A DNA stretch of 35,541 nt from IMG/VR virus record IMGVR_UViG_3300022413_000027, positions 1 through 35,541 of that record, one strand, 5' to 3'. Every line of letters begins with the position of its first letter. The first letter of the stretch is position 1. Below the pieces are notes generated by a model. The model searched no databases. It saw nothing but the letters and a program-made list of their open reading frames with translations, and was not told the DNA's origin. The position numbers were made by a program, and so were the translations under genes. Positions 1 to 35,541 of the stretch are shown here, in pieces. Source of the stretch: a virus.

Positions 1-2
1 CA

Positions 3-86
3 CAGCGGTGTTTTTCCACCAACGTGATTCCCGAGACTTACGACACGGCAGGCCGATTGTCTCAAAAAACACGTAAGATCGATTGA
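3..86 (+). CDS. possible C-terminal end of an upstream gene (partial)
   Basis: The first 86 bases hold two open frames entering from the left edge. One (frame 3) ends at TGA 84-86 and would encode a 27-residue tail ending KTRKID. The other (frame 2) ends at TAA 74-76 with a tail ending IVSKNT. Third-position composition does not separate them. One is probably the C-terminus of a gene outside the window, because the next gene begins only a few bases later. No function can be assigned, and I favour frame 3 only weakly. Confidence 0.3.
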   Translation, partial: QRCFSTNVIPETYDTAGRLSQKTRKID

Positions 87-93
87 CAATTCT

Positions 94-603
94 GTGGCGC
101 GATATCCATGCGAGATGTGCAAAAAGCACGCGACCAACAAGGTGGGGAATCTTGACTATCGCGCCGACGGAACGTGTATTCGATGGCGCAAGTGCGATGC
201 GTGCCAGCACCGGTTTCAGACAGCCGAAGTGCCGTTCAGTTTGCTGGAGAAGTTGCACAGCGGTGCCGCAGCCAAACCCAACGGCAAGCCCAAACCGAAG
301 CGTCGCAAGCCGAAGTTGCCTAACGATCCGCTCGGACGTGCGGCGGCGATTCACAAGATGATGTGCGACGAGCTCAGCGAGATCTACGTGGACCCCGACT
401 TGTCACCCAAGGAGCGGCGCGATCTGATTCTTAAGTTTGGCAAAGCGATCGATTCAGCGATGCCGAACGTTGAGATCTTCCACGCACGGCAAGAGGTTCG
501 CGGCGACGAACAGCAAACCAAGTCGAACGTGTCTGGCGCGGAACTCACTGAGGGCCCTAGCCGGGCGCGGCGGCGGCTGAAGGCCAAGGCGGCCAAGGAG
601 TGA
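94..603 (+). CDS. NrdR-like zinc-ribbon phage protein, possible small terminase subunit
   Basis: A 169-residue protein starting at GTG. Residues 6-45 form a four-cysteine zinc ribbon (C6-x2-C9, then C34-x2-C37) followed by HRFQTAEV. This resembles the N-terminal zinc ribbon of the NrdR regulator, where a basic stretch, CxxC and RFxTxE occur in the same order. No ATP-cone domain follows, so it is not NrdR itself. A Lys/Pro-rich linker (about 60-78) leads to a helical region (about 85-140, containing DPDLSPKERRDLILKFGKA) and a very basic C-terminus. A DNA-binding ribbon plus a helical domain, encoded a little upstream of the large terminase, would suit a small terminase subunit. A transcriptional regulator is the alternative. 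The stop overlaps the next start (TGATG). The zinc ribbon is clear; the role is inferred. Confidence 0.6.
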   Translation: MARYPCEMCKKHATNKVGNLDYRADGTCIRWRKCDACQHRFQTAEVPFSLLEKLHSGAAAKPNGKPKPKRRKPKLPNDPLGRAAAIHKMMCDELSEIYVDPDLSPKERRDLILKFGKAIDSAMPNVEIFHARQEVRGDEQQTKSNVSGAELTEGPSRARRRLKAKAAKE

Positions 604-1319
604 TGCGTGAGCTGGCACTTTTTGCAGGAGGGGGCGGAGGCATCCTGGGCGGACGATTGCTTGGATGGCGCACCGTCTGCGCTGTTGAAAGCGATCCCTA
701 CGCGCGATCAGTTTTGCTCGCGCGACAATGCGACGGGTGTCTCAACGAGTTCCCTATCTGGGATGATGTGTGCACGTTCGACGGATACCGCTGGCGTGGA
801 GTCGTTGACGTTATCAGTGGAGGTTTCCCCTGTCAGGACATCACGGCGGCAAACGCCCATGGCGTGGGGATCGCCGGACCGCGAAGCAGACTTTGGTTTC
901 AGATGGCCCGGATCATTGGCGAAGTTCGACCCAAACACGTGTTCGTGGAAAACGCGCCAGCGATCATTGTTCGGGGGGTTGAGCATGTACTCGGATCGCT
1001 GGCCGCGCTCGGGTACGATGCGCGATGGGGAGTTCTGGGAGCGTCCGACCTGGGAGCTCCACACCGTCGGGAACGATTTTGGCTGGTGGCCAACGCCCAT
1101 GGCGTCAGTAAGTCAATGGATCGGTCACCCGAGTTCGTGTCGGCAGTTGCTGAAAGATCGCGGCTTGCGTGGTGGTGTCAACCCGGAATTCAGCGAGTGG
1201 CTGATGGGGTGGCCGATAGGGTGGACCGAATTAAATGCACCGGCAACGGTCAGGTACCAATCGTGGCTGCAGTCTCATTTGCGATGCTTAGCGACCAACA
1301 CATAGTCGGCCAACGATGA
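603..1319 (+). CDS. C5-cytosine-specific DNA methyltransferase (Dcm type)
   Basis: A 238-residue enzyme expected to transfer a methyl group from S-adenosylmethionine to C5 of cytosine in the phage DNA. Motif I (SAM binding) is LALFAGGGGG at 4-13. Motif IV with the catalytic cysteine is GGFPCQD at 73-79 (Cys77). Motif VI is ENAP at 116-119. Motif VIII is HRRERFW at 154-160. Motif X is GNGQVP at 214-219. The region between motifs VIII and X (about 163-210), which normally holds the target-recognition domain, is only about 45 residues, so the protein is short for the family (usually 300 or more). Target specificity cannot be read from the sequence. The ATG at 603 overlaps the upstream stop; GTG 600 is an alternative. 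The only nearby Shine-Dalgarno, AAGGAG at 595-600, is 2 nt from this ATG. Almost the whole gene is also open in the +1 frame. It probably protects phage DNA from host restriction. Confidence 0.9.
   Translation: MRELALFAGGGGGILGGRLLGWRTVCAVESDPYARSVLLARQCDGCLNEFPIWDDVCTFDGYRWRGVVDVISGGFPCQDITAANAHGVGIAGPRSRLWFQMARIIGEVRPKHVFVENAPAIIVRGVEHVLGSLAALGYDARWGVLGASDLGAPHRRERFWLVANAHGVSKSMDRSPEFVSAVAERSRLAWWCQPGIQRVADGVADRVDRIKCTGNGQVPIVAAVSFAMLSDQHIVGQR
607..1305 (+). CDS. overprinted +1-frame ORF inside the methyltransferase gene, conserved phage protein type
   Basis: A 232-codon frame starting at GTG 607, 4 nt after the methyltransferase ATG, and stopping 14 nt before its stop, so nearly every base is shared. 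The product begins MSWHF and has DGAPSA (20-25), FDPNTCSWKTRQRSLFG (107-123), WPRSGTMRDGEFWERPTW (132-149), WPTP (161-164) and NPEFSEWLMGWPIGWTEL (192-209). I recognise this order from proteins annotated next to or within phage Dcm genes; this is memory, not a search. Each motif is the shifted reading of a Dcm motif: MSW from REL, the WLMGWPIGWTEL segment from VADGVADRVDRI just ahead of motif X. AAGGAG at 595-600 is 6 nt from this GTG, an ideal spacing. The function is unknown. The residual doubt is whether it is translated or whether its conservation is a by-product of the Dcm frame. Confidence 0.55.
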   Translation: MSWHFLQEGAEASWADDCLDGAPSALLKAIPTRDQFCSRDNATGVSTSSLSGMMCARSTDTAGVESLTLSVEVSPVRTSRRQTPMAWGSPDREADFGFRWPGSLAKFDPNTCSWKTRQRSLFGGLSMYSDRWPRSGTMRDGEFWERPTWELHTVGNDFGWWPTPMASVSQWIGHPSSCRQLLKDRGLRGGVNPEFSEWLMGWPIGWTELNAPATVRYQSWLQSHLRCLATNT

Positions 1320-1639
1320 CTGTTGACCTCGACAAACTCGAGCGCCTGGCGAAGACGGCAACGCCCGGCCCCTGGGACTCGTGGCCGTGGGGTGTTGCCG
1401 ATACGGATGAGGTGGACACCTGTTTTTTTGGACAGCGTGGCGAACCGGCGCGAGCCGCGATCGGAGAGTGCTACCCAGAGCTGGGGCAAGGCGAGAACGA
1501 CGCCCAGTACATCGCCGCCGTCTCGCCCGACGTCGTGCTCGAGCTCATCGAGCGCATTCGCGAACTCGAGCAAGCCGAACACCACAGGACTATTATGCGC
1601 GACTGGGAAGGCGTTTTTCGTGCGCTCGCCAAGACGTAA
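1316..1639 (+). CDS. Ead/Ea22-like phage protein
   Basis: A 107-residue protein whose start overlaps the methyltransferase stop (ATGA). The N-terminus LDKLERLAKTATPGPW and the segment NDAQYIAAVSPDVVLELIERIRELE match the pattern of Ead/Ea22-like proteins: a short helix, then TPGPW, and later a D/NAxYIAAxxPxxVLxLIxRI signature. This family is common in phage accessory regions and its function is not established. The C-terminal third is a charged helix. The stop TAA overlaps the ATG of the large terminase, so the two are probably coupled. Confidence 0.7.
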   Translation: MTVDLDKLERLAKTATPGPWDSWPWGVADTDEVDTCFFGQRGEPARAAIGECYPELGQGENDAQYIAAVSPDVVLELIERIRELEQAEHHRTIMRDWEGVFRALAKT

Positions 1640-3207
1640 TGCCCCGCGCACGCGAACGCGATATCTACGCCCGTACCCTCGACCAGGGCGCACGCACCGA
1701 TCTTCGCTACGTTGATCTGTGCGTTGAGTTCGTAGACGAGCGCGACCTTGAACCCATCCTAGCTGTCGGCGATCGGTGGGACCGCAAAAAGAAAGAGTGG
1801 GCCGATGCGCCAGCAACCAAGCATCTTCAGATCCAAGTCCACAAAGGCCAGATCGAATCGACGGAGTTCTTTGCTAACTGGCTTGATGCGCGTCTGGGCG
1901 GAGCCCCGCTTGACCAGCCGATTTATAGTTTCATGCTGCTGGGCGGAACGCGTTCCGGTAAAACCTATCTCGGTCTGCGCTTCGCTTTGGCGTTTGCTGT
2001 CGCTGTACCGCGATCCCGAGTTTGGCTCGTCCAAGAAGTCGACATCGAACGATCCGACGAACTGGAGAAAGAGTTCGATGAGCTAGCGCCCGTTGGTTGG
2101 TTTAAGAAGTCCGGCGGCGAGTGGACGTGCGTCAACGGTTCGGTTGTTACGATCCGCTCGGGCAAGTACCCCCATAAATTAAAGAAGGGCCGTTGCGACT
2201 TTGCTCTCGTGAATGAGGGCCAGAATATGAAACGCGACGCGCTGCTACGTTGCGTTGAGCGTACGTCGGATACCAGCGGGATTACGTGCATCGCGGCCAA
2301 CCCACCGAACGACAATCCCGAAGGCGAGTGGGTTGCTGAGTACAAAGAGCAGTGCGCCGCCGGTCGCTTGCCAGAGGCCAGGTGCTTTCACTATGTCTAC
2401 TCGGACAACCCGCACGTTAACGCCGAGCAGCTGGCATCGCTTGAAAAGATGCACGACCCACGCTCGTACAAGATCGAAGTGCTCGGCGAGACGATGCAAC
2501 CGATCAACGCGGTGTATCACGCGTTCGATCTCGTGCAGAACATTCGCCCACCGAGCGGCAAGGACTGCACGACCGAGTTCGCCAAGCGACGTGGACTCGG
2601 CGACGGCGTTACGCACTTTGTTGGGCAGGATTACCAGCGAGCGCCACACATGGCCGCGGTCATTGCCAAGGCGCACGGGAATCCCGACAATCCGTTTTTC
2701 CACTATATCGGCTCGCTTGCTGTTGAGTACGGCGACGAAGATGACCTAGCAGTCGCGATGCACGCGTGGGGCCTCAATCCCAAAACGACGGCTATCGTTG
2801 GCGACGCGTCCGGCGAGTTCCAGCGTGGCGACCGAGACAAACCTGGCGTCTCTTTTGGCCTCATGCGCGCAGCGGGGTGGCGCCGCATCTTCGTCCCTGA
2901 CTCCGAGCTCAAACGCAACCCGCTGATCGACGAGCGCATCAAAAACGACAACCGGCTGTTCACCAGCCAATCCGGCGAGCACATCGTGCGCATCGATCCT
3001 GACCGGGCCCCTGAGCTGTACCTGGCGGTTAAGAAGTGGCGCAAGCGGCACGGGAAACCTGACAAGAGCTCGGACTACGCGCATCTGTGCGAGGCCATGA
3101 GCTATTTGCACTACCGGCTATTCCCCCGTGTGAATCACGGAGCGCTAGTAGACTACAAACGAATCACCAGTCGACGGCGCCCGAGCATGCTGCGGGGGAT
3201 CATGTAG
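1639..3207 (+). CDS. terminase large subunit (DNA-packaging ATPase/nuclease)
   Basis: A 522-residue packaging motor. The Walker A P-loop is GGTRSGKT at 102-109. A Walker B-like strand, FALVNEG, lies at 188-194 with its acidic residue in the usual place. A coupling-motif-like CIAANPPN follows at 217-224. The C-terminal half looks like the RNase H-fold nuclease: FVGQDYQ with Asp331, then AIVGDASGEF with Asp389, and a late acidic SSDYAHLCEAMSY segment. The frame stays open upstream to about 1468, but that would overlap the Ea22-like gene. The ATG at 1639 sits in a TAATG junction like most genes here, so I chose it. It cuts concatemeric DNA and drives it through the portal, whose gene follows immediately. 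Confidence 0.9.
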   Translation: MPRARERDIYARTLDQGARTDLRYVDLCVEFVDERDLEPILAVGDRWDRKKKEWADAPATKHLQIQVHKGQIESTEFFANWLDARLGGAPLDQPIYSFMLLGGTRSGKTYLGLRFALAFAVAVPRSRVWLVQEVDIERSDELEKEFDELAPVGWFKKSGGEWTCVNGSVVTIRSGKYPHKLKKGRCDFALVNEGQNMKRDALLRCVERTSDTSGITCIAANPPNDNPEGEWVAEYKEQCAAGRLPEARCFHYVYSDNPHVNAEQLASLEKMHDPRSYKIEVLGETMQPINAVYHAFDLVQNIRPPSGKDCTTEFAKRRGLGDGVTHFVGQDYQRAPHMAAVIAKAHGNPDNPFFHYIGSLAVEYGDEDDLAVAMHAWGLNPKTTAIVGDASGEFQRGDRDKPGVSFGLMRAAGWRRIFVPDSELKRNPLIDERIKNDNRLFTSQSGEHIVRIDPDRAPELYLAVKKWRKRHGKPDKSSDYAHLCEAMSYLHYRLFPRVNHGALVDYKRITSRRRPSMLRGIM

Positions 3208-4551
3208 ATGCGAACAAAACAAAAACAAACGCCAGCCGAGCAAAGCTGGGGCCGACTAGGGCTCAATCTGCCACCGCCCCCGACCCCTATGCGGGCGCCG
3301 AGCGGGATTGTTGTCAAATCCGTCGAGTCGCTCGACAGGTTCATTCAGCACCCAGGTTTCGGGCTCACGCCACAGAAAGTTGTGCAGTGCTATAGGCAGG
3401 CCGAGTGCGGGTGGCCAGAGCGACAGGTCGATCTATTCGAAGACATCATCGAAAACGACGGGCACCTTCGGTCTGTGATCGAGGCGCGGACGCTGGCGGT
3501 GGCCGGTAAACCGTGGTCGGTGATGCCAGGCGGCAACGAGCCTATCGATATCGCCGCGGCGCAGATCCTGAACGACGCGCTCGAAGAGACCAACTTTGGC
3601 GAGGCCATCGGCGCGGTGCTTGGCGCTCGGTACTACGGGTACTCCGCCACAGAGATCAGGTGGGAAGACGTTGGCGGCGATGTGGTGCCTACGTGGTTTG
3701 TGCCGATTCCGTTCCGGCGCATCCGTTTCGATGATCAAGACCAACCGCGGATCGTTAACGGGATGAACGGGTTCGAGACGGAGGCGCTCGAGCCTGGGAA
3801 ATGGATCTATGCGCGGAACACCGGGCCGCTCACCAGCGTCACCGCACGCTCAGGACTCATGCGCACCGCTACATGGTTTGCGCTGTGGAAGCGCTGGAGC
3901 TGGCGCGATTGGGTAATCTACGCCGAGAAGTTTGGCATCCCCCTCGTCATTGGCCGGTACCAGGCTGACAGCGGATCCACCGACGCTGACAAAGCGGCGC
4001 TCGAAGATATCGTGAGCGACATCGGCGAAGCAGGCTCGGCCGTCATGAGCGACAAAACCGAGGTAGAGATCCGTGAGGCGCAGCGCGGCGGCGACTCCAA
4101 CGGCCTGCATATCAACATCGTCAAGGAGTCGAACAACGAGATCTCGAAACTGATCACGGGCTCGACACTCACCGTGGAGTCCGGCGGGCCGGGGTCGTTT
4201 GCCTTGGGGAAAGTCCACGAGTCTCGCGCGTTCGACCTGGTTGTCTCGGACGCTGACCTGGTCGCCAAGCGGTTTGCCATGGATCTGGCAAGGCCGTTTC
4301 TTAGGTTCAATGGGCTGGAGGGCGCCAGAGTTCCGAGGCTGAACATTGCTGTGACGCGGGAGGTCGATCCGCTCACGCGCGCTCAGATTGTTGAGAAGCT
4401 CCACGGCATGGGACTGCCGCTTGATACCGAGCAACTCCGCAACGAGTTCCAGATCAAAGCGCCACCGTCTGACGAACGGGCACTGCAACCACCCGATCAG
4501 TGCGATCAGGGTATGGGGCTACCGTTTTCAGACAGAGATGATCCCGCCTAA
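3208..4551 (+). CDS. portal protein (DUF935, Mu gp29-like)
   Basis: A 447-residue protein starting directly after the terminase stop. The region FEDIIENDGHLRSVIEARTLAVAGKPWSV, followed by FGEAIGAVLGARYYGYSATEIRWE and VPIPFRRIRFD, is typical of DUF935 portals of Mu and related phages. Later the segment around 245-330 (KFGIPLVIGRYQ, then SKLITGSTLTVES) follows the same family pattern. The portal ring sits at one vertex of the head, binds the terminase during packaging and later joins the neck. The C-terminus is followed by the protease gene, overlapping it by 14 bp. Confidence 0.9.
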   Translation: MRTKQKQTPAEQSWGRLGLNLPPPPTPMRAPSGIVVKSVESLDRFIQHPGFGLTPQKVVQCYRQAECGWPERQVDLFEDIIENDGHLRSVIEARTLAVAGKPWSVMPGGNEPIDIAAAQILNDALEETNFGEAIGAVLGARYYGYSATEIRWEDVGGDVVPTWFVPIPFRRIRFDDQDQPRIVNGMNGFETEALEPGKWIYARNTGPLTSVTARSGLMRTATWFALWKRWSWRDWVIYAEKFGIPLVIGRYQADSGSTDADKAALEDIVSDIGEAGSAVMSDKTEVEIREAQRGGDSNGLHINIVKESNNEISKLITGSTLTVESGGPGSFALGKVHESRAFDLVVSDADLVAKRFAMDLARPFLRFNGLEGARVPRLNIAVTREVDPLTRAQIVEKLHGMGLPLDTEQLRNEFQIKAPPSDERALQPPDQCDQGMGLPFSDRDDPA

Positions 4552-5746
4552 GTTCCCATCAAATCTGTGTAGAACAACCGCCGCACCTGGCAAGGTGCTT
4601 CGCGCCCAGCACGAGGGGCAAGAGTTCACGCTCGCGCAAAGCGACAGCAAACGCAAAACTCTGCTCTCGCAGGTGCGCGGCGGCGACGGCGATCCCGTTG
4701 AACTCGACGTCGACCTGGTAGCGTTCTCGCAAGAGCGCGGCGTCTCCAATCGAAACTTTTTGCGGTTCAAGCGCGGGATCCTTCGCAGCCTGGCCAAGTC
4801 GTTCGAGGGGGCGCCGCTCCTGCGCGATCACCAGCAAGACGACATCACCGCGCGCGGTGGCACGGTCACGCGTAGCACGTTTGTCAAAGGTGACGACGGC
4901 GGGCGATTCGTGATGAGCGCACGACTGACAGCGCCGTGGGCGGTCGAGGCGCTGCTAGCTGGCAACCTTGATCGGTTCTCGATCGGGTGGAACCACCCGG
5001 GCATCGATACGATTTTCTGCTCGGCGTGCAAGGCGCCGATCTTGACCGAGTGCAGCCACCTTCCCGGCGACACCGTTGAGGGAAGCGACGAGCGCGCCGA
5101 GTTTATTTTCAACGAAGCCGAGGGGGTCGAGGTGAGCGCCGTTTCAGTGCCAGCAGTGGCCGGAACGGGGATCACTGAAATTCGTTCTGCTTTGTCTCAG
5201 TACGCACTGACTATCAACCCGAAGGAAAGAAACATGGAAAAAATCGCTAAGGCGTTGGGGCTCCAAAACGCCGACGAGAGCACGATCCTAGCCGCGCTCA
5301 AAGCACGCGATGCCCAAGCCGAAGCGAGCGCCAAGGAGTTGGGCAAACTGCAAGAGGCGCAGCAAAACTCGCTTGGCGAGATCGCGAAGCTGAACGCCGA
5401 GCTGCACACGGCAACTCAGCGTGAGCGCGAGGCCAAGGCCGATTCGCTGTTCACCGAGTTTTCCGATCGCTTCCCAAAAGAGCGAGATGCGGAGGGCAAG
5501 CTTGTGGCCTCGGCGTTTGAGCTTGCTCTGCGCGAGCTGGCGTCTAAGGATTTTGACGCGGCGCGCGCCATCTTGATCGCCGCACCGCGTCCTACCCCAG
5601 CCGGTCAGCCAGCCGTTTTCTTGGCACCAACCCCAGCGGCGCCAGTGGTCGACGATCACCTGGCCAGCGCTTTGAAGCAGTGCGGAGTGTCAGCCGACGA
5701 CTTCGCCAAGTTCAACCCAATGAGCGGTTCCGCGCTGAAACAGTAG
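4538..5746 (+). CDS. prohead protease with C-terminal scaffold (Mu gpI/Z-type)
   Basis: A 402-residue fusion-type gene. The N-terminal half has the features of herpesvirus/HK97-type serine proteases: the His in LLRDH (His98) and the Ser in RFSIGW (Ser148). After the serine comes a small zinc-binding insert, CSACKAPILTECSH, of a kind I recall from other phage proteases. Residues from about 233 on are a charged coiled coil (about 265-320) and a Pro/Ala-rich tail, the usual make-up of a scaffold that is removed after capsid assembly. The frame is open further upstream, but that stretch lies inside the portal gene. The ATG at 4538, 14 bp before the portal stop, is the sensible start. An internal start for the scaffold alone is listed separately. 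Confidence 0.85.
   Translation: MIPPKFPSNLCRTTAAPGKVLRAQHEGQEFTLAQSDSKRKTLLSQVRGGDGDPVELDVDLVAFSQERGVSNRNFLRFKRGILRSLAKSFEGAPLLRDHQQDDITARGGTVTRSTFVKGDDGGRFVMSARLTAPWAVEALLAGNLDRFSIGWNHPGIDTIFCSACKAPILTECSHLPGDTVEGSDERAEFIFNEAEGVEVSAVSVPAVAGTGITEIRSALSQYALTINPKERNMEKIAKALGLQNADESTILAALKARDAQAEASAKELGKLQEAQQNSLGEIAKLNAELHTATQREREAKADSLFTEFSDRFPKERDAEGKLVASAFELALRELASKDFDAARAILIAAPRPTPAGQPAVFLAPTPAAPVVDDHLASALKQCGVSADDFAKFNPMSGSALKQ
5234..5746 (+). CDS. internal in-frame start: free scaffolding protein
   Basis: Inside the protease gene, ATG 5234 (Met233) is preceded by the purine-rich stretch GAAGGAAAGAAAC, an excellent ribosome-binding site for a position in the middle of a gene. Translation from here gives 170 residues beginning MEKIAKALGLQ: a coiled coil rich in Ala, Glu, Gln and Lys, then a Pro/Ala linker and a C-terminal helix (DDHLASALKQCG) that may bind the capsid protein. 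Lambda C/Nu3 and Mu I/Z use the same nested arrangement to make free scaffold in excess over the protease. The site is seen directly; use of the start is inferred from that precedent. Confidence 0.7.
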   Translation: MEKIAKALGLQNADESTILAALKARDAQAEASAKELGKLQEAQQNSLGEIAKLNAELHTATQREREAKADSLFTEFSDRFPKERDAEGKLVASAFELALRELASKDFDAARAILIAAPRPTPAGQPAVFLAPTPAAPVVDDHLASALKQCGVSADDFAKFNPMSGSALKQ

Positions 5747-5756
5747 GGAGGGAACC

Positions 5757-6176
5757 ATGGCAGCACTTACTCAAGATAGAAGCACTCCGTTCAAGGTTCT
5801 CGGCCGCGTCGCATCCGTTGCGGTGGCCGCGTCCGAGACGATCTACAAGGGCGCAATGGTTTCGGTGAACGCCACCGGGTACCTTGTGAGCGCCACTGAC
5901 GCAGCCGGCGAAACCTGCATTGGTGTAGCCGATGAAGCAGGCGACAACTCTGCCGGATCCAACGGCGACATTGAAATCCGCGTGCGTCGCGGGTGCGTTG
6001 CCGGATTCACCACCCTGGGAACCGTTGTCGATCAGGCTGACATGGGGCTCGCGGTCTACGTGTCCGACGACAACAATCTCGAAAAGATCGCCGGTGTTAC
6101 CAACAACCTTGTAGCAGGCACCCTCGAGTCAATCGACGGGTCGACCTTCTACGTCAAAATGTACGACCAGGCCTAA
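5757..6176 (+). CDS. capsid decoration/cement protein (DUF2190-like)
   Basis: A 139-residue beta-rich protein with a strong ribosome-binding site (GGAGGGAACC before ATG). Segments such as TIYKGAMVSVNATGYLVSA, then CIGVADEAGD and IEIRVRRGCVAGF, are typical of the DUF2190 capsid cement family. In that family a small beta-barrel is built around hydrophobic G/V/A strands, including the KG(A/D) turn after the first strand. It lies between the protease and the major capsid protein, the usual place for head stabilisation proteins. It probably binds the outside of the mature capsid lattice. Confidence 0.75.
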   Translation: MAALTQDRSTPFKVLGRVASVAVAASETIYKGAMVSVNATGYLVSATDAAGETCIGVADEAGDNSAGSNGDIEIRVRRGCVAGFTTLGTVVDQADMGLAVYVSDDNNLEKIAGVTNNLVAGTLESIDGSTFYVKMYDQA

Positions 6177-6192
6177 GAAAGGGTTTTGAACA

Positions 6193-7113
6193 ATGGCAAG
6201 TCTTGTCGATCAAGCGAAACTCGACGCGAGCCAGATCGGTTTTCAAACCCGATTCAACATGGCTTTGCAGGCGGTAGACGATCCCGCACGGCAACTCGCG
6301 ATGGAAATCCCATCGTCCAGCGCAGTCGAAAACCATAACTGGCTGGGTGCAGTACCTCAGCTCTCAGAATGGCTCGACCAACGGAAGATCGATTCGTTGC
6401 GGGCTGAGAGCTACACGCTCGCCAACAAAAACTGGTCGAGCGGGATCCAAGTCGACATGAACGACATCGCCGACGATCGGCTCGGCATCGTGATGCCGCG
6501 TATCGATCAGCTCGGGGTCAAAGCGGCGCTGCATTACGGCGACCTGCTTGTGCAGGCGTTGATTGCCGGATTCACGCTGGGCGGGACGTTTGGCAACGCC
6601 TATGACGGCCTGGCGTTCTTTTCGGCAACGCATCAAGATGGCGACGGTCCGACGCAGTCCAACACGTCGTCGAACGCGCTCACGCAGGCGAACTATTTCA
6701 CCGCGCGCGAGGCCATGTGGTCGCTGACCGACGAGCGTAGCGACCCACTGGGCATCGTTCCCAACACGCTCGTCGTTGGCCCGTCGCTCGAAGAGATCGC
6801 GCTGCAAATTACGCAAGCCGAACTCATTCCAAACGGCGCCGGCACCGCATCGCAAACCAACGTTGCCCGCGGCACCGCGCGAGTGGTGATCTCTCCGCGC
6901 CTCGTTGGCGCTGCCGCGAGTCACTGGTTTCTGGCGGATCTGAGCCAACCAGTTCGGCCGCTGATGCTGCAGATCCGTGAACCGATCTCGAGCTCGTTTC
7001 TGGGCGAGTCCAGCGAACAAGCGTTCATGAACCGTACAATGGTGTTCGGCGCGCAGGCGCGTCATGCTGTCGGCTTTGGCCTTTGGCAGCACATCTACGG
7101 CTCCAACGCGTAG
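6193..7113 (+). CDS. major capsid protein (Mu gpT-like)
   Basis: A 306-residue protein with the gpT pattern: WLGAVPQLSEWLDQRKI near 51-67, followed by SYTLANKNWSSGIQVDMNDIADDRLGIV. In gpT homologues a conserved W-G-x-x-x-x-L-x-E-W is followed by strands and an acidic D-D-x-x-G-I. An extended loop rich in Ser, Thr and Asn (about 150-175) and a C-terminal region with PLMLQIREP complete the HK97-type capsid subunit. The expected product is the icosahedral shell. An AAAGGG ribosome site precedes the ATG. A strong hairpin follows the gene. Confidence 0.88.
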   Translation: MASLVDQAKLDASQIGFQTRFNMALQAVDDPARQLAMEIPSSSAVENHNWLGAVPQLSEWLDQRKIDSLRAESYTLANKNWSSGIQVDMNDIADDRLGIVMPRIDQLGVKAALHYGDLLVQALIAGFTLGGTFGNAYDGLAFFSATHQDGDGPTQSNTSSNALTQANYFTAREAMWSLTDERSDPLGIVPNTLVVGPSLEEIALQITQAELIPNGAGTASQTNVARGTARVVISPRLVGAAASHWFLADLSQPVRPLMLQIREPISSSFLGESSEQAFMNRTMVFGAQARHAVGFGLWQHIYGSNA

Positions 7114-7127
7114 GTTGTCTGAGTTGC

Positions 7128-7159
7128 GGGGGCGCCGCCATCACGTCGGTGGCGCCCCC
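7128..7159 (+). terminator. strong stem-loop after the major capsid gene
   Basis: GGGGGCGCCGCC (7128-7139) pairs with GGTGGCGCCCCC (7148-7159): 12 base pairs with one G-U, closing an 8-nt loop. No run of U follows, so it is not a standard intrinsic terminator. Its position just after the capsid stop suggests a partial terminator or an mRNA 3'-end stabiliser that sets capsid expression above that of the downstream connector genes. Confidence 0.6.
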
Positions 7160-7181
7160 GGGCTCCTGGGAAGGGTTCAAA

Positions 7182-7454
7182 ATGAAGATCACGGCTCACA
7201 TGAAATCCGGCACTGCGTTTCAGCATGGCCAGGCCAGCACACCGCACCATGCGGTTGTTATCCCCGGCCAGCCGGGTGAGTTAGATCTTCACCAATGGCA
7301 GATCGACATCTTGGTCGGCGACGCGCGCGTACAGGTTGGTGCTGTCGCCGAACCCCAACCGGCCCCCAAACCGCCCGCCGTAGTTGCCTCGGGCGAGATT
7401 GAGTCAGCCCCCAAGCGCAAGCGGGGGCGTCCCCGAAAGCGAAAGGTTGAGTAA
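7182..7454 (+). CDS. small head-region protein with C-terminal AT-hook-like motif
   Basis: A 90-residue protein. I chose ATG 7182 because GGGAAGGG lies just upstream; the frame is open further left but would run through the hairpin and into the capsid gene. Residues 1-54 form a small predicted beta domain (FQHGQASTPHHAVVIPGQPGE, then WQIDILVGDARVQVG), possibly a neck or head-completion fold. A Pro/Ala linker leads to the highly basic end PKRKRGRPRKRK, whose GRP core flanked by Arg/Lys is the AT-hook pattern for minor-groove DNA binding. I do not recognise the family. In Mu this place is held by gp35, but I cannot show homology. DNA contact inside the head is an inference. Confidence 0.6.
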   Translation: MKITAHMKSGTAFQHGQASTPHHAVVIPGQPGELDLHQWQIDILVGDARVQVGAVAEPQPAPKPPAVVASGEIESAPKRKRGRPRKRKVE

Positions 7455-7900
7455 TGGCCACCCCCGTCTACGCGGTACGCGCCGACGTTGTTAACGCGGC
7501 CGGCGGCGAAGCGCGCCTGCTACAGATCGCCGACTGGGATGGGGATGGAGTAGAAGACACCGGCCTTGTTGATGGCGTTTTGTGCGAGATGGAAGGCTTC
7601 GTGAACTCGTTCGTTCGCAAGGTGTTTGACGTTCCGTTGCAGGCGCCGATCCCACAAACCATCGTAACGATCACGGCAACGCTCACTGTTCACGAGCTCA
7701 AAGCGCGACGCGACGCGACCACCGAGATCGACGACGTGCATCAAGAGCAACGGATTAAGTGGCTTGAGAACCTAGCCGCGGGCCGCGTTGATATCGGCGT
7801 GAGTCCACCGCCAACAGCGAGTTCGCAAAACAGCACAAGGGCGCTGGACCGTCCCAGCACCAAAGCGGTCTCGCGGGACAACCTTAAGGGATTCGCGTAG
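7454..7900 (+). CDS. head-tail connector protein (Mu gp36-like, DUF1320)
   Basis: A 148-residue protein. The N-terminal pattern YAVRADVVNAAGGEARLLQIADWDGDG, then a long helical stretch with DGVLCEMEGFVNSFVRKVFDVPL and a segment LTVHELKARRD, fits the DUF1320/gp36 family. These are neck proteins that sit between portal and tail; gp6-type adaptors share this helical design. A Ser/Pro-rich tail follows. TAATG coupling joins it to the preceding gene, and its stop TAG overlaps the GTG start of the next. Confidence 0.78.
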   Translation: MATPVYAVRADVVNAAGGEARLLQIADWDGDGVEDTGLVDGVLCEMEGFVNSFVRKVFDVPLQAPIPQTIVTITATLTVHELKARRDATTEIDDVHQEQRIKWLENLAAGRVDIGVSPPPTASSQNSTRALDRPSTKAVSRDNLKGFA

Positions 7901-8418
7901 TGGCCCTCGGCGTTGACGTCGACTTGCGAGATCTTGACAAGGCGTTCAAGAGGTTGGAGCGACGCGGGGCCGACCTTCGCGAGATTTGGCGACAGGTTAA
8001 ACGTCCGTTTCGCCAAGCACAGATCAAGCACATCCGCGATCAGCGCGACGACAAGGGATCCAAGTTTCGTACGCTATCCCTACAGACGAGACTCAAGCGG
8101 ATCGGATCAAGCGGCCGCGGCAAAAGCTTTACGAAACGCGGCAAGCTGCGCAAGCCAGTTCGTCGGCGCCTTAACAAGGTGCTTTCGGCGAAGCTCTTAT
8201 CCAAGGTCAAGTTTGAAGTGACCCCGCTGTCGCTGTCCATTGAGAGCAACATCGTAGGCAAGAGCGGCAAGAAGTGGCCAGGGGTTCACCAGCACGGCGG
8301 GCGTGCGGGGCGCAGGGCGCGCATCCCCAAGCGCACGTTTATGTACGTCGACGACGAGTTGCTAGCGCGGATCGTTCGCGATATCCAATCGGCGCTGACT
8401 AGGGCGTGGAAGAGATGA
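7900..8418 (+). CDS. virion morphogenesis protein (Mu gpG / P2 gpS-type)
   Basis: A 172-residue, strongly basic protein starting at GTG. The C-terminal half has the HQHGG-like segment GVHQHGGRAGRRARIPKRTFMYVDDE. This fits phage virion morphogenesis proteins (P2 gpS, Mu gpG, tail-completion type), in which an HxxG loop is followed by hPxRxFhxhxxxD. The N-terminus (LRDLDKAFKRLERRGADLREIWRQV) is the usual amphipathic helix. The role is probably in tail completion or joining head to tail. It overlaps the next gene. Confidence 0.8.
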   Translation: MALGVDVDLRDLDKAFKRLERRGADLREIWRQVKRPFRQAQIKHIRDQRDDKGSKFRTLSLQTRLKRIGSSGRGKSFTKRGKLRKPVRRRLNKVLSAKLLSKVKFEVTPLSLSIESNIVGKSGKKWPGVHQHGGRAGRRARIPKRTFMYVDDELLARIVRDIQSALTRAWKR

Positions 8419-9053
8419 GTCTCGCGGTACGACAGATGATCGAAGATGCGATGATTGTCGGGATTGGCCAAGCGCTCGAATCTCGCCTGAACCCCTCGTC
8501 GGGCTACCTGCGTTTGGTCGGCCCCTACAACGGCGAGATTGACGAATCCGACGGGCAGCAGGATTTCATCCGGTTAATCAAGGGCCGCATGCCATGTTGT
8601 TTGGTGACCGCGACATCGGCCATCTACAACGGCGAATCAGTTGCACGGACGCGTTTCGCCAAGCTCACCAGCTTTGAAATCTACATCGCGTCGAACCACA
8701 TGCGCACCCGCGAAGACCGGCTGCGCAAAGACATCACGGCACAAAGCACGGACGCCAACGCCGATCCGGGCATCTATCGCATCGCCGAAGATGTTCAGCA
8801 AGTCGTGTCGGGCAACGACTTCGGGCTGGCAGGCGTGGGCTACTTTCAACCGCTGCGGGAAGACGTTCTACTTCAAGAGCGCGGGTTCACGGTTTGGCGG
8901 CTGAGCTACCAAACAATGCTCGACGCGCACGTGTTGCCACGCGACCACGGCGATCAGGCCCTACTTTCATACTTACTCGACGGAAACGTGGACCCGATTG
9001 ACGCCAATGATGCACCTAACCCAATGGTCGAGGCCGAAGGCGATTTGAGCTAA
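8415..9053 (+). CDS. tail terminator-like protein (Mu gp37-like, DUF1834)
   Basis: A 212-residue protein in the gp37 position just before the sheath. I prefer ATG 8415, which overlaps the upstream stop as ATGA; GTG 8406 gives three more residues. Features consistent with DUF1834 are an N-terminal helix (VRQMIEDAMIVGI), a strand-rich centre (MPCCLVTATSAIYNG, then FEIYIASNHMRTRE) and a late segment VLLQERGFTVWRLSYQTMLDAHV, which resembles the final strands of tail-terminator folds. It is expected to cap the tail tube. It is followed without a gap by a small gp38-like gene. Confidence 0.7.
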   Translation: MSLAVRQMIEDAMIVGIGQALESRLNPSSGYLRLVGPYNGEIDESDGQQDFIRLIKGRMPCCLVTATSAIYNGESVARTRFAKLTSFEIYIASNHMRTREDRLRKDITAQSTDANADPGIYRIAEDVQQVVSGNDFGLAGVGYFQPLREDVLLQERGFTVWRLSYQTMLDAHVLPRDHGDQALLSYLLDGNVDPIDANDAPNPMVEAEGDLS

Positions 9054-9286
9054 TGGCGACGATTAAGGTCAAAGCAAAGCCCGGGCTCACGGTGTTTTTC
9101 CCGCGCCGCATTAAGGCCGGCCCGGGCGCCGTCTGTTATCAGCTCACTGCCGACGAGGTTATCGAGGTTAACGGCGATGAAGCCTTTGTGATCAAACGCC
9201 TCCGCGCTGGCGACCTTGAGATCGTGCGAGCAGCGCCCATCCGAAAGCGACAAAAGAAAGCTGAATCCGTCGAGGTAAAAGAATGA
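9053..9286 (+). CDS. small gp38-like protein (DUF2635-type)
   Basis: A 77-residue protein between the tail terminator and the sheath, the place of Mu gp38. It starts with IKVKAKPGLTVFFPRRIKAGPGAV and ends with a short R-AGD-LEIV element and a basic tail. In DUF2635 proteins the pattern is a V-K-P-x-x-G-L-x-V-x-x-P start and a late R-x-x-x-x-G-D-V/L. The similarity is short, so the assignment rests partly on position. The function in the family is not established. The stop overlaps the sheath start (ATGA). Confidence 0.6.
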   Translation: MATIKVKAKPGLTVFFPRRIKAGPGAVCYQLTADEVIEVNGDEAFVIKRLRAGDLEIVRAAPIRKRQKKAESVEVKE

Positions 9287-10707
9287 CGATTAATCACAAC
9301 GTTCCTTCGACGACTCGAAAACCGGGCGTCTATCATGAGTTCGATCTCACCTCTAGCGCGCAATCGCTAGTGCCGCTCACCAATCGCGTTTTGCTGATCG
9401 GGGTGCAGGGGTCGACGGCGACGGCGACGGCCGACGAAGTCAGTCAGGTGTTCGACGAGCTCACCGCCGATGCGGCTTACGAGGCGGGTAGCGAGGTTGC
9501 GCTCATGATTCGTAAGGCGTTGGAGACGGGCCGCGCGCTTGGCGTGCAACCTGAAATCTACGCAGCGGGAATCGCCGACCCCGGCGGCACCGCGGCGACG
9601 TACACAATCACCGTATCAGCCGGTACGGCCGTCGCTGGCGATATCGTTTTCCGAATCGGCGAGGTAGCATTCCGCGCTGGCGTTTCAACCGGTGACGATG
9701 AAAATGCTGTGGCGACGGCGATCGCCAACGCAGTCGACGGCAAGCTCGCGCAGATTCCGGTTACACAGGGTACCGTCGCGAACGTCGTAACTTTGACCCT
9801 CAACTACACCGGGGAAAACGGCAACGATCTTATCGTGCAGATCGACGACGTTGGCCTGACTGGGATGACAGTTGTCGCGGCCGCCGGTGTGGCTGGCGCC
9901 GGAGTTTCGACGCCCACCACCGCATTGGCCAATGCACTCGTTGGAGATTTCGAGAGTGTCGCCATCAGCAACCGCAAGTCGGCCGACGTCACGCTGTTGC
10001 AGACACATCTGACAGCGGCGTGGGCGGCATCTGCCAAGCGTTGGCGATTTGGGTTTATCGGCTCCAACGACACGCTTTCGACCGAAACGACGCTGGCCGG
10101 TACCGCCAACGATGAGCGCATCTGCGTGACTACGTACGAACAATCGCCGTCGATGCCGATGCAAATTGCCGCATGCATGGCGGTGACCGTTTCGGCGCGC
10201 GAGCTGCCCAACTTCAACTGGGATGGCCAGGAGGTTCCGCTCGCACTACCGCCTGATGCCAGCGCCTACACTGATACCGAAATCGAAACGGCCATCGCCG
10301 CCGGCGCAACGCCGCTGTCACCGAACAATGCCCGCACTGCCACCGAGGTTGTTCGGCTGCTCACAACGAAAACCCTCGAGGGCGGCAACCCGTTTGAGAA
10401 CGTGCGCGACCTGGCCATCATGCGCGGCCTGGTTTTCACCACGCGTCAGATTGACGTGCAACTCACGCAGCAGTTCAAGGGTGTCAACAAGTCAGCCCAG
10501 GTTCTCAAGCGGATCCGGTCGGTAACCTTTGGCGTTCTCAAGTCGCTTGAAGCCATTGGCGTGACCCAAAACGTCGATTCATTGTTCCCGCAGCTCGTTG
10601 TTGAGCAAGATCCTTTCGTCGCCACTCGGGCCGTGATCAACGTTCCTGAGAGCATCATCCCGAACCTTCACCAGATCGTGACAAAGCACGTTCTATTCGT
10701 GCAATAG
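9283..10707 (+). CDS. tail sheath protein (Mu gpL-like)
   Basis: A 474-residue contractile sheath subunit. The N-terminal KPGVYHEFDLTSSAQSLVPL, followed by NRVLLIGVQ, is the typical sheath opening. Residues about 110-205 form an inserted beta domain (VFRIGEVAFRAG, then VTLTLNYTGENGNDLIVQI), as I recall for gpL-type sheaths. The C-terminal domain contains NPFENVRDLAIMRGLVFTTRQI and the final EDxxV-like segment VINVPESIIPNLHQIVTKHVL, which in sheaths polymerises around the tube. It shows that the virion has a contractile tail. The tube gene follows after 11 bp. Confidence 0.92.
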   Translation: MTINHNVPSTTRKPGVYHEFDLTSSAQSLVPLTNRVLLIGVQGSTATATADEVSQVFDELTADAAYEAGSEVALMIRKALETGRALGVQPEIYAAGIADPGGTAATYTITVSAGTAVAGDIVFRIGEVAFRAGVSTGDDENAVATAIANAVDGKLAQIPVTQGTVANVVTLTLNYTGENGNDLIVQIDDVGLTGMTVVAAAGVAGAGVSTPTTALANALVGDFESVAISNRKSADVTLLQTHLTAAWAASAKRWRFGFIGSNDTLSTETTLAGTANDERICVTTYEQSPSMPMQIAACMAVTVSARELPNFNWDGQEVPLALPPDASAYTDTEIETAIAAGATPLSPNNARTATEVVRLLTTKTLEGGNPFENVRDLAIMRGLVFTTRQIDVQLTQQFKGVNKSAQVLKRIRSVTFGVLKSLEAIGVTQNVDSLFPQLVVEQDPFVATRAVINVPESIIPNLHQIVTKHVLFVQ

Positions 10708-10718
10708 GGGGCTAGACG

Positions 10719-11126
10719 ATGGCTCGTGCCGTACAAGACATTTTGGTACTCGAGTACAACGGCCCGCAAGGGAACGTGGAGCTCGAGACAGTAGAGAGTT
10801 CGACGCTCAATCGGTCCAAGTCGCGAACTCGTATCAAAACAATGAATCGCGGACGTCAAGCGATCGCGTTTCAGTCTGGCGTCGAAGAAGTCTCGATGAC
10901 GCTTACCGTTGTCCCGGAACTCCAAAACCCCGAAGTCGATTGGGTGTTGGCGTGGAAAAACGACGAGCTATTTGAACTCGTCGGCGAAAAGGGAATCGAC
11001 GGGAAACGCGAGCTTATTCAGGATTGCATCGTTTCCGACGTCAACGACACGCACAACGAAAACGGCGAAGCCAGGCAGGAAGTCTCTGTTGAAGGCCTCG
11101 TGAGCCTGGATGAGCCTTCGAGCTAG
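10719..11126 (+). CDS. tail tube protein
   Basis: A 135-residue protein directly after the sheath gene, where contractile phages encode the inner tube. Its strands (ILVLEYNG, then VELETVESSTLN, QAIAFQSGVEEVSMTLTVVPEL) and the late DCIVSDVNDTHNENGEARQEVSVEGLV suit a tube-type beta-sandwich, in which a long beta-hairpin forms the lumen wall. I recognise the general pattern but not a close named family; it is not an obvious match to Mu gpM. The assignment is supported mainly by position and size. Confidence 0.72.
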   Translation: MARAVQDILVLEYNGPQGNVELETVESSTLNRSKSRTRIKTMNRGRQAIAFQSGVEEVSMTLTVVPELQNPEVDWVLAWKNDELFELVGEKGIDGKRELIQDCIVSDVNDTHNENGEARQEVSVEGLVSLDEPSS

Positions 11127-11132
11127 TCGTGT

Positions 11133-11678
11133 ATGGCTACGCAACCCACGCTAAAGGCAGTTCAAGCGCTCTCGCCCGGCATGGAAATGCTAGGGCGTTT
11201 GCGCAAGGGAACTCAGAACGAGTCGATCATCACGTGGCCGGGCACCGAAGCTCAGCTGGTGATGGTCCCGCTCAATTGCGACGAGTTGCAGGATGCGTAC
11301 GCCGAGGCCAACGAGCGGTTCAAACAGCTCGGGTTGGAGATCACGCTGTACACGGCCGACGACTTCTACAGCGAGCTGGCCATGCAGATTCTCGTGCGTG
11401 CGATGCGTTGCATCGAAGACGAAACGAGAAAGTCCCGACTGTTTGCCAGCGGCGACGAGTTGCGCGGCGCCATCACACCAGACGAGCGAACAGCGCTGAA
11501 CACCGCGTACATCGATCTGAACGACAGGTGCAATCCCGATCCGCAAAAAATGTCCGACGAGTTGTTCAGGCAGATCGACGAAGCCGTAAAAAAAAAGGAC
11601 GCGATCCAACTGAGCAGTTTCGGCTCGAGCACGCTCGCGATCTACATGCTTGGTATGGACAACATGCCGCTGAGCTGA
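11133..11678 (+). CDS. tail assembly chaperone, short form
   Basis: A 181-residue, mainly helical, acidic protein between the tube and tape-measure genes, the place of the tail assembly chaperone in nearly all long-tailed phages. It reads NESIITWPGTEAQLVMVPLNCDELQDAYAEANERFKQLG, then a helical region with AMQILVRAMRCIEDE. Its 0-frame end (26 codons after the slippery run at 11588-11597) is the short product. The chaperone is thought to coat the tape measure before the tube polymerises. Confidence 0.75.
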   Translation: MATQPTLKAVQALSPGMEMLGRLRKGTQNESIITWPGTEAQLVMVPLNCDELQDAYAEANERFKQLGLEITLYTADDFYSELAMQILVRAMRCIEDETRKSRLFASGDELRGAITPDERTALNTAYIDLNDRCNPDPQKMSDELFRQIDEAVKKKDAIQLSSFGSSTLAIYMLGMDNMPLS

Positions 11679-11863
11679 CGTACTGGCAGCTCCGTTTCTA
11701 CTACCTCCGACTTCAAGAGGTTCGACGCCAGGCCGAGGCCGAGCAGCGTCGCGTTGACGCCAAGGAGCGTCGCCACGGAGGCAAGCCCCAAATCAGTCAA
11801 ACGTTCCGTTGCGTGACCCGAGCGCAGCGCGAGCAAATGCGAAAGGCGCACCAACGTGGCTAG
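11133..11863 (+). CDS. tail assembly chaperone, long form made by -1 ribosomal frameshift
   Basis: The -1 frame is open from upstream of the slippery site through to the stop at 11861-11863. Slippage on A-AAA-AAG at 11591-11597 would fuse residues 1-155 of the short form to 88 residues of the -1 frame, giving about 243 residues. The added part contains LTYWQLRFYYLRLQEVRRQAEAEQRRVDAKERR, a helical charged sequence fitting a chaperone that contacts the tape measure. The long-form stop overlaps the tape-measure start by 8 bp. Lambda G/GT and P2 E/E' are the models. Efficiency cannot be judged from sequence. Confidence 0.75.
11591..11597 (+). promoter_or_regulatory. programmed -1 frameshift slippery heptamer A-AAA-AAG
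   Basis: A run of nine A (11588-11596) followed by GG is read in the 0 frame as GTA AAA AAA AAG GAC. The heptamer A AAA AAG is in the right phase for tandem -1 slippage and is the same heptamer used in E. coli dnaX. Slippage leads into the only other long frame, which reaches the tape-measure gene. A purine-rich site 5' of the run may stimulate it; I did not find a clear downstream pseudoknot. Confidence 0.75.
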
Positions 11864-13646
11864 CCCCGAAGCAAAGGCAATGGTGCGCGCGGACAACCGC
11901 AAGCTACGTAGCGATCTCGCCAAAACCAAGGGGATGTTTCGCAAGACATTCGGCGGGCTAAAGCGCGGCTTCTCCGCGGCACTGTCGCCGGTAGGGATCG
12001 GCGCTGGGGCTGTCGGCTTTGCACTCCTTGGCAAAGAGGTGCTGGCATTCGAAGACACGCTCGACCGCACGGCGCGGCAGGCCGGCATGACTGGTCAAGC
12101 CACCGCGCGAATGCGAGCGCAAATTATTGAGCTGTCAAAGGCAAGTGGCATCTCACGCAATGAGGTGCTTGCGGCCGCCAATGAGATTGTGAATCTCGAG
12201 GGCGCCGCCGGTCTAACGGACGCCAAGCTGAAGACGCTGGTAAAGGCGAACGAGGCGACAGGTTCATCGATGAAAGAGCTCGCGTCGCTAACGTTCGGCC
12301 TCGGCAACGCGTTTGGGATCGTAGAGAACGCAGACCTTGAAAAGGCGTTTAGCGGAGTGATCGAGGCCGGCAAGCGCGGGTCAGTGCCACTCAATCAGAT
12401 GGCGCTGATCCTGCGCGGCCTAGCGCCTCAGTTTGCCAAGTTCTCAAGCACGGGATCCGAGGGCGCGGCCGAACTGGCGGCGACACTGCAAATAGCAGCG
12501 CGCGGATTCGGAACGGCGCAAGAGGCCGGAACAGGCGTACAGGCGCTACTGGTGGCGCTCACGAAGAACGCCGGCAAGCTGAAGAAGTTTGGCGTCAACA
12601 TTTTCGACTCAAAAGGTAAAGAGCGCGGCCTGAAAGACATCCTTACTCAGTTTGACAAGAGCAAGCTGATCAAGGATCCGACGAAGCTGCAAAAGGCGCT
12701 CGGCCGGAACGAAGCAGTCAAGGCCCTTCAGGTTTTACGGAAGTTCCGACCACAGCTAGACAAGATCACCGACGGCGCCAAGGCGTCCGACGCACTCCAA
12801 ACGGATTCGGCTGATCGACGTGCGTCGCAGGCGGCGAAGATGAAGATCGCCATGAACAACTTGAAGGAGTCGATCCTGAAAGTGTTCACGCCGGCGCGAC
12901 TAGAGATGTTTGCGCGCGCCATGGAAAAGGTCGCCGATGTTGCCGAGTTCCTAGTCGACAACATCAAGCTTGTCGCGGTCGTCATTGGCGGCATCAAGCT
13001 TACCGGCCTTATTGGCGGCATGGCAGCGATGGCCACAAGCTCCGGAGCTATCGCAGGCAACATGGCCAAGACGCGGCTCGGGATCGCCGCTGCGGCGACG
13101 GCTGGGTTTGCGCTCGGCACCGCGCTCGATCGGGCGTTCGGGCTCAGCACGAAACTGGCGAATCTGGCTGACCCGAACAAAAAGTCGACGACCAAAGCGA
13201 AGATTGACACCGGGTTCATTCGAGATCGCGCCAACGAGCTTGCTCAGGCCAGTGGCCTAGGCGCCACGCGCGCGAAGTTCGGCGCGGCCCAGACCATTTC
13301 CGGGCCCAAGGCAGAGGCCCTCGGCTCCAGCGCGCGGGCGCTGCAACGTCAGGCCAGTGAGCGCGGAATCCGGGGGCCCGGGGGCCGTTTTAACAGAAAC
13401 CTGGCGCTCAAACAGCTTTCAGGCCTTGACCCAACGAAGAGTGCGATCAATCGCAAGATTGCTGAGAGCGAGTTCGGCGACGTGGTCGACAACATGAAGA
13501 AAGCCCTTGAGTCAACTGAGGTGTTTGCCAAGGCCACCAAGGAGTTCCAAAGCAAGGGGATCAAGTTTGACGTGACCGTTGACTCCGAGGGCATCTTGAA
13601 AGCGGTGCGAACCGACGAGAAAGCACGAAGGGCTCCCCCACCGTAA
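11856..13646 (+). CDS. tail tape measure protein
   Basis: A 596-residue protein starting at GTG inside the end of the long chaperone. The N-terminal half (about 60-330) has the TP901-type tape-measure core: FEDTLDRTARQAGMTGQATARMRAQIIELSKASGISRNEVL, then later GVNIFDSKGKERGLKDILTQF, which resembles the family's G-hxhxDxxGxhxxhxxxhxxh motif. Hydrophobic segments lie near 45-60 (VGIGAGAVGFALLG) and 366-395 (LVAVVIGGIKLTGLIGGMAAMA) and may insert in the host inner membrane during DNA ejection. The C-terminal part is basic and disordered. At about 600 residues it predicts a fairly short tail. A lysozyme domain is not visible. Confidence 0.88.
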   Translation: MASPEAKAMVRADNRKLRSDLAKTKGMFRKTFGGLKRGFSAALSPVGIGAGAVGFALLGKEVLAFEDTLDRTARQAGMTGQATARMRAQIIELSKASGISRNEVLAAANEIVNLEGAAGLTDAKLKTLVKANEATGSSMKELASLTFGLGNAFGIVENADLEKAFSGVIEAGKRGSVPLNQMALILRGLAPQFAKFSSTGSEGAAELAATLQIAARGFGTAQEAGTGVQALLVALTKNAGKLKKFGVNIFDSKGKERGLKDILTQFDKSKLIKDPTKLQKALGRNEAVKALQVLRKFRPQLDKITDGAKASDALQTDSADRRASQAAKMKIAMNNLKESILKVFTPARLEMFARAMEKVADVAEFLVDNIKLVAVVIGGIKLTGLIGGMAAMATSSGAIAGNMAKTRLGIAAAATAGFALGTALDRAFGLSTKLANLADPNKKSTTKAKIDTGFIRDRANELAQASGLGATRAKFGAAQTISGPKAEALGSSARALQRQASERGIRGPGGRFNRNLALKQLSGLDPTKSAINRKIAESEFGDVVDNMKKALESTEVFAKATKEFQSKGIKFDVTVDSEGILKAVRTDEKARRAPPP

Positions 13647-14629
13647 TGGCCGAAGGATTCACATTTGAAGCGAGTTACGACGGCATCAGAATCGATGTCG
13701 TTTCGTCGTCTGTGAACCATGCGCGCAAGGTGATCTCGCACACGTTCCCCAAACGCGACGGCGCGAACACAGAAGACATGGGCCGCGAGCCGCGCGAGAT
13801 CACGATGGAGTTTCTGTTCCTAGACAACTTGCGGCTACCTCAGCTTCAGGTGATCACCGGGCAGATCTCAGAAGACGGTTACGAAAAGCGCTTTCGCGAG
13901 TTCAAGGAGCTCGTTGACGGCGGCGCGGTGCGCACGTTGATTCACCCGTACGAAGGCTCCGTACGCTGTCGCATTCGCGAGTTCTCGCACACCGCCAAAG
14001 GTGACGTGCAACCCACGATCAATTGCAACGCGACGTTCGTCGAAGAGATCACACAGCCGTCAACGTTCCGCGCAGGATCGGGATCGCAGAATCGCGCGAG
14101 CTCTCAAGAGGTGCGGTCAGCGAAGCTTGCCGCCGATGATGCGCTTAGCAGCTCAACCTTTGCCGCATCGGTACCGGCTGCCACGCTAACCGCCGTTCAG
14201 GCCAACGTCGACGACGCGCTCACAGAGGCCGAACGATGGGAGCTGAACCCGGATCTTTCGTCGCGCGAAGTGCAGCTACAGTACGCTCGGATCGCCAACA
14301 GCCTGAACGCCGATCTCGTGACGCTGGGTGCGCTGTCGTCGATCGATCGTTATCTGACGCACAAGACGTTTACGCTGTTGCAACGCAAGTTGCGCGATGC
14401 TGCCGAGGCGTTCACCTCAACCACCACTCGCATCGTTGAAATCACAACGACGGAAGCTTTGCCCCTACGCGTCATCGCCACGCGGTTCTACGGCGCAACC
14501 GAGGCCGAGCAGCGGTTCAACGAGATGCTCGAACTCAACCCTGGCATCTTTCGCCCGACGATCATTCAGCCGGGCACGACACTCAAAGCGTTCTCACCTA
14601 CGGTAGCTAGCTCGAGATTGGTGCAGTGA
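13646..14629 (+). CDS. DNA circularization / tail protein (Mu gpN-like)
   Basis: A 327-residue protein. The N-terminal third (FTFEASYDGIRIDVVSSSVNHARKVISHTFPKRDGANTEDMG) matches the DNA_circ_N pattern of Mu gpN, in which a F-P-x-x-x-x-x-x-x-D-x-G segment is followed by FLFLDN-type strands and RTLIHPYEG. The C-terminus (about 270-322: LPLRVIATRFYGATEAEQRFNEMLELN, then IQPGTTLKAF) resembles a LysM-type module. In Mu-like phages this protein belongs to the tail hub between tape measure and baseplate. The 'circularization' name is historical. Confidence 0.85.
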   Translation: MAEGFTFEASYDGIRIDVVSSSVNHARKVISHTFPKRDGANTEDMGREPREITMEFLFLDNLRLPQLQVITGQISEDGYEKRFREFKELVDGGAVRTLIHPYEGSVRCRIREFSHTAKGDVQPTINCNATFVEEITQPSTFRAGSGSQNRASSQEVRSAKLAADDALSSSTFAASVPAATLTAVQANVDDALTEAERWELNPDLSSREVQLQYARIANSLNADLVTLGALSSIDRYLTHKTFTLLQRKLRDAAEAFTSTTTRIVEITTTEALPLRVIATRFYGATEAEQRFNEMLELNPGIFRPTIIQPGTTLKAFSPTVASSRLVQ

Positions 14630-15966
14630 GTGTTTTTACGCATGAGATCTCTGTTGTCGTTGCGCTGGATCCAATCCGGCTAACCGACACGATCAAGTTG
14701 CCCATCGGACGCGCCCGCGGCGTTCGGATCCCCGGCTGGAAATCCTACTCGGTCACAGTCGACATGCTGACTCCGGCCGACGCGTTTGACCTGGAAGTTC
14801 AGTTCACGCGTGAAGCTTGGGATCTATTGCGGCCCGACGCGGAGATCGGCGTGTACATCGACGAGACACGCATCCTGACTGGGTACGTCGGCACACGGGA
14901 AAAGACCTCAGGCGGTAGCGGCACGCTGATTCGCATCACAGGGCGCGACAAGACCGGGCGCCTGGTAGACGAGTCGGCCCCATTGTTCCGTTATGGCGGG
15001 CTTGGTATCCGCGAGCTCGCCGAAAAGATTTGCGGCATCGGGACAACCAACGCGCTGTTTAAACGCGTGGTTCTCGTGAACGCTCGGAACCGACTGCTCA
15101 TGCGCGGCCGCCGCGTTGTCACCGCGCCGGTCAATCGCGAACCCACGAGCGGCGCGACGGAAGACGATTATCGCCAGCTTGACGGCGTCATCGTGGAGGC
15201 AATCCCCTCGACTGTCGCGAACCCACAGCCAGCACGGCGCATTCGCAAACGCGCGGTCATCGATCCGGGCATCTTTCAGGGGCGTGCGACGAAGAAAAAG
15301 GTGAACCCCGGGCAGACCCGTTGGTCGGTGCTTGAAGAGTTCTTGCGCGAAGCGCGGCTACTGGCGTGGAGCACCGGCGACGGCGAAGAGCTGTTCATCG
15401 GACTGCCAAACTACGATCAGGAGGCGCAATACGAGTTTCGCGAGTCAGCGTCAGAGTCGGCCGAGCGCGACGTTTCCAACTGCCGGATCACGGTGACCGA
15501 GAATGTCGAAGAGATGTACTCTGAGTACGTGGCCGTTGGCGCCTCTCGCGGAAGCTCCGCCAGCTATGGCGCCAACGTAATTCGCAACCGCGACTCGGTG
15601 TACGACAATCCCGAAAACACCGTTGACGGGACGGGGATCAACTTCCGCCGACCCAAGCGGCTACTGATTACGGACGACGGGATCAAAAACAAGCGGGATG
15701 CGCTGGAGCGTGCGGAGCGCGAACAGCTCGAACGCGAGGCCTCGCATTTTGAGGTGCTCGTCGAGGCATCTGGACACTCTCAGGAATATCGCGGGACGTT
15801 GGCGCCGGTCATCTACGTACCCGACACCATGGCCAAAGTGCGCGACGGCGACACCGGGCTGAATGGCGATTACCTGATCACGTCGTGCACCTACACTAGA
15901 TCGCGTGAATCCGGGACTCGTACCAGTTTGCGCCTTGTTCCACGTGGAACACTCCTAGTCTTATGA
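14626..15966 (+). CDS. baseplate hub protein (Mu gpP / gp44-like)
   Basis: A 446-residue protein starting at GTG with an ATGA-like overlap (GTGA). Features of gpP and other gp27-type hubs are the first beta-barrel (RGVRIPGWKSYSVTVDMLTPADAFDLEVQF), TGYVGTREKTSGGSGTLIRITGRDKTGRLVDESAP, and then a late region of hub-type strands (FEVLVEASGHSQEYRGTLAPVIYVPD) ending with DYLITSCTYTRSRESGTRTSLRLVP. The hub trimer joins the tube to the central spike, encoded next. A stretch at about 150-250 is rich in Arg/Pro and probably forms a surface insert. Confidence 0.88.
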   Translation: MSVFTHEISVVVALDPIRLTDTIKLPIGRARGVRIPGWKSYSVTVDMLTPADAFDLEVQFTREAWDLLRPDAEIGVYIDETRILTGYVGTREKTSGGSGTLIRITGRDKTGRLVDESAPLFRYGGLGIRELAEKICGIGTTNALFKRVVLVNARNRLLMRGRRVVTAPVNREPTSGATEDDYRQLDGVIVEAIPSTVANPQPARRIRKRAVIDPGIFQGRATKKKVNPGQTRWSVLEEFLREARLLAWSTGDGEELFIGLPNYDQEAQYEFRESASESAERDVSNCRITVTENVEEMYSEYVAVGASRGSSASYGANVIRNRDSVYDNPENTVDGTGINFRRPKRLLITDDGIKNKRDALERAEREQLEREASHFEVLVEASGHSQEYRGTLAPVIYVPDTMAKVRDGDTGLNGDYLITSCTYTRSRESGTRTSLRLVPRGTLLVL

Positions 15967-16601
15967 CCCGTTGGACCGCAGAAGACTTTCGACGTCGCAG
16001 CTCTCGCATGGCGATGAACGTCATGAACATGATCCGCAAAGTGGTGATCGGCACAACCAACGGCGGGCTATGGCAGGTGCTCGGGTATCAAACCACCGAC
16101 TTCGACGAAGGTGAGGTGGTGACCGAGGGCGAAGACGATGAGCTCGTTGATGTCTTTCAGGGTACGCACATCTACGCGCGGCCGGCGGCTGGTGACGATT
16201 CCGAGGCCATCATGATTCACGTCGGTGGCGAAGCCGAACACCCGGCCGTCATTGCCACGCGCGACGAAGATGCCAGGCGCGCCTACGTTGACGATTATGG
16301 CGACATTGCCGAGGGAGAGGTCGTTATCTTTAACAGCTCTGGCGATTCGCGGATTCTTATCAGCGTCGATGGCGACATTGAGATCACGTCGCTTAATGAG
16401 GTCGTCATCCGCAACCCAGGCGGAACAACCGAACCACTAGTTCTCAAGTCCGAGCTCGACGAGTTCATCTCTGACATCTTCAACTCACACGATCACGGGT
16501 ACAAGTCTGACTCGGCACTGCCAACGTTTAGCCAAACAACCGACCCACCGGATCCAACGGGCTCGGCCTTTCCAGGTACGGCCGTTCTGAAGGCCGAATA
16601 A
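15963..16601 (+). CDS. baseplate spike protein (Mu gp45-like, baseplate assembly V)
   Basis: A 212-residue protein. The N-terminal VVIGTTNGGLWQVLGYQ, then EGDELVDVFQGTHIYARPAAG and IMIHVGGEAEHPAVIATRDEDAR, match the OB-fold start of gp45-type spikes. Residues about 120-160 (EVVIFNSSGDSRILISVDGDIEIT) are the repeating strands of the beta-helical shaft. After LKSELDEFISDIFNSHDHGY the end carries an HxH pair; metal-binding His pairs occur at the apex of such spikes, so this may hold iron. The spike is the part that pierces the outer membrane. The overlapping start (ATGA) follows the hub gene. Confidence 0.85.
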   Translation: MTRWTAEDFRRRSSRMAMNVMNMIRKVVIGTTNGGLWQVLGYQTTDFDEGEVVTEGEDDELVDVFQGTHIYARPAAGDDSEAIMIHVGGEAEHPAVIATRDEDARRAYVDDYGDIAEGEVVIFNSSGDSRILISVDGDIEITSLNEVVIRNPGGTTEPLVLKSELDEFISDIFNSHDHGYKSDSALPTFSQTTDPPDPTGSAFPGTAVLKAE

Positions 16602-16981
16602 TGCCGGGCGACGATCTACTGATAGGCAATGACGGTGACTACGTCGATGATGGGCAAGGGGGCTTCACGCTCACAACTACGGCACAGCCCTCCGTGCGTC
16701 ACCAGCTACTCGATCGCCTCGGCGATTGGATCGGCGACCCCGAGGCCGGCCGGGAGATCCGCGGCAACAGAGGGCGCAACGCCAGCGCCACCGAAATGGA
16801 CGCGGAGCGCGACTCCCATCAGCGCGCGCTCGAAGTTTTGCAGAACGAAGATCTCATCGACAACATAGAGATCGAAGTGGACCGGGATCAGCTCAATCGG
16901 TTCGCGCTCCAAACCAGAACGCGTGACACCCAATCGGGCGGCACGATCGAGTTCTCAACCCTAAACGAGTTCGGTGGGTAA
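16601..16981 (+). CDS. baseplate wedge protein (Mu gp46-like)
   Basis: A 126-residue protein. It follows gp46 in position (between gp45 and gp47) and in pattern: an N-terminal DLLIGNDGDYVDDGQGGFTLT, then VRHQLLDRLGDWIGDPEAGREIRG, and at the end NIEIEVDRDQLNRFALQTRT. The family is related to T4 gp25-like wedge proteins, which help to nucleate the sheath around the baseplate. TAATG junctions are present at both ends. Confidence 0.85.
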   Translation: MPGDDLLIGNDGDYVDDGQGGFTLTTTAQPSVRHQLLDRLGDWIGDPEAGREIRGNRGRNASATEMDAERDSHQRALEVLQNEDLIDNIEIEVDRDQLNRFALQTRTRDTQSGGTIEFSTLNEFGG

Positions 16982-18372
16982 TGCCGTTTACCGTCCCAGC
17001 GTTTGACGAAATCCGCGAGCTCTTGCTCGCAGCCATGAGCGGGCGTTTCCCGAACGCAAACCTGAACCGGTTCGGTGACCTGTACAAGCGGCTGAGCGTT
17101 GTGGCCCTTGGCGTCTGTGACAACCATTTCCACCTGAGGCAAGTCGGGCTCGACGTGATGCCAGACACCGCCGGTGGCGAGTTCCTAGATCGTCACGCCA
17201 CGATTTGGGGCCTCACACGGCGTGGCGCTAGCGGGTCGGCCATCAGTGCAGGCCTACGCATCTTCGGCACAGCGGCATCGACAGTGCCCGTGAACGAGGC
17301 GCTGACTCACACGGCCAGCGGCCTGTCGTTTCAGACGTCCAGCGGTGGCACGATTCCGGCCGGTGGGTTTCTGGATGTGGACATCGTCGCTGTTTCGACC
17401 GGCGAGCTGACCAATCTCGAGGTAGGCCAGGAGCTTGACTTTGACTCCACCCCCACGGGGCTTGAGCAAACAACTCGCATCGTCATCGAACTCGAGGGCG
17501 GACAAGATCAGGAAACAGACAGCTCGCTGCGGGATCGCGTACTCAATCGCATCGCCGAACCGGCGGCCGGTGGCAACCGCAACGACATGGAGCAATTCGT
17601 GTTGGAGGCGTTGGCCGACATCGACACGGCCTACGTCTACCCGCACCGCAATGGCCTTGGAACGGTTGATTTGGTGGGGCTCCGCGGTGGTAGCGGTACG
17701 GCTCGATTGCTTACTGCCGGGGAGCGCACCACCGTTTTCAACACAGTGGACGCGCTGCGCCCCGTCACGATGACGATCCGCATGGTCGAGGTGACAACGG
17801 CGACTCAAGACATTGAGGTGCTCATCGTCCCCGAGTCGGACCCCGCCTATCAGTTTGATTGGACGGACGCGACGGCGCCGACGGTTTCGACCTACGTGGC
17901 TGGCACGCGTACGCTCACGTTTGGCGCGGTGCGGCCGGCAGACATGGCCGTTGGCGATCGCTTGCTACTCGACGATCCGCTCAGCGACGGCACGGAGTCT
18001 GTGATCGAGTCATTGAGCGGTACGAGCGCTGTGGTGCTCACCGAAGATCTCGGGTACGCGCCCACAGCATCGAGCCCCGTTTACTCAGGTAGCCCCATCA
18101 CAGCCAACATTCGCGCGACGATTCAGGCGCTGTTTGACTCGCTCGGCCCGGCCAACCCCGACTCGGCCAGCGGCCAAACGTACGGAACGTGGGAAGGCAA
18201 CTTGCGCCTATCCAAGCTGTTTGAGGCGATTCAGACAACGACAGGGGTACTCGACTCAACCATCGTGGCGCCGGTCGCCAATGTTGAGGCAACCGATCCG
18301 GCGTTTCCCACAAACACTACAGTCGAGCTGCTGATCGCGGGCAAGTGGATCATCCGAAAGGACAACACATAA
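16981..18372 (+). CDS. baseplate protein J (Mu gp47-like)
   Basis: A 463-residue baseplate wedge protein. The N-terminal VMPDTAGGEFLDRHATIWGLTRRGASGSAISAGLRIFG and VPVNEALTHTASGLSFQT are characteristic of the gpJ/gp47 family, with its L-D-x-x-x-x-x-x-G-x-x-R-x-x-A motif. Then follow TNLEVGQELDFDSTPTGL, SLRDRVLNRIAEPAAGGNRNDMEQFVLEAL and VYPHRNGLGTVDLVG, all typical of the family. The C-terminal part has an inserted beta domain (about 275-360, starting PESDPAYQFDW), then the usual helical end. It links the hub to the tail fibres; the gp48-like partner is encoded further on, at 21139. Confidence 0.88.
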   Translation: MPFTVPAFDEIRELLLAAMSGRFPNANLNRFGDLYKRLSVVALGVCDNHFHLRQVGLDVMPDTAGGEFLDRHATIWGLTRRGASGSAISAGLRIFGTAASTVPVNEALTHTASGLSFQTSSGGTIPAGGFLDVDIVAVSTGELTNLEVGQELDFDSTPTGLEQTTRIVIELEGGQDQETDSSLRDRVLNRIAEPAAGGNRNDMEQFVLEALADIDTAYVYPHRNGLGTVDLVGLRGGSGTARLLTAGERTTVFNTVDALRPVTMTIRMVEVTTATQDIEVLIVPESDPAYQFDWTDATAPTVSTYVAGTRTLTFGAVRPADMAVGDRLLLDDPLSDGTESVIESLSGTSAVVLTEDLGYAPTASSPVYSGSPITANIRATIQALFDSLGPANPDSASGQTYGTWEGNLRLSKLFEAIQTTTGVLDSTIVAPVANVEATDPAFPTNTTVELLIAGKWIIRKDNT

Positions 18373-18441
18373 ATGGTCCGTCTCATCAAAGACTGGAGTG
18401 CTGAGAACGCGCTAACCAAGGCGCCAAGGAGTCTGTCTTGA
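18373..18441 (+). CDS. 22-codon mini-ORF, possible translational coupler
   Basis: A 22-codon frame (MVRLIKDWSAENALTKAPRS and two more residues) opens directly after the gp47 stop and ends at TGA 18439-18441, overlapping the TTG start of the large fibre gene at 18438. AAGGAG at 18425-18430 lies within it, 7 nt from the TTG. It has no visible ribosome site of its own, and its purpose may only be to deliver ribosomes to the weak TTG start. Expression as a peptide is unproven. Confidence 0.35.
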   Translation: MVRLIKDWSAENALTKAPRSLS

Positions 18442-20585
18442 GCACGCCAGTAATCGATATCAACCAAGTAACGCTCGGCGCTGGCACGCCTGGCCAGTCG
18501 CGCGACGACGGTGTGCTGTCGCAAGTTGTCACTCTCAGCGACACGGCCAACCCACCGGGCGCTCGTTTCTGGGAAGTGATCGACAAGCCAGTTGGCGAGT
18601 CGGCGACACTCAGCTCCGCCACCGCCGATGAACCCACGTTCACGCCAACCGTCGAAGGCACGTGGCTATTCAAGGTCACCTACAACGCAGTCGAAGCGAG
18701 CGGCAACAACAACGCTATTGGCGAGTTCATCACTACGCAAGGCGGTTTCGGCATCAAGCTCGCCAACGGGATTCGTATTCCGGGCGCTGGCGAGACAAAC
18801 CAGTTTGACGGCGACGGCTGGCACCCGGCGATGGATCAAGCGCTTCGGGTGATCGGTACCGGCGGCGGCACCACTCTCGATTCATCCTATGACGGTGGCG
18901 GCAGCGGTGCCGGTCGAACGATTACGGCCGATGCGAACGCGGTCGCTGTTACCTCGTCAGCTGCAGACAACAACAACTTGTTTGAGCTCACTAAGTCGCC
19001 AGCCGGATCGCAGTCTGGCGATGGCTTGCTCGTTACGATGGGCGCCAACACAACAGGCGCTGGCATCTCTGTCGCGCAGTCGGGGAGCGGGCCGAGCATT
19101 GAGACGTCGCTAGGCGCTGTTGGAGCGCCCGCGTATTCGTTCTCGGGCGATCCCAACACGGGTATCTACGCCAGCGCGGCCGACGAATTGGCTATCACCA
19201 CAGCCGGAAACCAGGCCACACGCTGGTCGGTTGCGGGTCAACAGTTGTCGCTGAATGGCGGAGTGGGGGCCCCTCAATACTCGTTTGCCGGCGATCCAAA
19301 CAGTGGAGTGTTTCAGGGATTGTCGGCCGACACCGTCTCAATCGCCACCGGCGGTGTCGAGGCTTGTCTATGGAACGCCTCGCAACAGACGTTGGTAGCG
19401 GCCGGCGCGGTGGGTGCTCCTGGCCTGGGATTTGGCGTCGACGATGACACCGGCATCTACAGGTCAGCCGTCGACGAGATCGCGATAACAACAGGAGGCA
19501 CGCAGGCGACCCGCTGGTCGATTGCGCAACAACAGCTCTCACCCCTCGGGTCGCTGGCGAACCCGCAGTACTCGTTCGCCGGGGATGACAACACGGGTAT
19601 GTACGCAAACGCCCCCGATCAGATCCGGATCGTTGCGGGCGGCGCTGCTGGGTTTACGGTGACGAGCACGAGCGTGCAGTTCCAACAGGAAATCCAGTGC
19701 GTCAACGGCGACGCGGGCGATCCGCAGGTAACGTCATTCTTCGATCAGAACAGCGGCATGTTCTGGATCAACCCCGACATCTTGGCGCTGTCTACTGGCG
19801 GCACCGAATGCGTGCGATGGATCGCTTCGCAACAACAGCAGTCCCCTGACGGTTCGGCGGCTGCGCCCCAATACTCGTTTGTTAGCGAGCCTGATTGTGG
19901 GCTGTACCAAGGCGCCACCGCCGACACGCTTTCGGTCGCCACAGCTGGCACCGAGGCGATGCAATGGTCGGCCGATCAGCAATCGCTGGCGACGCTGGGA
20001 ACGGCGGCGTTGCCTAGCCTGTCGTTTATCGGGGATCCAAACACTGGCATCTATTCGCCCGGCGCCGACCAGGTCGCTGTTTCGCAGGGTGGCGCGCAGG
20101 TCGCGGCGTTTCGAACCGACGACGGCTTTGAGCTAGTGCAGCCAGTGCAAACAAGCGGCACGCCTCAGGCGCTGCGGGTTGCCCCCGGAGCGCACACAAC
20201 GCTGACAGCTAGCGCAGACGTCACCGACGTACATTTTGATCTCGCCAGATCCGTACAGCTCAATACAGGCGCGGTCGCGCTATGGGAGTCGGTCAAGTTT
20301 TCGCCACCGACGATCGCGTTCGTGGGGTCGAGCACGGTAACGCAGGCCATGAACGTCGTGATCGACGGAGGCCCGGCCGCAGGCACCAACGCGACGATCA
20401 CCGATTCTTTTGCGCTGGCGGTCAACGGTCGGATCATTACCGATCAGGGTGTAGCGCTCGGCGGTGGTAGTACCGCGACACTCGGAACCGTTGGCGGATC
20501 TGGCCCGTCGGCGACTGCGCAGGCGAGGTGGCTGCAGGTCGACACAACGGCAGGCGGAACCGGTTTCTTGGCTGTTTGGGAATAA
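18438..20585 (+). CDS. tail fibre protein with seven tandem D-x-N-T-G-I-Y repeats
   Basis: A 715-residue, likely trimeric fibre. It starts at TTG 18438, supported by AAGGAG 7 nt upstream. Residues about 1-90 contain an Ig-like or beta-sandwich domain (FWEVIDKPVGESATLSSATADEPTFTPTVEGTWLFKVTY). A Gly/Ser-rich segment leads to seven repeats of about 48 residues (226-564). The consensus is G-x-x-x-x-P-x-Y-S-F-x-G-D-P-N-T-G-I-Y, then D-x-x-x-I-x-T-x-G, W-x-x-x-Q-Q. I recognise this repeat from other phage fibres, where it probably forms stacked beta-strands in the shaft. The C-terminal region (565-715) is a separate, Gly/Thr-rich tip and may bind the host surface. No chaperone domain is seen. Confidence 0.78.
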   Translation: MSTPVIDINQVTLGAGTPGQSRDDGVLSQVVTLSDTANPPGARFWEVIDKPVGESATLSSATADEPTFTPTVEGTWLFKVTYNAVEASGNNNAIGEFITTQGGFGIKLANGIRIPGAGETNQFDGDGWHPAMDQALRVIGTGGGTTLDSSYDGGGSGAGRTITADANAVAVTSSAADNNNLFELTKSPAGSQSGDGLLVTMGANTTGAGISVAQSGSGPSIETSLGAVGAPAYSFSGDPNTGIYASAADELAITTAGNQATRWSVAGQQLSLNGGVGAPQYSFAGDPNSGVFQGLSADTVSIATGGVEACLWNASQQTLVAAGAVGAPGLGFGVDDDTGIYRSAVDEIAITTGGTQATRWSIAQQQLSPLGSLANPQYSFAGDDNTGMYANAPDQIRIVAGGAAGFTVTSTSVQFQQEIQCVNGDAGDPQVTSFFDQNSGMFWINPDILALSTGGTECVRWIASQQQQSPDGSAAAPQYSFVSEPDCGLYQGATADTLSVATAGTEAMQWSADQQSLATLGTAALPSLSFIGDPNTGIYSPGADQVAVSQGGAQVAAFRTDDGFELVQPVQTSGTPQALRVAPGAHTTLTASADVTDVHFDLARSVQLNTGAVALWESVKFSPPTIAFVGSSTVTQAMNVVIDGGPAAGTNATITDSFALAVNGRIITDQGVALGGGSTATLGTVGGSGPSATAQARWLQVDTTAGGTGFLAVWE
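19113..20129 (+). repeat. seven imperfect tandem repeats of about 145 bp in the fibre gene
   Basis: The repeats are clear in protein and degenerate in DNA. The GDPNTGIY-type block recurs as GDPNTGIY, GDPNSGVF, VDDDTGIY, GDDNTGMY, FDQNSGMF, SEPDCGLY and GDPNTGIY. Copies 1-3 and 5-6 also keep the Trp and QQ of the W-x-x-x-Q-Q ending; copies 4 and 7 have lost it. The divergence between copies suggests an old expansion. Confidence 0.8.
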
Positions 20586-20594
20586 GGGAAGGAA

Positions 20595-20987
20595 ATGAGA
20601 CACATCAAAGTCCCGGAAGACATTGCGCTAGCAAACCCCGAAACCGGGACGCGCCTGCGAGAACCGTCAAAAGAAGACGCAACCATCATGGTTGACGTCG
20701 CGCCAACGACGTTCCATCAGTTCGTGATGCGCAACTTGGTTTCGAACAACGACGTGTTCGGCCAGGGGTACGCGTCGGTGCTGGCCGCGTTTAAGGTCGA
20801 CGCAGCGTTCAGGGATGCCGACCCCGGCGATGTGGTCGACTTGGAAGACGATGTGCATGAGAAGTTGTGCGACGCGCTCAATCGAGCCGAGTGGCGAATC
20901 CCCGCGATCGCGATGCAGTACATGGCGTTCATGGCCGCGATTGTCGATGCGCCGTCGATGCGACTTAGCAAGGTGGCTGCGAGCTAA
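20595..20987 (+). CDS. conserved-looking tail-region protein of unknown function
   Basis: A 130-residue protein with a good ribosome site (AAGGGAAGGAA before ATG). It looks mainly helical after a short beta start (RHIKVPEDIALANPETG). A helical region follows: ATIMVDVAPTTFHQFVMRNLV, then YASVLAAFKVDAAFRD and DVHEKLCDALNRAEWRIPAIAMQYMAFMAAI. I do not recognise the family. It lies between the fibre and the gp48-like gene and is coupled to the next ORF by TAATG, so it may be a fibre-assembly or baseplate accessory protein. No signal or membrane segment is convincing; the late hydrophobic helix contains Met, Ala and Ile but is short. Confidence 0.6.
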   Translation: MRHIKVPEDIALANPETGTRLREPSKEDATIMVDVAPTTFHQFVMRNLVSNNDVFGQGYASVLAAFKVDAAFRDADPGDVVDLEDDVHEKLCDALNRAEWRIPAIAMQYMAFMAAIVDAPSMRLSKVAAS

Positions 20988-21142
20988 TGGCCTTTGGCGG
21001 CAAAGCGGCGTGGGGCACCACGAGCTGGGGTAACGCCCCAGCGCCGCCACCGATCCCCACACAGCTGAAACAGATCGTCGTGAGTCAGGGTGGCGTCACC
21101 TACCGCTTGCGTACGGCGAAACCTAGGAACGTGATCGGATGA
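20987..21142 (+). CDS. small 51-residue tail-region protein
   Basis: A 51-residue frame fitted exactly between two neighbours: its ATG overlaps the preceding stop (TAATG) and its stop overlaps the next start (ATGA). The product begins MAFGGKAAWGTTSWGNAPAP and ends with a short basic segment containing VTYRLRTAKPRNVIG. The Gly/Trp/Pro-rich start resembles small linker peptides in phage tails. The tight double coupling supports it being real. No function can be named. Confidence 0.6.
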   Translation: MAFGGKAAWGTTSWGNAPAPPPIPTQLKQIVVSQGGVTYRLRTAKPRNVIG

Positions 21143-23031
21143 CAACGGTTGCGCAGTTTCGCTTTGAAGAGCTGAACGACAATGTCCGGCCGGTCGACGC
21201 TGCGGCGAACATGAACGATCTGTCAGACGATCCGGCCTCGACGCCAGCGCTCACAACGCCCCCGATCGTGACAGCAATCACGGGCCGCGGGCGACAGTTT
21301 GATACCGATGTGGGGTTTGTCGGAACCGAGGCCGTCGCAGATTCAACGCGCCTAACGCGCGACCTGACGGTGCGTGCTTGGTTGCGATACGAGATCGGCA
21401 ACGCATCCAACGGCGAGCGAGGCACCATCGTTGCCCGGGGTCGCCGTGGCAGTGCGGCTGAGCGGCTGATATGGGGGCTAGAGATCGAGCGCGTAAGCGC
21501 CACTCACGCCAAGGTGCGTTGGCGCTGGGAAGAGATCGGCGGCGGCGCGGCCGTTGTGACGGCGTACGAATTCATCCCAAACCCGGTCGGGTTTTTCGAG
21601 ATCGCTGCGGTCCGTCGGTGGGTCAACACAACGGAAGTCGAGCTCGAGTACTACGCCAACGCAACGCTGCTCGGATCTGAAACCGTCGCGTTCGGCGACA
21701 TCGGCGAAGGCGTTGGCGGATCTCTCACGGTTGGCTGCGCCGGCGATTCGCTTGGCGATTATGAGCTGTTCTTGCCGACCGATTCGATCATCGATTCGAT
21801 CTCGATCGAAGATGACGCCATGAGCGCTGAAGAGATCCGGCAGGATTTCCGGATGGTCTCAGTGCATCAGCCGAGCGGCTATCAGATCTTGAAGAGCTAC
21901 ATCCCACCGGGTGAGGCGTACACAACGGATCCGACGTCAAACGTCCGCAAATGGATTGCCGCCGAGGGCGATGCCATTGGCCATTTGCTAGGACTCGGCG
22001 AGCGGATGCACGAAGATTTGCTACCCGACAGAGCCTACGGCGCCGCCCTTGAAAAGTGGGAAGAGCTCACCGGCCTAACGCCAGCGCTCGGGGCAACGAT
22101 CGCCGAGCGCCGGACCGCGCTTCTAGGGTTTTTGCGTAAGACCGGCGGGTACACAATTGCCGATCTGAAAGATGCACTCGGGCCATTGTTCGGGCTAACC
22201 GGATCGCAGATCGACATCATCGAGTTTACCGGCGTTCGCACCGACGACTTTGCAACCGACGACATCACCACCCCACCGTCGTCGATGTGGCGCACGCTCA
22301 CGCAAGGCGCGACGATATCGGTAGCGGCCGGAATCTGTCGACTTGATCAAACCGGGGGAACCGTCAACGCCATCTGGCCAAACGCTTGCCCGCGGCGCGA
22401 GACAAGCGTCACCGGCGACGGCGCCGTATTTGTCGTTACGGTGGACAACTACGAAAGCAGCACCGACGTCGATGGGCTGGTCGGCCAGTACTGGCGATCG
22501 ACCGATTCAAACAACGCTGTGTTCTGGGGCGTGATCGACGATGGCGGCGGCTGGGATGTCTCGTATTTCACCGTGGTCGACAACGTTGTTTCCGCCGTGA
22601 CCAGTGTGGTGGCGTCTGTGACCGAACCTGTCGAGCTGTATTCGCGGTACCTCGGATCGGGGGAGTTCCAGCTTGGGCGCATTGTTGCCGGCGCCATTAC
22701 GATCGACGCGACGATTACCCCGTTTTCCGTAGACCCGAAATGGTGCGGCATGATTGCGGTACATCCGGGGGCCGCAACCGGCGATTTGTTTGCCGAGTTC
22801 GACGACGCCTCGGTTTTTGAGCCTGAGACGCGACGAGCATTCCACTTCATGGCCTATCGCAATCCGGCGCTGTCTGGCGTCTACGACATCAATACGGCGC
22901 AGCAACAGCTCGACAAACAGTCGCCAGCGCACGTTGTACCGGCCGCGGTCACCGATACCCGGGGGTTCTTGCACGGCCCGACTGGCACCGGACGCCACGG
23001 TATCGATCCGCTCTATCCCAAGATCAGCTAG
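21139..23031 (+). CDS. gp48-like baseplate protein (DUF2313) fused to LamG-type beta domains
   Basis: A 630-residue multidomain protein. Residues 1-240 look like a concanavalin/LamG-type beta-sandwich (FRFEELND, then TVRAWLRYEIGN, GTIVARG, VELEYYANATLLGSETVAFGD and a final SIIDSISIEDDAMSAEEI, the usual ending of such domains). Residues 245-362 match the gp48/DUF2313 pattern of Mu-like baseplates: ILKSYIPPG, EDLLPD, WEELTGL, IAERRTALLGFLRKTGGYTIADLKDAL. A second beta-sandwich-like region follows (about 368-565). The last 60 residues (RNPALSGVYDINTAQQQLDKQSPAH onwards) look like the end of the gp48 domain. It probably sits at the edge of the baseplate and carries carbohydrate-binding modules. 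Confidence 0.7.
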   Translation: MTTVAQFRFEELNDNVRPVDAAANMNDLSDDPASTPALTTPPIVTAITGRGRQFDTDVGFVGTEAVADSTRLTRDLTVRAWLRYEIGNASNGERGTIVARGRRGSAAERLIWGLEIERVSATHAKVRWRWEEIGGGAAVVTAYEFIPNPVGFFEIAAVRRWVNTTEVELEYYANATLLGSETVAFGDIGEGVGGSLTVGCAGDSLGDYELFLPTDSIIDSISIEDDAMSAEEIRQDFRMVSVHQPSGYQILKSYIPPGEAYTTDPTSNVRKWIAAEGDAIGHLLGLGERMHEDLLPDRAYGAALEKWEELTGLTPALGATIAERRTALLGFLRKTGGYTIADLKDALGPLFGLTGSQIDIIEFTGVRTDDFATDDITTPPSSMWRTLTQGATISVAAGICRLDQTGGTVNAIWPNACPRRETSVTGDGAVFVVTVDNYESSTDVDGLVGQYWRSTDSNNAVFWGVIDDGGGWDVSYFTVVDNVVSAVTSVVASVTEPVELYSRYLGSGEFQLGRIVAGAITIDATITPFSVDPKWCGMIAVHPGAATGDLFAEFDDASVFEPETRRAFHFMAYRNPALSGVYDINTAQQQLDKQSPAHVVPAAVTDTRGFLHGPTGTGRHGIDPLYPKIS

Positions 23032-23038
23032 GTGACCC

Positions 23039-23563
23039 ATGGCGCTACCAACCAGCAGAGACTTTGACGCAACCGACGCGGGCCCGCTAAACCACACAGT
23101 CACCAACGCGATCCAAGATGCGATCGTGGGGCGTCAGCACGGCGAAATCATCGCCCACCTCCCCGCGACCGCGTTCGTCAACTTCAGCGGCGCGACCTTA
23201 AGCGGGGAGCAACGATGGGACCTCACAAGCGGCGACCGCGTGGTGGCACCGCTAAGCCACATCCTAGTGGAAGACAGCGTGCTTACCGAGTTCACGGTGT
23301 ACTACGAGGGCGACGCGACATTGACTGTGGAGTTCAGGGTCGACTCCAACGATCTGATTAGCAACACTGTTCTTACGCCTGTGACGGGCAAGAGCACAGC
23401 GGCCTCGGCCGGTTTCCAGACGCTCGCATTCACGTCAGCAGACGCAGGGATTCCGCTCACGGTCGCAACGGCCACACAGTACTTCATGGTCGGCAGCGCC
23501 GCCGTCGCTGCCGGTACCGTTGGCCTGCTCGGCGTACAAATGAAATTCACCAAGCCCACCTAG
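23039..23563 (+). CDS. beta-rich structural protein, likely fibre- or baseplate-associated
   Basis: A 174-residue protein that follows the gp48-like gene by 7 bp. It has a short helical N-terminus (NHTVTNAIQDAIVG), then a series of strands (HLPATAFVNFSGATL, LTEFTVYYEGDATLTVEFRVDSN, FQTLAFTSADAGIPLTVA, TVGLLGVQMKFTKP) that suit a jelly-roll or beta-sandwich. I do not recognise a family. The composition (Thr, Ala and Val rich, no signal peptide) is like its fibre neighbours, so a virion part is likely. Confidence 0.55.
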   Translation: MALPTSRDFDATDAGPLNHTVTNAIQDAIVGRQHGEIIAHLPATAFVNFSGATLSGEQRWDLTSGDRVVAPLSHILVEDSVLTEFTVYYEGDATLTVEFRVDSNDLISNTVLTPVTGKSTAASAGFQTLAFTSADAGIPLTVATATQYFMVGSAAVAAGTVGLLGVQMKFTKPT

Positions 23564-23575
23564 TACAATGCTCGT

Positions 23576-24142
23576 GTGGCTGCAGAATTTCGCGATGGCA
23601 CTCCGGTACAAGGCGTACCAGTACCGGGCCATGGCGAAACGTTTGAGGGCGCGACAGGATCAATCCCCCAACACATCCCACCCGAGCAAACCGACCGGAT
23701 GGTCGCAGCAATGCTGGATCGACTCGCTCAACTCGAGGCGATGAGCGAAAACACCCCCATTCCTGGCCAGCCACCGCCCCCCACGCCACAACAGGTTATC
23801 GAGCAAGCGCTCGGCCACATCGTCGAAAAGCACGCAGGCCCGCCGCACAAGCGCGTGCTCGGTATGACCGGGCCAGACCTGGTCAAGTTTGTGCTCGCGA
23901 TGGTTGTCGCTATCGCCACCGCATACTACGGGATGAAGTTCGCGATCGAGCGCAACACCGGGCAAATCGAGGCCAACGAGTCAAGGATCGAGGGCCATCA
24001 AGACGCCCATCAGAAGGTAGACGAACGGCTGCACACGCTGGAACGTGCGACCGATCGAGTAGAGGTAAAACAGGATCAAACACTCGACGCGATTCGGAGC
24101 ATTCGGGAAGGCCTGAAACGCGATCACAGACGGCGGAGATAA
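23576..24142 (+). CDS. membrane-anchored coiled-coil protein
   Basis: A 188-residue protein starting at GTG. It has a Gly/Pro-rich N-terminus, a helical segment (QTDRMVAAMLDRLAQLEAM), a Pro linker, then one strong membrane helix (LVKFVLAMVVAIATAYYGMKFAI, about 103-125). The rest is a heptad-like coiled coil (QIEANESRIEGHQDAHQKVDERLHTLERATDRVEVKQ) with a basic end. This layout resembles XhlA-type or other lysis-associated small membrane proteins, but they are usually shorter and the membrane helix lies at the other end. The gene is placed among virion genes. It could be a lysis accessory or a membrane-contacting tail protein. Confidence 0.5.
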   Translation: MAAEFRDGTPVQGVPVPGHGETFEGATGSIPQHIPPEQTDRMVAAMLDRLAQLEAMSENTPIPGQPPPPTPQQVIEQALGHIVEKHAGPPHKRVLGMTGPDLVKFVLAMVVAIATAYYGMKFAIERNTGQIEANESRIEGHQDAHQKVDERLHTLERATDRVEVKQDQTLDAIRSIREGLKRDHRRRR

Positions 24143-24151
24143 TGACAGGCC

Positions 24152-26542
24152 ATGGCACTGATTACCGATCCCGACAATCTATCCCAGGGGAATCTAACGA
24201 CACCGACGGATGCCGTGTGGGGAACACCAACCGGCGCCACCGTCACGATCACGTCGGCCGGTTCGGGGCTGCCCTCGATCACCGCAAACGATTATTTCGA
24301 GGTGCGAGACCACTCTGACCCCGAAAACAATGGGCTTTACAAGGAGTCCGGCGGGTCGCCTGCCACAGGATCAATCACTGCTGACAAGGTGACCGGGGTT
24401 AACCCGGTAGCCAACGCGGTCGGCGAAACGATTCGCACGTTTCACACAGATGCGTCGGCATCGACTGAGAAGTCTGTACATTTCGATACGGACGCCAACG
24501 ACGTCTATTTGCTGCAGCAAGGCAACCTGTCAACAGACGGCGTGACACTGCAGGCGCTCTATTCGTTCGCGAAAATCGAGTGGGAAAGCGATCCGGATCT
24601 GATCCCGTTCGATTTCCCGTTCCAAGGGATTACCCCGGAGCAATTCGAATTCATCGAAGATTGGACACCGGCCACTCCGGCGGGCGAAGCCATCACAACA
24701 GAGAAGTTGATTCGTACTGGCGGGTGGTCCGAGATCACGTCGGCCGATGTGACGCTGAAACAATATTTCGGCGTCATCACTCTAGGTACGTTTGAAGATT
24801 CTGGCGCCGACACCGCCTACTATATTTTCGGCACCGATCCGTTGGTCGATAATTCAACGGACTACGAATTTGCGGGGCCGGTGAATGAGGCGGTTCTCTC
24901 GTTTGAAGAACTCGGGAACCCTGACACGTGCGATTTTGCGACGAGCAGCACGATCACGCGCGCATCGGGGTCGTTTATCACCGACGGTTACAAAGTCGGC
25001 GGCGCTGTTACCGTCCGAGCGGCAACCGTTGGCGGAAACGATGGGACGCACACGCTTACCGGCGTCGCAGCTCTGACTCTAACGGTGTCAGGTACCCCAT
25101 TCACAACGGGCACCGATACCGCCGCGCAGCTTGCGGTAGATAACCGAAGTTCGTTCTCAACGAGACTTCGTGTGCGTGACGCTGATCCCAACGGCAAGCT
25201 CTACGATTTCTCGGATCTGACCGCAATTGGTGTCTCGACGCTAACCAACAAGGTCGAGCGTTTCCCGCTAGCGAATGCCACCGACCTCAAGGTTTCTGAG
25301 ACTGACGCGAACATAAACACAAATGTTCCGTACATAGACATGAGCGTTCGCTACCTTGACGCGACGTTCAACATGGAAATCGACACAACGACGAAGCGCG
25401 ACTTCGGGATTGTGATCGACGTCGGCACCTACTCGGAAAGTAACGGCGCATCGGCATCGTCAACGCTGTTCACGTCGGCGAACATTGGAGACATCACCGT
25501 CGGGGATTACACAGGCGGCGAGCTCATCATCCATGAGGGGACGGACCAGGGCACACATACAATTAGCGGTACCCCCGTAAACAACGCTGGCACATTAGAG
25601 GTAACGACAACGGTGTCACTCACTGCCACCGAGTCAAACTTGTCGTTCACTTTGCAGCGCTCCACCCCAGTTACTGCTACTGCCGAAGAGATATACGAGT
25701 TCGTGCAGCGCCAGTTGCGCCGGACAACCGATATCGATAACACCGACGGCACCGTGATCGGTCGCGCTGCCGATGACCTCTTAACGTTTGTTGGTGACAC
25801 GTTAAACGCCGGGGTCGGAATTCCTACCAACCCCGCCGGATCCGGAAGCGGCACGGTGATCGTCGGCTTTGATTCGAACGACACCAACAGGCTCGGATTC
25901 ACCGACAACGGTGGGACGCTAAGAAACTTCCCATTCGTCGCGGCCGGGACGATCAACTTTAACCCCAACCTCGTCAGCGACTCGATGGGCAGCTATTGGA
26001 TGTTCTTTTCACATACGGGATCGGATGCGGTTGCCGATCTAGCGTTTAGTGGCGTATCGGGTGCAACGGCATCAATGGACTCTGCTGGCAGCAACCTTCC
26101 CACCCTGACCCAGGACGACTACATTAACGTTACAGGCGCGACCAATCCTGAGAACAACGGGATTTGGATCGTGACCGATGCATCGCCGTCGTCAACGCAG
26201 GCGGACGTACGAAAAGTTTCCGGCGAAACCGTCGTCAACGAAACAGCATTCGCGGGCACTATCGAGCACAACCCAATCAACAGCCCGAGCGCGATCATCG
26301 TAGACAACAACGCCGGCGCTGACATTTCTGGCTCGATCGGCGGCGCGAGCGTTGCGTTTGATTTCGACTACGACGGAAATACTCAGGGAGGCCGCACGGC
26401 GGCCACAGATGCCGCGATCACGCTCCGAGCCATCGGGTTAGAGACGGGTCAGTTTGTCGAGACGACCGGAACGATAACGCGAAACGTGGGACTAACGTTC
26501 TCGTTGGTCGCGGGTCTTGAACGTAACTACAGCAACCCGTAA
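24152..26542 (+). CDS. large beta-rich adhesin/tail structural protein
   Basis: A 796-residue protein, rich in Thr, Asn and Asp and predicted mostly beta. A module of about 29 residues (SAGS-x-LP, T-x-x-DY, PENNG) occurs near the N-terminus (35-63) and again near the C-terminus (644-672). The middle contains DPDLIPFDFPFQGITPEQFEFIEDW and LIRTGGWSEI, a segment I recall from other phage structural proteins without a named function, and EEIYEFVQRQLRR (about 510-522), a helical element. The C-terminus is LVAGLERNYSNP; the protein at 27227 ends in the related LDRNFSNP. This is a candidate receptor-binding or fibre-linking protein. No enzyme motif is seen. Confidence 0.6.
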   Translation: MALITDPDNLSQGNLTTPTDAVWGTPTGATVTITSAGSGLPSITANDYFEVRDHSDPENNGLYKESGGSPATGSITADKVTGVNPVANAVGETIRTFHTDASASTEKSVHFDTDANDVYLLQQGNLSTDGVTLQALYSFAKIEWESDPDLIPFDFPFQGITPEQFEFIEDWTPATPAGEAITTEKLIRTGGWSEITSADVTLKQYFGVITLGTFEDSGADTAYYIFGTDPLVDNSTDYEFAGPVNEAVLSFEELGNPDTCDFATSSTITRASGSFITDGYKVGGAVTVRAATVGGNDGTHTLTGVAALTLTVSGTPFTTGTDTAAQLAVDNRSSFSTRLRVRDADPNGKLYDFSDLTAIGVSTLTNKVERFPLANATDLKVSETDANINTNVPYIDMSVRYLDATFNMEIDTTTKRDFGIVIDVGTYSESNGASASSTLFTSANIGDITVGDYTGGELIIHEGTDQGTHTISGTPVNNAGTLEVTTTVSLTATESNLSFTLQRSTPVTATAEEIYEFVQRQLRRTTDIDNTDGTVIGRAADDLLTFVGDTLNAGVGIPTNPAGSGSGTVIVGFDSNDTNRLGFTDNGGTLRNFPFVAAGTINFNPNLVSDSMGSYWMFFSHTGSDAVADLAFSGVSGATASMDSAGSNLPTLTQDDYINVTGATNPENNGIWIVTDASPSSTQADVRKVSGETVVNETAFAGTIEHNPINSPSAIIVDNNAGADISGSIGGASVAFDFDYDGNTQGGRTAATDAAITLRAIGLETGQFVETTGTITRNVGLTFSLVAGLERNYSNP

Positions 26543-26799
26543 TGGCGACACCCTCGATACGCTGCCGCACGTGCAAGCAGCTCAAAAGCTGTGAAGGCGA
26601 GTTGCGCAAGGCGCAAGTGGTGTTGCAAGAGCAGTCAAACGAACTCGTACGGCTGCGCGAGCAAGTGCACGATCAGGATGACCGGCGACAGGGCAGCAAT
26701 ACCAGCCTACAAAGCGCCATGAAAACGATCGCCGACTTGAGCTCGCAGCTCTCGGCCAAGAGTGCCGAGGTTGCGTTGCTCAAAAGAGGAGCTGACTAG
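26542..26799 (+). CDS. small Cys-containing coiled-coil protein
   Basis: An 85-residue protein. The start is C-x2-C then a third Cys (CRTCKQLKSC, residues 8-17), followed by an uninterrupted charged helix (ELRKAQVVLQEQSNELVRLREQV, then TIADLSSQLSAKSAEVALLK) that should form a coiled coil. Three cysteines are few for a zinc site unless the protein dimerises. It is coupled to the preceding fibre gene by TAATG and its stop abuts the GTG of the next gene. No function can be assigned. Confidence 0.5.
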   Translation: MATPSIRCRTCKQLKSCEGELRKAQVVLQEQSNELVRLREQVHDQDDRRQGSNTSLQSAMKTIADLSSQLSAKSAEVALLKRGAD

Positions 26800-27222
26800 G
26801 TGGGCGTTATCGTCGTTTGTCAGGAGACGTGTTGCGTTAATCGACTAACGCAATGGGAGTTCGCTCTGTGCAATTTCCGGCCGGATTCTGCGCACGTCCT
26901 GGGCGACGACGATTCGCAATGGTCGCCGCATGCGCAGGTTACAAAGATCGGCAACATCTCCGAGCTACCCAACGATCACGCGTTCGTCGTACTAGCGCCG
27001 GCCAACGGCACCAACATCGCCGGCGACGAATCGCTTGTTGATTTCACGCACCCAACTGACGTGATCTACTTTTTCGGATCGGACGCTCAGCACGTTGAGC
27101 AAGGAGATCTCGATCGCGTTATCGATCACAAGGTGTATGTTCCCAACGACAGCAACGACCAAATGTTTTCATTCACGGCCTACGTTGTGACCGCGTGGGA
27201 TCGTCGAATGAAGGCCACGTGA
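26800..27222 (+). CDS. possible SPOUT-fold (TrmH/TrmL-like) protein in the fibre cluster
   Basis: A 140-residue protein starting at GTG. Unlike its neighbours it looks alpha/beta. The C-terminal half can be aligned by eye with SpoU/TrmL RNA methyltransferases: FVVLAPANG (62-70) with the strand and glycine before the knot, VIYFFGSD (88-95) with the family's L-x-F-G-x-E, KVYVPND (111-117) with I-x-I-P, and FSFTAYVVTAWDRR (123-136) with the N-x-S-x-A-x-x-x-x-x-Y-E helix. The last Asn is not conserved (here F-S-F-T), and the N-terminal half shows no N-P-x-N-x-G motif. It may have lost activity, modify something other than RNA, or be unrelated. The fold call is my own reading and is tentative. Confidence 0.4.
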   Translation: MGVIVVCQETCCVNRLTQWEFALCNFRPDSAHVLGDDDSQWSPHAQVTKIGNISELPNDHAFVVLAPANGTNIAGDESLVDFTHPTDVIYFFGSDAQHVEQGDLDRVIDHKVYVPNDSNDQMFSFTAYVVTAWDRRMKAT

Positions 27223-27226
27223 TGCC

Positions 27227-29116
27227 ATGGCGATTGTTGACGGCCGAACAGCACTGTCAGGGTTTGAGTCTGGCGACACGCCAGCGCAGCCGGATGATCT
27301 GACGGGCGCTGCGGGCGGCACTGCCGATACAGAGATCTTCATTCAAGGTTCGCGGTCCTACGGCTACTATTCGGGATCAACGCGTGCAGGTCTACTCTAC
27401 GACGCGGGCAGCGCTCAGGACTGGTCGGACAATACGTTTTACATTTGGGTAAACTGCGGCGTCGCGGGCCTCCTAAACATCAAAACAAACGGAGGCCTTG
27501 CCGTTCGGTTCTGTGGCGCCACTGTTTCCGATTGGTTTGAGGTTTACGTCGCGGGATCGGACGACTATCCCAACGCCGTTCAAGGTGGTTGGGTCATGCT
27601 TGTTGTGGACATTGAGAAAGCTAAGACTGCGAGCGATGCAACCAACGGAACGCCACCGGCCACGAGTGCTATTCGCTACGTGGGTATCAGCACGCAAACG
27701 CCATCGATGCCGCGCATGGCTGACAACACGTGGCTTGACGCGATGTGGCGCTTGCCAGCGAGCACGGCGGGTATACGTGTCGAGGGGCAAAACACAGGGT
27801 CAGTGGATTGGACGTGGGCCGACTTGCTCAGCTCGTCTGACACTAACGCTTGGGGAACCGTTAAAACGGCGCCAGGTGGTGGTATCGCCATCAACACGCC
27901 AATCCAGTTTGGCGCCAATGACGCAGTGGCCCACGGCTTTAGTGATACAAACCAGATCATTCTTTGGGAAGATTGGGATGTTGATGCCGACTTCTACGGG
28001 GTGACAGTGATCGGCGGGTCGAGCACGCAATCGTTTGAGCTCGGGGTTAAGACGGGCACGGGCGACGATGCCACGGGCGCGCAGGGTGGGATCATCGCAG
28101 CGTCAGCCACCGGGGAGCGTTTCTTCTTTGACGCAGACGACGCCAACATCGACGCGTGCAACGTATATGGCGTGCAGTTCATTCATGGCGCCGACTTTCA
28201 GCTCGACGACGCCAACACGAGCGTGATCTCGTGCGCGTTCGTCGATTGCACCAGTGCCACCGTTACCAATGCCGGCGACTTCTTGGCGTGCTCGGTGATT
28301 AACGCAAACACCGCTGACGGCGCAGCGTTTGTTACGACCGATGACATCACTGACATCGTGCGTTGCTCGTTTGAAAACAGCATGGGGTATGCAGTTGAGC
28401 TAACGACACCGCGTGTCGCATCGCAGACGAGTAAGGGTAATTTGTTTTCGGGGTACGGTCCGGCCGTTGAAACGTTCGACACCGAACTCGACGTCAACGG
28501 CACCACTGAAGTCATCACGGTCACCGCTCACCCTTGGAGCACGGGAGATCCCGTTCTCTACAACGACGAGGGCGGCACAGAAACCCCGGGCCCGACGGAT
28601 GGCACCGTGTATTGGGTGCGGTCGCTCACGGCCAGCACGATCAGCCTGCACACCAGCGAAGCTGACGCCAACAGCGACACCGCGCGCGTTAACCTAACAG
28701 CGTCCGGCGGGGGAAGCGGCGAGACGCACTCGCTCTACTCGGGCGAAGCAGCCGTCAAAAATGACACCGCGGGCGCCGTTACGATCTCGATCACTGACAC
28801 GGGGGACTCCCCCACGATCGCCAACGGCGTCGGCGCCTCAACCACCGTGAGTGCCGATACAGAGATCACGCTCACGGGGCTTATCAATGGCACAGAGGTG
28901 CGTGTGTACGCAGATGGGACAACGACGGAGCTAGCGGGGATCGAGGATGTCGTCGGCAACCAGTTTGTATTTTCGCAGCCGGCAACCGACGTTGTGGACA
29001 TTCGGATCTTCAAAACCGATTACGAACCGGCGGACATTATGCAGTTCACAATGCCAGCGAGCGACGCGTCGATTCCGGTACAACAGCGGCTTGACCGCAA
29101 CTTCAGCAATCCCTAA
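27227..29116 (+). CDS. beta-helical fibre/adhesin-like protein
   Basis: A 629-residue protein. The first 215 residues look like a jelly-roll/LamG-type domain (TALSGFESGDTPAQ, then SRSYGYYSGSTRAGLLYD, FYIWVNCG, GGWVMLVVDIEKAK). Residues about 215-420 are rich in short strands with D/N turns (NIDACNVYGVQFIHGADFQLDDANTSVISCAFVDCTSA), the pattern of a right-handed beta-helix; the repeated CSF/CAF-type units suggest stacked coils. The C-terminal third contains Ig-like strands and ends LDRNFSNP, almost the same as the end of the protein at 24152. The role is probably host attachment or part of the tail shaft. Confidence 0.6.
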   Translation: MAIVDGRTALSGFESGDTPAQPDDLTGAAGGTADTEIFIQGSRSYGYYSGSTRAGLLYDAGSAQDWSDNTFYIWVNCGVAGLLNIKTNGGLAVRFCGATVSDWFEVYVAGSDDYPNAVQGGWVMLVVDIEKAKTASDATNGTPPATSAIRYVGISTQTPSMPRMADNTWLDAMWRLPASTAGIRVEGQNTGSVDWTWADLLSSSDTNAWGTVKTAPGGGIAINTPIQFGANDAVAHGFSDTNQIILWEDWDVDADFYGVTVIGGSSTQSFELGVKTGTGDDATGAQGGIIAASATGERFFFDADDANIDACNVYGVQFIHGADFQLDDANTSVISCAFVDCTSATVTNAGDFLACSVINANTADGAAFVTTDDITDIVRCSFENSMGYAVELTTPRVASQTSKGNLFSGYGPAVETFDTELDVNGTTEVITVTAHPWSTGDPVLYNDEGGTETPGPTDGTVYWVRSLTASTISLHTSEADANSDTARVNLTASGGGSGETHSLYSGEAAVKNDTAGAVTISITDTGDSPTIANGVGASTTVSADTEITLTGLINGTEVRVYADGTTTELAGIEDVVGNQFVFSQPATDVVDIRIFKTDYEPADIMQFTMPASDASIPVQQRLDRNFSNP

Positions 29117-30537
29117 TGCCAACGTTTGACGGGGACAACTTGGTCATCACGCTCGACTCGGGCGTTACGTCGATTGATGTGGAAGTGGACCTGTATTCGG
29201 ATTGGAAAGAGTGGATGCTGCTTTCCGATAACGCCAAATACCCCCCGGCGTTTCGCACGATCGGCGGCGACAACCTCACGCCGGGTATCGAGGCCGGAGC
29301 ATACTTTTTCCTGCAAAACCAGGACGGCTGGCGCATTAAACCCCCCGAAGAAGACATTACGATCTTCGTGAGCGGAAACTTTGCGCCCGAAGACTCCGAC
29401 GCTGAAACTGTGGTGCCAACTGATGGCGCTTACACAGCTGCGATCTTTGGGCTGCAGCCGATTACGCAAAAGGTCGACGAGTTGCTCACGGTCTCGCAGG
29501 AGGCCTCTTACAACGGCGCAGTCTTTATCGACACGATCGACGGAACGCCGGGCGCAGCCTATCCATGCGGTCTACTGAGTGAACCGACGAGCACACTTGC
29601 CGACGGTCTCACGATCGCCAACAACCTCGGGCTAAAGAAGCTCTTGGTTCGCGGCACGATCGTGTTGACGCAAGATATGTCTGGGTTTTTGTTTGAGGGC
29701 CGCGGCACGCCAGCGGTAATCATTCTCAACGGTCAGACGATTGCGGGATGCACGTTTGCAGACGTGATGATCACTGGCGATGCAAACTCGTCTACAGGGG
29801 TCCTTGTCGATCGTTGCCTCGTTTCGTCTGTTACGAATATCGGAGCGGGCATCACTGAGAGCTCGCTACTCGGTACCAATACGCTCGTTGTTGGCACCGC
29901 GAATGATGGTTTCATCTCCAACAGCGGTGCCCACAAAACTGCGGGCATGGCACCGATCATTGACTTGCAGGGCGCCCACCAGTCCGTGGATATTCGCGCC
30001 TACGTGGGCGCACTTGAGATCGCTGGAGTCAGCCACGTATCTGCGACAGTGGAGGCGGACATCGATGTTGGCGTTGTTACGCTAGCTGCATCCGACACTG
30101 CCGGGACGATCACCATCCGCGGCATCGGAACGCTGACTGATAACTCAGCGGGCAGTACCGTCAACAGCGATCTCTTAATCAACAATGAGTCGATCGTGGC
30201 CGAGGGGATCATCATCCGGCAGGGCTGGTCGCGACAGGTCGATCCGACCTCAGAGATGCGCGGCATCATCCATCTTGAGAGCGCGGGCGAGGCGGTGACA
30301 TTGCCAGGCGGCGCGACGTGCACGTTTCAGGCATACGATCGCGCGGGCGCCAGTATTGCCGGTTACTCCGGTAGCGGCACGTTGCGCACGATTGGCAGCG
30401 ATACGTTTTTTGATTGCTCGGCGACCTATACACCTACCGCTGGCGAAGCGATCACAGTGCGCGTCACGATTACCGGATCCGGCGTTGGCGACAGCACGCA
30501 CAACGGTCTCACGCAAATCGCGTTTCCCGAATTCTAA
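29116..30537 (+). CDS. phage structural protein with conserved N-terminal W-K-E-W domain
   Basis: A 473-residue protein. The first 120 residues (VTSIDVEVDLYSDWKEWML, then YPPAFRTIGGDNLTPG, YFFLQNQDGWRIKPPEED, FVSGNFAP) form a domain I recall from many phage structural proteins of unknown function, with the W-K-x-W and G-W-R-I-x-P-P-E elements intact. A short helical link (ITQKVDELLTVSQEASYNG) is followed by a beta-helix-like part (about 175-390; many GxxI/V strand units) and a terminal Ig-like domain (about 395-473; VTLPGGATCTFQAYDRAGASIAG, then VRVTITGSG). It probably belongs to the tail fibre complex. TAATG joins it to both neighbours. Confidence 0.62.
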   Translation: MPTFDGDNLVITLDSGVTSIDVEVDLYSDWKEWMLLSDNAKYPPAFRTIGGDNLTPGIEAGAYFFLQNQDGWRIKPPEEDITIFVSGNFAPEDSDAETVVPTDGAYTAAIFGLQPITQKVDELLTVSQEASYNGAVFIDTIDGTPGAAYPCGLLSEPTSTLADGLTIANNLGLKKLLVRGTIVLTQDMSGFLFEGRGTPAVIILNGQTIAGCTFADVMITGDANSSTGVLVDRCLVSSVTNIGAGITESSLLGTNTLVVGTANDGFISNSGAHKTAGMAPIIDLQGAHQSVDIRAYVGALEIAGVSHVSATVEADIDVGVVTLAASDTAGTITIRGIGTLTDNSAGSTVNSDLLINNESIVAEGIIIRQGWSRQVDPTSEMRGIIHLESAGEAVTLPGGATCTFQAYDRAGASIAGYSGSGTLRTIGSDTFFDCSATYTPTAGEAITVRVTITGSGVGDSTHNGLTQIAFPEF

Positions 30538-30995
30538 TGGCGCTGATCACGGTCACCCACGGCAATTGGATTCCGCCGACGGGGGCACGTACCGGCACTG
30601 CAACGATCTCGCCTGGCCAACAGGTGCAAATGCTGCCGGCGCAGATCGCATTCGTTGTCACGTGTGTTCACGCGGAGCTCGCGGCGCTTGCGGAAACGAC
30701 GGGCATCTTGGTTGCTCCGTCCGAGCTGAGCTTGCTCGAGTCGCTCACGCCCACGACAGCTGTTCTAACGGCGCTGGGGCCAACGGCTGAGCTAACAACG
30801 CTGGCGCTTGGTGCGCTGCTGGTCGCAACGCCATCCCCGGCAAACACAACGGTGGCCGACACCGGGGCAACGCTAGGCGATGCGCATCCGGCGGGCGAAA
30901 CGGACGCGCCCGCCGATACGGCCACGCTTACCGGCGACGCTGATACAAGCACGCTAGGCGATGACGATGGTGGCGGCGACTTAGATGAATGTTAG
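30537..30995 (+). CDS. Ala/Thr-rich low-complexity protein
   Basis: A 152-residue protein. I start it at ATG 30537 in the TAATG junction; the open frame continues upstream inside the previous gene. Residues 1-60 are a small beta/helix region (ITVTHGNWIPPTGARTGT). The centre is a run of Leu/Thr/Ala elements (LSLLESLTPTTAVLTALGPTAELTTLALGALLV). The end is acidic and Gly/Asp-rich (TLGDDDGGGDLDEC). I know no such family. It may be a linker in the fibre complex. The DNA is repetitive in composition but not in exact sequence. Confidence 0.5.
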   Translation: MALITVTHGNWIPPTGARTGTATISPGQQVQMLPAQIAFVVTCVHAELAALAETTGILVAPSELSLLESLTPTTAVLTALGPTAELTTLALGALLVATPSPANTTVADTGATLGDAHPAGETDAPADTATLTGDADTSTLGDDDGGGDLDEC

Positions 30996-31005
30996 GATCT
31001 GCCGC

Positions 31006-31383
31006 ATGGGTCGCACACACAGCGTTGCGCAAGGCGAAGACAAGGTTCTCACGCTCACCGTGAACGACTCCAACGGCTCACCGAGAGATCTCACTGGCGC
31101 CTACGTCTATTTCGCGATCAAACGCACCGACGATGACGCTACACAGGTCGTGCAATACGACAACGATGCGGGCACCGGCGTTACGTTGCTGGCGCAATCA
31201 GGCGCGACGCTAGGGCAAGCCGAGATCGCTGTGGCCGCGGCCGATACAACCGCAGAACCGGTCGGCACAGCGCTAGTGTACGACGTGTTCGTTCGGTTCG
31301 ATCCGGCCGGCGCTGACAACGAGCGCGTGCAGGTGGTCGACGGGACGTTTCAGATCACGCCACGCCGCGTTGTGATCCCATGA
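31006..31383 (+). CDS. small beta-sandwich protein (BppU N-terminal-like)
   Basis: A 125-residue protein. I prefer ATG 31006 because AGGA (30994-30997) lies 8 nt upstream. ATG 30985 would add seven residues and overlap the previous gene but lacks a ribosome site. The pattern VAQGEDKVLTLTVNDSNGSPRDLTGAYVYFAIKRTDDD, then LVYDVFVRFDPAGADNERVQVVDGTFQI, resembles the N-terminal domain of baseplate upper (BppU) proteins: Q-G-D, a strand, D-x-x-G-x-P-x-D-L-T-G-A and a late G-x-F-x-I/V. It probably links a fibre to the baseplate. The next start overlaps its stop (ATGA). Confidence 0.62.
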   Translation: MGRTHSVAQGEDKVLTLTVNDSNGSPRDLTGAYVYFAIKRTDDDATQVVQYDNDAGTGVTLLAQSGATLGQAEIAVAAADTTAEPVGTALVYDVFVRFDPAGADNERVQVVDGTFQITPRRVVIP

Positions 31384-31763
31384 TCGCCGGCCTCGTGGCA
31401 GGGCTCATTGCCGTTTCAATGGCCTCGCTGGGGTTCGCTGGCTATGCGCTGGCGCTCGCGATTAAGAACGGCAAACTCTCTACGCGTGTAGCCACGCTCA
31501 ACACACACATTGATCAGGAGTCGCTTGCGCGCAAGGGGTTGCAGCGCGAGCTCGACAACACGAAAACGCGCCTAGAGACCGTGATTCACGATCGTGACGT
31601 AGAATTACACGCACTCTATGGCGACCTTGAAAAATGCGGCGATCCCGCTGCTCGTGGGGCTGTTGCTGTCCGTGGCATCCGCCGCATGTTGTCGGGACAG
31701 CCACCAACGGCTCCAGACGACACCACGCCCAACGTGTCTAAAAAGCCCCCCGCCGGTCGATAA
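31380..31763 (+). CDS. i-spanin-like membrane/coiled-coil protein (Rz-like)
   Basis: A 127-residue protein with an N-terminal membrane helix (GLVAGLIAVSMASLGFAGYA, about 4-29) and then a coiled coil (STRVATLNTHIDQESLARKGLQRELDNTKTRLETVIHDRDVE). This is the plan of inner-membrane spanins: anchored by the N-terminus, with a periplasmic coil. The last 40 residues are overlapped by the next gene in the +1 frame, which starts at 31618 and carries the lipoprotein-like signal. That is the Rz/Rz1 arrangement. It is expected to fuse the inner and outer membranes at the end of lysis. Confidence 0.7.
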   Translation: MIAGLVAGLIAVSMASLGFAGYALALAIKNGKLSTRVATLNTHIDQESLARKGLQRELDNTKTRLETVIHDRDVELHALYGDLEKCGDPAARGAVAVRGIRRMLSGQPPTAPDDTTPNVSKKPPAGR

Positions 31764-31941
31764 AGTCGACGACGACGGGTGGGCGTTGCCTGGGTTCGAC
31801 AAGTGCCCGGCCGACGCCAACTTTGCCACGTGCCTAACCATCACCGGTTCGGTGCAGCTGGCGAAAGCGATTCGCAACCTGAAGCGGTACGCCGCGGATG
31901 CGTACACGCGCTGTGGACCTAAACCAAAGGAACCCAAATGA
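31618..31941 (+). CDS. o-spanin-like putative lipoprotein (Rz1-like), overlapping the i-spanin gene
   Basis: A 107-residue protein whose first 146 bp lie in the +1 frame inside the preceding gene. Residues 1-24 are a signal peptide (IPLLVGLLLSVASAACC) in which Ala-Ala-Cys at the end can act as a lipobox, although position -3 is Ser rather than Leu. The mature part begins Cys-rich and Pro-rich (PRPTCLKSPPPVDK), then a helix (LAKAIRNLKRYAADAYTRCGP). This is like longer o-spanins I recall, with Cys-x-x-P-P and a C-terminal R-Y-A-x-D-A-W/Y-x-x-C-G. There are no clear ribosome signals before the ATG, so coupling from the Rz-like gene is likely. The stop overlaps the next start. Confidence 0.68.
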   Translation: MATLKNAAIPLLVGLLLSVASAACCRDSHQRLQTTPRPTCLKSPPPVDKVDDDGWALPGFDKCPADANFATCLTITGSVQLAKAIRNLKRYAADAYTRCGPKPKEPK

Positions 31942-32453
31942 CGAGACGTTTTGAGTTTGGACTGATAGTGGCGGTGCTGTTGTTCGTCGCTGGCATTGTG
32001 CTCGCGAGCTCGGAGGCACGCGCTCAGGACGCGGACAAAGACAAGCCGCCGGCATCGTCGGTTCTCCCGAGCGAATCAGGGGCCAATGCCGAGGCTGCGA
32101 AAGAGCAACCCAAGGCCGAGGCTAATGCCAAGGACGACAAAGATAGTTCTGACCTCGCCAGGGAACTCTTCATCGCTTTGACTAGCGGCAAGTGGTTGCC
32201 GGCCGTTGGCGCTGCCTTGATGCTTTTGATCGCGGGAATCAGAAAGTTCGGCACGAAGATCTTGCCATGGCTCGGCACGCGCAAGGGCGGTTACGCGCTG
32301 GCGTTCACAACCGCAATGCTGACAGCGGTAGGCGTTTCGATGAGCGCCGGCGAGTTCTCGTGGGCTGTAGTCGTAAACGCGGTCGGGCTTGGGTTTGCCG
32401 CTATCGGAGTGCACCAAGCGCTCAAGGATGCTAAAACCACTTCCACGTCGTAG
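31938..32453 (+). CDS. holin-like membrane protein
   Basis: A 171-residue protein. A first hydrophobic helix (LIVAVLLFVAGIVLASSEARA, about 8-29) looks like a signal anchor with an A-x-A end. A charged Ala/Lys/Glu/Asp linker (about 30-70) precedes three hydrophobic helices (WLPAVGAALMLLIAGI; YALAFTTAMLTAVGVSM; WAVVVNAVGLGFAAIGV). Size, multiple membrane helices and position between the spanins and the endolysin make it a holin candidate. It is followed by a terminator, so it is the end of the late operon read through from the left. Confidence 0.6.
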   Translation: MTRRFEFGLIVAVLLFVAGIVLASSEARAQDADKDKPPASSVLPSESGANAEAAKEQPKAEANAKDDKDSSDLARELFIALTSGKWLPAVGAALMLLIAGIRKFGTKILPWLGTRKGGYALAFTTAMLTAVGVSMSAGEFSWAVVVNAVGLGFAAIGVHQALKDAKTTSTS

Positions 32454-32481
32454 CGACGCACTGTCGCTGCTTCTGTCGCCA

Positions 32482-32814
32482 TCAGGGAGGCTCTTCGGAG
32501 TCTCCCTGTTTTCGTTTCGGTAACGGTCTGCCCGGCTCTGTCTCTTCATCCCAACCCCCCTGTGATTCCGGCAACGCCGGTGGTGTTTTGAAAACGACGC
32601 AGACGCGTGTCTCGCCGTCGATGGATTGGATTGAGAGATCCTGAACGTGCTCGTTTCGCACGTGGTCGGCCAGGTACTCCAAGAAATCTGCGAGCGCGGC
32701 GGCCGAGGTGAGTTGCAATGTCATGAGCACAGGAATAGCGGCAAACGCGTCGATCGTGGCGGGTATGTACGATCGGTGGCCATGGGTGCTAGTGGGTACA
32801 ACGAATCGGAACAT
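32482..32814 (-). CDS. minus-strand protein of unknown function between holin and endolysin
   Basis: A frame on the minus strand, open from GTG 32877. I prefer ATG 32814 (110 residues, beginning MFRFVVPTSTHGH); ATG 32724 would give 80 residues. The core (LQLTSAAALADFLEYLADHVRNEHVQDLSIQSIDGETRVCVVFKTPP) has the regular hydrophobic pattern of a real alpha/beta domain, and the opposite strand over most of this length encodes nothing sensible. The end is disordered and acidic, and its stop lies inside the terminator stem. It overlaps the endolysin start by about 30 bp. I do not know the family. It may be a regulator or a moron-type insertion. Confidence 0.5.
   Translation of the reverse strand: MFRFVVPTSTHGHRSYIPATIDAFAAIPVLMTLQLTSAAALADFLEYLADHVRNEHVQDLSIQSIDGETRVCVVFKTPPALPESQGGWDEETEPGRPLPKRKQGDSEEPP
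32483..32512 (+). terminator. Rho-independent terminator with UUCG loop
   Basis: CAGGGAGGCTC (32483-32493) pairs with GAGTCTCCCTG (32498-32508): 11 base pairs with one G-U, closed by the very stable TTCG tetraloop. TTTT follows at 32509-32512. It sits 29 bp after the holin-like stop and should end the late plus-strand message. Confidence 0.85.
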
Positions 32815-33489
32815 TCTGCCGGCCGTCTTACCTGGGATCATATCACCCAGGCTGTAAAAGCGTTCCAGCGAGCTCACGGGCTCACTGTTGACGGCATGGC
32901 TGGGCCGATGACACAGGGTGCCATGCGTGCGGTGTCAAAGCCGCTGCGCACTGCAGAGCGCTACTGGCCGCTGGCTGACTTGCCCGACGGTAGGCACCCG
33001 CGGATCACCTCGGGCAGCAAATGGAACAATCGATCGAGGCCGTCGCACATGGGCTGCGATCTGTTCTACCGGTGGCAAGAGTCCGATGGCGATGTGCCGA
33101 TAGGAGACGGCGGCGCAGCGGGGCGCGGTGGCAAGCCGAGGTGGTTTTATCCCGACGATGCGTACGTGCGCGCCACCGAAGCGGGTGTTGTTAGCTACTC
33201 AAACCCTAAGCACTGGACAGGCGGGTTAATTTGGATCACGCACGACGTCGGCGGGATTCGGTCGGGGTATATGCACCTGAGCGAGCACCTGGTTAAGGTC
33301 GGGCAGCGCGTTGTGGCTGGACAGATCATTGCCAAGCCTGGCGACAATCCGAAGGCGCGTGACGCAAAGCACCTGCACTTTGAGATCTCGACTGTAGACA
33401 CGTACGCGCCGATGGCCCCCGAGCCGTATCTGGCCGATGCGATCCACCTCAAGGCCGGCGAAGCGGATCTGATCGACGGTAGCGAGTGA
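32782..33489 (+). CDS. M23-family endolysin with N-terminal peptidoglycan-binding half-domain
   Basis: A 235-residue lytic enzyme. I choose ATG 32782; the frame is open to 32647, but that part is not protein-like and is opposed by a minus-strand gene. GTG 32776 is an alternative. Residues about 16-55 (HITQAVKAFQRAHGLTVDGMAGPMTQGAM) are the second half of a peptidoglycan-binding type 1 domain. The M23 metallopeptidase core has His89 and Asp93 in SHMGCD (zinc ligands) and His197/His199 in HLHFEI. Between them lies a Gly/Arg-rich insert (DGGAAGRGGKPRW). It cleaves peptide cross-links of the cell wall. No signal peptide is present, so it would need the holin. It lies downstream of the terminator, so a separate promoter or read-through must express it. 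Confidence 0.85.
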   Translation: MGASGYNESEHSAGRLTWDHITQAVKAFQRAHGLTVDGMAGPMTQGAMRAVSKPLRTAERYWPLADLPDGRHPRITSGSKWNNRSRPSHMGCDLFYRWQESDGDVPIGDGGAAGRGGKPRWFYPDDAYVRATEAGVVSYSNPKHWTGGLIWITHDVGGIRSGYMHLSEHLVKVGQRVVAGQIIAKPGDNPKARDAKHLHFEISTVDTYAPMAPEPYLADAIHLKAGEADLIDGSE

Positions 33490-33501
33490 TAGGCTGCGCT
33501 C

Positions 33502-33876
33502 ATGGGTCAATTGATTCGCGACACCGACAACGCCGTTACGCTGCACACCGCTGCGAGTTCGTTGGCGGCGCCATCGGGCGGCGGCGACGGCGCTGACCTA
33601 ACGGCGATCCAACGCGGGCCGGCGAGTAGCCAGTTTTACCTGGTAACGATCGACGGGTCGACGACGCTCAACCTGACGGTGGCCTGGCTAGACGTATATG
33701 ACGGGTCGGCGTGGCGGCGCGCGGTGAATCTCAACGGTGGCGCGCAAATCGATCTTACTGCGACGCTCGGGTACCAAGAGATCGTCGAGGTTGCCGATCC
33801 CGAGCGCGCGGCTGTCGAGGGGACACTCAGCGCTGGCAACGTTACGATCGTGATTACGCCGCTCGAGTTGAGCTAG
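33502..33876 (+). CDS. small beta-sandwich structural-like protein
   Basis: A 124-residue protein, last of the rightward genes. It has strands typical of phage beta-sandwich domains (SSQFYLVTIDGSTTLNLTVAWLDVYDGSAWRRA, then VTIVITPLELS) and no membrane or signal segment. I do not recognise the family; it could be a decoration or fibre-associated protein encoded away from the main cluster. Its stop TAG and the stop of the opposite minus-strand gene share the palindrome CTAG. Confidence 0.55.
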   Translation: MGQLIRDTDNAVTLHTAASSLAAPSGGGDGADLTAIQRGPASSQFYLVTIDGSTTLNLTVAWLDVYDGSAWRRAVNLNGGAQIDLTATLGYQEIVEVADPERAAVEGTLSAGNVTIVITPLELS

Positions 33877-34118
33877 GCGTGCCGCCACTCGAACTCTTTC
33901 CCGCACCCTAAACAAAACGCCGGCCGCGGTTTCCCGCGTGGGCCATCTTCCTTGGCGATCAGCGTGCACGGGATGCCCGAGTAGTGGAACAAAAGGCAAT
34001 CGCACGCGGTGAAATCGATATCGCACTGTTCAATCTTGTGACCGGGGTACTGGCGTTTGTACGCGGCCACCTTGCGATCGAACGCGGCGCCGAATCGGTT
34101 GCGGCTAGGGCTTGGCAC
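33873..34118 (-). CDS. small zinc-finger-like protein
   Basis: An 81-residue protein, first on the right of the convergent point. After a basic start it has CDIDFTACDCLLFHYSGIPCTLIA and then FCLGCGKEFEW, so up to five or six Cys plus His, with a final C-x2-C-G-K-x-F that looks like a zinc ribbon knuckle. A DNA- or RNA-binding role is likely but unproven. It overlaps the next gene upstream (34105-34290) by 14 bp, so it belongs to the leftward operon. Confidence 0.62.
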   Translation of the reverse strand: MPSPSRNRFGAAFDRKVAAYKRQYPGHKIEQCDIDFTACDCLLFHYSGIPCTLIAKEDGPRGKPRPAFCLGCGKEFEWRHA

Positions 34119-34290
34119 GCGGAGACTCCAATCTCATGAACGACACAGTCGCTTTGCTGATCGCCTCCCACGGGGTATCGGCGTAGCCAAACCAACGCCC
34201 CTCGATCGTCGCGCACCACTCGGCCGCGGTGGGATCCTGTCGTTGGCGACTGATCCGGTAGTGCACGTGTACGTCGCCCCAGGGCCGCAT
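34105..34290 (-). CDS. small phage protein of unknown function
   Basis: A 61-residue protein. I start it at ATG 34290, which overlaps the stop of the ribbon-helix-helix gene (TGATG); the longer frame up to 34371 lies inside that gene. The sequence has a small beta/helix plan: VHVHYRISRQR, then AAEWCATIEGRWFGYADTPWEAISKATVSFMRLE. The central W-x-G-x-A-x-T-x-x-E-A-x-x-x-A element is common in small phage and plasmid proteins resembling HicB or other short alpha/beta folds; I cannot make a firm call. Confidence 0.6.
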   Translation of the reverse strand: MRPWGDVHVHYRISRQRQDPTAAEWCATIEGRWFGYADTPWEAISKATVSFMRLESPRAKP

Positions 34291-34490
34291 CACAGCACCA
34301 ACTTCGTCGTCACGCTGATCCCGAGCAGCTCGGCGACTTGTGCACGCACCGCGGGCGATGCGCTTTGCCACCGGATCAGAAACAACGCACCGCGTGCGAG
34401 CAGTGCCGATCGAGTTACCGATGCGTTGGATGCGGCGGCGTCGATCACGCTGAGCTCATCTTCGGAAATCGAAACGTTAATTTTCGCCAT
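34290..34490 (-). CDS. ribbon-helix-helix (CopG/Arc-type) DNA-binding protein
   Basis: A 66-residue protein. The N-terminal strand (KINVSISEDELSVIDAAA) followed by two helices (VTRSALLARGALFLIRW) is the classic ribbon-helix-helix pattern: alternating residues in the first strand for the DNA-contacting ribbon, then E-hhxxhDxhA and R-S-x-hhxxA. Such small dimers are usually repressors or antitoxins. No toxin partner is evident next to it. It is probably a regulator of this leftward cluster. Confidence 0.78.
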   Translation of the reverse strand: MAKINVSISEDELSVIDAAASNASVTRSALLARGALFLIRWQSASPAVRAQVAELLGISVTTKLVL

Positions 34491-34701
34491 GATCGTAATC
34501 CATCCTTGCTAGCGCGGCCTCGAGGTAGACGGCGGGCCGCTCGTAGTACAGGGGTACCCGGTGGCGCTTGGCCACCGACCTCAGGTATTGATACGCGCGC
34601 GGCGTAACGGGTTCCGCATCGGCGCCCCACTCCCACCACCACACACCGTTGCGTTCGACAAACCGGATGATGCGGTCGGCGGGTTGGGGTTGGCGACTCA
34701 T
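34477..34701 (-). CDS. small phage protein of unknown function
   Basis: A 74-residue protein. ATG 34701 is chosen because upstream the frame lies antisense to nothing but is in the wrong frame of the neighbouring gene. It has a Trp-rich beta element (IIRFVERNGVWWWEWG) and then helices (PRAYQYLRSVAKRHRVPLYYERPAVYLEAALARMDY). It overlaps the ribbon-helix-helix gene by 14 bp, so the two are likely co-translated. No family is recognised. Confidence 0.6.
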   Translation of the reverse strand: MSRQPQPADRIIRFVERNGVWWWEWGADAEPVTPRAYQYLRSVAKRHRVPLYYERPAVYLEAALARMDYDHGEN

Positions 34702-34726
34702 CGCGCGCCCCCAATCAGCGACGCCG

Positions 34727-35050
34727 TCATGCCACCTCGAGCGCCGCGAACTCATCGGCGCACGCGGGATGCGGATCGAGGTCGCAAATCGACAGCCACC
34801 GCGCGGCCTCGTCATTTGAGATCTCCTCGTAGGTTTCGCGCGACCCCTGCCACTGTGACCAGTGATTGAGGATCCAGCGGCCACCAGCGGTGCGATAGAG
34901 TTTTTCGTGGTCGAACTTGCCGCCGGCGACAAGCGAGACATGATTGCTACCATCCCATCGCGTACCCTCGTCAAACTCGGTCGCTTTTGTGATGTCGAAC
35001 CAACGGCCGCTGCCGTCTGTGAGCTGTACTCTGTTGTTGTTTGTCGCCAT
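34727..35050 (-). CDS. conserved small phage protein of unknown function
   Basis: A 107-residue protein. The region LYRTAGGRWILNHWSQWQGS, then YEEISNDEAARWL, is a pattern I recall from small phage- and plasmid-encoded proteins (a beta-hairpin with W-x-L/I-x-x-W-S-x-W-Q-G, then a helix with E-A-A-x-W-L), but I know no function for it. The N-terminus is polar and has an added strand (VQLTDGSGRWFDITKATEF). Its ATG overlaps the stop of the gene upstream (TAATG on the minus strand). Confidence 0.65.
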   Translation of the reverse strand: MATNNNRVQLTDGSGRWFDITKATEFDEGTRWDGSNHVSLVAGGKFDHEKLYRTAGGRWILNHWSQWQGSRETYEEISNDEAARWLSICDLDPHPACADEFAALEVA

Positions 35051-35442
35051 TAGCGCACCCCCTCAATCGCGTCGCGCAACGTCTCGCTGTAGATATCCCA
35101 GCACTCGCCGTGCTGATCCTTTGGCACCTTCAGGAGCGCAAACGCATCGGAGTCCCAATCGCCGGTTAGGGATTCGCCTGGGAACTCCTCGATAAAGTCG
35201 GCGGCATCGGCGATCGCCTGGTACCGCGCACGCCAGTACCACTCGACGTCGACCGGTACCGCGAGAGATCCGTCAAATTCGCCGAGGGGCAACGCGCCGG
35301 TGTGCACGCGCATATCCTCGAGGTAATCACCCCACAGGCTGGTTTCGCTACCCGGCGCGAGAGTGCGGTCAATTGTGCGGATGTCGTCTGTGAGCTGCTT
35401 GAGCGTGGTTGCTGTTGCGTTGGTGTGTTGTTGTGTCGCCAT
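35050..35442 (-). CDS. small acidic phage protein of unknown function
   Basis: A 130-residue protein. ATG 35442 has the ribosome-binding site GGGAAGGACAGACA just upstream, so I chose it over the longer frame to 35514, which covers the end of the previous gene. The sequence is rich in Asp, Glu, Thr and Trp, with helices (TLKQLTDDIRTIDRTL; WYWRARYQAIADAADFIEEF) and a C-terminal helix (QHGECWDIYSETLRDAIEGV). No family is recognised. The acidic, DNA-mimic-like composition leaves an anti-host role possible but unproven. Confidence 0.62.
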   Translation of the reverse strand: MATQQHTNATATTLKQLTDDIRTIDRTLAPGSETSLWGDYLEDMRVHTGALPLGEFDGSLAVPVDVEWYWRARYQAIADAADFIEEFPGESLTGDWDSDAFALLKVPKDQHGECWDIYSETLRDAIEGVR

Positions 35443-35455
35443 TGTCTGTCCTTCC

Positions 35456-35541
35456 CTAGTATCCAAGTACGCGGTTGATGATCGCTTCGTGTTGTTTGCT
35501 CTCGCCCGAGACATCGAGGCCTGCGTCGAGTAGCGCGTGGT
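35456..35541 (-). CDS. C-terminal part of a leftward gene cut by the window edge
   Basis: A minus-strand frame entering from the right edge codes for 27 full residues up to the TAG at 35458-35456 (HALLDAGLDVSGESKQHEAI and seven more). The amphipathic pattern and its position 13 bp upstream of the next gene's start, just before a good ribosome site, suggest the end of a real gene of the same operon. Nothing can be said of its function. Confidence 0.45.
   Translation of the reverse strand, partial: HALLDAGLDVSGESKQHEAIINRVLGY

Follow-up and report, generated by a model that had tools for sequence, protein, structure and literature searches.

A phage locus that very probably encodes a two-subunit C5-cytosine methyltransferase in two overlapping reading frames

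In a phage with a contractile tail, two overlapping reading frames of a single DNA segment very probably encode a heterodimeric C5-cytosine methyltransferase. The segment lies in a 35,541-base virus record, called the window here. Frame 0 (the Dcm frame) specifies the catalytic subunit, alpha, and the +1 frame specifies a second product, beta; we infer its translation, its assembly with alpha, its part in specificity and the biological role of the enzyme. Alpha would do the chemistry, contributing AdoMet binding, the PCQ motif with its catalytic cysteine, ENV and motifs VIII and X, and beta would bring a recognition region and motif IX, completing the small domain and recognising DNA. Beta would initiate independently 4 nt downstream at the ribosome-binding site used by alpha, so that both subunits would be made together from one mRNA. 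The assembled alpha and beta would then be enzymatically active and methylate the phage DNA, probably as protection from restriction by the host. If this is true, the locus holds an unusually long and well-supported same-strand overlap, about 230 codons, between two proteins of one enzyme.

The locus and its catalytic frame

Downstream of the methyltransferase locus lie genes for the terminase large subunit, portal, major head protein, tail sheath, tape measure and baseplate hub. An ORF of 796 aa among the structural genes (24152-26542) gave no PHROG match at 1e-5. The neighbours of the methyltransferase gene are a small upstream ORF at 94-603 and, on the other side, an ORF at 1316-1639 with no function assigned. 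The upstream ORF, which gave a weak NrdR-like zinc-ribbon match below the cut-off (E 0.001), might encode the small terminase subunit. Translation of this ORF and of the methyltransferase may be coupled, since the stop of the one overlaps the start of the other: nine bases hold three signals, namely the stop of the upstream ORF, the alpha start and the beta start (Table 1). Across 86 loci, the Shine-Dalgarno sequence lies a median of 5 nt from the Dcm start and 9 nt from the +1 start. A minus-strand ORF of 130 aa (708-1100) also lies inside the methyltransferase gene.

Table 1. Features of the methyltransferase locus in the window, and poly-G/C tracts in related loci (locus:position)
Feature	Position	Strand	Basis or remark
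Shine-Dalgarno-like AAGGAG	595..600	+	Sequence; 2 nt to Dcm ATG (603), 6 nt to +1 GTG (607)
Overlapping signals TGATGCGTG	601..609	+	Upstream ORF stop TGA 601-603, alpha ATG 603-605, beta GTG 607-609
Alpha, C5-cytosine methyltransferase catalytic subunit	603..1319	+	Motifs I-VIII and X, without motif IX; VIII-X region very short
Motif X GNGQVP, alpha frame	1242..1259	+	Sequence
Beta, putative +1-frame subunit, 232 aa, with recognition-like region and motif IX	607..1305	+	PHROGs 1008, 26627, 27243, 35493; hhalign to split and single-chain enzymes
Beta residues 1-101, N-terminal extension (MSW...)	607..909	+	Present in this clade; not in the shorter mycobacteriophage betas
Beta residues 102-160, core FDP..SWKT..WPrSGtMRdGe....T	910..1086	+	Common to separate beta genes (hhalign)
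Beta residues 161-190, WPTP and variable stretch, presumed target-recognition region	1087..1176	+	Position in Ramsey gp69
Motif IX in beta frame, VNPEFSEWLMGWPIGWT (alpha reading of the same DNA, IQRVADGVADRVDR)	1177..1227	+	hhalign; third bases of Dcm R198, G202, A204 and D208 frozen
Poly-G/C tracts in relatives	L083:2088, L122:3811, L123:4246, L087:3051, L124:2555, L116:4190, L125:4250, L067:3281, L076:2180, L049:4494, L032:4505, L053:956, L119:4251		

A first-pass annotation of this DNA had described two long same-direction frames sharing about 700 bp, one of them a Dcm-type methyltransferase with motifs I, IV, VI, VIII and X, and both points were borne out. The Dcm frame comprises 238 codons from its ATG, or 239 from an in-frame GTG at 600, and is overlapped nearly end to end by the +1 frame, which is open from GTG 607 to the stop at 1305. 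PF00145 matched the Dcm frame and not the +1 frame (E 4e-26, 92.6 bits, cut-off 22), and phrog_363 matched alpha with E 5e-55. Motifs I, IV (PCQ), VI, VIII and X were all seen in alpha, with motif VI, which is ENV in the family, reading ENA in the window. The PF00145 match covers profile positions 2-172 of 324; because it ends there, alpha shows no recognised equivalent of the C-terminal portion of normal C5 methyltransferases. The annotation had remarked on a very short recognition domain; the gap between motifs VIII and X is short and variable in the aligned loci. Alpha does not qualify as a single-chain C5 methyltransferase: motif IX lies within the +1 frame instead.

AlphaFold2 modelled alpha confidently (pLDDT 84, pTM 0.82). 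Comparison of the model with M.HhaI gave Z 21 over 215 residues, and its top Foldseek match was M.HaeIII. The stretch between motifs VIII and X, residues ~170-207, was short and poorly predicted.

Conservation and selection in the +1 frame

An open +1 frame could be an untranslated by-product of the amino-acid and codon constraints on the methyltransferase. Conserved Dcm residues do dictate part of the +1 sequence, and the +1 landmark motifs quoted by the first-pass annotation, all correct, necessarily correspond one by one to Dcm landmarks read in the shifted frame. An AlphaFold2 model of beta alone is also poor (mean pLDDT 58), only residues 190-220, the helices around motif IX, coming near 80-85; such a model might fit a protein with an obligate partner, or a non-protein. 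Evidence on this reading comes from stop codons, start codons and substitution patterns.

Homologues were fetched with the methyltransferase protein alone (80 viral loci) and with the +1 protein (51). The annotation had proposed looking for +1 stops in homologues: among the window and the 80 loci chosen by the Dcm frame alone, none was found within the overlap (0 in 81/81 genes), against 4.7 expected per gene from within-gene codon shuffling and 6.9 from flanking-gene codon usage. Under synonymous recoding of the same 81 methyltransferase proteins, the mean P(open) per gene was 0.003-0.006. For the window itself, whose +1 frame has 0 stops, 3.3 were expected by within-gene synonymous shuffling (P(open) 0.0075) and 5.0 from flanking-gene codon usage (P 0.004). 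A +1 open run of 200 occurred in 3/176 flanking genes of at least 200 codons, and a +2 run of 200 in 0/81 methyltransferase genes.

The +1 start is steadier than the alpha start, which also speaks against a by-product. It lies 4 nt after the methyltransferase start in 106 loci, usually as xTGAATGAG(C/T)TGG, and is ATG in 102 of these and GTG in 4, whereas the methyltransferase start in the same loci varies (ATG 76, GTG 21, TTG 9). Six loci carry TTA, which is no start, at the usual methyltransferase start position and still keep the +1 ATG. In nine loci the +1 start precedes the assigned methyltransferase start by 5 nt, and M[ST]W is still read in several of them; M[ST]W also persists in the +1 frame of L039, L054, L055, L072, L088 and L118 despite a changed methyltransferase N-terminus.

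Substitution rates were estimated with an overlap-aware method from 45 disjoint pairs of relatives, with site classes given as Dcm/alt. Changes per site were 0.66 where silent in both frames (SS), 0.25 where silent in Dcm only (SN), 0.15 where silent in the +1 frame only (NS) and 0.08 where silent in neither (NN). The SN/SS ratio was 0.39 (0.35-0.44) in the overlap versus 0.75 (0.64-0.90) in 43 homologous flanking gene pairs given the same treatment, and NN/NS was 0.54 versus 0.76. The SN/SS ratio alone is not decisive, because it was also low, 0.41, in the short stretch past the beta end, where SS sites are few.

The strongest evidence for dual selection is the positional freezing of silent sites. 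Third bases were frozen at eight Dcm codons (N2, R109, A134, G137, R198, G202, A204 and D208); G137 is GGG in 121/121, A204 is GCC in 109/109 and D208 is GAC in 116/116. Other conserved Dcm codons, such as G214 and L229, have a third base that is free to vary. Each frozen base falls in the middle of the codon for a strongly conserved beta residue (M1, D108, P133, G136, E197, G201, P203 and T207, respectively), and these eight residues are conserved at 86-100%. The suppression of synonymous sites that the annotation had proposed to look for in the Dcm frame was thus found, with third bases frozen where +1 residues are near-invariant and SN/SS below that of flanking genes.

Taken together, the stop counts, overlap-aware rates and positional freezing led us to reject a chance open frame, and purifying selection in both frames is strongly supported. 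With the motif IX homologous to that of genuine single-chain enzymes (see below) also standing against it, the by-product reading is scarcely credible.

Poly-G/C tracts of 8-12 bases are enriched in the methyltransferase genes of relatives, with 11 in 62 kb of methyltransferase gene versus 7 in 493 kb of flanking DNA (odds ratio 12.5, p 5e-7, near-duplicates removed), and most of them sit at two hot spots, one just past motif IV and the other just past motif VIII. At five loci both frames are interrupted by the tract, and close relatives are in frame. This suggests phase variation of both subunits at once, for which homopolymer assembly error is the alternative. The window's own methyltransferase gene contains no such tract.

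These tracts in some relatives, together with the presence of two same-direction overlapping frames, could favour another reading, in which programmed frameshifting from one frame to the other, and not separate initiation at the +1 start, yields one product. Against this, the +1 start and N-terminal sequence are conserved in their own right, a shift from frame 0 to +1 would cost alpha part of its motifs, and the window's gene lacks a long homopolymer tract. Programmed frameshifting is therefore disfavoured as the source of beta, and we consider it very improbable.

Identity of the +1 product

Searches of Pfam and NCBIfam with beta gave no match, and the hit of a PDB sequence search (3nng, E 0.47) was rejected as noise. 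Profile comparison was informative. With hhalign, whose E-values apply to single comparisons, the beta family aligned to the split betas (Firecracker gp5/Blue7 gp91/Phanphagia gp66/Diva gp50/SOVA965) with prob 99.8 and E 2e-30 over 136 columns, and to the single-chain set with prob 92.9 and E 3.7e-7, exactly at motif IX; as a control, its comparison with its own alpha set gave no match. The alignment to the shorter betas begins at residue 102. On these alignments, the beta C-terminus NPEFSEWLMGWPIGWT is the motif IX of a C5 methyltransferase that is missing from alpha. Motif X is absent from the window's beta.

These findings altered the view of the second protein. The first-pass annotation had called it an unknown protein, which no longer holds, since in its C-terminal half it shares homology with the recognition and motif IX region of ordinary C5 methyltransferases (hhalign, phage homologues); beta would therefore be a subunit of a frame-split enzyme. 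The proposed overprinting stands as far as dual coding under selection is concerned, which is strongly supported, and only the N-terminal half of beta (~residues 1-100) is without a known counterpart. Of the roles that the annotation had suggested for the second protein, the supply of specificity is the one favoured by the evidence.

A stand-alone unrelated protein or anti-restriction factor was dropped as a candidate once motif IX had been recognised at the beta C-terminus. The +1 product might nevertheless be real and act as a regulator, inhibitor or anti-restriction factor, with alpha active alone, and two observations lean that way: nothing in shorter betas or single-chain enzymes corresponds to beta residues 1-101, and alpha retains motif X. 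However, motif IX is missing from alpha, whose VIII-X region is very short in the aligned loci, and is present in the +1 product; other phages carry the same sequence as an in-frame fusion. We regard such a role as unlikely, and the activator, inhibitor and anti-restriction functions floated by the annotation found no support. A heterodimer in which beta complements alpha remains our preferred reading. PHROGs 26627, 27243 and 35493, of unknown function, and 1008, named only 'DNA methyltransferase', would then be probable specificity subunits, and recoded cloning of the annotated frame alone could yield an inactive enzyme.

Phage relatives and known split methyltransferases

A literature search of open-licence papers found no paper on overlapping phage cytosine methyltransferases. 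A survey of P. larvae phages (PMC6070908) lists cytosine methyltransferases and does not mention a nested or internal gene, and no example of this kind is named in the main text of the GeneTack frame-transition paper (PMC3711429). Annotators had noticed nested genes in Paenibacillus phages, as in Diva gp50 ('g49 internal gene') and Shelly ('g55 internal gene').

In mycobacteriophage Firecracker, gp6 carries motifs I-VIII and then ends, and gp5 overlaps it in +1, with the same core as the window's beta followed by VNPAFAEWMMGWPDGWVT and then motif X IIGNGVCPQQAVLAL in frame. The layout is repeated in Blue7 gp92/91, in Phanphagia gp65/66 and in an unannotated +1 ORF over phiBT1 gp9.1. These mycobacteriophage pairs and phiBT1 share with the window the alpha and beta families and the +1 overlap; unlike in the window, the annotated overlap of the mycobacteriophage pairs covers only the 3' part of alpha, and their beta holds motifs IX and X. 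In the Streptomyces phage phiBT1, the unannotated +1 frame (L145:1821-2750) runs over and beyond gp9.1 and has a recognition-like region and motifs IX and X. Gp9.1, annotated 'DNA methylase may be inactive', is probably the alpha subunit only, and phage methyltransferases called truncated or possibly inactive in this way may be active with an overlooked beta frame.

Diva gp49/gp50 resembles the window in having a methyltransferase with motif X and a nested +1 ORF, ending NPDWVECLMGFPIGWT, but its beta starts ~61 codons into alpha and the window's at codon 2. Other phages have a single chain with motifs I-VIII, EWMMGxPxG(W/H)VT and motif X (Neville gp75, Ramsey gp69, Nimbo gp63 and Darolandstone gp38). 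In the single chain of Ramsey gp69, motifs VIII and IX flank an LLPTPxARD stretch; the PTPxxxD stretch, at the TRD position in single-chain enzymes, falls in beta here. In the Gordonia phage Neville, the +1 frame of gp75 (L151:924-1784) keeps a recognition-like LFPTPRSADAIAGPDFSRANRPNSGGDDLVTVIAR, similar to Blue7 beta, with motifs IX and X in frame 0. This stretch may be a sign of frameshifts moving parts of the recognition region between frames.

The beta start thus falls at about codon 124-136 of alpha in Blue7, Firecracker and Phanphagia, at codon 61 in Diva and at codon 2 in the window. Single-chain, partly overlapping, nested mid-gene and end-to-end forms can be arranged as a series with the beta start ever further upstream, the evolutionary order being one that we infer. 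The two-frame design occurs across many phages and has so far been mostly unannotated or labelled 'unknown'. A bolder proposal, which we put forward only tentatively, is that of a widespread phage class in which the recognition half moved to the +1 frame of the catalytic gene and was extended upstream stepwise until the overlap ran end to end; this would have created a new overprinted N-terminal domain, with a poly-G/C off switch for both subunits in several lineages.

The small subunit of M.EcoHK31I is nested in another frame of the large-subunit gene, and the window's second polypeptide is similarly encoded in another frame inside the first gene. The window's nested ORF differs in that it covers almost all of the alpha gene and starts 4 nt after it. 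M.EcoHK31I (YGGCCR) is a naturally split C5 methyltransferase (PMC3439449) whose large subunit has motifs I-VIII and X, with motif IX in the small polypeptide (PMC3404938); the title of the primary paper, cited in PMC3404938, states that it needs two proteins in vitro. By motif layout the window's locus is like it, with motifs I-VIII and X in alpha and motif IX in a second polypeptide. The recognition domain of M.EcoHK31I is predicted in the large subunit (PMC3404938), whereas in the window it is apparently in beta. The active form of M.AquI (CYCGRG) consists of two polypeptides, with the split around the variable region (PMC3404938). Its beta carries motifs IX and X, while the window's motif X stays in alpha (GNGQVP), so that the window's locus is not of the AquI type; mycobacteriophage pairs of the Firecracker gp6/gp5 kind are nearer to M.AquI than the window is.
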